Source: Poseidonibacter parvus
GTDB taxonomy: Bacteria > Campylobacterota > Campylobacteria > Campylobacterales > Arcobacteraceae
Direction of reading: 5' to 3'
DNA length: 64,000 bases
NCBI RefSeq assembly: GCF_001956695.1
Contig: NZ_CP019070.1
Location: 1,922,001 to 1,986,000, forward strand
Shown here one piece after another: positions 1 through 64,000 of the stretch (position 1 is the stretch's first letter; the number at the start of each line of letters is the position of its first letter). Under the pieces are notes generated by a model. That model was not told where the DNA came from. It did no database searches and worked only from the letters and a program-made list of their open reading frames with translations. Both the position numbers and the translations under genes were made by a program.

Positions 1-771
1 TATATTGGCTTTTTTAGCTTTTTCTTTTGTAAATGTACCTATTATTTTTGAACCTATATATTCACCAATAACATCAGAAACAAATATCTCACCTTCTTCT
101 AAATATTGTATTTTTTTAAAGTAATTTTCTGAATTTATATAAGTATTTTCTTTTAATGAGACATCTAATTTTTTTTGATTTAATGATGAAACTTTATTAA
201 TTTCAATTCCTTCTAAATTGAAAAAAGATATTTCTTTATAAATAGGTATTAATTTTGTTTTTACTAAAGATTCCGGGTTGTAGTTAAAATCTGTTTTATT
301 ATCACTTAATATTTTAGGAGTAAAATTATTATTAGGTATTTTATTATCTATATACCATTTTTGTTTTTTATCATTATAATTATACTTATCATGAACTACT
401 ATTTCTTTTTCTTTGCTATTATAAAATTCTTTTAATGTCTTATCTGTAATATCAAGTTTTGATAAAAATAAAATATCAGAATCTCTTTGTTTTAAAAATT
501 CTGATACTCTATTTGCAATTTCTAAAGTAAGTCTTTCAAGTGATTCTTGAGATTTTTTATTTAAATTAGTAATACTATCGTTAATAGATTCATTTGCAGT
601 ATTAAGGATAATCTCTTTACTTTTATTAGATAAATAAGTAGTGCTCTTATTCATATATTCATTTAAATTTTTAATACTTATATAAGAAATGTAAGTCATC
701 ACTAATAAAGGAAGTATTTTAATTATTATAAATAATAAAATTAGTTTTATTTTAATTGTTAATTTACTCAT
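1..771 (-). CDS. membrane-bound sensor protein, N-terminal part (partial at left edge)
   Basis: Reading the minus strand from the ATG at 771 gives 257 uninterrupted codons that run off the window, so the C-terminal output domain is missing. The protein begins MSKLTIKIKLILLF, followed by a hydrophobic membrane segment (about residues 8-32). A long helical, Asn/Ser/Lys-rich region follows (about 33-100), then a presumably extracytoplasmic region with the motif TLEIANRVSEFLKQRDSD. This layout is typical of double-Cache-type sensors in chemoreceptors, diguanylate cyclases, SpoIIE-type phosphatases or histidine kinases of Arcobacter. Which output it has cannot be told from this fragment. The reading frame and start are clear; the exact family is inference. 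Confidence 0.75.
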   Translation of the reverse strand, partial: MSKLTIKIKLILLFIIIKILPLLVMTYISYISIKNLNEYMNKSTTYLSNKSKEIILNTANESINDSITNLNKKSQESLERLTLEIANRVSEFLKQRDSDILFLSKLDITDKTLKEFYNSKEKEIVVHDKYNYNDKKQKWYIDNKIPNNNFTPKILSDNKTDFNYNPESLVKTKLIPIYKEISFFNLEGIEINKVSSLNQKKLDVSLKENTYINSENYFKKIQYLEEGEIFVSDVIGEYIGSKIIGTFTKEKAKKANI

Positions 772-808
772 TAAAAATTATAACAGATAAATTTTAAATA
801 ACAAAATG

Positions 809-839
809 AAGCTAGCTAAAATAAGAATTTTAGCTAGTT
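809..839 (-). terminator. hairpin after uraA (probable terminator)
   Basis: Arms at 809-822 and 827-839 are complementary around a 4-base loop and lie just downstream of the uraA stop codon. The T-tract on the minus strand is short and interrupted, so the hairpin is clear but termination strength is uncertain. Confidence 0.55.
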
Positions 840-852
840 AATAATTGAAGTT

Positions 853-2091
853 TTATTCTTTTACAGCTTGTGGTAGTATTAGATTTAATAAAATTCCAAC
901 AATTGCACCAAGTCCAATTCCAGAAAAAGGTACTCCACCAAAGTTAAATGTCATTCCACCAATTGAAAATACTAAAATCATAGAAACAATAATCATATTT
1001 CTAGGACAAGTAAAATCAGTATTTGCTTTGATAAGTGTTGCTATACCTAAAGTTGCGATAATACCAAATAACAATAACATAATTCCACCCATTACAGGAG
1101 TTGGAATTGTTGATAATAAAGCACCAATTTTTCCTACAAAAGCTAAGGCAATTGCAAAAATTGCAGCCCAAGTCATAATTGCAGGATTATATGCTTTTGT
1201 AATAGTAACAGCACCTGTTACTTCAGAATAAGTAGTATTAGGAGGACCACCAAATAAAGCAGCTACTGAAGTAGCAAGACCATCACCTAATAATGTATTT
1301 TTTAAACCTGGCTTTTTTAAATAATCTTCTTTAGTAACATTTGAAATTGCTAACATATCACCAATATGTTCAATTGCAGGGGCAATTGCAATTGGCAAAA
1401 TAAAAATTATTGCTTGCCAGTTAAATTCAGGTGTAGTAAAATTAGGAATACTGAACCAAGCAGCTTGACCAACTGATGTAAAGTCAACTATTCCATAAAT
1501 TAAAGCAAGAATATATCCAATTATAATACCAGCTAATATAGGAATTAACTTAAACATTCCCTTACCTAATAAAGAGAAAAACACAGTTACAAGTAAGGCT
1601 ATCATTGAGATAACAATTGCAGTTTCAAACGGTACTAACACAATTGACCCATCACCTGTTTTTCCCATTGCCAAATTAACTGCAACAGGTGAAAGAATTA
1701 AACCAATTGACATAATAACAGGTCCAACTACAACTGCTGGTAATAATTTGTGAATAAAATTATCTCCTTTTAATCTAATAAGCATACTTAAAACTACATA
1801 CAATAACCCAGCAGCTACAAGCCCAGACATAGTTGCTGCAATTCCCCATGTTTGAACACCATAAGAAATTGGAGCTATAAAAGCAAATGAAGAAGCTAAA
1901 AATATTGGAGGTACCGCACCTCTATTTACAAATTGGAAAACTAAAGTTCCAATTCCTGCTGTAAAAAGTGCAACACTTGGATCAAGTCCTGTTAAAATTG
2001 GCACTAAAACAAGTGCACCAAAAGCTACAAATAAAAATTGTAAACCTAAAATAGAGTCTTTTGCTCTAAAATTGTAATCTGTGGGTTTCAT
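853..2091 (-). CDS. uraA: uracil permease (NCS2 family)
   Basis: This is an inner-membrane uracil:H+ symporter of the nucleobase/cation symporter-2 family, 412 aa as usual for UraA. The sequence is strongly hydrophobic with the expected series of transmembrane segments. The two substrate-binding signatures are present: IEHIGD with Glu241, and GGPPNTTYSEVTG with Glu290. These are the same residue numbers as the uracil-contacting glutamates known in E. coli UraA. It is divergently transcribed from upp, whose product converts imported uracil to UMP, so the pair forms a uracil salvage unit. A hairpin follows the stop codon. Specificity for uracil over xanthine rests on these motifs and on the neighbour. 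Confidence 0.93.
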   Translation of the reverse strand: MKPTDYNFRAKDSILGLQFLFVAFGALVLVPILTGLDPSVALFTAGIGTLVFQFVNRGAVPPIFLASSFAFIAPISYGVQTWGIAATMSGLVAAGLLYVVLSMLIRLKGDNFIHKLLPAVVVGPVIMSIGLILSPVAVNLAMGKTGDGSIVLVPFETAIVISMIALLVTVFFSLLGKGMFKLIPILAGIIIGYILALIYGIVDFTSVGQAAWFSIPNFTTPEFNWQAIIFILPIAIAPAIEHIGDMLAISNVTKEDYLKKPGLKNTLLGDGLATSVAALFGGPPNTTYSEVTGAVTITKAYNPAIMTWAAIFAIALAFVGKIGALLSTIPTPVMGGIMLLLFGIIATLGIATLIKANTDFTCPRNMIIVSMILVFSIGGMTFNFGGVPFSGIGLGAIVGILLNLILPQAVKE

Positions 2092-2108
2092 ATTACCTCT
2101 TGTGTTTT

Positions 2109-2134
2109 GATATTTTGTATCATATCGAAATATC
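2109..2134. promoter_or_regulatory. inverted repeat in the uraA/upp divergent promoter region
   Basis: GATATTT at 2109-2115 and AAATATC at 2128-2134 form a perfect 7-bp inverted repeat with a 12-bp centre. It sits just upstream of uraA and between it and upp. It could be an operator for pyrimidine-dependent control, but in DNA this A/T-rich it could be chance. Confidence 0.3.
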
Positions 2135-2157
2135 AGTTAATTAAAATTAAATTAATG

Positions 2158-2163
2158 TATAAT
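2158..2163 (+). promoter_or_regulatory. candidate -10 element for upp
   Basis: A consensus TATAAT lies about 80 bp upstream of the upp start within a periodic A/T-rich stretch, as in Campylobacterota sigma70 promoters, which often lack a clear -35. There is no other evidence for this site. Confidence 0.35.
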
Positions 2164-2243
2164 TTATAAGTAATTTTTTAGTAATATATAAGCTTTAAAA
2201 TTAAAGTAATTTTTAAACTTATAAACCAATAATAGGAATTAAA

Positions 2244-2864
2244 ATGTATAAAGAAAGTACAAATGTTGTTGTAAAACATCTTGTAAATAGATTAAGAGAT
2301 GTAAGAACAACATCAAATGAGTTTAGACTAACTATTGAAGAAATATCAAGAGTAGTAGCCTGCGAGGCACTAAATGACTTTGAAACAGTAAGCCAAAATA
2401 TTAATACATGGCAAGGTTCTTTAGATGTAGAAATGATTGAAGTACAAAAATTAGTACTTGTTCCTATTTTAAGAGCAGGTGAACCAATGCTTACAGGTAT
2501 TTTAAAAACTCTTCCTTATGCAAAAAGTGGTTTTTTAGCAATGAAAAGAGATGAAGAAACATCTTTAAGTAAACTTTTTTATGAAAATATTCCTAGTTTA
2601 GAAGGAAGAACTGTTTTACTACTAGACCCTATGATTGCAACCGGAGGTTCTTTAATTGATGGAATTGATTATTTAAAAACTAAAAATCCTAAAAGAATTA
2701 TTTGTCTAAATGTTTTAGGTTCACCTTTTGGAGTTCAGAAAGTACAAGAAGCACACCCTGATGTAGATATTTTCATAGCTCAAATTGATGAAAGATTAGA
2801 TGAAAACAACTATATAAGACCAGGTCTTGGAGATGCAGGTGACCGAGCTTTTAATACAAACTAA
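2244..2864 (+). CDS. upp: uracil phosphoribosyltransferase
   Basis: This cytoplasmic enzyme makes UMP from uracil and PRPP in pyrimidine salvage. The 206-aa length matches the family. Key motifs are the PRPP-binding loop LLLDPMIATGGSLIDG (about residues 129-144), the early VPILRAGEPM segment, and a C-terminal uracil-binding stretch IRPGLGDAGDRAFNT. The ATG at 2244 is preceded by AATAGGAATTAAA, which contains a Shine-Dalgarno-like AGGA. It is divergent from the uracil permease gene, so the two probably answer to the same pyrimidine signal. It converges with the epimerase-like gene at 2883. Confidence 0.96.
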   Translation: MYKESTNVVVKHLVNRLRDVRTTSNEFRLTIEEISRVVACEALNDFETVSQNINTWQGSLDVEMIEVQKLVLVPILRAGEPMLTGILKTLPYAKSGFLAMKRDEETSLSKLFYENIPSLEGRTVLLLDPMIATGGSLIDGIDYLKTKNPKRIICLNVLGSPFGVQKVQEAHPDVDIFIAQIDERLDENNYIRPGLGDAGDRAFNTN

Positions 2865-2882
2865 AATTTTAAATTATTAGTG

Positions 2883-3644
2883 TTAATACTCAAAGGGGTT
2901 TGGATATTTATATTCAAATCCTAAACTTGAAATTTTACTTCCATCTATAATTCTATTTTTAATACCTTTTTCATTCTTGAAAATCGATTCTTTAAATCCA
3001 TGTTTCTGTGCATTATGTAAGTATATTTCTTCTTTTGTTGGATGTTCTTTTGAACACAAATTAAAAATTCCATTTATATTATTATTGATTACAAAATAAG
3101 TTGCACTAATTACATCATCTCTATGTATGTAATTTATTTTTATATCCTTATCATTTACTATTTTTGAAGAAGAACGCTTACCTGCAACTCTGTTATAACC
3201 CATAAGTCCAGAGCATCTAAAAATGACATCAGTTTTATCTTTTATTAAAAGTTCAGATTCATAAACTTTAGGGGACTTTTCATTTGATAATTTTGAATCT
3301 TCTTTATAAATTCCATCTTCACTTGCATAAATAGATGTAGAGCTTACAAATATAATCTTTTTTATATCTTTTATTTTATTATGAGAATAAATTTTTTCTA
3401 AGAATGATGAATAATCTTCAAACTTTGAAGGTGGAAAATTTATAAATAGATAATCAGTTTGTAATAATTTATCTAAAAAACTCAAATTTTGCTCATTTAA
3501 TAAAAAAACATCTAAACCTAGCTCTTGAAACTTTTGTCTATTTTTTTCATCTTTAATTGATACTTTTACATTGTAGTTTTTTTTTAATTCACAAGCAAGT
3601 GGAAGACCTAACCACCCTGCTCCTAATATTGTAAATGTTTTCAT
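2883..3644 (-). CDS. NAD(P)-binding sugar epimerase/dehydratase-like protein (extended SDR)
   Basis: This 253-aa Rossmann-fold protein is related to NAD-dependent epimerases (YeeZ-like atypical SDRs). The N-terminus carries the dinucleotide-binding signature ILGAGWLGLPLA (about residues 6-17), and a central FVSSTSIYASEDG segment matches the SDR catalytic strand. The usual YxxxK is not obvious; a Tyr-rich stretch KSPKVYESELL lies near the expected place, which suggests an atypical SDR. Its start overlaps the stop of the channel gene by 4 bp, so the two are translationally coupled. The substrate is unknown. The family is fairly sure; no specific reaction can be given. Confidence 0.7.
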   Translation of the reverse strand: MKTFTILGAGWLGLPLACELKKNYNVKVSIKDEKNRQKFQELGLDVFLLNEQNLSFLDKLLQTDYLFINFPPSKFEDYSSFLEKIYSHNKIKDIKKIIFVSSTSIYASEDGIYKEDSKLSNEKSPKVYESELLIKDKTDVIFRCSGLMGYNRVAGKRSSSKIVNDKDIKINYIHRDDVISATYFVINNNINGIFNLCSKEHPTKEEIYLHNAQKHGFKESIFKNEKGIKNRIIDGSKISSLGFEYKYPNPFEY

Positions 3645-4444
3645 TTATCTTTCTCTTTTAATTCTTGAACTTCTGTTCTTAAAGATTTTATTTCTTCAAG
3701 CAGTATATCTAATTTTAAACTATCTTCATGAATCTCTTTTTTCATCTCTTCTTCTTGAAGTTTTTGCATTTCACCAATAATAACAGCAACAAATAAATTG
3801 AAAAATACAAAAGCTGCAATAATTACAAAAGAAACAAAATAAACCCAAGCCCATGGATAAACTTCCATAGCCTCATACATTACATCTGTCCAATCTTCAA
3901 AAGTTAGAACTCTAAATAATGTAAGCATTGAAATTAAGAAATCTTTCCAAAGTCCTGAAGGCAAGTCTACAAAGAAAAAACTTCCAATAATTGCATAAAT
4001 ATAGAAGATTATAAATAATAAAATTACAATATCAATAATAGAAGGAATTGCTTTAATAAGCATATCAATAATTGCTTTTAATTCTGGACGTGCAGTGAAT
4101 AATCTTAAGATTCTAAATACTCTCATAAGTCTTGCAATTGCAGCGAAACTTGATGACTCTAAAGGTAAAAGAGTAATTACAACAATAACAAAATCAAAAA
4201 TATTCCAACCTGATTTAAAAAAGTTTGCAAACTTTTTCTCAGCAACCATTTTAATTGCTAATTCAAAAACAAAATATATAGTTACAAAATAATCAGCAAC
4301 TTTTAAAAATAAATTATAATTAGTCTCAACTTCGTCTAAAGTCTTAAAACCTAAAATACAAGCGTAAGCAATAATAATGAAAGTTGTTAAATTAGAAAAC
4401 CACTTTGAATCTCTAACTTCTTCAATTTTTTGCATTGTAGTCAT
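3641..4444 (-). CDS. voltage-gated-type cation channel (bacterial Nav/Cav ion transporter family)
   Basis: This 267-aa six-helix channel subunit would act as a homotetramer in the inner membrane. S1-S4 form a voltage sensor. S4 has arginines every third residue (Arg105, 108, 111, 114, with Arg119 beyond). S5 and S6 flank the pore loop VLTFEDWTDVMYEAM. After S6 comes a charged C-terminal helix (about 223-266, heptad-like LxxEIxxLRxEVxELK) resembling the coiled coil of bacterial Nav channels. The filter T181-F-E183-D184-W185-T186-D187 differs from the Na+ filter TLESWSM of NavAb. It resembles the acidic, Ca2+-selective engineered CavAb filter (DDWSD). Fold and family are clear; ion selectivity is inference. 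Confidence 0.88.
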   Translation of the reverse strand: MTTMQKIEEVRDSKWFSNLTTFIIIAYACILGFKTLDEVETNYNLFLKVADYFVTIYFVFELAIKMVAEKKFANFFKSGWNIFDFVIVVITLLPLESSSFAAIARLMRVFRILRLFTARPELKAIIDMLIKAIPSIIDIVILLFIIFYIYAIIGSFFFVDLPSGLWKDFLISMLTLFRVLTFEDWTDVMYEAMEVYPWAWVYFVSFVIIAAFVFFNLFVAVIIGEMQKLQEEEMKKEIHEDSLKLDILLEEIKSLRTEVQELKEKDK

Positions 4445-4448
4445 TTAA

Positions 4449-4835
4449 TTATTCCTTTAATAAGCTATAAGTTACTACTAACCAAGCAATAATTAATAAA
4501 GTTCCACCAATTGGAGTGATAGCTCCAAGTATTGGTAAATTTAAAACAACCAAAGCGTATAATGAAAAAGAAAATATTATCATTCCAATAATTATAAGCC
4601 ATGCACTTAGTCTTAATTTTTTTGAATCAGGTTTAAAATTAATTAAAAAAGCCACTATAAAAAGACCAAGAGTATTATAAAATTGATACTGTATTCCAGT
4701 ATTGTATATTTTTAACATTGAGTCTGTTACTATTGATTTAAGTCCATGTGCACCAAAAGCACCAAGAGCAATTGAAAGAGCCATCATAAAAGAGGCAATT
4801 GCTAGAAATTTTTTACTGTTATTATTAAGTGTCAT
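4449..4835 (-). CDS. DUF423 family small membrane protein
   Basis: This 128-aa integral membrane protein has four predicted transmembrane segments and the family signature LGAFGAHGLK near the N-terminus (about residues 24-33), followed by YQFYNTLGLF. DUF423 (YgdD-type) proteins are widespread but their function is unknown. It lies 4 bp upstream of the cation channel gene on the same strand and is probably co-transcribed with it. No catalytic residues can be identified. Confidence 0.85.
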   Translation of the reverse strand: MTLNNNSKKFLAIASFMMALSIALGAFGAHGLKSIVTDSMLKIYNTGIQYQFYNTLGLFIVAFLINFKPDSKKLRLSAWLIIIGMIIFSFSLYALVVLNLPILGAITPIGGTLLIIAWLVVTYSLLKE

Positions 4836-4892
4836 AATACTTCCAAAAGTTAATTTTTGCGAAGTATATCAAAAAAAAGTTAATAAAATATT

Positions 4893-5174
4893 TTATTTAC
4901 TTTTAGATATTTTTTCTAAGGACTTATCTTTTGAGAATCCTGCGCCTTTTTTTTCTTTTTTGACTAATTCTAAATCATTAATTAATGTTTTATAGTCAAT
5001 TCCTTCTTTGTTCATATAGGCAAAACAAGCAGCGATAGATGCAATTGCATTAGGAACTTCTTTCTTCTTTTTATAAGCTTGAATATTTTTTTCACTAACT
5101 TTAATTAATGCTGTAAATTTAGGAATTGTAAGTTCTGCGTCCAAAAGTAATTTTTTAAAATCTATAAAAGTCAT
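4893..5174 (-). CDS. conserved small hypothetical protein, helix-turn-helix-like
   Basis: This 93-aa basic protein begins MTFIDFKKLLLDAELTIPKFTALIKVSEKNIQAYKKKKEVPNA without the full motif being certain. The spacing of LTIPKFTALIKVSEKNIQAY resembles a Cro-like helix-turn-helix, with the C-terminus rich in Lys (EKKGAGFSKDK). Such short proteins recur in Campylobacterota next to housekeeping genes. A DNA-binding role is only suggested. The coding potential, ATG start and conserved-looking sequence make it a likely real gene. It is followed closely by the DUF423 gene on the same strand. Confidence 0.6.
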   Translation of the reverse strand: MTFIDFKKLLLDAELTIPKFTALIKVSEKNIQAYKKKKEVPNAIASIAACFAYMNKEGIDYKTLINDLELVKKEKKGAGFSKDKSLEKISKSK

Positions 5175-5272
5175 TTGTTTTCCAGTAGTTTTTTTAAATT
5201 ATACAAAGTAGAATGTAAAAGTTAGGTAAAAGTTCAAGATTTATATATAAAAGTAATATTTTATGTAGTTCT

Positions 5273-5294
5273 GAATCCTAATAAATTAGGATTC
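5273..5294. terminator. hairpin downstream of the purine phosphoribosyltransferase gene
   Basis: A perfect 10-bp stem (5273-5282 with 5285-5294) with a 2-base loop directly follows the stop codon at 5300. A T-rich tail exists only on the plus side, so minus-strand termination would be weak. It may instead stabilise the 3-prime end of the mRNA. Confidence 0.4.
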
Positions 5295-5299
5295 AATTT

Positions 5300-5746
5300 T
5301 TATTTTACATCAACTTCCCAGAAGAAATCAATCCATTGAGTCGCTTCTCTTACCGTATAGTCAGGTTGTAAAACTGCAGTTTTTTTATAAAATAGCGTTG
5401 CTAATTTGAATTCTACATTTGGAAACTTTTCTTTTAATATTTTTAAAATTTGTTCCATTGTTTCACCTGAATCAACAATATCATCAATAATTAAAACCCT
5501 TTTTGCATGTGATACATCAGGAATATTAAAAATATTGAATGTATCAAGCTTTAAATCACCTTCATAATGAACAGAATTTAAGCTATATAAATTTCTCATA
5601 TCCATTGCTTGTGCCATTAAATGAGCTAATGTCAAACCACCTCTTGCAACTGCAAGTAATACATCTGGCTCATAATCTCTACAAGAGTTTACTAATTTTT
5701 GTGTATCTTCTTTAAATAAATCATAACTATAATAAAGTTTTTCCAA
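5300..5746 (-). CDS. purine phosphoribosyltransferase (hypoxanthine/xanthine/guanine type)
   Basis: This cytoplasmic type I phosphoribosyltransferase of 148 aa transfers phosphoribosyl from PRPP to a purine base for salvage. The PRPP loop VLIIDDIVDSGETM (about residues 85-98) has the two adjacent acidic residues of the family, and ARGGLTLAHLMAQ (about 34-46) is the flexible-loop side. The neighbouring gene, 9 bp downstream of the permease stop, is an NCS2 purine permease on the same strand, so import and phosphoribosylation are coupled. Length and motifs resemble Gpt and other short Campylobacterota purine PRTs. The preferred base (xanthine, guanine or hypoxanthine) cannot be decided. Confidence 0.85.
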   Translation of the reverse strand: MEKLYYSYDLFKEDTQKLVNSCRDYEPDVLLAVARGGLTLAHLMAQAMDMRNLYSLNSVHYEGDLKLDTFNIFNIPDVSHAKRVLIIDDIVDSGETMEQILKILKEKFPNVEFKLATLFYKKTAVLQPDYTVREATQWIDFFWEVDVK

Positions 5747-5755
5747 AATTTTTCC

Positions 5756-7048
5756 TTATAAAATAAATGCTAATGCACTAATAAATGTTATTACTAAAAT
5801 ACCAATATTCAAATCACTAAACTCTTTTTTAGCTAATTTTATAATTGTATAAACTAAAAAACCTGCTGCTATACCATTTGTAATAGAGAAAGTTAATGGC
5901 ATTAAAATTACAATTAAAAATGCTCCTGCACTTGTTGCTAAATCAGAATCTTCAAAATTTATTTTTCCAAGTTCTGTAAACATTAAAACACCAACAACAA
6001 CTAAAACAGGATAAATTGCATTTGCAGGAATTGCTTTAAATAAAGGAAGCATAAATAAAGTAGTTACAAAAAACATTGCTGTAAATACAGCAGTTAAACC
6101 AGTACGTCCACCCTCTTCAACTCCTGATGCACTTTCAATAAATGCTGTTGTAGTTGAAACTCCAACTAATGCACCTGCAGTTGTTGCAATTGCATCTGCT
6201 TCAAGCGTTTTTTGTAATGACTTATCATTTTTGTTATTTTCTTGAAATAACTTAGCTCTAGTCCCTACTCCTGTTAAAGTACCTAAAGTATCAAACATAT
6301 CAGTAATTAAGAATGTAATAATCACAGGTAATAAAGATAAAGTAAAAGCACTTAAAATATCAAGTTCCATAAAAATAGGTGAAATTGAAGCAGGCGTAGA
6401 GATGACACTTTGAGGTAATGCACCAAGACCTAGAATCCAAGCTACAATTGATGTAATAGCAATTGAAAGAATAAATGCACCTTTAATTCTATAAGCATAA
6501 AAAGAAAATGCAAGAATTAAACCTAAAACTCCAAGTAGTACATTTGAATTTGAAAAATCACCTAAGGTAACTAATGTAGCTTCACTTGCACTAATCATTC
6601 CCATTTGCTTTAAACCAATAAAAGCAATAAAAGAACCAATACCCGCAGAAATTGCTCGTCTTAAACTCATAGGAATTGATGTCATAATCCAAACTCTAAA
6701 ATTTGTTAAAGATAAAATTACAAATAATATACCAGATAAAAATACAATACCAAGTGCTGTTTCCCAAGGAATTTTCATACCTAAAACTAAGCCATAAGAA
6801 AAGTATGCATTAAGTCCCATACCAACACTCATTGCAATTGGAGTGTTTGACCAAAGTCCTGAGAAAAGTGTTGCTAAAATAGTAATAATAGCAGTTGCAG
6901 TTACAACTGCATCCATAGGTAAACCTGCATCTGCAAGTATAAAACCATTAACTGGAACAATATACATCATTGTTAAAAAAGTAGTAAACCCAGCTGAAAG
7001 CTCAGTTTTAACTGTTGTGTTATGCTCTTTTAATTTAAAGAAGTTCAC
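5756..7048 (-). CDS. purine permease, AzgA-like NCS2 family
   Basis: This 430-aa multi-pass inner-membrane transporter of the AzgA/GhxP/PbuG branch of NCS2 takes up hypoxanthine, guanine or adenine. Diagnostic segments are FTTFLTMMYIVPVN near the N-terminus (about residues 22-35), FLITDMFDTLGTLTGVG (about 245-262) and STTTAFIESASGVEEGGRTG (about 298-317). The last contains the substrate-site Glu and Gly residues. It is transcribed first, with the purine phosphoribosyltransferase following 9 bp after, which makes a purine salvage operon. I looked for a purine-type riboswitch in the 205-bp upstream region and did not see one. Confidence 0.9.
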   Translation of the reverse strand: MNFFKLKEHNTTVKTELSAGFTTFLTMMYIVPVNGFILADAGLPMDAVVTATAIITILATLFSGLWSNTPIAMSVGMGLNAYFSYGLVLGMKIPWETALGIVFLSGILFVILSLTNFRVWIMTSIPMSLRRAISAGIGSFIAFIGLKQMGMISASEATLVTLGDFSNSNVLLGVLGLILAFSFYAYRIKGAFILSIAITSIVAWILGLGALPQSVISTPASISPIFMELDILSAFTLSLLPVIITFLITDMFDTLGTLTGVGTRAKLFQENNKNDKSLQKTLEADAIATTAGALVGVSTTTAFIESASGVEEGGRTGLTAVFTAMFFVTTLFMLPLFKAIPANAIYPVLVVVGVLMFTELGKINFEDSDLATSAGAFLIVILMPLTFSITNGIAAGFLVYTIIKLAKKEFSDLNIGILVITFISALAFIL

Positions 7049-7183
7049 AATTTATCCTTATTTTTTAAATAAGCGCAAAGTATACTCAAACTTAAATAAA
7101 AATTAATATAAAAGATGTATAAACAATAACAATATTGTAATATTTTGAAATTAATCTGAATTATAAGAAAGATATTTATTTTT

Positions 7184-7199
7184 ATTGATAGCCATCAAT
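7184..7199. promoter_or_regulatory. FNR/CRP-family operator (perfect TTGAT-N4-ATCAA palindrome)
   Basis: TTGAT at 7185-7189 and ATCAA at 7194-7198 form a perfect FNR consensus, extended by one base on each side. The centre is about 62 bp upstream of the ATG at 7254. A TATTAA at 7218-7223 would place the site close to the -40 position expected for class II activation. The regulator is inferred to be an oxygen- or NO-sensing FNR/NssR/DNR-type protein; which one is not known. Confidence 0.75.
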
Positions 7200-7253
7200 G
7201 TTATTAAAAATAAAAAATATTAAAATTACAACAATAACTTTTAGGAGATTAAA

Positions 7254-7598
7254 ATGCAATTATTACCCAAAGATGCGAAAAAAATTGAAATAGAAGGTTC
7301 AACAGTAGATTTTTATAAATATATTAAAGATGGTATCTCATACTATTATTTTGACACTTCTGAATGTGGACCACCAGAACCAATGGTTAATGCAATGGCA
7401 GGCTTACAATTATTAGATAAAAACTCTAAACTAATTATGATCAATCATAAACCACCAATGGGATTATTCCCAAAAATCCAACAAAACTTTAATTATGAAA
7501 TAGATGAAATTGAAAATGGAATGCACAGCGTTACTTTTACATCTAAAGACGGAGAAAACAAAGAAACTGATTTCTCTCAAACTTCTTGTGCAGGATAA
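7254..7598 (+). CDS. DUF2249 domain protein
   Basis: This 114-aa soluble protein carries the DUF2249 signature: TSECGPPEPMVNAMAGLQLL (about residues 37-56), then LIMINHKPPMGLFPKIQ (about 63-79). The family is typically found with hemerythrin-like, DUF59 and NO- or denitrification-related genes. Its biochemical function is not established, although redox or metal-centre handling has been suggested from context. AGGAG precedes the ATG. It is the first gene of a three-gene operon behind an FNR-type box, with the membrane protein beginning 15 bp after its stop. A C-terminal Cys lies in SCAG. Confidence 0.8.
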   Translation: MQLLPKDAKKIEIEGSTVDFYKYIKDGISYYYFDTSECGPPEPMVNAMAGLQLLDKNSKLIMINHKPPMGLFPKIQQNFNYEIDEIENGMHSVTFTSKDGENKETDFSQTSCAG

Positions 7599-7612
7599 GA
7601 AAAGAGTTTCAA

Positions 7613-8848
7613 ATGATGAATATAACACAAGACTTTGCACCGCCATTTAAATTAATTGCACCTTATTTTATAATAGGTGTGATTTTTTATTTATTCTCGT
7701 CAATATTTTCTTTAACTTTAAATATTAATGAACTAAATATTCATAATCCAGATTTACTATCATGGACACATCTATTTTTATTAGGGTTTGTTATGATGAT
7801 AATATTTGGTGCAATGGCTCAATTAATTCCAGTTACACTTGAAGTTGGACATTTTAGTGTTGAGTTTTATTATATAATTTATCCTTTACTATTAATAGGT
7901 ACACTTTTAATGGCTTTTGGATTTTCAAGTAATAGTAGTTTTTTACCTTATGGCGGTGTCTTAGTATTACTATCAATGTTTATTTTTTTAAGCGAAATAT
8001 TACTAACGATGAAAAAAGTTACAAACTTTTCAAACGTGATAAAAAGTATTTTAGTATCAAATATTTTTCTTTTTATAGGAATTATTTTTGGAATAATCAT
8101 GGCATTAACTTATGCAGGACAATTTGATGCAGATATTAATGAACTGTTAAAAGCTCATGTTTTTTCCGTTGTTTTAGGTTATATAATTATTAGTATAATG
8201 GCCTTATCATTAGTTTTAGTACCAATGTTTGGCTTATCACATAACTTTTCACAAAAACCACTTAATAATGCAGTAATTATTATGACAACAGCAGTGAGTT
8301 TTATAATCATATCAGCAATATTCTCTTTAACAATAATAGACAAAATTGGGTATTTACTAGCAGTATTAGCATTAAGTATTTATTTTTATCAGATTTTTCT
8401 AATTTATAAAACAAGAGCAAGAAAAGAAAATGATATTTATGTTATTTCATTATTCTTTTCCTTTGCAACATTTTTAATATCAATAATATTAGGATTTTTG
8501 TATATATTTATAGATTATGAACCTTTATTATTCACTGCTTCATGGTTAATGTTCAGTGGTTTTATAGCCTTTGTAATTATTGGTCATTTATATAAAATTG
8601 TTCCTTTCTTAGTATGGTTTGAAAAGTTTTCACCTCTAGTTGGAAAACAAAAAGTTCCAATGTTAGCAGATATGGTTCCAGTTAAAGATGCAAATTATCA
8701 ATTTATATTTGCAAGTGTAGGTGTAGTAATATCATCACTTGGTTTACTATTTATGTCAGATGAAATTTTTAAAGCTGGAGCATCATTTATATGTATTGCT
8801 TCAGTATTTTTATTAAAAAATTTATTATTTATGATAAGGTTTAAATAA
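7613..8848 (+). CDS. heme-copper oxidase subunit I-like / NnrS-like multi-pass membrane protein
   Basis: This protein of about 411 aa has roughly 12 transmembrane segments. Histidines lie in membrane-facing motifs: SWTHLFLLGFVMMIIFGAM, EVGHF, LKAHVFSVVLGY and IIGHLYKIVPFLVWFEKFSP. The layout resembles stand-alone cytochrome-oxidase-subunit-I-like proteins and NnrS-type heme proteins that accompany DUF2249 and DUF59 in NO-stress or denitrification loci. The full set of catalytic ligands is not evident, so enzymatic oxidase or NO reductase activity is not claimed. I chose the ATG at 7613 over the upstream ATG at 7586. The first nine residues (MCRIRKEFQ) overlap the upstream gene, while 7613 follows its stop codon. 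The stop overlaps the DUF59 start by one base. Confidence 0.78.
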   Translation: MMNITQDFAPPFKLIAPYFIIGVIFYLFSSIFSLTLNINELNIHNPDLLSWTHLFLLGFVMMIIFGAMAQLIPVTLEVGHFSVEFYYIIYPLLLIGTLLMAFGFSSNSSFLPYGGVLVLLSMFIFLSEILLTMKKVTNFSNVIKSILVSNIFLFIGIIFGIIMALTYAGQFDADINELLKAHVFSVVLGYIIISIMALSLVLVPMFGLSHNFSQKPLNNAVIIMTTAVSFIIISAIFSLTIIDKIGYLLAVLALSIYFYQIFLIYKTRARKENDIYVISLFFSFATFLISIILGFLYIFIDYEPLLFTASWLMFSGFIAFVIIGHLYKIVPFLVWFEKFSPLVGKQKVPMLADMVPVKDANYQFIFASVGVVISSLGLLFMSDEIFKAGASFICIASVFLLKNLLFMIRFK

Positions 8849-9150
8849 TGTATACAAAAGAAGAAATATTCAAAGCAGTATCAACAGTACTTGATCCAGA
8901 AGTAGGATTTAATCTAGTAGAAATGGGACTAATATACGATGCTTCATGCAATGAACAAAATGAAGTTACAGTAACTATGACTCTTTCAACAAAAGCTTGT
9001 CCTTTACATCAAATGATTGTAAATTGGGTAGAAGAAGCAGTTCTAAGAGAACTACCAAAAGTAGAAAAAGCAGAAGCTATTGTAGTTTGGGAGCCAGCTT
9101 GGAATGTAACTATGGCAAATGATAATGTAAAAAAAGCCCTAGGAGGATAA
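8848..9150 (+). CDS. DUF59 / MIP18-family iron-sulfur assembly-type protein
   Basis: This 100-aa protein belongs to the DUF59 family (PaaD, SufT, MIP18), whose members help mature Fe-S proteins. It has the typical start TVLDPEVGFNLVEMGLIYD (about residues 13-31), the conserved Cys in LSTKACPLHQM (about 47-57), and VVWEPAWNVTMAND near the C-terminus. The ATG overlaps the stop of the preceding membrane protein (TAATG), so translation is coupled. In this operon it probably matures a metal centre in a partner of the same stress or respiration response. The client protein is unknown. Confidence 0.88.
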   Translation: MYTKEEIFKAVSTVLDPEVGFNLVEMGLIYDASCNEQNEVTVTMTLSTKACPLHQMIVNWVEEAVLRELPKVEKAEAIVVWEPAWNVTMANDNVKKALGG

Positions 9151-9170
9151 ACTCTTTTAAGAGTTTATCT
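9146..9170. terminator. bidirectional hairpin between convergent genes
   Basis: A near-perfect palindrome (9146-9156 with 9158-9170) lies between the DUF59 gene and the convergent aminotransferase gene. It can serve both directions, though the T-tracts are short. Confidence 0.5.
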
Positions 9171-10275
9171 TATCTTCAAAACTATCAACAATATATGATA
9201 GTTTTTTAATTCCTTTTTTTATCTCTTTATAACTAGCATTTGTAAAATTAAATCTTGCCTCATTAGACTTTTCATTTAAATAAAATACTTCAGCAGGAAC
9301 AAAAGCAATATTTTCTTTTAAAGCCTCTTTTGCTAAAAGCATAGAATCAATTTTAAAAGAACCATAAATAAACATACCACCTTTGGGTTTTTTAAATTTA
9401 AAAGAAGGAATATATCTTTTAAAACACTTAGCCATAAACTCCATTTTATTTTTATACTCTTTATTTATTAAAGAAATATGCGAGAATAAATCATTATCAT
9501 TTAAATACTCATCAATTAACATTTGGTTAAAAGTTGATGAGTGTAAGTCTAAAGATTCTTTTGCAGCTAATAACATTTCTATATTCTCTTTTTTGGCTCG
9601 AATCCACCCTAATCTTAAACCAGGAGCAACTATTTTAGAAAAAGAACCTAAATGATAAGACTCTTCATAAAACTTTGAAATTGGAGTTTTAACTTTATTT
9701 TTAAAATTTAAAAAACAATAAGCAGCATCTTCAATTAAAATTGATTTTCTTTTATTTAGTATATTAGAAATATTCTTTCTTTTTTTGTTGCTATATACAT
9801 TTGTAGAAGGATTTTGATAATCACTAATAGCATATAAAATATTTGAATTATTTAACAAACTTTCTAAGTCATTAATTTTTTTGAAATCAATAATCTCTTT
9901 GTCTAATATTTTAAATGCTCCTAAAGCACCAATATATGATGGACTTTCAACTATGATTTGCTTTAAATCTAAACTCTTTAAAATAATATCAAAAGCTTGT
10001 TGACTGCCAGTTGTAATTAATATTTCATCTTTTGATGTAAAAAATCCTAAGTTCTTAGTATATATAGAAGCAATCTTTTCTCTTAAACTCTCCAAACCTT
10101 GAGATTTAGAATATTGTAAACAATCACTATTCTTAAATACTTTTTTACTAGCTTTTGATAATTGTTTTAAAGGAAACAATTCTTTATCAGGAAGCCCTCC
10201 TGCAAAGGAGATAGTATTAACATCAGTAGCATCTAATATTTCTCTAATATATGACCTTTTAATTTTATTACTCAC
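9157..10275 (-). CDS. PLP-dependent aminotransferase, class I/II (2-aminoadipate/MocR-domain type)
   Basis: This 372-aa cytosolic fold-type I aminotransferase begins at IREILDATDVNTISFAGGLPDKELFP, the usual N-terminus of the LysN/MocR-like branch (valine or multisubstrate aminotransferases). The PLP-binding lysine lies in GSFSKIVAPGLRLGWIRA, preceded by the Asp and Tyr of ISDYQNPSTN. There is no N-terminal winged helix, so it is an enzyme and not a MocR regulator. The C-terminal Arg that binds the substrate carboxylate is probably in EARFNFTN. It is monocistronic, converging with the DUF59 operon. The amino-acid substrate is unknown. Confidence 0.85.
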   Translation of the reverse strand: MSNKIKRSYIREILDATDVNTISFAGGLPDKELFPLKQLSKASKKVFKNSDCLQYSKSQGLESLREKIASIYTKNLGFFTSKDEILITTGSQQAFDIILKSLDLKQIIVESPSYIGALGAFKILDKEIIDFKKINDLESLLNNSNILYAISDYQNPSTNVYSNKKRKNISNILNKRKSILIEDAAYCFLNFKNKVKTPISKFYEESYHLGSFSKIVAPGLRLGWIRAKKENIEMLLAAKESLDLHSSTFNQMLIDEYLNDNDLFSHISLINKEYKNKMEFMAKCFKRYIPSFKFKKPKGGMFIYGSFKIDSMLLAKEALKENIAFVPAEVFYLNEKSNEARFNFTNASYKEIKKGIKKLSYIVDSFEDKINS

Positions 10276-10491
10276 TTACTATTCCTTTTTTGTTGTATTA
10301 TATATAAAATCAGAAAAATATTCTTTATCTATAATTTCAAAATAGTTATCTTATATTGCTATTTATATCTTAAAAAATAGAATAGATACTATGGATTAAT
10401 TTAAAAGAATAAAAATTAAGAAAAAAAGAAAAAGATTAGAAAGAAGATTTAAATAAAAGTAAAACGAAGGAAAAACCCGAAAAAAGAGGCT
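10276..10491. other. intergenic region with purine-rich tract
   Basis: No gene is visible in these 216 bp. The right half (about 10393-10500) is almost all A and G on the plus strand, so the minus strand is a pyrimidine tract lying just past the rRNA terminator. The left part should hold the aminotransferase promoter, but no convincing consensus is seen. Confidence 0.5.
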
Positions 10492-10541
10492 AAAAAAAAA
10501 GCTTTCAGCTAAAAGAACAAAGTTCAAATAGCTAAAAGCTT
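10492..10541 (-). terminator. rRNA operon terminator
   Basis: On the minus strand, 16 bases after the 5S gene, there is a long two-tier hairpin. Its outer arms are AAGCTTTTAGCT and AGCTGAAAGCTT, and an inner GAAC/GTTC stem is nested inside. It is followed immediately by a run of at least seven T. This is a classic intrinsic terminator. Confidence 0.85.
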
Positions 10542-10556
10542 GTAAATAAATACTCA

Positions 10557-10676
10557 AGAGCTGGCAGCGGCCTACGTTTCCACAAGGGGACCCTGCAGTA
10601 TTATCAGCGATGAAGAGCTTGACTTCCAGGTTCGAAATGGAGCTGGGTATTTCCTCTTCTCTATAACCACCAGCAA
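10557..10676 (-). rRNA. rrf: 5S ribosomal RNA
   Basis: The minus strand shows a complete 5S of about 118 nt. It starts TTTGCTGGTGGTTATAGAG, passes through the conserved CCAGCTCCATTTCGAACCTG box, and ends GGCCGCTGCCAGC, which pairs with the 5-prime end. It is the last gene of the rRNA operon. The ends are placed by pairing and may be off by a few bases. Confidence 0.93.
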
Positions 10677-10801
10677 AACTGAGTAATCAATATACCATTG
10701 CAAAAATGCTAGTATACTCATTACTCAACTTTAGGTTGAGTAAAGATATTAATAATGTTAAAGTCAACACATTTTATTTTTTATTCATACATTGCGTACA
10801 C

Positions 10802-10827
10802 TTAATAAGATAGTAAACCAAAGAATA
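10802..10827 (-). other. 23S processing stem, 3-prime arm
   Basis: This 26-nt stretch downstream of mature 23S is complementary to 13789-13813 upstream of mature 23S, except for a small internal loop. The two arms would form the precursor stem cut by RNase III. Confidence 0.75.
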
Positions 10828-10844
10828 CTAAATTTGAATTATAA

Positions 10845-13757
<2,913 letters not shown>

Positions 13758-13788
13758 AAACAGAATTTAATCTGTCGCATTTGATAAT

Positions 13789-13813
13789 TATTCTTTGGCT
13801 ACTATCTTATTAA
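13789..13813 (-). other. 23S processing stem, 5-prime arm
   Basis: This is the partner of 10802-10827: 10 bp plus 14 bp of complementarity around a small internal loop, about 35 nt upstream of the mature 23S start. It is the likely RNase III site. Confidence 0.75.
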
Positions 13814-14068
13814 ACATACATTAATGCATATTTTATAAAATAATAAATTGTGTTCTATCTAATTTCTTAGATAGTTTTTAAAATTGTTTATTAAATATTT
13901 CTAACTTTATTAAATAAAATTAGCTTTCTTTAATGAAAAAATTAAAAGACTTTAACATTATATTTTTAAATATCATTTTGGTAATTAAACCAAATATAAA
14001 TACTTTATATAAGTACTTATATTTAGTTTAGCAACTAAACTTTTATCAGTGTAATTTCGTTTATATGA
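13814..14068. other. internal transcribed spacer between tRNA-Ala and 23S
   Basis: This very A/T-rich spacer holds no gene. A small hairpin (AGTTTAGCAACTAAACT) near 14028-14044 lies shortly after tRNA-Ala. No boxA-like element was found here. Confidence 0.6.
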
Positions 14069-14144
14069 TGGTGGAGAATAGCGGGATCGAACCGCTGACC
14101 TCCTACGTGCAAGGCAGGCGCTCTCCCAGCTGAGCTAATTCCCC
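14069..14144 (-). tRNA. tRNA-Ala (anticodon TGC)
   Basis: A 76-nt cloverleaf on the minus strand: acceptor GGGGAAT..ATTCTCC with encoded CCA, D-arm TAGCTCAGCTGGGAGAGC, anticodon loop CTTGCACG with TGC, and T-loop TTCGATC. It sits in the 16S-23S spacer after tRNA-Ile, the usual order. Confidence 0.97.
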
Positions 14145-14185
14145 ATCGTAGTATATTAATTATTAAGTTATAGATTATTTAAGAA

Positions 14186-14262
14186 TGGTGGGCCTACCAG
14201 GACTTGAACCTGGGACCTCACGATTATCAGTCGAGCGCTCTAGCCAGCTGAGCTATAGGCCC
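14186..14262 (-). tRNA. tRNA-Ile (anticodon GAT)
   Basis: A 77-nt cloverleaf on the minus strand: acceptor GGGCCTA..TAGGCCC plus encoded CCA, D-arm TAGCTCAGCTGGCTAGAGC, anticodon loop CTGATAA with GAT, and T-loop TTCAAGT. It is the first tRNA after 16S in the rRNA operon spacer. Confidence 0.97.
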
Positions 14263-14281
14263 CTATTACCTATTAAATAAA

Positions 14282-14309
14282 TAATCTTTATAAACCGAAC
14301 ATAATACTC
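14282..14309 (-). other. 16S processing stem, 3-prime arm
   Basis: This 28-nt stretch downstream of 16S is complementary to 16048-16075 in the leader. Only two positions differ, and both can form G-U pairs in RNA. It is the probable RNase III stem that excises pre-16S. Confidence 0.8.
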
Positions 14310-14359
14310 TTTATTTGTTTTTCTTGATGAGACTTAAAACGAATTAAGTCTCTTTCTCT

Positions 14360-15876
<1,517 letters not shown>

Positions 15877-16095
15877 AGAAGTGCGATACAAAGTTGACTT
15901 AATGTCAAGTTTTATAAACGCGTCTAGTTTGATACTGACAAATTTGTATTGTTATACAAAATTATCACTCAAATTTATAGACAAGAATTAATTCTTGTTA
16001 TAATTTTTTTATTTTTTTTAAATCTATTTCTTTTAGATTATATATTAGAGTATTATATTCAGTTTATAAAGATTACTTTACAAACTTCATTACAT
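15877..16095 (-). other. 16S leader region
   Basis: This is the transcribed leader of the rRNA operon with no gene. It contains a perfect 18-nt palindrome (15981-15998), an inverted TTGAC..GTCAA pair (about 15896-15910) and the 5-prime arm of the 16S processing stem. Confidence 0.6.
16048..16075 (-). other. 16S processing stem, 5-prime arm
   Basis: Complementary to 14282-14309 across 28 nt with two G-U-compatible differences. It lies about 170 nt upstream of mature 16S. Confidence 0.8.
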
Positions 16096-16107
16096 TGTTA
16101 AAGATCA
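16096..16107 (-). promoter_or_regulatory. boxA antitermination element in rRNA leader
   Basis: The minus strand reads TGATCTTTAACA, matching the E. coli boxA TGCTCTTTAACA at 11 of 12 positions. It lies between the promoter and the 16S processing stem, where NusB/S10-dependent antitermination is expected to load. Confidence 0.8.
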
Positions 16108-16149
16108 TCCGTTTATGTGTCGCTTGCGCTCTACTTAAATTGGACGGGA

Positions 16150-16178
16150 ATTATAGAGAATTTTTTATGCTTTGTCAA
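16150..16178 (-). promoter_or_regulatory. rRNA operon promoter (consensus -35 and -10)
   Basis: On the minus strand TTGACA (16173-16178) and TATAAT (16150-16155) are separated by exactly 17 bp, a perfect sigma70 consensus. The same perfect arrangement precedes the tRNA-Asn cluster in this window. Confidence 0.92.
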
Positions 16179-16277
16179 GAGGTATAACTTAAAATCTGTT
16201 TAAATTTTTAGATTTGTTCTTTTTTCGGTTTTTTGATTGGCTTTCACTTACTTTTGCTTGGGTTTTTATAGATTTCT

Positions 16278-16619
16278 CTAATTATCGAAATTAGTATCAT
16301 ATATATACTCTGAAATTTCTTCTAGTGTAGTTTTATCATATCCTAATTGTGGCATTAGTCCATATTTTTTTATATCTGTACTCATTAATGATGTTTCTTC
16401 ATTTGGATTTAAAACCCATGTACTCATGTAATCAATAAAATCTTTTTTGTTAGGAAATGCATTCTTGTAATTATTTTGTATTTCTTGTATTCTTGGAGCT
16501 GATTTATTTAAGTTATCTGTTTTATGACAAGTAATACAATTGCCATTAAAAAGAAGTGCTTTATATGAGGCATTTATATTTGTAATAAAAAGTATACTTA
16601 AGAATATTAATAGTTTCAT
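16278..16619 (-). CDS. small periplasmic c-type cytochrome
   Basis: This 113-aa protein has an N-terminal signal peptide (MKLLIFLSILFITNINA, cleavage near residue 18). It has one heme c motif, C28-I-T-C31-H32, and a Met in YGLMPQLG (Met89) that is the likely second axial ligand. It is a soluble, monoheme class I-type cytochrome that would carry electrons in the periplasm. The thioredoxin-like gene 31 bp upstream on the same strand could assist its heme attachment or thiol reduction. The redox partner is unknown. Confidence 0.85.
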   Translation of the reverse strand: MKLLIFLSILFITNINASYKALLFNGNCITCHKTDNLNKSAPRIQEIQNNYKNAFPNKKDFIDYMSTWVLNPNEETSLMSTDIKKYGLMPQLGYDKTTLEEISEYIYDTNFDN

Positions 16620-16650
16620 AAATAAAAGTATACTCCTATATACCTTTATA

Positions 16651-17145
16651 TTATTTAACTACGGACATTCTTGTGTATAAACCTACTGTTGTTGTATACC
16701 CTACTTCAGAAAATTCTAAATTCTTTTCTTTATTATATATAAGTGTAGTTGGGAAAACTTTAATATTAAATTTTGATGAATAAAAAGCATTTTCATCATT
16801 TACTACATTAAATGTTAAATCATTACTTTTTAAATATTCTTTTATTTCTTCTTCGCTTCCTGATTGAACTGCTATTGTTATTACTTCATAATCTTTTGAT
16901 AGTTTTTCTATATTTGATGCCTCAAGTTTACATGTTGGACACCATGTCGCCCAAAAATGAATTACTAAAGGTTTATCTGTTTTTATATTGTATTCACTCC
17001 CATCTAATAATTTGAAGCTTTTAATATCTAAGTCGTTTTTGTTTAAGTCTTGTGCTCTGTAAAAACTAACTACATTCATAGCTATTGCTAGTGTAATTGT
17101 AAATATGATAATTTCTTTTATATATTTTTTTAATTTATCTTTCAT
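16651..17145 (-). CDS. membrane-anchored thioredoxin-like protein (TlpA/ResA family)
   Basis: This 164-aa protein has one N-terminal membrane anchor (about residues 10-28) and a periplasmic thioredoxin fold. The active site is in HFWATWCPTCKLEA (Cys-Pro-Thr-Cys), and the cis-Pro is in KVFPTTLIYN. TlpA/ResA proteins reduce periplasmic disulfides, including the CXXCH cysteines of apocytochrome c before heme attachment. The next gene on the same strand encodes a cytochrome c, which supports such a role. A good Shine-Dalgarno (AAGGAG) precedes the ATG. The exact client is inferred. Confidence 0.87.
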   Translation of the reverse strand: MKDKLKKYIKEIIIFTITLAIAMNVVSFYRAQDLNKNDLDIKSFKLLDGSEYNIKTDKPLVIHFWATWCPTCKLEASNIEKLSKDYEVITIAVQSGSEEEIKEYLKSNDLTFNVVNDENAFYSSKFNIKVFPTTLIYNKEKNLEFSEVGYTTTVGLYTRMSVVK

Positions 17146-17231
17146 TTTTCTCCTTAAGTATGCTTGTATTATTACAAAATAGTATTTAATGATTGTTAAG
17201 AAAACTGCAATATTTTATATACATTAGATTG

Positions 17232-17285
17232 TATACTTTTTATACATGTATATACTTTCTATATACTTTTATATTCGATATACTG
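17232..17285 (+). promoter_or_regulatory. stacked TATACT elements upstream of the glucosylglycerate operon
   Basis: TATACTTT occurs at 17232, 17251 and 17262, and TATACTG at 17279. The last copy ends 5 bp before the ATG at 17290, the distance of a -10 box from its start site, and no Shine-Dalgarno is present. The arrangement suggests a leaderless transcript, or several alternative -10 elements. Confidence 0.45.
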
Positions 17286-17289
17286 AATT

Positions 17290-18072
17290 ATGTTAAAAAA
17301 ACAAAAAGAAAACTATCTTATATTTACAGACTTAGATGGTACATTACTTGATCACGAAACATATAGCTTCGATGATGCTAAAGAAATGCTAAGCTATCTT
17401 AAATTAAATGATATTCCATTAATTATAATTACAAGTAAAACAAAACATGAAATATTAAAACTACGAGAAAAGCTTGAATTAAAACAGCCATTTATTGTTG
17501 AAAATGGTGCAGGTATTTTCATTCCCTTTGAAAATGATTTTAAACAGATTAACTTAGGAAAGACATATCTTGAAGTTTTAGACTTTTTTAATATTTATAA
17601 AAAAGAGTATGAACTAAAAGGCTTTTTTGATATGAGTATTCAAGAAGTAGCATTATTAACTGATCTTAGTTTAAGTGATGCAAAACTTGCAAAAAAAAGA
17701 GATTTTTGTGAACCTTTTATTATAAAAGATGAATCAAGAATTACAGAACTAAAAGATTTAGCTTTAAAAAAAGGTTTTGATATTGTAAAAGGTGGAAGAT
17801 TTTATCACTTAATTAGTAAAGGACAAGATAAAGCAAAAGCACTTTTAGAACTTCGTAAAATTTACGAAAAAGAAAATAATACAAAATATAAAACAATTGC
17901 ACTAGGTGATGGAGCAAATGATATTACAATGCTTCAGTGCGCTGATATTTCTGTTTTAATTAAAAAATTTGATAATACATTTATTAATTTTGAAAAAAAA
18001 GATTTAATAAAAACAGAAGGAATTGGTCCAAAAGGTTGGAATGAAGCATTAAAAGGAACTTTATGCAAGTAA
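17290..18072 (+). CDS. HAD-family glucosyl-/mannosyl-3-phosphoglycerate phosphatase
   Basis: This 260-aa cytosolic HAD phosphatase (subclass IIB, MPGP family) removes phosphate from a sugar-3-phosphoglycerate to give glucosyl- or mannosylglycerate. Motif I is FTDLDGTLLDHET (nucleophile Asp near residue 14), motif II is the Thr/Ser of LIIITSKTKHE, and motif IV is ALGDGANDITML. The downstream synthase and phosphorylase point to the glucosyl form. Its stop overlaps the glycerate kinase start by 10 bp. No Shine-Dalgarno precedes the ATG, while a TATACT element sits just upstream. It is the first gene of the osmolyte operon. Confidence 0.82.
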   Translation: MLKKQKENYLIFTDLDGTLLDHETYSFDDAKEMLSYLKLNDIPLIIITSKTKHEILKLREKLELKQPFIVENGAGIFIPFENDFKQINLGKTYLEVLDFFNIYKKEYELKGFFDMSIQEVALLTDLSLSDAKLAKKRDFCEPFIIKDESRITELKDLALKKGFDIVKGGRFYHLISKGQDKAKALLELRKIYEKENNTKYKTIALGDGANDITMLQCADISVLIKKFDNTFINFEKKDLIKTEGIGPKGWNEALKGTLCK

Positions 18073-19349
18073 AAGAAATATTAAAAGATTCATTTTTTGA
18101 AGTTCTAAAAAATATAGAACCTAGTAAATTAATTGATAATAAATGTGAATTTAAACAAAATGAAATAATTATAAATAATGAAGTTATTACTTTACCTCAA
18201 AACAAAAGAATACATCTTTTTGGTTCTGGAAAAGCAGTTTTAAGTATGGCTAAAACTATTTACAATAAGCTTGATGAAAAAATTGAAAAAGCTTTACTTG
18301 TTGGACCTTATGAAAATAGCTTGAATAAAGAAAATCTAACATATTTACAAAGTTCTCACCCTATTCCTACTTTTAAAAGTGTAAAAGCTGGTAAAAGTTT
18401 AAAAGAAGAAATAGAAAATCTTGATGAAGATGATTTCTTCATATATTTACTTTCAGGTGGTAATTCTGCTTTAGTTGAATTACCAATTGAAGATATTACA
18501 CTTGAAGATTTTCAAGAAACAACTGATTTAATGTTAAAAGGTTCAATGCCAATTGTTGCTATGAATTGTATTAGAAAACATTTATCACAAGTAAAAGGTG
18601 GAAGACTAGTAACAAATTGCAAAGCTAAAGGTATTGTTTTAGTATTAAGTGATGTTTTATCAAATGATATCGAAGCAATTGGTTCAGCTCCACTATATTT
18701 TGATAGTTCTAGTTTTGAAGATGCAATTACATATTTAAAAGAGTATGAATTATTTGAAAAAATTCCTTTAAATGTAAAAGAATATTTACTTAAAGGTCTT
18801 AATAAAGAAATAGAAGATACTCCAAAAACTGAAAATATTGGTATTAAGCATTTTTTAATAGCTTCAAATGAAATACTTTTAGAAGATATACAAAAAGAAC
18901 TTTCTTCTAAACATATTTCATCTGTAATTATGAATAAAAAAATAGAAGAAGATGTTGATATTGTTATTGATGATTTACTAGATTTTATTAAACAAAAACA
19001 GCAAGGTTGTTTTATTTTTGGTGGAGAAGCACTAGTTAAAGTAAAAGGTGATGGGAAAGGTGGAAGAAATCAACATCTAGTATTATCATTTTTAAATAAA
19101 TTCCCTGATAACAAGAAAATTACTCTTTTAAGTGCAGCAAGTGATGGAGTTGATGGCAATTCAAATAGTGCTGGTGCAGTTGTAGATAATTTTAGTATAA
19201 AAAACTATAAAAATTTAAATTTAGATATAAAAAAATATTTAGAAGATTTTAATTCAAATGAGTTTTTTAAGAAAACAGGTGACTTAGTGAACACAGGGCC
19301 TAGTCATAATAATATGTTAGATGTATTAATACTTCATATAGAAAAATAA
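18063..19349 (+). CDS. glycerate 2-kinase (DUF4147/MOFRL type)
   Basis: This 428-aa cytosolic kinase converts D-glycerate to 2-phosphoglycerate with ATP, returning the glycerate moiety to glycolysis. The N-terminal DUF4147 domain has LFGSGKAVLSMAKTIY (about residues 50-65) and LLSGGNSALVELP (about 129-141). The C-terminal MOFRL domain has FIFGGEALVKVKGDGKGGRNQ (two overlapping short stretches near 319-338) and LSAASDGVDGNSNSAGA. It belongs to the TtuD/GckA class, not the GlxK class. It overlaps the phosphatase gene and precedes the synthase by 13 bp. In this operon it would consume glycerate released by the phosphorylase. Confidence 0.85.
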   Translation: MQVKEILKDSFFEVLKNIEPSKLIDNKCEFKQNEIIINNEVITLPQNKRIHLFGSGKAVLSMAKTIYNKLDEKIEKALLVGPYENSLNKENLTYLQSSHPIPTFKSVKAGKSLKEEIENLDEDDFFIYLLSGGNSALVELPIEDITLEDFQETTDLMLKGSMPIVAMNCIRKHLSQVKGGRLVTNCKAKGIVLVLSDVLSNDIEAIGSAPLYFDSSSFEDAITYLKEYELFEKIPLNVKEYLLKGLNKEIEDTPKTENIGIKHFLIASNEILLEDIQKELSSKHISSVIMNKKIEEDVDIVIDDLLDFIKQKQQGCFIFGGEALVKVKGDGKGGRNQHLVLSFLNKFPDNKKITLLSAASDGVDGNSNSAGAVVDNFSIKNYKNLNLDIKKYLEDFNSNEFFKKTGDLVNTGPSHNNMLDVLILHIEK

Positions 19350-19362
19350 AAAGGGAATATAA

Positions 19363-20574
19363 ATGTCAGATTTTTTTCAAAATGGTGTTGTAACAACACT
19401 TCAAAACTTAGGTGCTAGAAGCTTAGAAGATATGGAAAATGAACTTATAAAGTTTAGTAGAAGAAGAAGAATGGTTCTTTTATTACCTGCTTTATATTCA
19501 GAGTTTCAAACTCCTGCTATGCATACAATTATAGAAGAGCTTAAAGATGTTAAGTATTTATATAAAATTATATTAGGACTTGATCAAGCGACTAAAGAGC
19601 AATTTGAAGAAGTAAAAGAGCTTATGAGTCAACTACATTGTAAAGTTGATGTTTTATGGAATGATGGTCCAAGAATTAAAGAACTTTATTCTGAACTTAC
19701 AAATGAAGGTTTTCCAGGACTTGATACTCCAGGTAAAGGAAGAAATGTATGGACAATGTTAGGTTATGGATTAACAGATAAAGATGCTTATGCTTTTGCA
19801 CTTCATGATTGTGATATTGTTAATTACTCAAGAGAAATTCCTGCAAGATTGTTTTATCCTATTATTCATCCAGGTTTAGATTTTGAATTTAATAAAGGTT
19901 ATTATTCAAGAGTTACAAATAAACTTCATGGAAGAGCTACAAGATTACTTTATACACCTTTGATTAATTCATTGAAAAAAGTTCATGGACATAGCAGATA
20001 TTTAGAATATATGGAAAGTTTTAGATATGCACTTTCTGGAGAGTTTTCATTTATAAGGTCAATGGGAAGGGGTATTGCTATTTCTCCAACTTGGGGACTT
20101 GAAGTTTCAACATTAAGTGAAGTTTATAAAAACACCTCAAACAGACGAATTTGTCAAACACAAATCATGGATACTTATGAACATAAACATCAAGAGTTAG
20201 GTTCACAAGAGAGTAATGGTGGAATTTATAAAATGGCAAATGATATTGCTAAAACACTTTTTAGAGTAATGGCACAAGAAGGTGTTATCTTTTCTCCTTC
20301 TACTTTTAAAACTTTACTTGCAACCTATTTCCAAGAATCAAGATTTGAAATATCAAAATATAATGCACTTAGCAAAGTTAATGGATTAGATTATATAAGA
20401 GAAAAAGAAATTAAAGCAGTTGAAGCTTTTCAAGAAGCTATCAAAGAAGCTTCAAATGAATATTATGAAGACCCAATGGGTGTTCCAGCTTTATCTCCAT
20501 GGATTACAGTAAGATCAGTTTTACCTGATTTTTCTGATAAATTTCATGAATATGTTCAAAAGGATAATCAATGA
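19363..20574 (+). CDS. gpgS: glucosyl-3-phosphoglycerate synthase-like glycosyltransferase (GT81)
   Basis: This 403-aa cytosolic enzyme is expected to join glucose from an NDP-glucose to 3-phosphoglycerate. Supporting motifs are VLLLPALYSEF (about residues 38-48), DTPGKGRNVWTMLGYG (about 122-137, matching the PGKG element of GpgS), and ALHDCDIVNYS (about 147-157), the metal-binding D-x-D-like site. The length is near that of archaeal and bacterial GT81 GpgS enzymes. A clear AAGGGAA ribosome site precedes the ATG, and the stop overlaps the phosphorylase start (ATGA). Glucosyl specificity is supported by the phosphorylase, GalU and Pgm next door. A mannosyl product cannot be ruled out by sequence reading alone. 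Confidence 0.75.
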   Translation: MSDFFQNGVVTTLQNLGARSLEDMENELIKFSRRRRMVLLLPALYSEFQTPAMHTIIEELKDVKYLYKIILGLDQATKEQFEEVKELMSQLHCKVDVLWNDGPRIKELYSELTNEGFPGLDTPGKGRNVWTMLGYGLTDKDAYAFALHDCDIVNYSREIPARLFYPIIHPGLDFEFNKGYYSRVTNKLHGRATRLLYTPLINSLKKVHGHSRYLEYMESFRYALSGEFSFIRSMGRGIAISPTWGLEVSTLSEVYKNTSNRRICQTQIMDTYEHKHQELGSQESNGGIYKMANDIAKTLFRVMAQEGVIFSPSTFKTLLATYFQESRFEISKYNALSKVNGLDYIREKEIKAVEAFQEAIKEASNEYYEDPMGVPALSPWITVRSVLPDFSDKFHEYVQKDNQ

Positions 20575-22307
20575 AAAACCATATCTCAGACCCAAAGCAT
20601 AATATAAACAAAAGACTACATAAATTATACCCTGAAGAAACAGCTCAAAAAGCAATAGATGGAATAATTGATTTAATTTATAAGTATAAACAAAGAATTA
20701 ATTCAAAAGAGTATCATTTAAGTCAAAAAGATATCATTTTAATTACTTATGGAGATCAAGTTTCTAGAAATAGTGAACCTGCACTTGACACTTTAAAACA
20801 GTTTATGGATAATCATTTAAAAGGAGTTATTAATTCAGTTCATATTTTACCTTTTTACCCTTATTCATCAGATGATGGATTTTCAGTTGTAAACTATACT
20901 GCTGTTGATCCTCATATGGGATCATGGAGAGAAGTTGAATCATTGTCAAAGGAATATAGAATAATGGTTGATGGTGTTATTAATCATATTTCTCAGTTTT
21001 CAAATTGGTTTAAATCCTTTTTAGCAGGTGATAAATATTTTGAAGATTTCTTTATTGAACTTGATCCTACAACTGATTTAAGTAAAGTTGTACGTCCAAG
21101 AGCAACACCTCTTTTGCATGAATATATTGCAGACGATGGAAAAATTCATAATATATGGACAACTTTTAGTAAAGACCAAGTTGACTTAAATTATAAAAGT
21201 TATAAGGTTTTAAGAGCTGTTCTTGATGCAATGTTTTACTATGTTGAAAAAGGTGCAACACTAATTCGACTTGATGCGATTGCATTTATTTGGAAAGAGT
21301 TAGGAACGGGTTGTGTTCATTTACCTCAAACACATGAATTAATTCAACTTATGAGAGAAGTAATACACGAAGTTGCTCCTGAAGTAATTATAATTACAGA
21401 AACAAATGTACCTCATCATGAAAACATTTCTTATTTTGGAAGTGGAGATGATGAGGCTCAAATGGTTTATAACTTTGCACTTCCTCCACTATTACTAAAT
21501 TCAATGGTTTGCTCAAACACTAAAAAATTAACGACTTGGGCTAAAACATTAGAACTACCTAGTGATAAGGTATGTTTCTTTAACTTTACTGCTAGTCATG
21601 ATGGTATTGGTCTTCGTCCAGTAAAAGGGATTTTGAGTGATGAAGAAGTAGCTAATATTGAAAAAAGAGTTAAAGACCATGGTGGTTTAGTTTCATATAG
21701 ATCTGAAGAAGATGGAAGTAAAACTCCTTATGAATTAAATTGTAGTTATATTGATGCTTTAAGTAATCCAGAAGATGAGCAAATATTAAGAATAAAAAGA
21801 ATGCTGGTAACTCAAGCAACTGTTTTAGCAATGCCTGGGGTTCCTGGGATTTATTTTCATTCATTAGTTGGTTCTCAAAATTATAAAGATGGTGTTAAGC
21901 ACTCTGGAATAAATAGAACTATAAATAGAGAAAAGTATAATGTTGATTGGCTTGAAAATGAACTTTCAACAATGGGAAGTTTAGGAAAAACTATTTTTGA
22001 TGCGTATAAAAGAATGATTTCAATTAGAATAAATGAAGATGCTTTTAATCCATTTACTCAATTTAACTTTTTAGAATTAGATGAAAGAGTTTTTGTAATT
22101 GATAAATTTAGTGTAGATAAAAAAGAAAGAATACTCTCTCTTAATAATTACTCTAATGAAGAAGTTACTATTACATTACCTAAAGATATAAAATTACCAT
22201 TATGTGATATTTTAAGTTCAAACTATTGTGATGATAATAGTATGAAAAAAGAATCAACAATTACTCTTGAACCATATCAAGTTATGTGGCTTAAGGGAAA
22301 AATATAG
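20571..22307 (+). CDS. GH13_18 glycoside phosphorylase, probable glucosylglycerate phosphorylase
   Basis: This 578-aa enzyme is related to sucrose phosphorylase. Catalytic residues are readable: nucleophile Asp235 in LIRLDAIAFIWKE, acid/base Glu277 in IIITETNVPHHE, and stabiliser Asp344 in ASHDGIGLRP. The GH13_18 family contains sucrose, sucrose-6-phosphate and glucosylglycerate phosphorylases. The overlap with the GpgS-like gene and the glycerate kinase argue for glucosylglycerate + Pi giving glucose-1-phosphate + D-glycerate. It has no signal peptide, so it acts in the cytoplasm. Sucrose cannot be excluded by motifs alone, but no sucrose genes are nearby. Confidence 0.8.
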   Translation: MKNHISDPKHNINKRLHKLYPEETAQKAIDGIIDLIYKYKQRINSKEYHLSQKDIILITYGDQVSRNSEPALDTLKQFMDNHLKGVINSVHILPFYPYSSDDGFSVVNYTAVDPHMGSWREVESLSKEYRIMVDGVINHISQFSNWFKSFLAGDKYFEDFFIELDPTTDLSKVVRPRATPLLHEYIADDGKIHNIWTTFSKDQVDLNYKSYKVLRAVLDAMFYYVEKGATLIRLDAIAFIWKELGTGCVHLPQTHELIQLMREVIHEVAPEVIIITETNVPHHENISYFGSGDDEAQMVYNFALPPLLLNSMVCSNTKKLTTWAKTLELPSDKVCFFNFTASHDGIGLRPVKGILSDEEVANIEKRVKDHGGLVSYRSEEDGSKTPYELNCSYIDALSNPEDEQILRIKRMLVTQATVLAMPGVPGIYFHSLVGSQNYKDGVKHSGINRTINREKYNVDWLENELSTMGSLGKTIFDAYKRMISIRINEDAFNPFTQFNFLELDERVFVIDKFSVDKKERILSLNNYSNEEVTITLPKDIKLPLCDILSSNYCDDNSMKKESTITLEPYQVMWLKGKI

Positions 22308-22349
22308 CATATTAAATGCAAATTAAAAAAATTAAGGAGAATATATAAA

Positions 22350-23186
22350 ATGAGTCAAATTACAAAGTGTTTATTTCCAGCAGCAGGTTATGGTACAAGA
22401 TTTTTACCAGCAACAAAGGCAATGCCAAAAGAGATGTTACCAGTACTTACTAAACCATTAATACAATATGGAGTTGAAGAAGCAATGGATGCAGGATGTG
22501 ATGTAATGTCAATAATCACAGGTCGAGGGAAAAGAGCTATTACAGACCATTTTGATATTTCTTATGAGCTAGAACATCAAATACAAGGAAGTTCAAAAGA
22601 AAAAATGCTTAGTGATATTAGAAGTATTATTGAAAAATGTACTTTTACATACACAAGACAAAATGAAATGAAAGGTTTAGGTGATGCTATATATAAAGGT
22701 AAAGTTTTAGTAGGAGATTCTAATCCTTTTGCAGTTATTTTAGCTGATGATTTATGTGTAAATCCAAAAGGCGATGGAGTTCTTAAACAAATGGTTAAAC
22801 TTTATGAAAAATATAAATGTTGTATCGTAGCTTGTATGGAAGTACCAAAAGAAGAAGTTCATAAATATGGTGTGATTGAAGGAAAACCTATGGAAAATGG
22901 TGTTCATATTATTTCAAATATGATAGAAAAACCAGATAATGACAAAGCTCCATCAAATCTTGCAGTAATTGGAAGATATATTTTAACTCCAGAAATTTTT
23001 GAAATTATCAAAAACACAAAACCTGGGAAAAATGGAGAATTACAAATTACTGATGCACTTTGTACTCAAGCAAAAAACCAAATGGTATTAGCTTATAAAT
23101 TTGAAGGAAAAAGATTTGATTGTGGTTCAATCGATGGTTTTGTAGAAGCTACTAATTATTTTTATGAATTAGAAAATAAAAAATAA
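22350..23186 (+). CDS. galU: UTP-glucose-1-phosphate uridylyltransferase
   Basis: This 278-aa cytosolic enzyme makes UDP-glucose from UTP and glucose-1-phosphate. The N-terminal nucleotide-binding signature is FPAAGYGTRFLPATKAMPKE (about residues 9-28). KGLGDAIYKGK and ILADDLCVNPKG match the substrate and metal regions, and KRFDCGSIDGFVEA is the conserved C-terminal block. A good AAGGAG precedes the ATG. It follows the phosphorylase by 42 bp and precedes pgm. It can turn phosphorolysis-derived glucose-1-phosphate back into the donor for the synthase, and also serves LPS and exopolysaccharide. Confidence 0.95.
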   Translation: MSQITKCLFPAAGYGTRFLPATKAMPKEMLPVLTKPLIQYGVEEAMDAGCDVMSIITGRGKRAITDHFDISYELEHQIQGSSKEKMLSDIRSIIEKCTFTYTRQNEMKGLGDAIYKGKVLVGDSNPFAVILADDLCVNPKGDGVLKQMVKLYEKYKCCIVACMEVPKEEVHKYGVIEGKPMENGVHIISNMIEKPDNDKAPSNLAVIGRYILTPEIFEIIKNTKPGKNGELQITDALCTQAKNQMVLAYKFEGKRFDCGSIDGFVEATNYFYELENKK

Positions 23187-23256
23187 GATTTTTTAAAAGC
23201 AAGCTTTAGATAAAATAATAAATATATAAACAATTAAATGAAAATAAGGACAAAAT

Positions 23257-24888
23257 TTGATAAGCAATCTTGCAGGGAAAGAAGCACCAAAAGAAATACT
23301 TGAAGACATTGAAGAATTAATTGAATGTTACTATGAACATAAACCAGATGTAAATATTCAAAATCAAAAAGTTTCTTTTGGAACATCAGGTCATAGAGGT
23401 ACTTCATTAAAAACTAGTTTTAATGAAAATCATATATTTGCAATTACACAAGCTTTATGTGAATACAGAAAAAGTGTAGGAATTAATGGTGTTATGCATA
23501 TTGGAATTGATACACATGCTTTATCTAGACCTGCTCAAATATCTGCATTACAAGTTTTCTTAGGAAATGAAGTAAAATGTAAGATTGCAAATGAAGATGC
23601 CTTCACTCCAACACCTGTAATGTCTTTTACAATTATTGAAGCAAATAAAAACTCTGATGTTTTAAATGATGGTGTTGTAATAACTCCATCTCATAATCCT
23701 CCAAGTGATGGTGGATTTAAATATAATACTCCAAATGGCGGACCTGCTGATAGTGATGTTACTTCTATTATTGAAAAAAGAGCAAATGAAATACTAAAAA
23801 ATGGTCTAAATGAAGTAAAAGCATTAGCACAAGATAAAATTAGTAAGTCAGATTTTTTAGATATTGATGATTTTATTACTCCTTATGTTGAATCCTTAGA
23901 TAGTATTATTGATATGACTGCTATTAAAAATGCTAATCTTAAAATCGGTGTTGATCCTCTTGGTGGTTCAGGACTTGATGTCTATAAAAGGATAAATGAA
24001 GTTTATGGATTAAACCTTGATATTGTAAATGAAAAAATTGACCCTACTTTTTCATTTATGACATGTGACCATGATGGAAAAATTAGAATGGATTGTTCTT
24101 CTCCTTATGCTATGGCATCTCTTATAAAACTAGCAGATAAATATGATATTGCATTTGCAAATGATCCTGATTTTGATAGACATGGAATTGTCACTAAAAG
24201 TGTTGGACTTATGAATCCTAATCACTATTTAACTGTTGCAATTTGGTATTTATTTTCAAATAGAAAAGAATGGAAAAATGACTTAGGAGTTGGAAAAACT
24301 TTAGTTTCTAGTTCTATGATTGATAAGGTTGTAAACTCTATTGATAAAAAGCTTTACGAAGTACCTGTTGGTTTTAAATGGTTTGTAGAAGGACTTTTTG
24401 ATGGAAGTTTAGCCTTTGGTGGAGAAGAAAGTGCTGGAGCATCTTTTCTTAGAATTGATGGAAGCGTTTGGTCTACTGATAAAGATGGAATAATTTTAAA
24501 TCTTTTAGCTGCTGAAATTACTGCAAAATTAGAAAAAGATCCAGGTGTTATTTATCAAGAGTTTGAAAAACAGTTTGGAAAAGCTTATTATAAAAGAGTA
24601 GATGCTCCTGCAAGTTTTGAGCAAAAAGCAAAGTTAAAAAGCTTAAGTGTTAAAGATATTACATCAAAAACTTTAGCAAATGAAGAAATTGAAAATATCT
24701 ATACAAATGCAAGTGGAAATAATGCAAGCATTGGTGGATTAAAAGTTACAACTGCAAGTGGTTGGTTTGCAGCACGACCATCTGGAACTGAAGATATTTA
24801 TAAAATATATGCTGAAAGTTTTAAAAGTGAAGATCACCTAGAGCTGCTAATCAAAGAAGCACAAGATTTAGTTATAAAAAGTATATAA
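23257..24888 (+). CDS. pgm: phosphoglucomutase (alpha-D-glucose phosphate-specific)
   Basis: This 543-aa cytosolic enzyme interconverts glucose-1-phosphate and glucose-6-phosphate. It aligns along its length with E. coli Pgm. Landmarks are KVSFGTSGHRGTS (about residues 39-51), the phosphoserine loop VITPSHNPPSDGG, the metal loop ANDPDFDRHG, GGEESAGAS and the C-terminal ARPSGTEDIYKIY. The start codon is TTG at 23257, supported by AAGGA about 7 bp upstream. The nearby ATG at 23239 is out of frame. It ends the osmolyte operon and is followed by a strong hairpin with eight T. Confidence 0.95.
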   Translation: MISNLAGKEAPKEILEDIEELIECYYEHKPDVNIQNQKVSFGTSGHRGTSLKTSFNENHIFAITQALCEYRKSVGINGVMHIGIDTHALSRPAQISALQVFLGNEVKCKIANEDAFTPTPVMSFTIIEANKNSDVLNDGVVITPSHNPPSDGGFKYNTPNGGPADSDVTSIIEKRANEILKNGLNEVKALAQDKISKSDFLDIDDFITPYVESLDSIIDMTAIKNANLKIGVDPLGGSGLDVYKRINEVYGLNLDIVNEKIDPTFSFMTCDHDGKIRMDCSSPYAMASLIKLADKYDIAFANDPDFDRHGIVTKSVGLMNPNHYLTVAIWYLFSNRKEWKNDLGVGKTLVSSSMIDKVVNSIDKKLYEVPVGFKWFVEGLFDGSLAFGGEESAGASFLRIDGSVWSTDKDGIILNLLAAEITAKLEKDPGVIYQEFEKQFGKAYYKRVDAPASFEQKAKLKSLSVKDITSKTLANEEIENIYTNASGNNASIGGLKVTTASGWFAARPSGTEDIYKIYAESFKSEDHLELLIKEAQDLVIKSI

Positions 24889-24914
24889 GAGTAAAACTCT
24901 TTATACTTTTTTTT
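24880..24914 (+). terminator. terminator after pgm
   Basis: Arms at 24880-24892 and 24896-24907 pair with one bulged base and are followed by eight T (24907-24914). The element overlaps the last codons of the convergent amidotransferase gene. Confidence 0.75.
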
Positions 24915-25587
24915 CAACAATATCACTAAAGTTTTTTAATACTGTATTACTAATATCACAAGATCTTAAATCTTTAATTGTTTCTTTTTGATTTAAAATA
25001 TACTCTTTCATAATTTCTTTATCAAATTCAGGATGAAATTGTACTCCCCAAATATTACTCTCAAATCTTACGGCTTGTGTATTATCTTTTGAGTTTTTAG
25101 CTAATATTTTTGCCTTTGCAGGTAATTTTATAACTGTTTGATAATGTGTTTCAAAAGCATCAAACTTTTTAGGAAAGTTTTTTAGTAAAGGGTCTTTATT
25201 CTTAAAAGAAAGATTTTTTATTTTTACAATACCTATTTCTTTTCCCTTTTTATTAAAACCACTCTTTCCACCTAATGCTTTTGCAATTAATTGATGTCCA
25301 TAACAAATTCCTAAAAGAGGAATATTTGTTTTAGAAATTTTCTTAATATACTTTTCTAATAAAAGACTCCAAGGAAGTTCATCTGTAACCATTTCATGTG
25401 AACCACTTATTATAAAACCTTTTGCACTATTTATATTTGGCAATTTATCTTTAGATAAAATATCAATAATCTTAATTCTAGTTTTGGTTTTCTTTAAAAA
25501 CTTTAATATCCACGTATCGAAATCTTTTAATTTTTCTTTTGTTAAAAGAAAGGTTTCTCCTACTTTTAAAATATATAAATATTTGAT
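24901..25587 (-). CDS. class I glutamine amidotransferase-like protein (GMP-synthase-like), apparent AUC start
   Basis: The open frame encodes about 229 aa if it starts at 25587. The catalytic Cys is in LLGICYGHQLIAKALGG and the His and Glu in WGVQFHPEFD, so the class I glutaminase triad is complete. There is no synthetase domain, as in stand-alone GuaA-like amidotransferases (YfeJ type) whose acceptor is unknown. No ATG, GTG or TTG lies early enough to keep the first strand, whose sequence KYLYILKVGETF looks like a normal N-terminus. An AGGAG at 25594-25598 sits 6 bp before an ATC codon at 25587-25585, giving M(ATC)KYLYILK. The next usable start (TTG at 25443) would remove 48 residues. Confidence 0.75.
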   Translation of the reverse strand: MKYLYILKVGETFLLTKEKLKDFDTWILKFLKKTKTRIKIIDILSKDKLPNINSAKGFIISGSHEMVTDELPWSLLLEKYIKKISKTNIPLLGICYGHQLIAKALGGKSGFNKKGKEIGIVKIKNLSFKNKDPLLKNFPKKFDAFETHYQTVIKLPAKAKILAKNSKDNTQAVRFESNIWGVQFHPEFDKEIMKEYILNQKETIKDLRSCDISNTVLKNFSDIVEKKV

Positions 25588-25697
25588 AATAAACTCCTAA
25601 ACTTAATAATACAATTATATATAAACATAATATTTTTATACAAAATATCTTGTATGCTTTTTAATCAAATATCTTTAATATACAATTTCATAGATAA

Positions 25698-25706
25698 TGA
25701 TATAAT
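25698..25706 (+). promoter_or_regulatory. extended -10 promoter for the Mrr-like gene
   Basis: TGATATAAT (TGn plus perfect TATAAT) is found about 50 bp upstream of the ATG at 25757, with no clear -35, as is common in this phylum. Confidence 0.5.
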
Positions 25707-25756
25707 CAAATCCACATTAAAATAAAGCATCTAAAGGCACGAAATGAGAAACTATA

Positions 25757-26251
25757 ATGGATAAAGATATAAGTTACATGATAATGGCTTCATTATCAAA
25801 TATTTGGCATATTGTGCCTATTATTATTGCTATTGTATTATTCAAAAAATATATGAATATGAGAAATAGAAAAAACATAATACTTAAAAATGAAGAACAT
25901 GAAAAAAATGGTTTTACTTTACAAAGTAGAGCAATAAAAAAATATAAAGATTTAGGCTATGAGGTTACAATATTAAAAGATGAAGATAAAAAATTAGGTC
26001 TAGATTTATTATGTATAAAAAATAAAAAATCAATTATTGTTCAATGTAAAAATTCTTTTGAATTAAAATCAATTATAGATGAAGATATAAAAACTTTTTG
26101 TAATAATGCAAAAAAATATAGCAAAGAAAATAATATAGAAAAAAGTGATGTTGAGTTTAGATATATAATACCATATAGTGATGTACTAAATAAAACTGCT
26201 ATAAAAATATTAAGTGATGATTACTATAATTGTAAATATGTTATTTTGTAG
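25757..26251 (+). CDS. membrane-anchored Mrr-type restriction-endonuclease-like protein
   Basis: This 164-aa protein has an N-terminal transmembrane segment (about residues 14-30), a basic linker (KKYMNMRNRKN), and a PD-(D/E)XK-type domain. Recognisable elements are KKYKDLGYEVTILKD, LGLDLLCIKNKKSIIVQCK with Asp83 and the Q96-x-K98 motif, and a C-terminal region FRYIIPYSD. Mrr-like nucleases recognise or cut DNA; a membrane-tethered small member is unusual, and its substrate and activity are unknown. A 6-codon ORF (25744-25764) with the better ribosome site overlaps its start. It has no partner methylase nearby. Confidence 0.65.
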   Translation: MDKDISYMIMASLSNIWHIVPIIIAIVLFKKYMNMRNRKNIILKNEEHEKNGFTLQSRAIKKYKDLGYEVTILKDEDKKLGLDLLCIKNKKSIIVQCKNSFELKSIIDEDIKTFCNNAKKYSKENNIEKSDVEFRYIIPYSDVLNKTAIKILSDDYYNCKYVIL

Positions 26252-26267
26252 GATTATAAAAAAGTAA

Positions 26268-26342
26268 TGGCTCCGGCACCTGGATTCGAACCAGGGACCA
26301 AATGATTAACAGTCATCTACTCTACCACTGAGCTATGCCGGA
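26268..26342 (-). tRNA. tRNA-Asn (anticodon GTT), copy 3 in transcription order
   Basis: A 75-nt cloverleaf: acceptor TCCGGCA..TGCCGGA plus encoded GCCA, anticodon loop CTGTTAA. It is identical in sequence to the other two copies. The T-run just downstream may end the transcript. Confidence 0.96.
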
Positions 26343-26375
26343 ATTTGTATAAGTTTTAGTCTAAATTTAAAAAGA

Positions 26376-26450
26376 TGGCTCCGGCACCTGGATTCGAACC
26401 AGGGACCAAATGATTAACAGTCATCTACTCTACCACTGAGCTATGCCGGA
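26376..26450 (-). tRNA. tRNA-Asn (anticodon GTT), middle copy
   Basis: A 75-nt cloverleaf identical to the flanking copies and separated from them by unrelated spacers of 33 and 41 bp. Confidence 0.96.
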
Positions 26451-26491
26451 ATCTAATAAATTTAATTTGTATGTTTCATCAAAAAGGTTAA

Positions 26492-26566
26492 TGGCTCCGG
26501 CACCTGGATTCGAACCAGGGACCAAATGATTAACAGTCATCTACTCTACCACTGAGCTATGCCGGA
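26492..26566 (-). tRNA. tRNA-Asn (anticodon GTT), promoter-proximal copy
   Basis: A 75-nt cloverleaf identical to the other two. It is the first tRNA transcribed after the perfect promoter at 26594-26622. Confidence 0.96.
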
Positions 26567-26593
26567 ATATATATTCCTCTTTAATGGGGTGGA

Positions 26594-26622
26594 ATTATAG
26601 TAAAAAAGTTATAGTTTGTCAA
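26594..26622 (-). promoter_or_regulatory. promoter of the tRNA-Asn cluster
   Basis: On the minus strand TTGACA (26617-26622), a 17-bp spacer and TATAAT (26594-26599) form a perfect sigma70 consensus, matching the rRNA promoter. The first tRNA starts about 28 bp downstream of the -10. Confidence 0.9.
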
Positions 26623-26683
26623 GAGATTTTTGATTTTTTTGTTAAATTTAATAGAAGAAAGAAAAATTACTATTTTTTACTAG

Positions 26684-26710
26684 TAGAATAGGAATATCTA
26701 TCCTATTCTA
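26684..26710 (-). terminator. hairpin after hemE
   Basis: Perfect 10-bp arms (26684-26693 with 26701-26710) around a 7-base loop follow the hemE stop. The following T-tract is weak, so Rho-independent termination is only probable. Confidence 0.5.
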
Positions 26711-26716
26711 TTCGAG

Positions 26717-27754
26717 TTATTTTTTTGAAACTCTTTTACATTCAGATACAAAATGTATCGCATTTTCAACAGGAACATCTGGTAAGATACCATGTCCTAA
26801 GTTAAATATATGTCCCTCACCTTGCATAGTTTCTTGTATTACTTCAACACATTTTGTAGTCTCTTCTTTTGAGTAAAGTCTACATGGTTCCATATTTCCT
26901 TGAAGTACATACTTCTCACCTAGTTTTGCTTTTGCCATTGCCATTGGTGTTCCCCAATCAACTCCAAATACATCAAAGTTTCCATATACTCCACCCATAT
27001 TAATAAATGCAGATACACCTTTAGGGAACATAATAATTGGAATATTAGGATATTTAGCTTTAATATAATCAGCAATTTCTACCATATATTTCCATGAGAA
27101 TTCATCATATTTACCTGGTTCAATAGCAGCAGCCCATGAATCAAAAATTTGAACTACATCAGCACCTGCTTCAATTTGTTTAATCATATAAAACTTAACA
27201 ACTTCAGTTACTTTTCTTAAAATCTTGTGTAATAGTTCAGGATTAGAATACATCATTTTTTTACAAAGATTGTATGTTTTAGTTCCTTGTCCTTCAATCA
27301 TATAAGTAGCAAGTGTCCAAGGTGCTCCAGTAAATCCTATAAGCGCTTTATCTTCAGGAAGTTGTTGTTTTAATAGTTTGATTGTTTCATAAACATAAGT
27401 TAATTTATCAGCAGCTTCTTCACCACCTAAAAGAGCATCAATATCAGCTTCATTTTTAATTGGATCTTTGAAGATTGGACCTTCACCTTTTATAAACTCT
27501 AAATGCATTCCCATTTCATTTGGAATTACTAATATATCTGAGAATAAAATAGCAGCATCAACACCTACAATATCTAAAGGTTGAATAGTTACTTCAGCAG
27601 CTTTTTCTGGATTATGACAAAGGTTTAAAAAGTTTCCAGCTTCTGCTCTAACTTTCATATATTCTGGTAAATATCTACCAGCTTGTCTCATCATCCATAC
27701 CGGAGTGTAAGGAGTTTCTTTTCTTAAACATGCATCTACAAAAATCTTTGACAT
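26717..27754 (-). CDS. hemE: uroporphyrinogen decarboxylase
   Basis: This 345-aa cytosolic enzyme decarboxylates uroporphyrinogen III to coproporphyrinogen III in heme synthesis. The N-terminal family signature is [16 protein letters not shown] (about residues 17-32), with substrate-binding Asp in [10 protein letters not shown] and the second signature [16 protein letters not shown] (about 139-154). The C-terminus has [15 protein letters not shown]. It is the last gene of the gyrA-asd-yqhA-hemE series on the minus strand, 23 bp after the membrane protein gene. A hairpin follows. Confidence 0.97.
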
Positions 27755-27777
27755 TTTATACCCTTAATATTAATCTA

Positions 27778-28302
27778 TTATTTTTTATACTCTTTTTGTC
27801 CAACTTTACCTAAAAAGTAAAGTCCAATTGCAAGAACCATAATTGATACTGCAAAATACAACATTTCTAAGGCAGAAGTATATTTCATATGTAATACTCT
27901 TTGGAAAAATCCAACTACAAGTACCATAATAATTACTTTTGCTATTTTATCTTTTAATTGGTCAAGTGAAGAAATAGCAAGAATATTATTGCCTGTTTCT
28001 TTATTTTCAGCAGCTTCTATTTTTGATATAAAAAGTTCATAAATACCAAATGCAAAAATCAGCATTACAATTGCGATTAGGTATAAATCTACTGCTCCAA
28101 TTATTTTACTTACTATTACTTCATGAAAATCTTTTGGATGTAATCCATTTGCATAAACATTAAATGTGTACATTAAGACTTCATAAATATCAACTGATGC
28201 AACAATAAAAAGAACTATTGCACCAATAAGACCAAATACAACTGCTAGAAGAATAAATAATCTAGTCTTCCACATTGCACTTTCAAAAAGTCTTTCTAAC
28301 AT
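27778..28302 (-). CDS. UPF0114/YqhA-like small membrane protein
   Basis: This 174-aa integral membrane protein has about four transmembrane segments. N-terminal ESAMWKTRLFILLAVVFGLIG and the middle motif AVDLYLIAIVMLIFAFGIYELFIS are typical of the UPF0114 (YqhA) family. Its function is unestablished. The start overlaps the asd stop (TAATG), so it is translationally coupled to asd. It lies between asd and hemE. Confidence 0.82.
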   Translation of the reverse strand: MLERLFESAMWKTRLFILLAVVFGLIGAIVLFIVASVDIYEVLMYTFNVYANGLHPKDFHEVIVSKIIGAVDLYLIAIVMLIFAFGIYELFISKIEAAENKETGNNILAISSLDQLKDKIAKVIIMVLVVGFFQRVLHMKYTSALEMLYFAVSIMVLAIGLYFLGKVGQKEYKK

Positions 28303-29339
28303 TAAATATCATTCTCCATTTCAATCCATTTTAATGCAATTCTTACAGAATTAGTAGCAGCTCCAACTCTTACTTGATCTGCAACATTAAAATAGTGAAC
28401 AATATTTGGTGCATAAACATCTTTTCTAATTCTACCTACATAAGTAATATCTGTATCAGTTGAAACAATAGGCATTGGATATGCATTGTTTTCTAAATCA
28501 TCAATAACTTCAACATTTTCAAAGTTTTCTAAGCAATCTCTTACTTCAGCTACATTTACTTCTACATTATCTTCAAATGTAACAGTAATAGACTCTGAGT
28601 GAGATCTTAAAACAGGAACTCTAACACAAGTTGCTGCTACTTGAATCTGTTTTTTTAGAATCTTTTGAGTTTCATTTACCATTTTCATTTCTTCTTTAGT
28701 AAATCCATTCTCTTGTGCAACATCAATTTGAGGAATAACATTTAAAGCAATTTGATGAGCAAAAGCTTCTTTTTTTGCTTCACCTAAATTAAATGCAAAG
28801 AACGCTTGCATTTGTTTTACAAGTTCTTCCATACCAGCTTTTCCAGCACCAGAAACTGCTTGATAAGTTGATACATCAACTCTTTTAATTCCGTATAATT
28901 CATCTAATGGTTTTAAAGATAATACCATTTGAATTGTTGAACAATTTGGATTTGCAATAATTCCAGTTTCTCTCCATAAAGTAATATCTTCAGGATTAAC
29001 TTCAGGAACTACTAAAGGAACATTTGGATCCATTCTAAAATGACTTGTATTATCAATTACAACAGCTCCTGCTTCAACAGCATATTTTGCAAATTTCTCA
29101 GAAATTGAACCACCCGCAGAAAAAAATGCAATATCAACTTCATTTTCTTCAAATACAGTATCAGTTAATTCTAATACTGTATATTCTTTTTCTTTATATT
29201 CAATTTTACTACCTGCACTATTTGCACTTGCTAATGGCACGATATTTGCAACAGGGAAGTCATATGCTTCCATTACTCTAAAAAGTTCTTCTCCAACAGC
29301 ACCAGTTGCACCAACTACTGCTACATTAAATTTTCTCAT
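28302..29339 (-). CDS. asd: aspartate-semialdehyde dehydrogenase
   Basis: This 345-aa cytosolic enzyme reduces aspartyl-4-phosphate to aspartate semialdehyde (Lys, Met, Thr and diaminopimelate pathways). NADP-binding is in VAVVGATGAVGEELFRVM (residues 6-23). The catalytic Cys is in ANPNCSTIQMVLSL and active-site residues are in YQAVSGAGKAGMEEL. The His is expected near VRVPVLRSHSESI. The gene starts 4 bp after gyrA and ends overlapping the UPF0114 gene, so it is in an operon with gyrA. Confidence 0.97.
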   Translation of the reverse strand: MRKFNVAVVGATGAVGEELFRVMEAYDFPVANIVPLASANSAGSKIEYKEKEYTVLELTDTVFEENEVDIAFFSAGGSISEKFAKYAVEAGAVVIDNTSHFRMDPNVPLVVPEVNPEDITLWRETGIIANPNCSTIQMVLSLKPLDELYGIKRVDVSTYQAVSGAGKAGMEELVKQMQAFFAFNLGEAKKEAFAHQIALNVIPQIDVAQENGFTKEEMKMVNETQKILKKQIQVAATCVRVPVLRSHSESITVTFEDNVEVNVAEVRDCLENFENVEVIDDLENNAYPMPIVSTDTDITYVGRIRKDVYAPNIVHYFNVADQVRVGAATNSVRIALKWIEMENDI

Positions 29340-29343
29340 CTAC

Positions 29344-31959
29344 TTATTTTTCCTCGTTATTTTCTTCGTTTTCTTCATTATCTAATAATGATGGTGTTTC
29401 TTGAACATTTGATTCTGTATTTAAATCTACTGGGTTTAAACCTTCAACTGGTTCAACTACAACAACCTCACCATCTTCTGTATATCTAATCACATTTCCA
29501 TTTTCATCAACTTCAATTTCTTCAGCTTCTTTTGGACATTTTGCTATTGATACAACTTTATCACCTTTATCAACATTTACAATAATTACACCAGAAGTAT
29601 TTCTTCCTGCTTTTCTAATTGTTTGCATATCAACTCTAATCATTTTACCAATAGATGTAAGTGCCATTAAGTCTTGAGTTTCATCAACTAAAACTTCTCC
29701 AACAACATTACCAGTTTTATTTGATAATTTCATTGATATAACTCCAGAACCTGCTCTATTTGTTAATCTATATTCAGAAACTGTTGTTCTTTTTCCAATA
29801 CCTTTTTCAGAAATTGGTAATAATTCTTGTGATTCATCTGTAATAACATCAGCATCAACTACAAAATCAGAGTCATGTTTGAACTTAATACCTCTAACTC
29901 CTCTTGTAGATCTACCTTGTTCTCTTGTTTTTTCAATATCAAATCTAATACATTGACCTAAACTTGTAAATATCATTAAGAATTGCGAGCTTGGGTCTGT
30001 AATTTTAGCAGTTACAATTTCATCAGTATCATCAAGAACAATAGCTCTTACCCCATTTGATCTAATATTTGAGAATTCAGATAATGATGTTCTTTTAACA
30101 ACACCATTTCTTGTAAAGAATGCTAAAGATTTAGACTCATCAAAATCAGACGTTGGAATAATTGCCATAATTTTTTCATCATCTCTTAGGTTGATTAAGT
30201 TAACAACTGCTTTACCTTTTGCAGTTCTAGAACCTTCTGGAATTTTATATACTTTTAACCAGTATAATTGTCCCATATTTGTAACAAACATTAAAGTATC
30301 ATGAGTATTAGATACAAAGAATTTCTCAATGAAATCATCATCGTGTGTAGTTACAGCTGTTTTACCTTTTCCACCACGTCTTTGTTTTTCATAAGATTTA
30401 ATTGGTACTCTTTTTACATAACCGTTATGAGTAATAGTAACTACCATTGGCTCATTTGGAATTAAATCTTCAATATCAATTTCATCATAAGAATCTTCAA
30501 TATCAGTTCTTCTATCAGATGCAAATCTTTCTTTTACTTCTTCTAATTCTTCTCTAATAATTTCATTTAATCTATCTTCAGATTTTAAAATTAATTCTAA
30601 GTATTCGATTAAAGCTAATAATTCTTGATATTCAGCTTCTAATTTATCTCTTTGAAGACCAGTAAGTCTTCCTAATCTCATATCTAAAATAGCTTGAGAT
30701 TGAATATGAGATAATGAGAATCTTTCCTGAAGCTTTTCTCTTGCATCTGCATCATTAGCAGAAGCTTTAATAATTTTTACAACTTCATCAATATTATCAA
30801 GTGCAATTTTTAGACCTTCTAAAATATGTGCTCTTGCTTTTGCTTTTTCAAGTTCGAAAATAGTTCTTCTAATAATTACTGTTTTTCTATGTGATAAAAA
30901 TACAGTTAATAATTCTGGCAATGTAAATACTTTTGGTTCTTTATTGTGAACTGCAAGTAAAATAATTCCAAATGTATTTTCCATTGGAGTTGATTTATAA
31001 AGGTTGTTTAATACAATTTCACTCATTGCATCTTTTTTAAGTTCAATTACAACTCTAATTCCATCTCTATCAGATTCATCTCTAACTTCTGAAATACCTT
31101 CAATTTGTTTATCTTTTGCTAAGTTTGCAATTTGCTCAATTAGTCTAGATTTATTTACTTGGTAAGGTAATTCATCAAGAATAATAATCTCTTTCTTACC
31201 TTTTGTTTCAATATGATGCTTTGCTCTAATTCTTACACGTCCTCGACCTGTATTATAAGCATCGATAATTCCACGACGACCAAAAATAGTTCCACCTGTT
31301 GGGAAATCTGGACCTTTAATAAATTGCATTAATTCATCTGCCGTAGCTTCTGGATTATCAACCATATGTAAAACAGCTGCTAATAATTCATTTGAATTAT
31401 GCGGTGGAATTTTTGTAGCCATACCAACAGCAATACCTTCACTACCATTTAATAATAAGGTTGGAAGTCTTGTTGGAAGAACTGAAGGTTCTTTCATAGT
31501 ATCATCGTAGTTTGCTGTAAAGTTAACTGTATCTTTGTCTAAGTCTCTCATAACTTCTTCAGCAACTTTTGTCATACGAGCTTCTGTATATCTCATAGCA
31601 GCTGCATTATCACCATCAACAGAACCGAAGTTTCCTTGACCATCAATTAGTGGTGCTCTCATTGAGAAATCTTGTGCAAGTCTTACTAATGCATCATAAA
31701 CTGAGTTATCACCATGTGGATGGTACTTACCAATAACATCTCCAACAATTCTCGCAGATTTTTTATAAGCTGATTTTGATGTAATATTTAAATCATGCAT
31801 AGCATATAAAATTCTTCTGTGAACTGGTTTTAATCCATCTCTTGCATCTGGTAATGCACGACCAATAATAACACTCATTGAGTAATCTAAATACGAAGCT
31901 TTAACAGAGTCTTCAATATTTATATCAATAATATCTTGATTTTCGAAAAGGTTTTCCAT
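29344..31959 (-). CDS. gyrA: DNA gyrase subunit A
   Basis: This is the GyrA subunit of DNA gyrase, about 871 aa. The N-terminal breakage-reunion domain has the catalytic Tyr in AAMRYTEARM. The quinolone region HPHGDNSVYDALVRLAQDFS has Asn where E. coli has Ser83. The GyrA box is QRRGGKG (about residues 557-563), followed by beta-pinwheel repeats and an acidic C-terminal tail rich in Glu and Asn. I place the start at the second ATG (31959, MENLFENQ). It matches family N-termini and stands 9 bp from AAAGG at 31969-31973. The ATG at 31965 would add only two residues. Confidence 0.96.
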   Translation of the reverse strand: MENLFENQDIIDINIEDSVKASYLDYSMSVIIGRALPDARDGLKPVHRRILYAMHDLNITSKSAYKKSARIVGDVIGKYHPHGDNSVYDALVRLAQDFSMRAPLIDGQGNFGSVDGDNAAAMRYTEARMTKVAEEVMRDLDKDTVNFTANYDDTMKEPSVLPTRLPTLLLNGSEGIAVGMATKIPPHNSNELLAAVLHMVDNPEATADELMQFIKGPDFPTGGTIFGRRGIIDAYNTGRGRVRIRAKHHIETKGKKEIIILDELPYQVNKSRLIEQIANLAKDKQIEGISEVRDESDRDGIRVVIELKKDAMSEIVLNNLYKSTPMENTFGIILLAVHNKEPKVFTLPELLTVFLSHRKTVIIRRTIFELEKAKARAHILEGLKIALDNIDEVVKIIKASANDADAREKLQERFSLSHIQSQAILDMRLGRLTGLQRDKLEAEYQELLALIEYLELILKSEDRLNEIIREELEEVKERFASDRRTDIEDSYDEIDIEDLIPNEPMVVTITHNGYVKRVPIKSYEKQRRGGKGKTAVTTHDDDFIEKFFVSNTHDTLMFVTNMGQLYWLKVYKIPEGSRTAKGKAVVNLINLRDDEKIMAIIPTSDFDESKSLAFFTRNGVVKRTSLSEFSNIRSNGVRAIVLDDTDEIVTAKITDPSSQFLMIFTSLGQCIRFDIEKTREQGRSTRGVRGIKFKHDSDFVVDADVITDESQELLPISEKGIGKRTTVSEYRLTNRAGSGVISMKLSNKTGNVVGEVLVDETQDLMALTSIGKMIRVDMQTIRKAGRNTSGVIIVNVDKGDKVVSIAKCPKEAEEIEVDENGNVIRYTEDGEVVVVEPVEGLNPVDLNTESNVQETPSLLDNEENEENNEEK

Positions 31960-32051
31960 GTACATAGGCCTTTGTTTTATAAAATTAAGTTATTTTATCT
32001 AAAAAGGGCTTAGCATAAGTTGTAAGAATAAAGAAGAGGAAAAAAATGCAT

Positions 32052-32097
32052 AAAAAAAGGGCTTAAAGCAAAACTTTAAGCCCTTTTAATTAGTAAA
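32052..32097 (-). terminator. strong terminator after the DUF465 gene
   Basis: Arms of about 14 bp (CTTAAAGC-type core with GGGCTT/AAGCCC) enclose a 5-base loop and are followed by a T-run on the minus strand. Flanking A-runs make it potentially bidirectional. It separates the DUF465 gene from gyrA, so gyrA needs its own promoter. Confidence 0.8.
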
Positions 32098-32098
32098 G

Positions 32099-32314
32099 TT
32101 ATTTAGAATTTTTATATGTAATAATTATATTATAAACTTCATCTTTAAGTTTTAATTTTTCTTTCTTTTTTGTTTCAATTGTAACATCATCAGCATGAGC
32201 TTCAATTAATTTTGTAATCTCTTCATCTAAATCATTATGCTTATCAAATAATCTATGAAAATGAGCATCTTTTTGTTTTAATTCTGTAATTAATTCTCTA
32301 TGTTCGTGAAACAT
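32099..32314 (-). CDS. DUF465/YdcH-family small protein
   Basis: This 71-aa highly charged, fully helical protein begins MFHEHRELITELKQKDAHFHRLFDKHNDLDEEI in family style. The key features are FHRLFDKHNDLDEEI and the C-terminal KLKDEVYNII stretch. The DUF465 function is unknown. It is monocistronic, with a strong hairpin immediately after its stop codon and its own short upstream region before argJ. Confidence 0.85.
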   Translation of the reverse strand: MFHEHRELITELKQKDAHFHRLFDKHNDLDEEITKLIEAHADDVTIETKKKEKLKLKDEVYNIIITYKNSK

Positions 32315-32378
32315 TTTTCGTCCTAGTTTTGAATTTTTGTTATTTAATTATACTCTTAGTTTTCTTAAAAATATTTTA

Positions 32379-33560
32379 CTATGTACGATAATCAGCATTG
32401 ATTTCTACATACTTATAACCTAAGTCACATCCATAAGCTGTAAATGATTTATCACCTAAACCAATATCACAAATAACTTTAAATTTATCATCTTTTAATA
32501 CTTCTGAAGCTTTTGCTTCTGTATTTGCATCAAAGCAAAGTTCACCTTTATTATATACAATAATATTATTATATGATATAACTAAAGTTTCTTCATTACA
32601 TGTAATTTTACTAGCACCAATAGTTGAAGCAATTCTTCCAAAATTTGGATCTTCTCCAAAAAGTGCAGTTTTAACAAGTAGTGAATTGGATAATGCTTTT
32701 GCAGCAATTTGTGCATCTTCTTTAGTAAGTGCATTTATTACTTCAAAGGCAACAGCTTTTTTAGCGCCCTCTCCATCTGCTACCATTAACATTGCCATAT
32801 CATGCATTACTAATCGTAAAGCTTCAAAGAAAGCTTGCTTTTCATATGAGTTTGATTTCTTATTTGCTAGTAACATTACTGTATCATTTGTAGATGTATC
32901 ACCATCAACTGAAATTGCATTAAAAGTTGTTTCACTATTAACTTTTAATGCTTCTTTCATATCACTTACAGGAATATTTGCATCCGTACAAATAAAACAT
33001 AACATAGTTGCAAGATTTGGATTAATCATTCCTGCACCTTTTGCAACTGCACCTATTTTAAATGAGCTTCCATCTTCAAGTTTTACTTCATACATACAAG
33101 TTTTTGAATAAGCATCAGTAGTCATAATTGCTTTAGATAAGTTTTCACCACTTTTTGATGATAAATCAAAAGATTTTGCACCATTTACTATTTTTTCAAT
33201 AGGTAAAGGATTTCCAATAACTCCAGTTGAACTCATAATTGGGTTTATTAAATCAAAATCTAATTGAGAAAAGATAGTATCAATATCTTCAATACCTTTT
33301 TTTCCAGTCATTGCATTTGCATTTTTTGAATTAATTAAAACAAAGTTTGTTTTAAAGTTTTCTTCATATTGTAAGAAATGTTTTAAAGGAGCTGCTTGAA
33401 ATTTATTTTCAGTAAAAACAGCTTGAACGTCACAAGGTTCGCTTACATAAATAAAACCTAAGTCATTATCTCCACTTGGTTTTAATCCTGCACTAATGCC
33501 ATCACAATAAAAACCATCAATTTGGTCGATAAAACCTTTTATAGGTAAGATTGTAAACAT
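32379..33560 (-). CDS. argJ: bifunctional glutamate N-acetyltransferase / amino-acid acetyltransferase
   Basis: This cytosolic enzyme of arginine synthesis transfers acetyl from N-acetylornithine to glutamate and can also use acetyl-CoA. It is self-cleaving: the processing Thr follows Ala in KGAGMINPNLATMLCF (near residue 180), which would split alpha and beta chains. Other landmarks are IMTTDAYSKT and SVDGDTSTNDT. I choose the ATG at 33560. The AGGAG lies 9 bp upstream of it, while the ATG at 33569 directly abuts that AGGAG and overlaps the channel gene. The start follows the stop of the K+ channel gene by one base. Confidence 0.92.
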   Translation of the reverse strand: MFTILPIKGFIDQIDGFYCDGISAGLKPSGDNDLGFIYVSEPCDVQAVFTENKFQAAPLKHFLQYEENFKTNFVLINSKNANAMTGKKGIEDIDTIFSQLDFDLINPIMSSTGVIGNPLPIEKIVNGAKSFDLSSKSGENLSKAIMTTDAYSKTCMYEVKLEDGSSFKIGAVAKGAGMINPNLATMLCFICTDANIPVSDMKEALKVNSETTFNAISVDGDTSTNDTVMLLANKKSNSYEKQAFFEALRLVMHDMAMLMVADGEGAKKAVAFEVINALTKEDAQIAAKALSNSLLVKTALFGEDPNFGRIASTIGASKITCNEETLVISYNNIIVYNKGELCFDANTEAKASEVLKDDKFKVICDIGLGDKSFTAYGCDLGYKYVEINADYRT

Positions 33561-33561
33561 T

Positions 33562-34683
33562 TTATTCATCTCCTGGTTTTCTATTTAGACTTATAATTCT
33601 TTTTGCTCTAGCAATTCCTTTTTGTGAACCTACTAATAATAATTTTGAATTAGCACTTATCACAACTGAACCACTTGGCATTTGAATAAACCTACCTTTT
33701 GCTTCTGTAATTCCAATTACAGATACTTTAAGTTTATCTCTTAATCGTAAATCTTTCATTTCTTTATTAACTACCCAAGAGTCTTCGTTTACGAAAGCTT
33801 CTTCCATATCAATTGGAGTATCTCTTTTATATAAAAACTCATCAAGTACATTTTCCATATCTGGTCTAATTGCCATGGCTGAAACTCTTTTTGCCATTAA
33901 AGACGGAGTTGCTACAACTTTATCGGCTCCAAGTTTTTGAAGTCTGATTTTTTCATTTTGTGTTTCTGCATTAGAAATGATTAAAAAAGGACTTCGTCCT
34001 AATTCTTTTTCATATAATCTAACAGAAGCAATTAAAGTAATATTGTCTGAAATATTTTTTGATAAAGATATTGCACCTTTTGCCGAAGATAAATGTGATT
34101 TCAAAAAAGCTAATTCTTTATATGGTTCTTCTTTTACCCAATATGGATAACCGTTTTCTTTTGCAATTTTTTCAATATCTTCGCTAGGATCTACAACCAC
34201 AAAAGGAACTTGATTGTCCCTGAATTGTTTAGCTAATTGTAATGTATATTCATTGTGATAAAAAATCACGAAGTGTCTTCTTAATCTTGCAATTTTGTAA
34301 AGCATATTTCTTTCCTTATACAAATCAAATAATCGGCCTTTTATTACAGCATCAATTAGTACAGCAGTTGAAAGTGTAAAAGTAGCAAATCCAAAGATTA
34401 TTAGTGTGACTGTAAAAAATCTACCTGCTTGTGATATTTCAGCAACTTCACCAAATCCAACAGTAGTAAATGTAATACCTGTTTGATAAATAGCATCTAA
34501 AATTGGGAAATCATCAATAATTATATATCCAAGTGTTCCTATCATCATGATAACTTGAACTAGTACGAGTGGTAGTCTAAATGGTTTTAGTTGAGAGTAT
34601 ATTAAAGGGTTTAGATCATACTCAGGCTTGGCTGTTTTGAATTCCCAACCAAGCGCTTTTCTGACTCTTCTAAAGATGCTCAT
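33562..34683 (-). CDS. two-TM potassium channel with RCK domains (atypical RCK-N)
   Basis: This 373-aa K+ channel subunit has two transmembrane helices flanking the filter TTVGFGE (about residues 74-80), followed by a cytosolic RCK_N domain and a TrkA_C domain (about 290-370). It would work as a tetramer in the inner membrane. The Rossmann glycine motif is replaced: where GxGxxG is expected the sequence reads HFVIFYHNEYTLQLA. NAD(H) gating is therefore doubtful, although VVVD at the end of the second strand is kept. It is close to rpmB (21 bp) and immediately upstream of argJ. Confidence 0.85.
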   Translation of the reverse strand: MSIFRRVRKALGWEFKTAKPEYDLNPLIYSQLKPFRLPLVLVQVIMMIGTLGYIIIDDFPILDAIYQTGITFTTVGFGEVAEISQAGRFFTVTLIIFGFATFTLSTAVLIDAVIKGRLFDLYKERNMLYKIARLRRHFVIFYHNEYTLQLAKQFRDNQVPFVVVDPSEDIEKIAKENGYPYWVKEEPYKELAFLKSHLSSAKGAISLSKNISDNITLIASVRLYEKELGRSPFLIISNAETQNEKIRLQKLGADKVVATPSLMAKRVSAMAIRPDMENVLDEFLYKRDTPIDMEEAFVNEDSWVVNKEMKDLRLRDKLKVSVIGITEAKGRFIQMPSGSVVISANSKLLLVGSQKGIARAKRIISLNRKPGDE

Positions 34684-34704
34684 GAAAGCACTTTCATTAG
34701 CCTT

Positions 34705-34893
34705 CTATGAGTGTTTTTTAAGAGTTCTTAACTCTTTAGCAGAAATTCTAATTTTCTGAGTAGTACCATCTTCTAAAGTAACTCTTACAGTTCTTAAGTT
34801 TGGTAAAAATCTTTTTTTAGTTCTGTTTTTTGCGTGACTTACGTTGTTACCAACCATAGGTCCTTTTCCTGATATTGCGCATCTTCTTGACAT
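34705..34893 (-). CDS. rpmB: 50S ribosomal protein L28
   Basis: This 62-aa basic ribosomal protein has the L28 signature [20 protein letters not shown] at the N-terminus and [20 protein letters not shown] in the middle. The single Cys near position 5 is not a full Zn knuckle, so it is a zinc-free type L28. It is followed by the K+ channel gene at 21 bp. AAGGAAG precedes the ATG. Confidence 0.96.
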
Positions 34894-34954
34894 TTGTCTT
34901 CCTTCTATAGTGAAAAATATTGGCGTATTCTACCTAATTTATCTTAATATTTAT

Positions 34955-35824
34955 TTAAATACTCTCTATGATTGTGTTTAATTTATTTAAATTCTTTGAT
35001 AATTCATATTTCTTTGCAATTTTTCTGTTTTCTTTTTGAATAAGCTTTAAATCTTCTTCTCTTGATAATAGAGCATCAACTTTAAAACTAGTATTTGGAT
35101 CACTAGGGTTTTCCATCGTTGCAAAAACATCAATCAACTCACTTGCATAGTTTGTTGTAGTACTTAAAACAGCACATTTACAATACATTGCTTTTAAAAT
35201 ATTTGTTGCAAAACTTTTATTATATGTTGGAAGAATAAAAATATCAGCTGCTAAAAATAAATCATTTGGTTTTTCATAATCTTCTAACAATAAAACTTCA
35301 TCACCAAAATTGTACTTTGATATTAAAAACTTTAGTGCATTTATTTGATTTTTATCTGAAGAAACTATAATTTGTTTATTCATAGAACGTAAAGTGACAA
35401 TGATATCAAAGAATTCTTTTACACCAGAAGTTTTCAAATTATTTGCTGTAAAGTATATAATCTTTGGCGTTGAATCTATATCATATTTTTTACATAATTC
35501 TTCTTTGATTTGTTTTGGCTTTTTATAGCTCATATTTATACTGGGATAGATAACTTTTATATTCTCTTTTGAGATATCTGTTTTTTCAAGGATTTCTTTT
35601 TTAAGTAGCTTTGAATTTACAATAGTTTTTTTTGAGTTTTTAATATTCAAAATTGCTTCTTCATCTAAAGTTCCTGAGTGAAAATAGATATCTGCATATT
35701 CTTTTTTTGCAAAAGAAAGTTTTTTTAATAATGTTTGTTTTTTTAAGACAAAAATTCTTTCATCTTTTTCTAATTCTTTTATTAGGTTTGTTTTATTTTT
35801 ATAATATATTGAAGTTTTAGTCAC
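34955..35824 (-). CDS. GT4-like glycosyltransferase
   Basis: This 289-aa protein is shorter than a full GT-B enzyme because the N-terminal domain is reduced. C-terminal GT4 features are present: VIYPSINMSY after an N-terminal block, then KIIYFTANNLKTSGVKEFFDI, a central ADIFILPTYNKSFATNILKAMYCKCAVLSTTT, and acidic residues near the sugar-phosphate site. It is divergent from the heptose operon, so it could act in core or lipooligosaccharide assembly, but the acceptor and sugar are unknown. The first third lacks a clear nucleotide-binding Gly loop. Confidence 0.75.
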   Translation of the reverse strand: MTKTSIYYKNKTNLIKELEKDERIFVLKKQTLLKKLSFAKKEYADIYFHSGTLDEEAILNIKNSKKTIVNSKLLKKEILEKTDISKENIKVIYPSINMSYKKPKQIKEELCKKYDIDSTPKIIYFTANNLKTSGVKEFFDIIVTLRSMNKQIIVSSDKNQINALKFLISKYNFGDEVLLLEDYEKPNDLFLAADIFILPTYNKSFATNILKAMYCKCAVLSTTTNYASELIDVFATMENPSDPNTSFKVDALLSREEDLKLIQKENRKIAKKYELSKNLNKLNTIIESI

Positions 35825-35904
35825 ATTTTCTCTTTATACTAATCTTTTTTAAACAATATATAATTTTCACTTACTAGTCTCTTAATTAAATTAAGAATAC
35901 ATTG

Positions 35905-35913
35905 TGTTATAAT
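35905..35913 (+). promoter_or_regulatory. extended -10 promoter for the ADP-heptose operon
   Basis: TGTTATAAT (TGn plus a perfect TATAAT) lies about 34 bp upstream of the TTG start of gmhB. No clear -35 is present. Confidence 0.55.
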
Positions 35914-35946
35914 AATATTTATTTATAATAACTGAGGATTATAAAA

Positions 35947-36477
35947 TTGACAAGACAAAAAATAGTTTTTCTTGACAGAGATGGTGTAATAAATATTGAT
36001 AAACATTACGTTTATAAAATTGAAGATTTTGAGTTTATAAATAATATATTTGATACTTGTATTTATTTCCAAAAACTCGGATATAAAATTATAATTGTTA
36101 CAAATCAATCTGGCATAGGAAGAAAATATTTTAGTCAAAATGATTTTGATAAATTGTCGGAATGGATGATAAAAGAGTTTAAAAATAAAAAAATTGAGAT
36201 ACTTGATGTTTTTTTCTGCCCTCATACACCAAATGATAATTGTTTTTGTAGAAAACCAAAACCTGGAATGATTACTCAAGCTTGTCAAAAGTATGATATT
36301 GATTTAAATACTTCATGGATGATTGGAGATAAAATATCAGATATTGATATGGCTTTTAATGCAGGAATTAAAAACTCAATTTTAATTTCTAGCCAATATT
36401 CATACAATATAGATGATCTCAAAACAAAAAATATTGTTGAAGATATAATTGAAACAAAAAATATAATAAAAGCTTAG
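35947..36477 (+). CDS. gmhB: D-glycero-beta-D-manno-heptose-1,7-bisphosphate 7-phosphatase
   Basis: This 176-aa cytosolic HAD phosphatase makes heptose-1-phosphate in ADP-heptose synthesis. Motif I is VFLDRDGVINID, motif II is IVTNQSGIGRKYF, and the zinc-binding Cys/His loop is FFCPHTPNDNCFCRKPKPG. Motif IV is WMIGDKISDIDMAFNAG. The start is TTG at 35947, preceded by GAGG at a good distance. It is first in the operon gmhB-hldD-hldE-gmhA. Confidence 0.95.
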   Translation: MTRQKIVFLDRDGVINIDKHYVYKIEDFEFINNIFDTCIYFQKLGYKIIIVTNQSGIGRKYFSQNDFDKLSEWMIKEFKNKKIEILDVFFCPHTPNDNCFCRKPKPGMITQACQKYDIDLNTSWMIGDKISDIDMAFNAGIKNSILISSQYSYNIDDLKTKNIVEDIIETKNIIKA

Positions 36478-36487
36478 GATACACTTA

Positions 36488-37495
36488 GTGAAATACACTG
36501 ATATAAACTTTAATAACAAAACAATTTTAATAACTGGAGGAGCAGGATTTATTGGTTCAAATCTTGCTTTTTACTTTCAAAATTATTACCCTGATGCAAA
36601 AATTATAATCTTAGACTCTTTTAGAAATAATGAGACATTTTCAAATGGTAACCTAAAAAGTTTTGGTCACTTTAAAAATCTTTTAGGATTTAAAGGTCAT
36701 GTTATTAGTGGTGATATTAATGATAAAAAACTATTAGAAGATTTAGAAGAGAATTATTCTTTTGATTATATTTTTCATCAAGCTGCTATTTCTGATACAA
36801 CAGTGAATGAACAAGATTTAATGATACAAACAAATGTAAATGCTTATGAAGATTTATTAAAAATTGCAATTAAGCATAATGCAAATGTAGTTTATGCAAG
36901 TTCAGCTGCAACTTATGGTGATAGTAATCGCTTTGAAGTTGGATATGAGTCACCAAATAATGCCTATGGTTTTTCAAAAGTAATGATGGATAATATCACA
37001 AATGAATATCTAAAAAAAGATTTAAATATTTCAATTGTTGGATTAAAATATTTTAATGTATATGGTCCAAGAGAGTTTTTTAAAAACAAAACTTCTTCAA
37101 TGGTAGTTCAATTTGGACATCAAATATTAAAAGGACTTACTCCTAAACTTTTTGAGGGAAGTGACAAAATATTACGAGATTTTATTTATATTGAAGATGT
37201 AATACAAGCAAATATAAAAGCTTGTAATCCTAAGAAATCTGGAGTTTATAATGTGGGAACAGGAAAAGCTAGAAGTTTTGAAGATATTGTAGATATTTTG
37301 CAAAGTGAACTAAATATTGATAAGGGAAAAGAATATATTAAAAATCCATTTATTGGTTCTTATCAATTTTTTACACAAGCTAATATTGAAGATACACAAA
37401 AATACTTAGATTATAAACCAAGGTATGAAATGGAAGAAGGCATTAAAGAGTATATTCCTGAAATAAAAAGACTATTTAAAGAAGAAGTAAAATAA
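36488..37495 (+). CDS. hldD: ADP-L-glycero-D-manno-heptose 6-epimerase
   Basis: This 335-aa extended SDR epimerises ADP-D-glycero- to ADP-L-glycero-D-manno-heptose. The NADP-binding site is LITGGAGFIGSNLAFYFQ (about residues 15-32), SDTTVNEQDL is the family loop, and YGFSK is the catalytic YxxxK. The start codon is GTG at 36488. The stop overlaps the hldE start by one base. Product assignment is firm because all four pathway genes lie together. Confidence 0.95.
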   Translation: MKYTDINFNNKTILITGGAGFIGSNLAFYFQNYYPDAKIIILDSFRNNETFSNGNLKSFGHFKNLLGFKGHVISGDINDKKLLEDLEENYSFDYIFHQAAISDTTVNEQDLMIQTNVNAYEDLLKIAIKHNANVVYASSAATYGDSNRFEVGYESPNNAYGFSKVMMDNITNEYLKKDLNISIVGLKYFNVYGPREFFKNKTSSMVVQFGHQILKGLTPKLFEGSDKILRDFIYIEDVIQANIKACNPKKSGVYNVGTGKARSFEDIVDILQSELNIDKGKEYIKNPFIGSYQFFTQANIEDTQKYLDYKPRYEMEEGIKEYIPEIKRLFKEEVK

Positions 37496-38931
37496 TGATT
37501 AATTTAAAAAATAAAAAGCCTAATATTTTAGTAATTGGTGATTTGATGATTGACCATTATTTATGGGGAAGTTGTGAACGAATATCTCCTGAAGCACCAG
37601 TACCTGTTATAAATATTCAAAAAGAAAACCAAGCCTTAGGTGGAGCAGGAAATGTTTTAAATAATTTAAAAACATTTGGTGCAAAAGTATCTGTAATTAG
37701 TGTGCTTGGAAATGATAGTATTGCAAGTGAATTAAAAGAAATGCTTGAAAATATTGATATTCAAACAAATATGCTAATAGAAGAAGAAAATAGAAAAACT
37801 ACAAAAAAAAGTAGATTAATAGCTTCACAACAACAAGTATTAAGATATGACAAAGAAAGTACACAAAATATATCTGATGAAAGTGCATCAAAAATATTAG
37901 AATTTTTAACAAAAAATATATCAAAGTATGATGTTCTTCTTTTATCTGATTATGGAAAAGGTGTTTTAACTAAAAAATTAACTCAAGAGATAATTTCTAT
38001 TTCAAATGAAAATAAAGTAAAAGTATTTGTTGATCCAAAAGGAAATGATTATGATAAATACAAAAATGCTTATGCAATAACACCAAATAAAAAAGAAGCT
38101 ATTGAAGCTACAAATATTGATATAAAAGATGATTCAACTCTTGAAAAAGCAATAAAAGAATTAAAAACAAATTATCAATTAGACTTAGCATTAATAACTC
38201 TTAGTGAAAGTGGTATTGCAATTTATGATGATAAATTAAGAATTAAACCAACTGTTGCAAAAGAAGTATATGATGTAACAGGTGCCGGAGATACTGTAAT
38301 CGCATCAATTGCTTTTGCAATTGCGAATGGTTTAGATATTGATAAAGCAGTAGAGTTTGCTAATTTAGCAGCAGGTGTAGTTGTAAGTAAAATTGGAAGT
38401 GCAACTGCTAGCATGGATGAAATTTATGAATATGAATCAAGTTTACATAAATCAAATTCTTTTTCAAATATAAAAAATATCGATGAAATAAAAGCTATAT
38501 CTAAACGACTAATTAATCAAAAGAAAAAAATAGTCTTTACGAATGGTTGTTTTGATATATTACATGCAGGTCATGTGAAGTATTTAGAAGAAGCAAAAAG
38601 TTATGGTGATATTTTAATTTTAGGACTAAATTCAGATGATTCTGTTAGAAGATTAAAAGGTTCAAATAGACCTATAAATAATCAAGAAGATAGAGCCTAT
38701 TTATTAGCCGCACTAGATGCAGTTGATTTTGTAGTTATTTTTAATGAAGAAACACCATATGAGTTGATAAAACTAATACAACCTGATTTATTAGTAAAAG
38801 GTGGTGATTATATTGGTAAAACTGTTGTAGGTAAAGATATAGCAAAAGAAGTAAAACTTGTTGAATTTGTAGAAAATAAAAGTACAACAAAAATAATTCA
38901 AAGGATTTTGAATAATGCAGAAAATGATTGA
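37495..38931 (+). CDS. hldE: bifunctional heptose-7-phosphate kinase / heptose-1-phosphate adenylyltransferase
   Basis: This 478-aa fusion enzyme has an N-terminal PfkB-type kinase (about residues 1-310) with DVTGAGDTVIASI as the ATP/anion-hole motif. Its C-terminal nucleotidyltransferase (about 335-478) has the HxGH motif in FTNGCFDILHAGHVKYLEEA. The C-terminal PDLLVKGGDY matches the family. It carries out both the kinase and ADP-activation steps around GmhB. It overlaps gmhA by 17 bp. Confidence 0.96.
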   Translation: MINLKNKKPNILVIGDLMIDHYLWGSCERISPEAPVPVINIQKENQALGGAGNVLNNLKTFGAKVSVISVLGNDSIASELKEMLENIDIQTNMLIEEENRKTTKKSRLIASQQQVLRYDKESTQNISDESASKILEFLTKNISKYDVLLLSDYGKGVLTKKLTQEIISISNENKVKVFVDPKGNDYDKYKNAYAITPNKKEAIEATNIDIKDDSTLEKAIKELKTNYQLDLALITLSESGIAIYDDKLRIKPTVAKEVYDVTGAGDTVIASIAFAIANGLDIDKAVEFANLAAGVVVSKIGSATASMDEIYEYESSLHKSNSFSNIKNIDEIKAISKRLINQKKKIVFTNGCFDILHAGHVKYLEEAKSYGDILILGLNSDDSVRRLKGSNRPINNQEDRAYLLAALDAVDFVVIFNEETPYELIKLIQPDLLVKGGDYIGKTVVGKDIAKEVKLVEFVENKSTTKIIQRILNNAEND

Positions 38932-39481
38932 AAAAGAGTTCTTATCGCATATAGATATTGCTAAATTAACATTTGATAAAATAAAAGATAAATTAGAAGA
39001 GGCTTCTTCTTTAGTAGTTGAAACATTAAAAAATGGGAATAAAGTATTAATTTGTGGAAATGGTGGAAGTGCTGCAGATGCACAGCATATTGCAACTGAA
39101 ATAGTTTGTAAATATAAAACTGTTAGAAAAGGCTATCCTGCTATTGCACTTACGACTGATACAAGTATTATAACTGCTGTATCAAATGACTTTGGTTATG
39201 AAATGGTATTTAAAAGACAAATTGAAGCTCTTGCAAATAAAAATGATTTAGTAATTGGCATTAGCACAAGTGGTAATAGTGAAAATATAGTCAATGCATT
39301 AAAATATGCAAAAGAGATTGGATGTAAAACTCTTGGGTTTAGTGGAAATGATGGTGGAGAAATTGATAAGTATTGTGATATCAACTTAATCGTACCCTCA
39401 AATAATACACCTAGAATACAAGAGCTTCATATTCTATTTGGGCATATTATTTGTCAGATTGTTGATGATAGTTGTTGTTAG
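38915..39481 (+). CDS. gmhA: sedoheptulose-7-phosphate isomerase
   Basis: This 188-aa cytosolic SIS-domain isomerase makes D-glycero-D-manno-heptose-7-phosphate, the first step. LICGNGGSAADAQHIATE (about residues 45-62) and GISTSGNSENIVNALKYA (about 110-127) are the SIS signatures. It is last in the heptose operon and overlaps hldE. Confidence 0.96.
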   Translation: MQKMIEKEFLSHIDIAKLTFDKIKDKLEEASSLVVETLKNGNKVLICGNGGSAADAQHIATEIVCKYKTVRKGYPAIALTTDTSIITAVSNDFGYEMVFKRQIEALANKNDLVIGISTSGNSENIVNALKYAKEIGCKTLGFSGNDGGEIDKYCDINLIVPSNNTPRIQELHILFGHIICQIVDDSCC

Positions 39482-39527
39482 TCTATGATTTTCTGGTTGT
39501 ATTAATACATGCGTAATTAAAATATCT

Positions 39528-39558
39528 AAAAATACTATAAGTTTTTTATAGTATTTTT
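39528..39558. terminator. bidirectional terminator between gmhA and the GT10 gene
   Basis: Perfect 13-bp arms (39528-39540 with 39546-39558) enclose a 5-base loop with A/T-rich tails on both sides, between convergent genes. Confidence 0.75.
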
Positions 39559-40548
39559 AATTTTCCAAATAATAAAAGTATATAAATCATTAAAACTTCT
39601 TAGTCTCATTTGTCTTCTACCATAAATTTTATTATCAGAACTAATTTCAGATTTTTTTTCTGAAGAGTTTTCTGTTACAATCTTATTAATCATAGCTAAT
39701 AAATTGTACTCTTCAATTACCCTTCTTCTAGCTTCTTTTATTGCAGGTAATCTTCTCTCATATTCACCTGGTGTTGCAATAATTTCTTTAATCTTTTCAA
39801 GTGAACCTTCAATATCATAAATATCGATTAAAATAATACTATCTTTTGGAAAATATTCATAAATATTTGGACAACCATAATAAATAGGTACAGCAAACCC
39901 TAAGAAAGTATCAGCTAGTTTTTCCGTCCAAACATGTGGAGAATAATGGTTTTCTATAGCAACATGGAATTCATAATCATCAATAGCTTCAGCTTTAGTT
40001 TCAATCCATTTAAAACCTTTCCCAAATCTTTCTAACTCAGAAATCTTATCTTCCATAATTTTAGTAAAGTCATATCTTAGTTTATGAATAGTATGCCCTT
40101 GTTGTTTATTTGAACATACTGTTGATATTTTTTTTATTTTTTTAGGTTCTTTTTGAGCAACTATTTCATCATATGTTTTCCCATAAAACCATACATTACC
40201 TGTTTGTGAACGTATAGCATTTAGATGAGGAAGAGATTTTTTATCTTGATTTGTGATTACATATTGAAATTGATTAGTAAAACCTTTCCCATATTTTGTA
40301 ATAGTATTTGGTTCAGTAGTCACAAATATTGTATTTTCTTTAGGACAAGAAAGAACTTCAGTTTGATTTAACAAAATTTTAGAAACATCATCTTGTATTA
40401 CTAACCAATCATAATCTCTATTTAAAGGATTAAATGTAAACTGACAATTCCCGACAATTCCTTCTGAATCTTTACTTTGGTTTCTAAATGTTGTATTTTC
40501 AGAAGCTTGGCTTCCTCTATGTATCAATTTAACTTTTATATATTTCAT
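39535..40548 (-). CDS. GT10 fucosyltransferase-like glycosyltransferase
   Basis: This 337-aa enzyme has the C-terminal donor-binding block of the alpha-1,3/1,4-fucosyltransferase family: FHVAIENHYSPHVWTEKLADTF. After it come FAVPIYYGCPNIYEYFPKDS and a Glu-rich region. It would transfer fucose from GDP-fucose onto a surface glycan. The manC, gmd and fcl genes of the same block supply GDP-L-fucose. No membrane segment. The acceptor is unknown. Confidence 0.85.
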   Translation of the reverse strand: MKYIKVKLIHRGSQASENTTFRNQSKDSEGIVGNCQFTFNPLNRDYDWLVIQDDVSKILLNQTEVLSCPKENTIFVTTEPNTITKYGKGFTNQFQYVITNQDKKSLPHLNAIRSQTGNVWFYGKTYDEIVAQKEPKKIKKISTVCSNKQQGHTIHKLRYDFTKIMEDKISELERFGKGFKWIETKAEAIDDYEFHVAIENHYSPHVWTEKLADTFLGFAVPIYYGCPNIYEYFPKDSIILIDIYDIEGSLEKIKEIIATPGEYERRLPAIKEARRRVIEEYNLLAMINKIVTENSSEKKSEISSDNKIYGRRQMRLRSFNDLYTFIIWKIKNTIKNL

Positions 40549-41474
40549 TTGATTATACTCTTTAATAATTTTTTTGAAACTAACCTTGAACCTTTAAAAT
40601 TTAAATGACTAGAATCAGCAAAATAAACATCACTTAAATTTAATATCTTTTGCAAGTTTATATATTTAAAACTATAAACCTTATTTAAATCATATATTTT
40701 ATTTTGATATGTATTATATTGACTTACGAATTTATCTTCACTGAAAAATATTTCTCTATAAGGTGTTGTAACAAAATAAAAATCTATATTTTTTTCTCTC
40801 AAATATTTTAACATATCCTCAAAAGAATCAAAATGATTATTAAGTTTAGTTATATCTGTAATTGCATTCCATCTATCTTGACTCGAATTTTCTTCATTTA
40901 TTTTTAAACCTATATCTCCATACTTATTAAATCCCAAGTCACTATATTTAGTTTTATTTAAATATCTTCTTTCCCAACCTAAATAATCTTTTAAGTTCTT
41001 ACTTAAGCTGTTAAAAGTATTAAAATATGCAATAAAATATGAATTATCATATAAATAGTTTTTAACATCTTGAAAATTATAAGGTTTTATACTTTCTCCA
41101 TAAAAATCAAAATATTGATTTAAATAAATAATTTTTTTTACGTTTGATAAATCTAAAATTTTCATAAAATCAAATATTTCATTAACTTTTAATCCCCATG
41201 AAGATAAATTTAATATTTTATCTCCAAGTTTTTCAGATAATATTTCAGTATTAATATTGTTTAATCCCATAGATGAACCAATAATTATTATTTCAACATC
41301 TTCTAACTTATTAGTGTTTTTTAAAAACGATAACTTAGCATCAAAAGATATTGAGTTTGTAAATCTAAGAGGTACATTTTTATATGTATTTAAATAAAAT
41401 ATTAAAAAGAATGATACTACTATTAAAAAAATGAGTAAGATAATCCATTTCTTTAACCAAGTTTTTGAATTCAT
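40545..41474 (-). CDS. SGNH-type membrane-anchored protein (candidate O-acyl transfer partner)
   Basis: This 309-aa protein has an N-terminal membrane anchor (about residues 9-30) and an extracytoplasmic SGNH-like domain. IIIGSSMGLNNINTEIL holds the candidate nucleophile Ser, and YFADSSHLNFKGSRLVS holds the Asp and His (DxxH) pair. Similar DltD/AlgJ/AlgX-type proteins work with MBOAT proteins in O-acylation of polysaccharides. It lies beside the MBOAT gene. Its acyl donor, acceptor and exact activity are inferred. Confidence 0.72.
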   Translation of the reverse strand: MNSKTWLKKWIILLIFLIVVSFFLIFYLNTYKNVPLRFTNSISFDAKLSFLKNTNKLEDVEIIIIGSSMGLNNINTEILSEKLGDKILNLSSWGLKVNEIFDFMKILDLSNVKKIIYLNQYFDFYGESIKPYNFQDVKNYLYDNSYFIAYFNTFNSLSKNLKDYLGWERRYLNKTKYSDLGFNKYGDIGLKINEENSSQDRWNAITDITKLNNHFDSFEDMLKYLREKNIDFYFVTTPYREIFFSEDKFVSQYNTYQNKIYDLNKVYSFKYINLQKILNLSDVYFADSSHLNFKGSRLVSKKLLKSIIK

Positions 41475-41483
41475 ATTAAATAC

Positions 41484-42953
41484 CTAAAAATTAAAATATA
41501 AAAACTCTGATATATTATTTAAATTTAAAAGAGAATAATAAAATAATAATAATGAAAACGCCAAATTATACTTATTTAATTTCATATTTAAATTATTATT
41601 GTTATTTTTTGTAAATATTATAAAGAAAGTAAAAAATAGAATCCAATAAACTACTTTATTCTTTCCATCTAATACTGTAAAAACCGTAGAAAATTCAATA
41701 CCCCATTGAGATAAGAAAATAAGTTTGGCTTCCCACTTTTCTTTTAATACAATACCTGTCATCCCAGCCATACCCATAAGAACTTTAATAGCATCATCCC
41801 ATTCTTTAGCTCTAAAAAACACCCAAGTGATATTAATAAAGTTAAAAGTAATAAACCAAGCTAACCAAGACCACATTTTAAATCCGAGTGTTTGCCATAG
41901 TCTGTGAATAGATAAAGCTAAACCATGAAGAAATCCCCAAAATAAAAATGTCCAACCAGCACCATGCCAAAATCCACCTATAATAAAAGTAGCCATTAAG
42001 TTTGAATATGTTCTAAACCTTCCTCTTTTATTTCCACCTAGAGGAATATAAACATAATCTCTTAAAAACCTTGATAATGTAATATGCCATCTTCTCCAAA
42101 AGTCTTGTATAGATAAAGCTTTATATGGAGAGTTAAAGTTAATAGGCAGTTTTATATTAAATAGTAATGCAATACCTATTGCCATATCTGTGTACCCTGA
42201 GAAATCAAAATACAATTGAAAAGTATAAGATAATGAAGTAGCCCAAGCTTCAAACAAGTTCAATGTTGTTGCTACATCAAATCCTTGATTTGCCCAAACA
42301 GCAAAAGTATCTGCTATTACTACTTTTTTAAATAATCCCATTGAAAATATAAATATACCTAGAGCTATATTTTTATAATTCTTTACCATATTTCTATTAT
42401 TAGCAAATTGAGGCATCATCTCTTTATGATGTACAATTGGTCCTGCTATTAATTGAGGAAAGAAAGTTACAAAGAGTGCATAGTTTAAAAAGTCATACTC
42501 TTTTGTCTCACCTCTATAACTATCCACTAAATATGCTATTTGTTGGAAAGTAAAAAATGATATTGCTAGAGGTAATAATAAGTTTAACAAATCAACATTT
42601 GTTCCAAGTGCAAAATTAAAGTTTTCAATAAAAAAATCTGCGTATTTAAAATATCCAAGTAATGATACATTACAAACAATACCAAAAATTAAAATTGATT
42701 TATTTGAAAATGTTTTTTTACTAGTTTTCTCTTTCTTAGTTTTAGCTAATGTATTTCCTATTGCATAATTAAATAGCATACTTCCTAGTATTAGAGGTAA
42801 ATAAGCTATATTCCAATAAGAATAAAAAAATAGCGAAGAAAAAACGAGAAAAGCTTTACTTGCTGTTGTTAGTCTTTTACTATTTAAATAGAAATAGATA
42901 AAGAATGTTATTGGTAGAAATGCGAATATGAATTCATAGCTATTAAAGAGCAT
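41484..42953 (-). CDS. MBOAT-family O-acyltransferase (AlgI-like)
   Basis: This 489-aa multi-pass membrane protein has AlgI/PatA/DltB motifs: FQQIAYLVDSYRGE, WRRWHITLSRFLRDYVYIPL and GFWHGAGWTFLFWGFLHG with the conserved His. It moves acyl groups, commonly acetyl, across or within the membrane to a partner that modifies a glycan. The two SGNH-like genes on both sides are plausible partners. Whether the product is O-acetylated polysaccharide is inference. Confidence 0.88.
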   Translation of the reverse strand: MLFNSYEFIFAFLPITFFIYFYLNSKRLTTASKAFLVFSSLFFYSYWNIAYLPLILGSMLFNYAIGNTLAKTKKEKTSKKTFSNKSILIFGIVCNVSLLGYFKYADFFIENFNFALGTNVDLLNLLLPLAISFFTFQQIAYLVDSYRGETKEYDFLNYALFVTFFPQLIAGPIVHHKEMMPQFANNRNMVKNYKNIALGIFIFSMGLFKKVVIADTFAVWANQGFDVATTLNLFEAWATSLSYTFQLYFDFSGYTDMAIGIALLFNIKLPINFNSPYKALSIQDFWRRWHITLSRFLRDYVYIPLGGNKRGRFRTYSNLMATFIIGGFWHGAGWTFLFWGFLHGLALSIHRLWQTLGFKMWSWLAWFITFNFINITWVFFRAKEWDDAIKVLMGMAGMTGIVLKEKWEAKLIFLSQWGIEFSTVFTVLDGKNKVVYWILFFTFFIIFTKNNNNNLNMKLNKYNLAFSLLLFYYSLLNLNNISEFLYFNF

Positions 42954-42954
42954 T

Positions 42955-44046
42955 TTAGTTAAAGTTCCTTTTTTCTATATTATACTTACTTTTAAATTTA
43001 TTAATATTATTTTTAAAATCATTAAAAAATGTATCTAAGTTTGATTTATTTAATATTATTTTATGTTTACTATATTTATGTAGAGAAGATAAATCTTTTG
43101 CAATAATATCTCCTATAAAAGGATAGTAATGACTAGAGTCGAAGTAATTATTTAAATTAGTTGTAATATCATTTAAAAACATATAATGACTTACTTCATT
43201 AAAAACTTCTATAGTATCTTTTAACCAATTATAATATTCATCTAATTTCTCTCCATTAATGATAATAGAATAAATTAGTTCAGAACTTATAGGTGAAGTA
43301 AAAATAATAAATTTAGTCTCAGGATTATTTTTCTTTAATTCAATTAATCTTTTTTTATAATTAGAATCCCATTGATAATTTGAATTCATAAAATTTTTAG
43401 TTAATTGAATAATTCCATTTCTCTGTCTTTTTTCTAATTTAATTTTATCAATTGTTTCAGAATAATGAATATTATTTCTATCGTAATATATTTTTTTATC
43501 TTTAAATGAATATGAAATATTCTTTAAAGAATTCTCTACTGTATCATAAGACAATAATGTTTTAAATAAATAAAAAGGATCCTCAACTTTTTCTATATAA
43601 TATTCTGGGTCTTTTACTAATTTATTTTTATTTAAATTTGTATTATGAAAATCTAATCCAAGTATAATATATTTAAACTCTGAATCTTTTATTTTTTTCA
43701 AATATTGAATATAACTATTATATTCAATTAAATCCATAGAAGAAGTAGCAAAATTATAAATTTTAAAATCATTATAAAATTTAAATTGATTTATATAAGT
43801 TGATCTACTATTACCTAATAATAATCCATTGTAGTTTTGTAAACCATTATTATAAAGATCATTTAGTTTATTATGTCTTTCATCACCAACTTTCTGTTTA
43901 CTATTTAAATTATTTTGATGCTTAAAAAACCAAAATGGATCAATATAATAGTTAATAAAAGCCGTAAAAAAAAGCATAGTTGATAAAATAAATAAAAAAT
44001 TAATTGACCAAGTTCTTGATTTAATATTCTTTCCTTTAAAAATCAA
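42955..44046 (-). CDS. membrane-anchored SGNH-like protein
   Basis: This 363-aa protein has an N-terminal membrane segment (about residues 14-35). The domain after it has NGLLLGNSRSTYIN as candidate nucleophile block and a C-terminal FDSSHYYPFIGD with Asp and His. The layout resembles AlgX/AlgJ-type or other SGNH acyl-transfer proteins, and it immediately follows the MBOAT gene (2 bp apart). Overall similarity to named proteins is weak. I cannot give an exact activity. Confidence 0.6.
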   Translation of the reverse strand: MIFKGKNIKSRTWSINFLFILSTMLFFTAFINYYIDPFWFFKHQNNLNSKQKVGDERHNKLNDLYNNGLQNYNGLLLGNSRSTYINQFKFYNDFKIYNFATSSMDLIEYNSYIQYLKKIKDSEFKYIILGLDFHNTNLNKNKLVKDPEYYIEKVEDPFYLFKTLLSYDTVENSLKNISYSFKDKKIYYDRNNIHYSETIDKIKLEKRQRNGIIQLTKNFMNSNYQWDSNYKKRLIELKKNNPETKFIIFTSPISSELIYSIIINGEKLDEYYNWLKDTIEVFNEVSHYMFLNDITTNLNNYFDSSHYYPFIGDIIAKDLSSLHKYSKHKIILNKSNLDTFFNDFKNNINKFKSKYNIEKRNFN

Positions 44047-45132
44047 CTACAATCCTAAATGACCAAAAACTTTTTCATAAGATTTTTTTGCAGTATAATG
44101 ATTTAAACATTTCTCGTATCCTTTCCTAGCAATACTTTCTCTTTCTTCATCATTCAATAAATAATACTTAACTTTCGCTAATAAATCTTCTTTTGACATA
44201 TAAGTCTCAATATCTTTTCCTATAGTAAAATATTCTTTCAATTCTTCATGATAACCTGTAATGTAAAAACTACCTATTAAAGGTACTTCAAAATCCCTAC
44301 CTTTTAATATATTAATATCATCATTCTTTCCAACGGTTGAAAATCCCAAAACTATTTTTGCTTTATTAAAGATTTCAATCATTTCATCAGCTTCTGCAAA
44401 ACCTTCTTCCCAACCAGAACCTTTAGTATAAACAGATATTCCATTCTCTCTTAAAAAACTTATATATTTACCTCTGATTCCATAACTTGCACCAACAAAA
44501 CAAACATCATATTCCTTCTTTAATATCAATTTTCTATAAATTCTTTCATTTCCTGCATAATCTTTATAAATTGGATTGCCACCCTCAACTAAATATTTAA
44601 TTATTGCACTTTTAGAAGTAGTTAATGAAAGATCAAAGAAAGAGCAAATATCTTTTACTCCTCTATAACAGCCATCTTTACCCCTTCTACTCTTAAATTT
44701 TCTTTCATCATCTAAAGACTCATTTATAATAGGAATATTAAAGCTTTTTAACTCTTCTAATGATTCAATAGATATAGAATACCCTGAAACATAACACACT
44801 ATAATATCAATTATATTATTATTAATTATATTCTTAACAAAATTTATCATTTTCTTATTGACATCTAATTTTTTATTATACCAATCTTTTTCATGAGGGT
44901 TTTCTGTAAATTGAAATTTAAATACTCTCCCTATTTCCTCTAAAGGTTTTAATGTATTATTAATTCCGAAAGTACTATCAAAATATGTCAAATAAATTAT
45001 ATTTAATTTATTTCCTGAAAAGTTATTTGTTTTTATTTTAAAATCATCTATATTAATTGATTTACCATACTTTTTTGAATAAATGTAGTTTTCTAAATTA
45101 TATTTAATTTTTTTTATCATTTTAAAACTCAT
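44047..45132 (-). CDS. CgeB-like glycosyltransferase
   Basis: This 361-aa GT-B-type protein has the C-terminal CgeB/Glyco_trans_1_2 block: [39 protein letters not shown] and [21 protein letters not shown]. It is related to the second CgeB-like enzyme at 47124-48185. Its start overlaps the aminotransferase gene by 11 bp. An in-frame ATG at 45120, just past that stop, is an alternative start. The sugar and linkage are unknown. Confidence 0.78.
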
Positions 45133-46219
45133 TCAAGATATTAACTATTTTTATAGTTTGTTTTAAGGATTGTACTCCACCAATAGGCAAACTTAATACT
45201 TCATTATGAATTTTTTCACTTATTGGGCATTTTACACTTTTCCACTCTTTATATGCTTCTTGTTTATGCGGTGCTAAGGGATAATGAATAAGTGTTTGGA
45301 TTTCATTATCTAGAAGATATTTTTGTAATTCATCTCTTTTATTTGTTCTGATTACAAATAAATGCCAAACATGATTGTTTTCTTCTCTTACTGTTGGTAA
45401 AATTAGATTATCGTTTTTGATATTTTCTAAATAATAATTAGCAATTTCTCTTCTTTTTTCTATTTCTTTATCTAAGTATCTTAGTTTTATTCTTAACATT
45501 GCTGCTTGAATTTCATCAAGTCTACTATTTACGCCTTTATAGAGGTTCTCATACTTTTTATAACTTCCATAATTTCCAAGTGCTTTAATTGCATTTGCTA
45601 ATTCTTCATCATTTGTTGTAACTACTCCACCATCACCTAATGCACCGAGGTTTTTCCCTGGATAAAAACTAAATCCGCTTGCATCACCTAAGTTCCCACA
45701 TCTTTTATCTTTATAGTATGCACCATGTGATTGTGCTGAGTCTTCTATCACTTTTAAATTATATTTCTTTGCTATTGCGTTTATATTATCCATTTGGCAA
45801 GTTTGTCCATATAAATGAACAGGCATGATTGCTTTTGTTTTTGAAGTTATTTTTCCTTCTATTTTAGATGAATCTATTAAATAAGTATTAATATCCGGTT
45901 CAACTAAAACAGGAACTAGATTATTTTGTGATATTGCTAAGATAGAAGCTATATATGTATTTGATGGAACTATCACTTCATCACCATCTTTTATTATTCC
46001 TAATTCTTTATATGCTCTTAATATTAAGATTAGTGCATCAAGACCATTTGCTACACCTATTGCATATTTTGTACCACAATATTGTGCAAATTCTTTTTCA
46101 AATTCGTTACATTCAGTTCCTTGTATGTACCACCCACTATCTATAACTTTTGTACATGCAGTTATTAATTCTTCTCTGTATTGAGCATTTATACCTTTTA
46201 AATCTAAAAATGGGATCAT
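45122..46219 (-). CDS. fdtB: dTDP-3-keto-6-deoxyhexose aminotransferase (DegT/DnrJ/EryC1/StrS family)
   Basis: This 365-aa PLP enzyme adds the amino group to C3 of the dTDP-3-keto-6-deoxyhexose made by RfbB and the ketoisomerase. The PLP lysine is in [17 protein letters not shown], with [11 protein letters not shown] before it and [15 protein letters not shown] near the N-terminus. It overlaps the acetyltransferase gene (ATGA). FdtB (fucose-type) and QdtB (quinovose-type) cannot be told apart by reading; the symbol is provisional. Confidence 0.83.
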
Positions 46220-46734
46220 CTTTTATTTTCTCCTTTACATTCATTACAAACTAATGAATTATCACATTTCTGTCCACATTTACAAACATAGCCTTTATGA
46301 ATAGCTGGGTTACCAAACCAAAGTTCTTGAACTCCTACATCTTTTGTCAGAACACTTCCTGCACCTATCATTGCAAATTCTTTTATAGTTATACCACCAA
46401 CAATTGTGCTATTAGCACCTATTGAAGCTGATTTTTTTATGATGGTTTTTAAAAACTCTTTTGGATATTGTTTGCTTCTTGGCAAAAAATCATTTGTGAA
46501 AGTAACATTTGGACCAATAAATACATTATCTTCTAAAGTTATGCCATCCCATATTTGAACACCTGATTTTACAGTTACATTGTCACCAATAATCACATCA
46601 TTTTCAATTAATACTTGAGCGTTAATATTACAATTGTTTCCAATTTTAGCATTTTGCAATACAACACAAAATTGCCAAATATTTGTATTCTCTCCAATAT
46701 TTTCTGATTGTATATCTGCTAATTTATGAATCAT
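46216..46734 (-). CDS. fdtC: left-handed-beta-helix N-acetyltransferase (FdtC/QdtC type)
   Basis: This 172-aa hexapeptide-repeat enzyme acetylates the 3-amino group with acetyl-CoA. Repeats such as [20 protein letters not shown] and [15 protein letters not shown] run from about residue 12 to 150. A C-terminal Cys-rich tail, [16 protein letters not shown], could bind zinc. The gene overlaps fdtA by 11 bp and fdtB by 4 bp, so translation is coupled. The assignment rests on the neighbouring fdtA/fdtB-like genes. Confidence 0.82.
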
Positions 46735-47143
46735 TTCTTACCACTTCTAAGAATTTATTATAATCTCGTATATAATCACTTTCATCATAATGTTCACTGG
46801 CTATTACAACTAAAACACAATCTTCACTAAAATCTTTCATTTCTCGCCAAATAAGTCCTTCTATCAAAAGTCCTTTATTTGGATTGTCAAGTTTTAGTTC
46901 TTCTCTTGTTTTACCATTGTCAAGAGTAAAAGTGCAAGAACCTTTTACAACTATTGCCATTTGCTTAAGATTAATATGAGCATGGAAGCCTCTTTCTACA
47001 CCCTCTTTTGTATCAAAAATATAATAAACTCTTTTTATTTCAAAAGGCGTATTATAACCTTCTTCAATAGCTATTAGTGAACCTCTTTCATCTCCTAATG
47101 TTTTAAAGTCTATAACTTCATAGTTAGATTTTTTTACCATCAT
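46724..47143 (-). CDS. fdtA: dTDP-4-keto-6-deoxyglucose 3,4-ketoisomerase (FdtA/QdtA type)
   Basis: This 139-aa cupin converts dTDP-4-keto-6-deoxyglucose to the 3-keto isomer. Its signatures are [19 protein letters not shown] (about residues 16-34), [18 protein letters not shown] with the catalytic His pair (about 52-69), and [11 protein letters not shown]. FdtA gives the galacto product and QdtA the gluco product; the choice depends on a few residues I cannot score. The gene starts inside the end of the upstream glycosyltransferase gene. Confidence 0.86.
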
Positions 47144-48185
47144 AAAAAACGTAGTCCTTCCATTCTATATTTTCATCAATTTCATTATTATTTATTAAAT
47201 TAAGCATATAATTTGTAACTCTTTTAGAATTAGATATTTCGTAAGCTTTTAATTGACCATCAGAAGCTATATTATTATAACTTTCGTCATTTAAAATTTT
47301 AAGTAACTTTTCAAAACATTCTTTAGAACTTTCAAAATAAACTACATGTTCATTGTCTTTATACAATTTATCTAAGTCAATAATTTTAGGAGAAAAGGTA
47401 CAAGTTTTTGATCCAATAAAATGATTCATTCTATCCGATGTACCTAATATTTTATTATGGTTGTAAGTATCTATTAGATCTTCTCTATTAAAATTGATAG
47501 CAATTCTTGCTTTAGATATTTCTTTATAGTAGTCATTTCCAAAAACATATGGATTCCCTAATGATCCATACATCTTTAAATTGATATTCTCTTTTTTACA
47601 AAATTCATTTAATAATAATGCAAATTTATATCTATTGTCTTCTTTATGATCTCTAGCTATATATAAAACATCATATTCTTTTTTAATATCAATATTTACA
47701 TCAAAATTAGGATCTGTAATATTTGGGATATATGAGAATATAGTATTTTTATACTTTTTTGATAATTCTAATAATCCTGTTCCCGTAGTTTGTAAGAATA
47801 CATCTATATACTTAAACTTTGAAAAAAAATCATTATTTTCTTTATTTATAAAATCTACATACCATTGAATAATCTTAATATCTGGCAATAGCTTTTTAAT
47901 TTTTTCTAATGATTCTAAAGAAACTAATTCACATTTACCTAACAGCAAAATATTTGGTCTAATATTAATACAATGATCAACCAAATCTTTATTCATTTTT
48001 TCAATACTTCTTTTTTTTAAACCCAAAAACCTCTGGGCTTTTGCAATATCTCTGTAACTAAATTCATAAACCATATGACCATTTTGAATAAATCCATGAG
48101 ATATTTTTCTATCCATTGAATAATAAGCTTCACCATTTTTAAATGTACTAAAATTTGCACAATGTAATATTCTTAAATTATTCAT
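47124..48185 (-). CDS. CgeB-like glycosyltransferase
   Basis: This 353-aa protein resembles CgeB-type GT enzymes. C-terminal elements include KKEYDVLYIARDHKEDNRYKF, an ISKARIAINFNRE segment, and a core TSDRMNHFIGSKTCTFSPKI. It has no membrane segment. It overlaps fdtA by 20 bp and rfbB by 8 bp, so it is embedded in the dTDP-sugar operon. It may use the dTDP-amino sugar made there; that is inference. Donor and acceptor are unknown. Confidence 0.72.
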   Translation of the reverse strand: MNNLRILHCANFSTFKNGEAYYSMDRKISHGFIQNGHMVYEFSYRDIAKAQRFLGLKKRSIEKMNKDLVDHCINIRPNILLLGKCELVSLESLEKIKKLLPDIKIIQWYVDFINKENNDFFSKFKYIDVFLQTTGTGLLELSKKYKNTIFSYIPNITDPNFDVNIDIKKEYDVLYIARDHKEDNRYKFALLLNEFCKKENINLKMYGSLGNPYVFGNDYYKEISKARIAINFNREDLIDTYNHNKILGTSDRMNHFIGSKTCTFSPKIIDLDKLYKDNEHVVYFESSKECFEKLLKILNDESYNNIASDGQLKAYEISNSKRVTNYMLNLINNNEIDENIEWKDYVFYDGKKI

Positions 48186-49233
48186 AATTATTATCCAAAT
48201 ACTTCTTCAAATACCATTCAATAGTTTTAACAATCCCGGAATCAAAGTTCTCATCAGCTTTCCAACCAAGCTCATCTTCTAGTTTTGTTGCATCAATTGC
48301 ATATCTTCTATCATGTCCTGCTCTATCTTCTACAAATGTAATTAACTCTTTATAAGAAGATAAAGTTTTTGATGGAACTTTAGTATCTAAAATAGTACAA
48401 ATAGCATCTACTATTTGAAGATTTGTTCTTTCATTTCTTCCACCAATATTATAGGTATTTGCTGTTTTTCCTGTATGATAAACTATATCTATACCTTTAC
48501 AATGATCTAATACATACAACCAATCTCTAATATTCTTTCCATCTCCATAAATTGGAATGGCTTCATTATTAAGTGCTTTTCTAATAATTGTAGGTATTAG
48601 TTTTTCATCATGTTGTTTTGGTCCATAGTTATTTGAACAGTTTGTTATTACTGTATTCATTCCATATGTTTCATTATATGCTCTTATTATCATATCACTT
48701 GATGCTTTTGAAGCTGAGTATGGAGAGTTTGGTGCATATGGAGTAGTTTCAGTAAACAAATCTTTTGGATCATCTGTAAGCGTTCCATATACTTCATCTG
48801 TTGAGATATGGTGAAATCTACTTTTCTTGTAATCTGCTTTATAATTAAATGGTTTATCCATCCAGTATTTATATGCTACATCTATTAGAGTAAAAGTTCC
48901 ATTTACATTTGTATTTACAAACACACCAGGATTTTTAATAGAGTTATCTACATGTGATTCTGCTGCAAAGTGAATTACACCTTGAATATCATATTCAGTA
49001 AATATAAACTCTACTAAATCACGATTACAAATATCACCTTTTATAAATTTATATCTAGGATTTTCTTCACACTCTTTTAGATTTTCTAAGTTACCTGCGT
49101 ATGTTAGAAGGTCTAGGTTTATTAGATTATATTCAGGGTATTTATCTAGGAAGTATGGCACAAAGTTTGATCCTATAAAGCCTGCACATCCTGTTACTAG
49201 TATTGTTTGATTTGAATTAAAATTATTTGACAT
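48178..49233 (-). CDS. rfbB: dTDP-glucose 4,6-dehydratase
   Basis: This 351-aa cytosolic SDR converts dTDP-glucose to dTDP-4-keto-6-deoxyglucose. The NAD site is LVTGCAGFIGSNFVPYFL, FAAESHVDNSI is the family motif, and YSASKASSD is the catalytic YxxxK. It is adjacent to rfbA. RfbC and RfbD are absent, which argues for the 3-keto, 3-amino branch instead of rhamnose. Confidence 0.95.
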   Translation of the reverse strand: MSNNFNSNQTILVTGCAGFIGSNFVPYFLDKYPEYNLINLDLLTYAGNLENLKECEENPRYKFIKGDICNRDLVEFIFTEYDIQGVIHFAAESHVDNSIKNPGVFVNTNVNGTFTLIDVAYKYWMDKPFNYKADYKKSRFHHISTDEVYGTLTDDPKDLFTETTPYAPNSPYSASKASSDMIIRAYNETYGMNTVITNCSNNYGPKQHDEKLIPTIIRKALNNEAIPIYGDGKNIRDWLYVLDHCKGIDIVYHTGKTANTYNIGGRNERTNLQIVDAICTILDTKVPSKTLSSYKELITFVEDRAGHDRRYAIDATKLEDELGWKADENFDSGIVKTIEWYLKKYLDNNYE

Positions 49234-50102
49234 TATTTCTCTTTCACTAAATCAATAAGATATTGTCCATATCCATTTTTAGAAAGTGGTTTTGCCATTT
49301 CTAAAACTTTCTCTTTTGTAATCCATTTATTATTAAATGCAATTTCTTCTAGACAAGCAATTTTATAACCTTGTCTATGTTCAATTGTTTGTACAAATTG
49401 TCCAGCTTCAATTAAACTATCATGAGTTCCAGTATCAAGCCATGCGAACCCTCGACCTAAAAGCTCAACTTGTAGTTTATTTTGTTTTAAATACTCTTCA
49501 TTTATTGTTGTAATTTCTAATTCACCACGATGAGAGGGTTTTACATTTTTAGCAATTTCAACAACACTATTATCATAAAAGTATAGTCCTGTAACTGCAA
49601 AATTTGACTTGGGTTTTTTGGGTTTTTCTTCAATACTTATAGCTTTTCTATTTTCATCAAATTCAACTACTCCAAATCTTTCAGGATCTTTTACTTGATA
49701 TCCAAAAATTACTGCTCCATTTTTTATAGAGGCAGATTTTTTTAACATATCAGAAAAACCTTGTCCATAGAATATATTGTCTCCTAAGACTAAAGCAACA
49801 TTATGTTCTCCTATAAATTCTTCTCCCAAAATAAATGCTTGAGCTAATCCATCTGGCGATGGTTGAATTTTATATTCTAAACTAATTCCCCAATCACTAC
49901 CATCTCCTAAAAGTTCTTCAAATTTTGGTAAATCTTGAGGTGTGGAAATAATAAGTATTTCTTTTATTCCTGCTAGCATTAAAACTGAAAGAGGATAGTA
50001 AATCATTGGTTTATCATAAATTGGAAGTAATTGCTTGCTTATACTTCTAGTTATTGGATAAAGTCTTGTTCCACTTCCTCCAGCTAAAATAATACCTTTC
50101 AT
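49233..50102 (-). CDS. rfbA: glucose-1-phosphate thymidylyltransferase
   Basis: This 289-aa enzyme makes dTDP-glucose. Its signatures are [20 protein letters not shown] (about residues 4-23), [28 protein letters not shown] and [17 protein letters not shown]. It overlaps wecB by 4 bp and rfbB by one base, placing it in the same operon. Confidence 0.96.
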
Positions 50103-51235
50103 TTACATTCCTTTATAAATTCTACTATTCTCTCACAAGCCTTACCATCACCATATGGGTTATGTGCTTTACTCATTTTGTTGTATTCTGATTTATCATC
50201 TAAAAGTTTTTGAGCTTCTTCTATGATAGCTTTAGTATTTGTTCCTACAAGTTTTACTGTTCCTGCATCTACAGCTTCTGGTCTTTCAGTTGTATCTCTC
50301 ATTACAAGTACTGGTTTTCCTAAAGATGGAGCTTCTTCTTGTACTCCACCTGAATCAGTTATTATAAAATATGATTTATTCATCATGTATATAAACTGTT
50401 CATATTGAAGTGGATCTATTAGATATACATTTGATACATCTGATAGTATTTCTTTTACTGGTTTTTGTACATTTGGATTTAAGTGTACTGGATATACGAT
50501 ATCTATAGTTGGATTATTTACTGCAAGTGTTTTTAATGCTTCACAAATATTTATAAATCCTTGTCCATGATTTTCTCGTCTATGTCCAGTTACTAAGATA
50601 AGTTTTTTATCTTCATTTATTTTATATTGAGAATTTATTGATGTTTCTATTTTAGTTCGAAGTTCAGAATCATTTTCTATTTTATCTATTGCTAAAAATA
50701 GTGCATCTATTACTGTATTTCCAGTTACTATTATATTTTTAGGATCTTTATTCTCTTTTTTTAGATTATCAGCACTCGTACTTGTTGGAGCAAAATGATA
50801 GTTTGCTAATACACCTGTTATTTGTCTATTTGCTTCTTCAGGCCAAGGAGAGTAAATATCACCTGTTCTAAGACCTGCTTCTACATGTCCTACTTTTACT
50901 TTTTCATAGAAAGCTGCAAGTGAAGATGCACTTGTAGTTGTAGTATCACCATGAACTAAAACAACATCAGGTTTAAAGTCTCTTAAAATATCTTTTAGTC
51001 CTAATAGTACATTAGCTGTAATATCATATAAATCTTGACCGGGTTTCATAAGATCTAAATCATAATCAGGAGTAATATCAAACATATCAAGAACTTGATC
51101 TAGCATTTCTCTATGTTGAGCTGTTACACATACTCTTGATTCAACATTAGCATCTTTTTCAAATGCTTTTACTAATGGTGCCATTTTTATAGCTTCTGGT
51201 CTAGTTCCGAATACTAGTAGTACTTTTTTATTCAT
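50099..51235 (-). CDS. wecB: UDP-N-acetylglucosamine 2-epimerase (non-hydrolysing)
   Basis: This 378-aa cytosolic GT-B-like enzyme interconverts UDP-GlcNAc and UDP-ManNAc. [17 protein letters not shown] is the N-terminal signature, with the conserved RRENHG and [18 protein letters not shown] regions. It fits with the UDP-sugar dehydrogenase at 57065. Which amino sugar is finally incorporated (ManNAc, ManNAcA or a derivative) is not determined by this sequence. Confidence 0.94.
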
Positions 51236-52323
51236 ACTATACTCTTATATTGATCAAGTGTTTTTTTAGCTATTTCTATCCAATCAAAATATTTATCCAC
51301 CATCTCTTTTGACTTTTCTCCCATTAATACATGATCACTATCAAGTAATTTATCAATTTTTTGTGCTAAATCTTCTGGACTCTCACTTTCACACAAGTAT
51401 CCATTCTCTCCATCTTTAATAATTACAGGAATACCTCCAACATTTGTACCAATAAGAGGTAAGGAAGCAGCCATAGCTTCTAATCCACTAATACTTGTAG
51501 CTTCCATTAAAGATGGTAAAATTGATAAATCTGCAGCACTATAATAATCTATAATTTCATCGTGCCTTTTTGAACCTAATAAAATATATCTATTTTTAAA
51601 ATTCTCTTCTAAAATAGTTTTGATTTCATCATATTGTTCACCATCGCCAATAAAAAGAAGTTTTAAATCTTGATTTTTAAAATATTTTGTTGCAAGAGCT
51701 AAAAAATTAACCCCATTTTTCCAAACCATCCTTCTTGTAACAATTCCTAGTTTTTCATTATCTTTTATTCCAAGTTCATTTCTTATTTCACTTCGGACTT
51801 CAGTATTTCTAGTGAATTTATTAGAAATAACACCATTTGAAATAAATACTTTTTTTGCATTAAACTTAAAAGGAACATCTAAAAGTTCTTCACTAGGAGC
51901 TAAGAAAAGTTTTGGTTTATCAAATAATCTTTTTAATAATGGGATTCTATATCCACCTTTTTTTATTCTTTTTAAGTATCCTGATGTATGATTTGTGTAA
52001 ACCAATGGAATATCTTTAATATTAAAAAACTCCAAGGGTCTCATCCCATGAATATGAATAATATCAAACTTTTCTTTTTTAATTAAATCTTTTAAAAAGT
52101 AATTTATTTGAAGACCATAAGAAAATCCAACATATTTAAGTTTAAATCGATAAATATTAACATCATTAACAGTTTCAAAAGCTTTTTGATTATTATCAAC
52201 AAATTTTGTTGCAACACTAATTTTACATCCAATATTTTTCAATGCTTGAGATAATTCATATACATGTGCAGTAATGCCACCTATTGTAGGGGGATAATCT
52301 AGACTAACCATTAATATATTCAA
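51232..52323 (-). CDS. GT4-family glycosyltransferase
   Basis: This 363-aa GT-B enzyme has a typical N-terminus [21 protein letters not shown]-terminal [17 protein letters not shown] and the E-x7-E block [22 protein letters not shown]. It likely adds one sugar of the polysaccharide repeat. It overlaps wecB by 4 bp. The donor and acceptor are unknown. Confidence 0.85.
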
Positions 52324-52325
52324 TT

Positions 52326-53432
52326 TTATTCTCCCAAAACTCTTTTATAAACTTTTAAGTTCTTATCTAACATATTATTCAAAGAAAAATTACTAGAAAT
52401 ATAATTATATCCATCAAAACTTAAGCTTTTCGATTTTATGATTTTTTCTGATAATTCTTTTTCATCTCCAACTTCAAAAAAGAAGCCATTTTCATTTTCA
52501 ATTATTATATCTTTTACACCACCATGATTTGTAGCAATCACGGGAGTATTAAGTGCAATAGATTCAGCAACAGCACGTCCAAAACTCTCTGGTTTTTTTG
52601 AAGAGCTTATTACAACATCACTTAATGAATATATTTCTGCTATTTTATCTTGACTTCCTGTAAATATAATATTTTCTTCTAAATTATATTCTTTTATTAG
52701 TTTTTCTAATGAAGACAAATAATCTTGTTTATTACTTCTTACTCCACCTACTATTAGTGCTTTTATATTATAATTTTCTTTTTTTATAATAAATATGGCT
52801 TTTATGAATGTCTCATAATCTTTTAATTGAGTTATTCTTCCTACAGTTGTTACAATAAATTTATTTTCTAAAGAATATCTATCTCTAAAATTTTCTACAA
52901 ACTTATTATTTATATTTCCTATATTAAATAATTCTAAATCTATTCCTCTAGGGATTACTGTAATTATTTTACTATTTGTATTATATTTTTTTTGAATATA
53001 ATCTTTTATACTATTACTTACACAAATAACAGCATCTGCTTTTGTCATAATTTTACTATAAAAACTAACTGAATTAAAGCCATGTACAGTGCTAACAACT
53101 TTAATATTTAAACTTTTATTAGCAAAAAATACTAACCAGGCAGGAACTCTACTTCTTACATGTAAAATATCTGGATTTAATTCTTTTAATATTTTTTTTA
53201 ATTTAATGACTCTTGAAATTGAAGTGAATATATTTTTACTACATATATCAAGTGTTATGTGCGTACCACCATCTAAATCAATTTGATTTGATAGTTTTCC
53301 ACCATTACTAATAACAATAGATTTAATACCTAATTTTGAATATTCGCGATTAAGTTCAACAACACCACGTTCAACTCCACCCTCATTAAGTTCAGGAAGT
53401 AACTGTACTATTTTCAATTTTTTAAATACCAC
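52326..53432 (-). CDS. GT4-family glycosyltransferase
   Basis: This 368-aa GT-B enzyme has [21 protein letters not shown] near the N-terminus, [31 protein letters not shown] and [21 protein letters not shown] with the E-x7-E pattern. It is likely to act in the same glycan pathway as its neighbour. It overlaps fcl by 19 bp. Confidence 0.85.
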
Positions 53433-54508
53433 TCATACATAGTCTTAACACCTTCGTGAAGTTCAACTTTGTGTTTCCAACCTAAACCATGTAGCTTAGA
53501 AGGATCAGTAAGTTTTACCATAGTTCCATCAGGCTTATCTGTATTAAAAGTAAATTCACCTTCATACCCAACAATTTCTTGTATTAAAAGTGCAAGTTCA
53601 GCAATAGATATATCTACTCCAGTTCCAATATTAATATGTGTATTGATTACTTCTTTTGCATCTTTCTCATAAGTACACTCCACTTTCGCTTTAGCGACGG
53701 GAGTATCGGCATTTAGTGCCAGATCAGAGAAATCTCTACTTTCTAATAAAAACACACAAGCATCAGCCATATCTTCAGAGTATAAAAACTCTCGTCTTGG
53801 TTTTCCTGATCCCCAGATTTCAACTGAAGTTTCATTTACTCCAAAGTTTGAAAGATATGTTTTTGCTTCTTCAATAGTATTTACATTTAAATCTTTTACA
53901 ACTTCATCATATTTCTTTTCATTTAAAAGTTTTGCGCAATGTATCTTTCTAATTAGTGCTGGAAGTACATGAGACTTTTCTAAATCAAAGTTATCATTTG
54001 GTCCATATAAATTTGTAGGCATTACAGAGATAAAGTTTGTACCATATTGTAAGTTATATGATTCACACATTTTTATACCAGCAATTTTTGCTATTGCATA
54101 TGGTTCATTTGTATATTCTAGTGGAGATGTTAATAAACAATCTTCAGGCATTGGTTGTGGTGCCATTTTAGGATAGATACAAGTAGATCCTAAAAACAGA
54201 AGTTTTTTAACTTCATATTTATAGGCATTATGTATTACATTATTTTGAATTTGAAGGTTTTCATATATAAAATCAGCTCTATATGTATTGTTTGCAACAA
54301 TACCACCAACTTTTGCAGCTGCTAGTATTACATATTCTGGTTTTTCTAGTTTAAAAAACTCTTCTACATCATTTTGATTTACTAAATCTAATTCTTTATG
54401 TGTTTTATATACTAGATTTGTATAACCTTTTGCTCTTAAGTTTTTTACAATTGCAGAACCAACTAAACCTCTATGGCCTGCAATATATATTTTAGAATTT
54501 AAATCCAT
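53414..54508 (-). CDS. fcl: GDP-L-fucose synthase
   Basis: This 364-aa bifunctional epimerase/reductase converts GDP-4-keto-6-deoxymannose to GDP-L-fucose. [19 protein letters not shown] is the NADP-binding site and [15 protein letters not shown] holds the YxxxK motif. It is longer than the usual ~320 aa because of an extra stretch near residues 190-230 ([17 protein letters not shown] region). It is 10 bp downstream of gmd. Confidence 0.93.
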
Positions 54509-54518
54509 CTAAAACTTC

Positions 54519-55649
54519 CTATTCAAAGTAAGATAATGTCTTATATCCACCATCTTGAAGGTAAACATCTTTTGTCATTAGTTTTAAATCTGATTTCATC
54601 ATATCATCTACTAATTCTTTTAATTGATATTCTCTATTCCATCCAAGTTTTGTTTCTGCTTTTGTAGGATCACCTAAAAGTAAATCAACTTCTGTAGGTC
54701 TAAAGTATTTAGGATCTACTGATACTACATTAGATCCAATTTCTACTTGATAATCAGGATTTGAACAAGATACAACATATGCTTTTTCATCAACACCTGT
54801 ACCTTTAAATTCTAATTCAATACCAGCGTATTTAAATGCCATAGTTACAAAGTCTCTAACAGTTGTAGTTTGTCCAGTAGCAATTACCCAATCTTCTGGC
54901 TCATCAGCTTGTAAGATCATCCACATCATTCGTACATAATCTTTTGCATGACCCCAGTCTCTTTTTGCATCTAAGTTACCTAAGTAAAGTCTATCTTGAA
55001 GTCCAAGTGCGATTTTTGAAGCTGCTCTTGTGATTTTTCTAGTTACGAAAGTTTCACCTCTAACTGGTGATTCATGGTTAAATAAAATACCATTACAAGC
55101 ATACATACCATATGCTTCTCTATAATTTACAGTAATCCAGTATGCGTACATTTTAGCAACTGCATAAGGAGATCTTGGATAAAAAGGAGTAGTTTCACTT
55201 TGTGGAGTTTCTTGTACTTTTCCATAAAGTTCAGAAGTAGATGCTTGGTATATTCTAGTTTTATTTGTAAGTCCAAGTAATTTAACAGCTTCAAGGATTC
55301 TTAGTGTTCCAGTTCCATCAGCATTAGCAACATATTCAGGAGTTTCAAATGACACAGCAACATGGCTCATTGCAGCTAAGTTGTAGATTTCATCAGGTTG
55401 AACTTCTTGGATAATTCTAGTTAAGTTCATAGAATCAGTCATATCACCAAAATGTAAAATAAGGTTTCTATTTTCTACATGAGGATCTTGGTAAAGGTGA
55501 TCTATTCTATCTGTATTAAATAGTGATGATCTTCTTTTTACTCCATGTACTTCATAACCTTTTTTTAGTAAGAATTCAGCAAGATATGATCCATCTTGTC
55601 CTGTGATTCCTGTGATTAGTGCTACTTTTTTTTCTGTGTTTTCTGCCAT
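54519..55649 (-). CDS. gmd: GDP-mannose 4,6-dehydratase
   Basis: This 376-aa SDR converts GDP-mannose to GDP-4-keto-6-deoxymannose. It has [20 protein letters not shown] (about residues 9-28), the [15 protein letters not shown] loop, the catalytic [10 protein letters not shown] and [14 protein letters not shown]. It follows manC and precedes fcl, which makes the GDP-fucose route complete after mannose-1-phosphate. Confidence 0.96.
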
Positions 55650-55683
55650 TTTATTTCCTTTGTTTAAATTTAATTACTTTTTA

Positions 55684-57063
55684 CTACTTTCTAGAAAAAT
55701 CATCATCTATTCTAACAATATCATCTTCACCAGTATACTCACCAACTTGTGCTTCTATTAAAATCACAGGTATTTTTCCTTCATTCTCTAATCTATGAAG
55801 TTCTCCCATTTTTATATATGTTGATTCATTTGGTCTTACATATTTCTTTGTATCTCCAACAGTAACAGTTGCAGTTCCTGATACTACTATCCAGTGTTCA
55901 TTTCTATGGTAGTGTTTTTGTAAAGATAGTCTTTTACCTGGTTTTACTTCTATTCTTTTTACTTTATAACCTTCTTGTTCTGTTAATACTGTATATGTTC
56001 CCCAAGGTCTATGTCCTGTAAGATGAATATTATGAAGTTCTGTAGTTTCTCGCACTTGTGCTACTACTTGTTTTACTTTTTGAGAACTTCCTTTTTTAGA
56101 TATTAAAAGTGCATCTCCAGTATCTACTATAATAGTATCTTCTATATCTACTGTTGCTATTTTTCTTTCATTCCCATATACAAGATTGTTTTTAGAATCT
56201 ATTGAAATATGATTTGGATTTAAAGTATTATTATTTTCATCTTTTGGTAGTTCTTCATATAGAGCATCAAAGCTTCCTACATCAGACCATGCAATATCAC
56301 TTGGTATTACTTTTACTTTCTTTGATTTTTCCATTACAGCATAATCTATACTATCTTCTGGAATATTACTCATATCATCATGAGTGATTCTTACAATTCC
56401 TTCTTTATTTGCATTATTGAAAGCTAGTTTAGAAGTTTCATAAATTTCTGGAGAATAAGTTTTTAGTTCATCTAAGAATACTCCAGCTTTAAAGCAGAAC
56501 ATTCCAGAGTTCCAGTAATAATTACCAGCTTTTACATATTCTTCAGCAGTTTGCTTATTTGGTTTTTCATGAAAGGCTTTAACTGCTAGTCCTTCGGCTT
56601 CAATATAACCAAAGCCAGTTTCAGCAAATTGTGGAGTAATACCAAAAGTTACAAGATTATCTTCACTTGCTAATTCTTTAGCTTTTTCTAATACTTTTGC
56701 ATACTCTGTTTCATCTTTTATTAGATGATCACTAGGAGTTACTAATACTATTTCATCATAAGGTAAATCTAAACATGCTAGTGCAATTGCAGGTGCTGTA
56801 TTTCTTCCAACTGGTTCTAGAAGATACTTATTATTTACTTTTTCTAACTCTTCAAGTTGATCTAATGCTAAAAAGTATTGTTCAGCATTTGAAACTATAT
56901 ATTGAGAATTACAATTTTTAGAGTTTCTTTCAACTGTTAGTTGGAATAATGACTGTTTTTTTTCTTCACAACTAAAAAGCTTTACAAACTGTTTTGGCAT
57001 AAGTGTTCTACTTATTGGCCATAGTCTTGTCCCTGATCCACCGCATAGTATTATATTTGTCAT
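55684..57063 (-). CDS. manC: mannose-1-phosphate guanylyltransferase / mannose-6-phosphate isomerase
   Basis: This 459-aa two-domain enzyme has an N-terminal nucleotidyltransferase (about residues 1-330) with LCGGSGTRLWPISRTLMPKQ and a C-terminal cupin-type isomerase (about 350-459) with RPWGTYTVLTEQEGYKVKRI and PGKRLSLQKHYHRNEHW. It supplies GDP-mannose for fucose synthesis. No phosphomannomutase lies in the window, so ManB must be elsewhere, or Pgm may substitute. Confidence 0.95.
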   Translation of the reverse strand: MTNIILCGGSGTRLWPISRTLMPKQFVKLFSCEEKKQSLFQLTVERNSKNCNSQYIVSNAEQYFLALDQLEELEKVNNKYLLEPVGRNTAPAIALACLDLPYDEIVLVTPSDHLIKDETEYAKVLEKAKELASEDNLVTFGITPQFAETGFGYIEAEGLAVKAFHEKPNKQTAEEYVKAGNYYWNSGMFCFKAGVFLDELKTYSPEIYETSKLAFNNANKEGIVRITHDDMSNIPEDSIDYAVMEKSKKVKVIPSDIAWSDVGSFDALYEELPKDENNNTLNPNHISIDSKNNLVYGNERKIATVDIEDTIIVDTGDALLISKKGSSQKVKQVVAQVRETTELHNIHLTGHRPWGTYTVLTEQEGYKVKRIEVKPGKRLSLQKHYHRNEHWIVVSGTATVTVGDTKKYVRPNESTYIKMGELHRLENEGKIPVILIEAQVGEYTGEDDIVRIDDDFSRK

Positions 57064-57064
57064 T

Positions 57065-58330
57065 TTATAATTTCCAAGTAGATTTTGGTATTACATTTTT
57101 AACATCAATTAAGACATTTTCGCCATTAATTAAAGATTCAAACTCTTCTTGAGTGTATTCTCTAAATTTATCATGTCCAACTGCTACAACAACTGCTTCG
57201 TATTTTTTATCAGACTTAATTGGATTTTCAACAAAATTATAATCATAATAATCTTTATCTTTTTCATCTATCCATGGTTCATATACATCAATATTTGCAC
57301 CATATTCTTTTAATTCTAAAATAATATCAACTACTTTTGTATTTCTAATATCAGGGCAGTTTTCTTTAAAAGTAAGTCCCATTATTAAGATATTTGAATC
57401 TTTGATAATCTTACCTTTTTTAATCATAATCTTTATAGTCTTTTCAGCTATATATTTACCCATACCATTATTGATTTGTCTTGCACCTAAAATAAGATTT
57501 GGTTTATATCCAAGCTCTTCTGCTTTAAAAGTAAGGTAATATGGATCTACACCAATACAATGTCCACCAACTAATCCTGGCTTTAATTTTATAAAGTTCC
57601 ATTTAGTTGCTGCTGCTTCTATTACATCATTTGTATCTATACCCATAGTATCAAATATTAAAGCTAATTCATTTACAAGGGCAATATTTACATCTCTTTG
57701 AGTATTTTCTATTACTTTTGCTGCTTCTGCTACCTTTATTGAGCTTGCTTTATGTGTTCCTGCTGTGATAATTGATTTATATAGTTCATCTACTTCATCA
57801 GCAATTTCAGGGTTTGATCCTGCTGTGATTTTTAGTATTTTTGTAACTGTATGTTCTTTATCACCTGGATTAATTCTCTCAGGAGAATATCCACAGAAAA
57901 AATCTTTATTAAAAGTCATACCTGATTCAGATTCTAGTTGTGGTACACATACTTCTTCTGTAACACCTGGATAAACAGTTGATTCATAAATTACAATATC
58001 ATCTTTTTTAAGTACTTTACCAATCATTTGTGATGATTTTACTAGAGGAGTTAAATCTGGTCTATTTGAAGAATCAATAGGAGTTGGAACTGTTACAATA
58101 TAAATATTTGCATCTTTTATATCATCTAGGTTAGAAGAATAAGTAATAGAATCTTTTACTTCTAGTAGTTGTTCTTTGTTTAATTCTAATGTTCTATCAA
58201 AGTCATTATTTAATTCATCTACTCTTGGTTTATTTATATCAAAACCTACAACAGTATATTTTTCTGCAAATGCTGCTGCTAGTGGCAAACCTACATATCC
58301 TAGGCCTATTATACATATTTTCTTTTTCAT
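57065..58330 (-). CDS. tviB: UDP-N-acetylhexosamine 6-dehydrogenase (TviB/WbpA-like)
   Basis: This 421-aa NAD-dependent enzyme oxidises C6 of a UDP-HexNAc to the uronate. N-terminal CIIGLGYVGLPLAAAFA is the NAD-binding site. GYSPERINPGDKEHT, AEAAKVIENTQRDVNIAL and LVGGHCIGVDPYYLT (catalytic Cys) resemble TviB of the Vi antigen along most of its length. The substrate could be UDP-GlcNAc or UDP-ManNAc, since wecB is nearby. It is first of the polysaccharide block in transcription order, followed directly by manC. Confidence 0.87.
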   Translation of the reverse strand: MKKKICIIGLGYVGLPLAAAFAEKYTVVGFDINKPRVDELNNDFDRTLELNKEQLLEVKDSITYSSNLDDIKDANIYIVTVPTPIDSSNRPDLTPLVKSSQMIGKVLKKDDIVIYESTVYPGVTEEVCVPQLESESGMTFNKDFFCGYSPERINPGDKEHTVTKILKITAGSNPEIADEVDELYKSIITAGTHKASSIKVAEAAKVIENTQRDVNIALVNELALIFDTMGIDTNDVIEAAATKWNFIKLKPGLVGGHCIGVDPYYLTFKAEELGYKPNLILGARQINNGMGKYIAEKTIKIMIKKGKIIKDSNILIMGLTFKENCPDIRNTKVVDIILELKEYGANIDVYEPWIDEKDKDYYDYNFVENPIKSDKKYEAVVVAVGHDKFREYTQEEFESLINGENVLIDVKNVIPKSTWKL

Positions 58331-58340
58331 TTAAAACCTT

Positions 58341-59216
58341 CTATATTTCAACTTTTTCTAATAACTTATTAAAATCAATTTTAGTATCAATATTATTAGC
58401 TATTTGTGCTAATTTATGGAATTTTGTATCTTTATGTGAAGATCTTAATTCTATAATTGAAATATCAGCATGAGAATTTGCTCTTGCTTCACTAATCATT
58501 GAAGTTGAATCAATTGTTATAAATAATTCTTCACATTTCTCAATAAAATCTGGTATTGGGTTTATTGTTGGAGTATCTGAATATACTAATTTATAATCAA
58601 ATTCATATTGATTTAATAAATCTTCTATATTTTTTGATGTTCTTCTTGATGTAGTTATATATTTTAAATACCCATCATAGTTTTTAAATATTAAATCTAA
58701 TACATTTTTAATATTCTCAACATCCATTTTGAAAACACTATTATCTCCACCTATAATAATGCCAATTGATTTATCATCACTTGATTGTTTTATTATATTT
58801 TTTGACTTTACAAAAGACAGGTTAAAAGGTATTGATATTATATTTTCAAGTTTAGGAGCATTATCATGTTCTTGCGCAATAATATAATCAAAATCTTTAT
58901 AATTATAAGATTTTGGAAGCATAAGAGCGATTGATTTAATATTATATTTTTTTGAAATAAATTTATTAAAATAATAAGTTCCAGAACCTGTACTAACAAC
59001 TGCATCATAAAAATCGAAGTTATATTTCTTATATTCTTTAAATAACTCATCAGAATATCGCTCGAACTTATCTAAGGCATAAGTAAATAGTTTAAATATT
59101 TCTAATTTAAATTTTACTTCTAAAATATCATAACTTATATTTTTAATTTTACAAAAGGCGATTGATTGATTTAAGTGACCTGGTTTCCCGTCACTAATTA
59201 TTAGTATTCTTTTCAT
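58341..59216 (-). CDS. ELM1/GtrOC1-family protein
   Basis: This protein of about 291 aa has the family N-terminus RILIISDGKPGHLNQSIAF. It has VVSTGSGTYYFN, and the later IGIIIGGDNSVFKMD and ITIDSTSMISEARA blocks typical of ELM1-like GT-B proteins. Function in bacteria is unclear; a glycosyltransferase-like role is suggested. I use the ATG at 59216 (MKRILIIS), not the upstream 59279. The extra 21 residues overlap the acyltransferase gene, and an AGAGAG ribosome site stands before 59216. Confidence 0.75.
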   Translation of the reverse strand: MKRILIISDGKPGHLNQSIAFCKIKNISYDILEVKFKLEIFKLFTYALDKFERYSDELFKEYKKYNFDFYDAVVSTGSGTYYFNKFISKKYNIKSIALMLPKSYNYKDFDYIIAQEHDNAPKLENIISIPFNLSFVKSKNIIKQSSDDKSIGIIIGGDNSVFKMDVENIKNVLDLIFKNYDGYLKYITTSRRTSKNIEDLLNQYEFDYKLVYSDTPTINPIPDFIEKCEELFITIDSTSMISEARANSHADISIIELRSSHKDTKFHKLAQIANNIDTKIDFNKLLEKVEI

Positions 59217-60099
59217 ATATCTCTCTATAATGACTTTTAAACCTTTTATGAGGCCAAAACCATTGTTTTTTATCTTCAAGTATTATATCAGATATTGCAT
59301 TAGCTTGAAGTTGAGATAAGACTTTTATGTCATTTTCTTCATTATTAGTTCTAATAGGTAATATAGGGTCATAAACTTTAATTTTATATTTATAATCATC
59401 TTGATTAAATATAGCAATAGGTATAATTGTTGCTTCAAACTTTCTAGCAAGAATAGATGATGTAGAAGTCTGATATGCTTTTTTCCCTAAAAATTCAACC
59501 TCGGTACCCTCTCTTGAATTTATACTTTGATCAATTATTAATGATATCGCTTCTTTTTTTATTAATGCTTTTACAAGTTTTTTAACTGCTCCATCTCTAA
59601 ATATTATTTTAGAACCAGATTTTTCTCTTGCTTTTACAATAAACTCATCTATTTCTTCAAAATTTGATTGCCTTGCAACTTGGTGGATAGTTAGAATGTT
59701 TTTATTAATATAAGTACTTAACATTTCCATATTTCCAAAATGTGCAGAAATAAAAATAATAGGTTTTCCTTTTAATAAAGCTTCATCTATTATTTTTTTA
59801 TTTTCAATACTAACACTATTTTTTAGTTTATCATTAGTAACATCTAAGTTTTCAATAAGAGATTGAACCCATAATAGCATATTTAAATATGAATATTTTT
59901 GTATTTTTTGTATTTCTTTTTTTGAAATTTTATTATCGAACACAAGTTTTAAATTTGCTTCAATAATCTTATTAGTTTTAGAAGCAACTAAGTAAGCAAA
60001 ATTTGCAAGTAATTTAAAAAAGCCTCGTCTTATAAACTTTGGTAATTTTCTTAAAATAAATACAAAAACTAAGAATATATTATAAACAAGTTTATTCAT
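59194..60099 (-). CDS. lipid A-type lauroyl/acyl-transferase (LpxL/HtrB-like)
   Basis: This 301-aa inner-membrane acyltransferase has an N-terminal hydrophobic helix and the HX4E motif in FISAHFGNMEML (near residue 120), followed by IVKAREKSGSKIIFRD and DQSINSREGTEVEFLGKKA. It adds a secondary acyl chain to lipid A or a related lipid. Its start overlaps the ppx/gppA stop by one base. The exact acyl chain and acceptor are not determined. Confidence 0.87.
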   Translation of the reverse strand: MNKLVYNIFLVFVFILRKLPKFIRRGFFKLLANFAYLVASKTNKIIEANLKLVFDNKISKKEIQKIQKYSYLNMLLWVQSLIENLDVTNDKLKNSVSIENKKIIDEALLKGKPIIFISAHFGNMEMLSTYINKNILTIHQVARQSNFEEIDEFIVKAREKSGSKIIFRDGAVKKLVKALIKKEAISLIIDQSINSREGTEVEFLGKKAYQTSTSSILARKFEATIIPIAIFNQDDYKYKIKVYDPILPIRTNNEENDIKVLSQLQANAISDIILEDKKQWFWPHKRFKSHYREIYEKNTNN

Positions 60100-61574
60100 T
60101 ATAATACCTCTAGATTAAACTCTTTTGGTAACTCTAATTTTTCAATATTTGAATTAATTAAAAAAGTTTTATTATCAAGCTTTAAACTTAATGTATTTGT
60201 CTCTTCATTTAAAATATAATCTATCTTTGGTCGAGACATATCTAAATTTGATACAATATTTAATGAAATCATAAAAGACAACCATCTCATAACTTCAATA
60301 TCAGGTAATAACTCTTGGTATTCGCTTATATCTTTTTTTGAAGGTAATGACTTTTTAGAAAATTTAATCATATGTGCAATTATAACTCTTGTTGTATGTA
60401 AAAAATCGTAAGAAAGTCCATTTAAAATAAAATCAAAAGCATTGTCATTAGATTTATAAAAGTTTAGTGTTGAACCAATTGAGTGAAGCTTTGAAGCAAT
60501 TACTAAAAATGTTTTATATTTATCATCTAATTCATGCATTGGCTTTAGTGCATAAAATATTTTTGAAGCATTATTTCCCATATATGAACTTTGTTTTGGT
60601 TCAATTTGAAATCTATCAAGAAGTGATCTTACACTAACATTAAAATTTGAAGGAAACTTACAATTAGAAGTTCTAAGTAAATCGTTTAAGTAAACACCTT
60701 CACGTACACCAGCACCTGAAGTTATAACTTTTGAGATATTTAATTCATCTAAAATAGTTTTGAAAATAAAAGTACCTTCTTTTATCGTATCAAACCTATC
60801 TTTTTTAACACCTAAGGATTTTAATTCATCATTATCTTTAGCATTTATAATTTCATTTAAAAAATCTTCTTCTTTTGAAACTTTATACTTATAACCATGT
60901 AAAATATCTAAAGGATATTCATTTCTTTGCATGATTATTTTAGAAACAGACCTAATACTACCTCCAATACCAACAATTACATCAGGGATTTCAATATTAA
61001 GTTCAAAAATCTTTTTTAAATTATCCATTATGTATTCTCTTGCACCATCAATGTCATTTTTATTAAAAAACAATTCTTTCATACGAACTGTACCTATATT
61101 TAATGAAATTGATTTCACAATATTTTTATCTTTTACAAAACAAAACTCAGTAGAACCTCCACCTATATCAACAGTTACAAAACTATCATCATGTAAAAGA
61201 TTCATAGCAGCAACTCCACCAAAGTATGCTTCTTTTTCTCCATCAATTACTTTAATACTTAAGCCAAAATCTTTTTTAATTCGTGATAAAAAAACTTTTG
61301 AATTTGGTGCATCTCTTAGCGCTGATGTAGCAACACAGATAACTTTTCGTGATTTAAGGGATTTGGATATATTTAAAAAAGATTTCATAGATTCGTAAGC
61401 ACGTTGCATAGGAATTTCTTGAAGATTTCCATTATTTTCATAACAGCCTTCAGAAATTTTCACCCTACTTTTCGTTTCATTTATTAGATTAAATGCAAAT
61501 CTACTACTTTTTTGTAGAACAACCATACGCATTGAGTTAGACCCAATATCAATAATAGTTGTAACTTTAGACAT
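60099..61574 (-). CDS. Ppx/GppA-family phosphatase
   Basis: This 491-aa cytosolic exopolyphosphatase or pppGpp phosphatase has an ASKHA N-terminus (TTIDIGSNSMRMVVLQ-type, residues 4-20), FVTVDIGGGSTEFCFV and VIVGIGGSIRSVSK-like phosphate loops. A C-terminal HD-like helical domain follows. Ppx and GppA cannot be separated by motif. It starts at the last base of the ferredoxin stop, so the genes are coupled. Confidence 0.88.
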   Translation of the reverse strand: MSKVTTIIDIGSNSMRMVVLQKSSRFAFNLINETKSRVKISEGCYENNGNLQEIPMQRAYESMKSFLNISKSLKSRKVICVATSALRDAPNSKVFLSRIKKDFGLSIKVIDGEKEAYFGGVAAMNLLHDDSFVTVDIGGGSTEFCFVKDKNIVKSISLNIGTVRMKELFFNKNDIDGAREYIMDNLKKIFELNIEIPDVIVGIGGSIRSVSKIIMQRNEYPLDILHGYKYKVSKEEDFLNEIINAKDNDELKSLGVKKDRFDTIKEGTFIFKTILDELNISKVITSGAGVREGVYLNDLLRTSNCKFPSNFNVSVRSLLDRFQIEPKQSSYMGNNASKIFYALKPMHELDDKYKTFLVIASKLHSIGSTLNFYKSNDNAFDFILNGLSYDFLHTTRVIIAHMIKFSKKSLPSKKDISEYQELLPDIEVMRWLSFMISLNIVSNLDMSRPKIDYILNEETNTLSLKLDNKTFLINSNIEKLELPKEFNLEVL

Positions 61575-61828
61575 TAAACTTCTTCTTCTTGTAGTTGCTT
61601 AAATTTGAATTTTAATTCTTCCATTGTTTCTTGGTTATCTGGATCGATGATAATACAATCAACTGGACATACTTCTATACAAGAAGGCTCTTCATAATGA
61701 CCTACACACTCTGTACATCTGTCAGAATCAATTAAGTATATTGGATCACCCTCTTCAATTGCATAGTTTGGGCACTCTTCTCTACATGCATCACATGCGA
61801 TACATTCATCTGTAATAATTAAAGACAT
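61574..61828 (-). CDS. YfhL-type 2[4Fe-4S] ferredoxin
   Basis: This 84-aa protein has two cluster-binding motifs. The first is CIACDACREECPNYA (about residues 9-23) and the second is CTECVGHYEEPSCIEVCPVD (about 38-57), with the longer spacer typical of YfhL/FdxA-like electron carriers. It acts in the cytosol as a low-potential electron donor; its partner is unknown. It shares a one-base overlap with ppx/gppA and is 45 bp downstream of the IMPase gene. Confidence 0.92.
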   Translation of the reverse strand: MSLIITDECIACDACREECPNYAIEEGDPIYLIDSDRCTECVGHYEEPSCIEVCPVDCIIIDPDNQETMEELKFKFKQLQEEEV

Positions 61829-61873
61829 TTAACACTTTCCTAAATAAATTATATATCTTGGAGTTATAACCAA

Positions 61874-62623
61874 TTATTCTTTAAGTATTTCTTTAATTTG
61901 ATTGAATTTTTGTATATTTTGTGCGATAAGTACAAATTTATCAGTTTTGTATAAAAATAGATCATCACAAATGTATAATGAAGCTAAAATATCAAACTCT
62001 CTAATATTACCAACAAACAATACAAAGTCATAGTTTTTTGCATCACACAAAGACAAAGCAACTGCACCTGGAGATCTAAATTTTATATTTTTTTGTCTTA
62101 ATTTTGTACAAATATTGGGATATGCATATGCTCTTTCAAAAATACCTATTTTTTTATTTGAAGTAATTAATAAATTATCTCTGTTATCTAATAAATACTC
62201 GTATTTTACTTCTTCATCAAATGCTTTATAAGTTAAAATTCCATTTACTAAATTACAAACAAATCCTGCTATAGTTTTATCATTTGAAACTAAGGCAATA
62301 GAAGTTCCATAATAAGGTAAATTAGAAGAAAAGTTATCACTTCCATCAAGAGGATCAATTATAATATCAAAGTTTTTATCATCAGATAAACGTCCGCACT
62401 CTTCTGAATAAATATTTCCAAATACTTCAAGATATCTAATAAATATCTCTTCAGCAATTAAATCTATATTCAGCGTTTTATCGCCACCATATCCAATTTG
62501 TTTTGAGTAGTTTAAGTCTTCTAGTTTGAGTTCATTGTTTATATATGTTAGTAGCTCTTTATTAGCTAATATCACAGCCTTTATAAAAGTGCTTTTATAA
62601 AGGTCTGTAATTTGAGTTTTCAT
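61874..62623 (-). CDS. inositol-monophosphatase family phosphatase
   Basis: This 249-aa cytosolic metal-dependent phosphatase has IYSEECGRLSDDKNF and IIDPLDGSDNFSSNLPYYG as the metal-binding motifs, and SPGAVALSLCDAKNYD as the second family site with the usual WDxAAG replaced. The IMPase group acts on inositol phosphate, PAP or fructose-1,6-bisphosphate. The substrate is not clear, but CysQ- or SuhB-like roles are options. It overlaps the gltD stop. Confidence 0.82.
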   Translation of the reverse strand: MKTQITDLYKSTFIKAVILANKELLTYINNELKLEDLNYSKQIGYGGDKTLNIDLIAEEIFIRYLEVFGNIYSEECGRLSDDKNFDIIIDPLDGSDNFSSNLPYYGTSIALVSNDKTIAGFVCNLVNGILTYKAFDEEVKYEYLLDNRDNLLITSNKKIGIFERAYAYPNICTKLRQKNIKFRSPGAVALSLCDAKNYDFVLFVGNIREFDILASLYICDDLFLYKTDKFVLIAQNIQKFNQIKEILKE

Positions 62624-63999
62624 TATGCTAAAGTTTGAATCATTACTCTTGCAGCATCTCTACCATCAGCAGCTGCTGTTACAGCTAAGTGAGCACCTCT
62701 TTGACAATCTCCACCTGCATATACTTTTGAGTTTGAAGTTGTAAATTTATTATTAGTTACAACTCCTCCCCATGAATTAGTTTCTACATTTAAGTCATTT
62801 AAGAATGCAGGAGCTTCAGGAGAGAAACCTAATGCCATAATAATAACATCAGCTTCTTCTAAATACTCACTTCCATCATTGATAACAACTTTTTGTCTTC
62901 CTGATTCATCAGGTTCACTCATTGAAGTTGTAAGTAATTCAACACCAATTGCTGATTTGCCATCAGTTTTAAAAGATTTAGGGCTTACATTAAATACAAA
63001 TTCAACACCCTCTTCTTTTGCATTAACAACTTCTTTTTTAGATCCAGGCATATTCGCTTCATCTCTACGATAAAGACACTTAACACTAGAAGCACCTTCT
63101 CTAACTGATGTTCTAACACAATCCATTGCAGTATCTCCACCACCAATAACTACAACTTTTTTATCTTTAACATCGATATAATCAACATTTTTCTTTCCAA
63201 GGTTTCTTTTTTGAACGCCAGTTAAAAAGTTCATTGCAGGATGAACATTTGAAGAATTTTCACCATCAATTCCGGCATTTCTTCCAGCTGTTGCTCCAAG
63301 TCCTAAGAAAATAGCATCAAATTCATCTTCTAATTCTTTTGCTGTTTTATCTTTTCCAATTTCACAGTTTAAGTGTAATTTCATTCCAGCTTCAACTAAC
63401 CAACCTACTCTTCTATCAACAGTAGTTTTATCAAGTTTAAATCCTGGAATTCCATACATCATAAGTCCACCAGCTCTATCAGCTCGTTCGAACATTTCAA
63501 CATGGTAACCTTTTCTTAAAAGAAAAGTAGCAGCAGAAATTCCAGCAGGTCCAGAACCAATTACTGCAACTTTTTGTTCTTTTTTCTTTGAAGAGAATTT
63601 AGGTTTCATACCCTTAGCAAATGCTGTTTCTGAAATGTGTGTTTCAACAGCACCAATAGAAATAGCTCCATGACCTGTATTTAAAGAACAAGCACCTTCA
63701 CAAAGAACATCTTGAGGACAAATTCTTCCTAAAATCTCTGGAAAAGGAGATGTTTCATTTGATAAAGCAAATGCTAAATCTGGATTTTTTGTAGCAGTTT
63801 GTTTTAACCATGCTGGAATATAGTTTCCAAGTGGACAACCTGTATGACAGTATGGATCACCACACTGCATACATCTATCAGATTGTTCTTTTGCTCTTTG
63901 TTTTCCAAATACTTGATATACTTCATTGTAATCTTTTAGTCTTTGAAGAACATCTCTTTTTTCAGGATTAATTCTTTCGAATTTTGTAAAATTTAACAT
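62623..63999 (-). CDS. gltD: glutamate synthase small subunit
   Basis: This 458-aa FAD-containing subunit oxidises NADPH and supplies electrons for glutamate synthesis. The N-terminal Fe-S cysteines are SDRCMQCGDPYCHTGCPLGN and ILGRICPQDVLCEGACSLN. The FAD site is VAVIGSGPAGISAATFLL and the NADPH site is VVVIGGGDTAMDCVRTSV. The C-terminal VYAGGDCQRGAHLAVTAAADG is the FAD block. The gene is complete, with an ATG one base from the window edge. The gltB subunit should lie just outside, upstream. Confidence 0.95.
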   Translation of the reverse strand: MLNFTKFERINPEKRDVLQRLKDYNEVYQVFGKQRAKEQSDRCMQCGDPYCHTGCPLGNYIPAWLKQTATKNPDLAFALSNETSPFPEILGRICPQDVLCEGACSLNTGHGAISIGAVETHISETAFAKGMKPKFSSKKKEQKVAVIGSGPAGISAATFLLRKGYHVEMFERADRAGGLMMYGIPGFKLDKTTVDRRVGWLVEAGMKLHLNCEIGKDKTAKELEDEFDAIFLGLGATAGRNAGIDGENSSNVHPAMNFLTGVQKRNLGKKNVDYIDVKDKKVVVIGGGDTAMDCVRTSVREGASSVKCLYRRDEANMPGSKKEVVNAKEEGVEFVFNVSPKSFKTDGKSAIGVELLTTSMSEPDESGRQKVVINDGSEYLEEADVIIMALGFSPEAPAFLNDLNVETNSWGGVVTNNKFTTSNSKVYAGGDCQRGAHLAVTAAADGRDAARVMIQTLA

Positions 64000-64000
64000 A

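Follow-up and report, generated by a model that had tools for sequence, protein, structure and literature searches.

An uncharacterised AnclNav ortholog group with an acidic, ancestral-type selectivity filter in Poseidonibacter parvus and its relatives

Near-identical selectivity-filter letters accompany Ca2+ selectivity in NavAb and NaChBac but Ca2+ block in NavPp. NavPp, whose filter is TLEDWTD, prefers Na+ (PCa/PNa 0.308) and shows low-affinity Ca2+ block, and swapping the filter for TLEDWSD or TLEDWAD brought no gain in Ca2+ selectivity or permeability (Shimomura et al. 2020, PMC7041947). NavAb carrying TLEDWSD and NaChBac carrying TLEDWAD are Ca2+-selective (as cited in PMC7041947). CavMr (TLEGWVD) has a PCa/PNa above 200, which becomes 13.8 when the channel carries the NavPp filter and 7.7 when D replaces G at position 4 (CavMr-G4D), and Ca2+ selectivity in AnclNavs is attributed to a glycine, not an aspartate, at this position (PMC7041947). 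The same authors give TLEDWTD of NavPp as the reconstructed ancestral BacNav filter, and obtained no current in Sf9 cells from the AnclNavs of Halomonas elongata and Teredinibacter turnerae, which have NavPp-like filters (PMC7041947). At position 2, F is reported in some BacNavs and AnclNavs, and the NavAb L176F substitution at this position produces no Ca2+ block of its own (PMC10349818). A classification based on a position-4 'beacon' predicts either Ca2+ selectivity or Ca2+ block when this residue is Asp (PMC10120453).

The window, a stretch of 64,000 nucleotides from Poseidonibacter parvus, contains a gene for a channel of this kind. A sequence-only reading had located a bacterial voltage-gated channel at 3641-4444, and both the open reading frame and an Ion_trans match of the encoded protein (PF00520, E 1.7e-45) agree with these coordinates. 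The strand had been left unstated; the frame reads on the minus strand, and the plus strand of this interval contains many stops.

3641-4444, minus strand: gene for a voltage-gated cation channel of the AnclNav type, 267 aa (open reading frame, Pfam, AlphaFold2 model and fold matches)
4103-4132, minus strand: S4 arginines R105, R108, R111 and R114 (invariant alignment columns)
3884-3904, minus strand: codons of the selectivity filter TFEDWTD, residues 181-187 (computed from residue positions)
3644-3748, minus strand: C-terminal end of the S6 helix, residues ~233-267 (AlphaFold2 helix 199-266)

The AlphaFold2 model of the channel monomer, built from a 44-row alignment (pLDDT 92.8), consists of helices S1-S6 with two pore helices (residues 169-180 and 185-195) and an S6 that forms a single unbroken helix from 199 to 266, the tail of which is probably coiled-coil-like, resembling other BacNavs. 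The closest solved folds are the NavAb and CavAb crystals and NaChBac, with Z scores of 19-20 and rmsd values mostly of 3.1-3.5 across ~220 residues. The S4 arginine ladder is complete, as had been claimed: R105, R108, R111 and R114 align with NavAb R1-R4 and are invariant in a 14-channel alignment, as are the countercharges E61 in S2 and D84 in S3. A six-helix Ion_trans protein with a P1-filter-P2 pore, a glutamate (E183) at filter position 3, an S4 arginine at every third residue and countercharges in S2 (Glu) and S3 (Asp) belongs to the BacNav superfamily. The top PDB sequence matches were to human Cav3, and we did not count them as evidence of a Cav identity because repeated matching inflates the scores of four-domain chains.

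The filter reads T181 F182 E183 D184 W185 T186 D187, with E183, D184 and D187 numbered as in the sequence-only reading, which equated these acids with the NavAb E, S and M sites and with the three changes that produce CavAb. The acids are present, but only two of the three substitutions (S178D and M181D) are matched, since E183 corresponds to NavAb E177, where CavAb has D. Even the match at M181 is alignment-dependent. The stretch running from the filter Trp as far as the conserved Asn of S6 counts 31 residues in the window channel versus 32 in NavAb, NaChBac and NavMs, and in the MAFFT alignment of 14 channels the missing residue falls exactly at the NavAb M181 column, so D187 need not occupy the CavAb M181D site. 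A CavAb-type channel would combine DDWSD with NavAb spacing; here we find EDWTD and 31 rather than 32 residues. Asp184 takes the place of the glycine that marks CavMr at position 4, and TFEDWTD conforms to the acid-rich TLE(D/G)WxD type of the AnclNavs, with F for L at position 2. The P-loop run WTDVMY looks like eukaryotic Cav repeats.

We then turned to a careful maximum-likelihood tree computed without the seven filter columns, in which the CavMr side is represented by L166, the ortholog from the sister species Meiothermus rufus, NavPp itself lies outside the sampling, and the NavAb, NaChBac and NavMs references are sequences checked solely by their sensible placement. The tree separates NaChBac, NavAb and NavMs from the window channel, L166 (TLEGWVD) and the TLEDWTD channels (bootstrap 99, SH-aLRT 94), and a single clade of the window and NavAb groups is rejected on a quick tree (p-AU 0.0035). 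Together, tree and AU test rule out filing the window channel under NavAb/CavAb; judged by sequence, it is a member of the AnclNav ("ancestor-like BacNav") group, with CavMr and NavPp. Within that group it sits in a 13-row subclade (support 100/98) with Pseudoalteromonas L056, likewise a TFEDWTD channel, and a small number of MAGs from gamma- and alphaproteobacteria, separate from a CavMr/Myxococcota subclade and from one of Gammaproteobacteria, Chloroflexota and Nitrospirota. The spacing of 31 recurs throughout the window subclade and in the gamma/Chloroflexota subclade, while in the CavMr/Myxococcota subclade an inserted loop extends it to 49-57. The short spacing is not exclusive to AnclNavs, since it is shared by some glycine-filter channels on the NavAb side. 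Two further sequences are possibly broken copies: L057 (TFEDWTD; Vibrio alfacsensis plasmid pVa1) has a match that is split in two, with the pore half alone giving an open frame, and L040 has an in-frame TAA within the aligned stretch.

Of the sequence-only reading, the acidic filter and the intact voltage sensor hold up. With the channel in the other clade, its spacing one residue short and its filter nearly that of NavPp, the CavAb analogy fails, and the window channel is no natural counterpart of engineered CavAb. The suggestion that it may pass Ca2+ or mixed cations can be retained as a hedge, though no longer on CavAb-type grounds, and the sequence-only reading is on the whole partly supported.

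How common such filters are was assessed by scanning named genomes for the pattern F-x-x-x-T-L-E-[D/E/G]-W-x-D with a CTN leucine. The scan returned at least 118 loci, nearly all of them true channels, and TLEDWTD, spread over many phyla, was the commonest filter (78 of 114 channels among the matches listed). Because the search was restricted to TLE[D/E/G]WxD, this commonness holds within acidic filters and not for all BacNavs. A naturally acidic filter of the window type is, at the level of sequence, not unusual. One other channel stands out: L073, on an uncultured Neomegalonema contig (CALDSD010000099.1), has a natural TLEDWAD (WADGIVKP) on the NavAb/NavMs side with NavAb spacing, the very letters that turn NaChBac Ca2+-selective on engineering. 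As a natural CavAb candidate it is much stronger than the window channel. Acidic filters with NavAb spacing are likewise seen on the NavAb side in L149 and L155 (Mesorhizobium), L095 (Hyphomicrobiaceae) and L058 (a Microvirga plasmid), among which the filters are TLEGWSD, TLEGWTD and TFDDWSG.

Within the bacterial family of the host, orthologs of the window channel occur in 51 of the 101 genomes sampled (67-100% identity), and they extend to two further families of the order at 71-76% identity. A NavAb-type channel, ~32-41% identical to the window channel, is found in 39 of the 101, and NavAb itself (Arcobacter butzleri) branches among these sequences in the tree, which points to Arcobacteraceae as the family. 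Both types are present together in 23 genomes, leaving 28 of the 51 with the window type and no NavAb. Our search for a NavAb-type paralog in the window channel's own genome found none; a second Ion_trans gene there carries the K+-type filter TTVGYGD. All window-type loci read carry TFEDWTD, and all NavAb-type loci TLESWSM. The filter protein does not vary across 40 window-type loci although its T, E and D codons differ. Relative to the window channel, 95% of amino acids are identical near the pore and 81% in the voltage sensor, and about one-third of the codons for identical residues show synonymous change. Family orthologs and amino-acid conservation despite synonymous change confirm that the gene is real, far beyond chance, and the invariant filter and complete S4 are under purifying selection.

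The channel gene is closely flanked on its own strand.

4449-4835, minus strand: gene for a small DUF423 membrane protein, directly upstream of the channel (PF04241, 4.6e-28)
2883-3644, minus strand: NAD-binding (epimerase-like) gene (coordinates and family adjacency)

The epimerase-like function of the latter is a guess from its N-terminal motif. A gap of 4 nt separates the end of DUF423 from the channel start, and the channel stop is overlapped by 4 nt (ATGA) by the 2883-3644 gene, so that the three genes are probably co-transcribed; the channel and the downstream gene are likely to be translationally coupled. DUF423 adjoins the channel in the tested loci of the family and the three-gene order is kept in most, but this neighbourhood was found neither beside orthologs outside the family nor beside the most divergent orthologs within it. 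Upstream of DUF423, a 93-aa open reading frame (4893-5174, minus strand) is 79-96% identical in most family loci examined and has no Pfam or NCBIfam match. The putative operon lies within a nucleobase-salvage neighbourhood (853-7048) comprising an NCS2 uracil permease, upp, a phosphoribosyltransferase and a second permease-like gene. We considered inferring the ion from these neighbours, but DUF423, the epimerase-like gene and the salvage genes are uninformative in this respect. Elsewhere in the window, adjacent tRNA-Ala and tRNA-Ile genes (14069-14262) resemble an rRNA operon spacer, and a listed open reading frame at 11230-11508 looks like rRNA translated as protein.

What such a channel conducts is best explained, we believe with somewhat better than even confidence, by a cation channel that opens on depolarisation, discriminates weakly between Na+ and Ca2+ and is subject to Ca2+ block. 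We infer that the product is one subunit of a homotetrameric, depolarisation-activated AnclNav channel, in which the S1-S4 sensor would open the S6 gate and Ca2+ would be bound at the mouth by the E183 and D184 rings, together with D187 at the beginning of pore helix 2. The predicted PCa/PNa is roughly 0.1-20, and millimolar Ca2+ would attenuate the Na+ current in a NavPp-like manner rather than impose CavAb-type selectivity. Weak discrimination is expected because the pore scaffold is that of an AnclNav, not NavAb. Transfer from NavPp is nonetheless uncertain, as the loop inserted in the CavMr/Myxococcota subclade is absent from that of the window channel, and we found no recordings in the literature from the window subclade, Pseudoalteromonas L056 included.

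The main rival to a weakly selective channel is a true Cav: a native, highly Ca2+-selective, CavAb-like channel whose three acidic rings would sustain a Ca2+ knock-off queue and exclude Na+. The E, D and D rings are indeed present, WTDVMY is akin to eukaryotic Cav repeats, and two points that favour this reading also count against weak selectivity, namely that these letters, combined with S or A as residue 6 of the filter, yield Ca2+-selective NavAb and NaChBac (cited in PMC7041947) and that the beacon-Asp rule allows it (PMC10120453). We nevertheless regard it as unlikely, given that clade and spacing both differ from NavAb, that E stands at position 3 where CavAb has D, that the near-identical NavPp filter gives block instead, and that Ca2+ selectivity in AnclNavs comes from glycine at position 4 and not from aspartate. 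A broader proposal, which we consider distinctly doubtful, is that the Campylobacterota and marine-proteobacterial subclade, with its short post-filter spacing, beacon Asp and F or L at position 2, constitutes a third native functional class, truly Ca2+-selective through carboxylates instead of the CavMr glycine and used beside NavAb within one cell to separate Ca2+ from Na+ entry.

An essentially Na+-selective channel, standing in for NavAb as the Na+ entry route of its hosts, would fit the Na+ preference of NavPp (PMC7041947), the missing paralog in the channel's own genome and the absence of NavAb from the 28 family genomes. It seems to us improbable, however, since the 23 genomes with both types argue for non-redundant roles and the acids at filter positions 4 and 7 speak for Ca2+ binding. 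The silence of the H. elongata and T. turnerae AnclNavs in Sf9 cells (PMC7041947) speaks against the weakly selective channel and for a channel-like protein with little such conductance of its own, silent or otherwise gated; we give this almost no credence, as that silence may reflect failed expression and the window channel has an invariant filter, a complete S4 and a record of purifying selection.

The window channel represents an uncharacterised AnclNav ortholog group with an ancestral-type filter and is an ordinary member of a described family. An intact native channel with TFEDWTD is available in this clade, in the 23 genomes alongside a NavAb ortholog, which makes the clade a clean test bed for whether scaffold or filter letters determine selectivity, with the one-residue-shorter segment after the filter a candidate for the scaffold's contribution.

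Compared with known systems, the window channel is closest in filter to the Plesiocystis pacifica AnclNav NavPp, differing only at position 2 (F for L) when set against the published filter rather than the full sequence; the Myxococcota relatives of NavPp (L135, L085) have a long post-filter loop that it lacks. CavMr of Meiothermus ruber, compared through L166, lies on the same AnclNav side and shares E at position 3 and D at position 7, but has at position 4 the Gly that determines its Ca2+ selectivity and V at position 6, where the window channel has D and T, and L166 differs further in its 49 residues from Trp to Asn versus 31, its separate subclade and its 28% identity. NavAb and engineered CavAb share the overall fold (Z ~20, rmsd 3.4) and the four S4 arginines, and the bacterial family of the window channel also contains NavAb orthologs, yet NavAb and CavAb belong to the other clade, are 33% identical, carry TLESWSM and TLDDWSD, and are one residue longer after the filter, followed by G-x-x-R-P. 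The Pseudoalteromonas 'ion transporter' L056, at 41% identity, has the same TFEDWTD and the same subclade (100/98).
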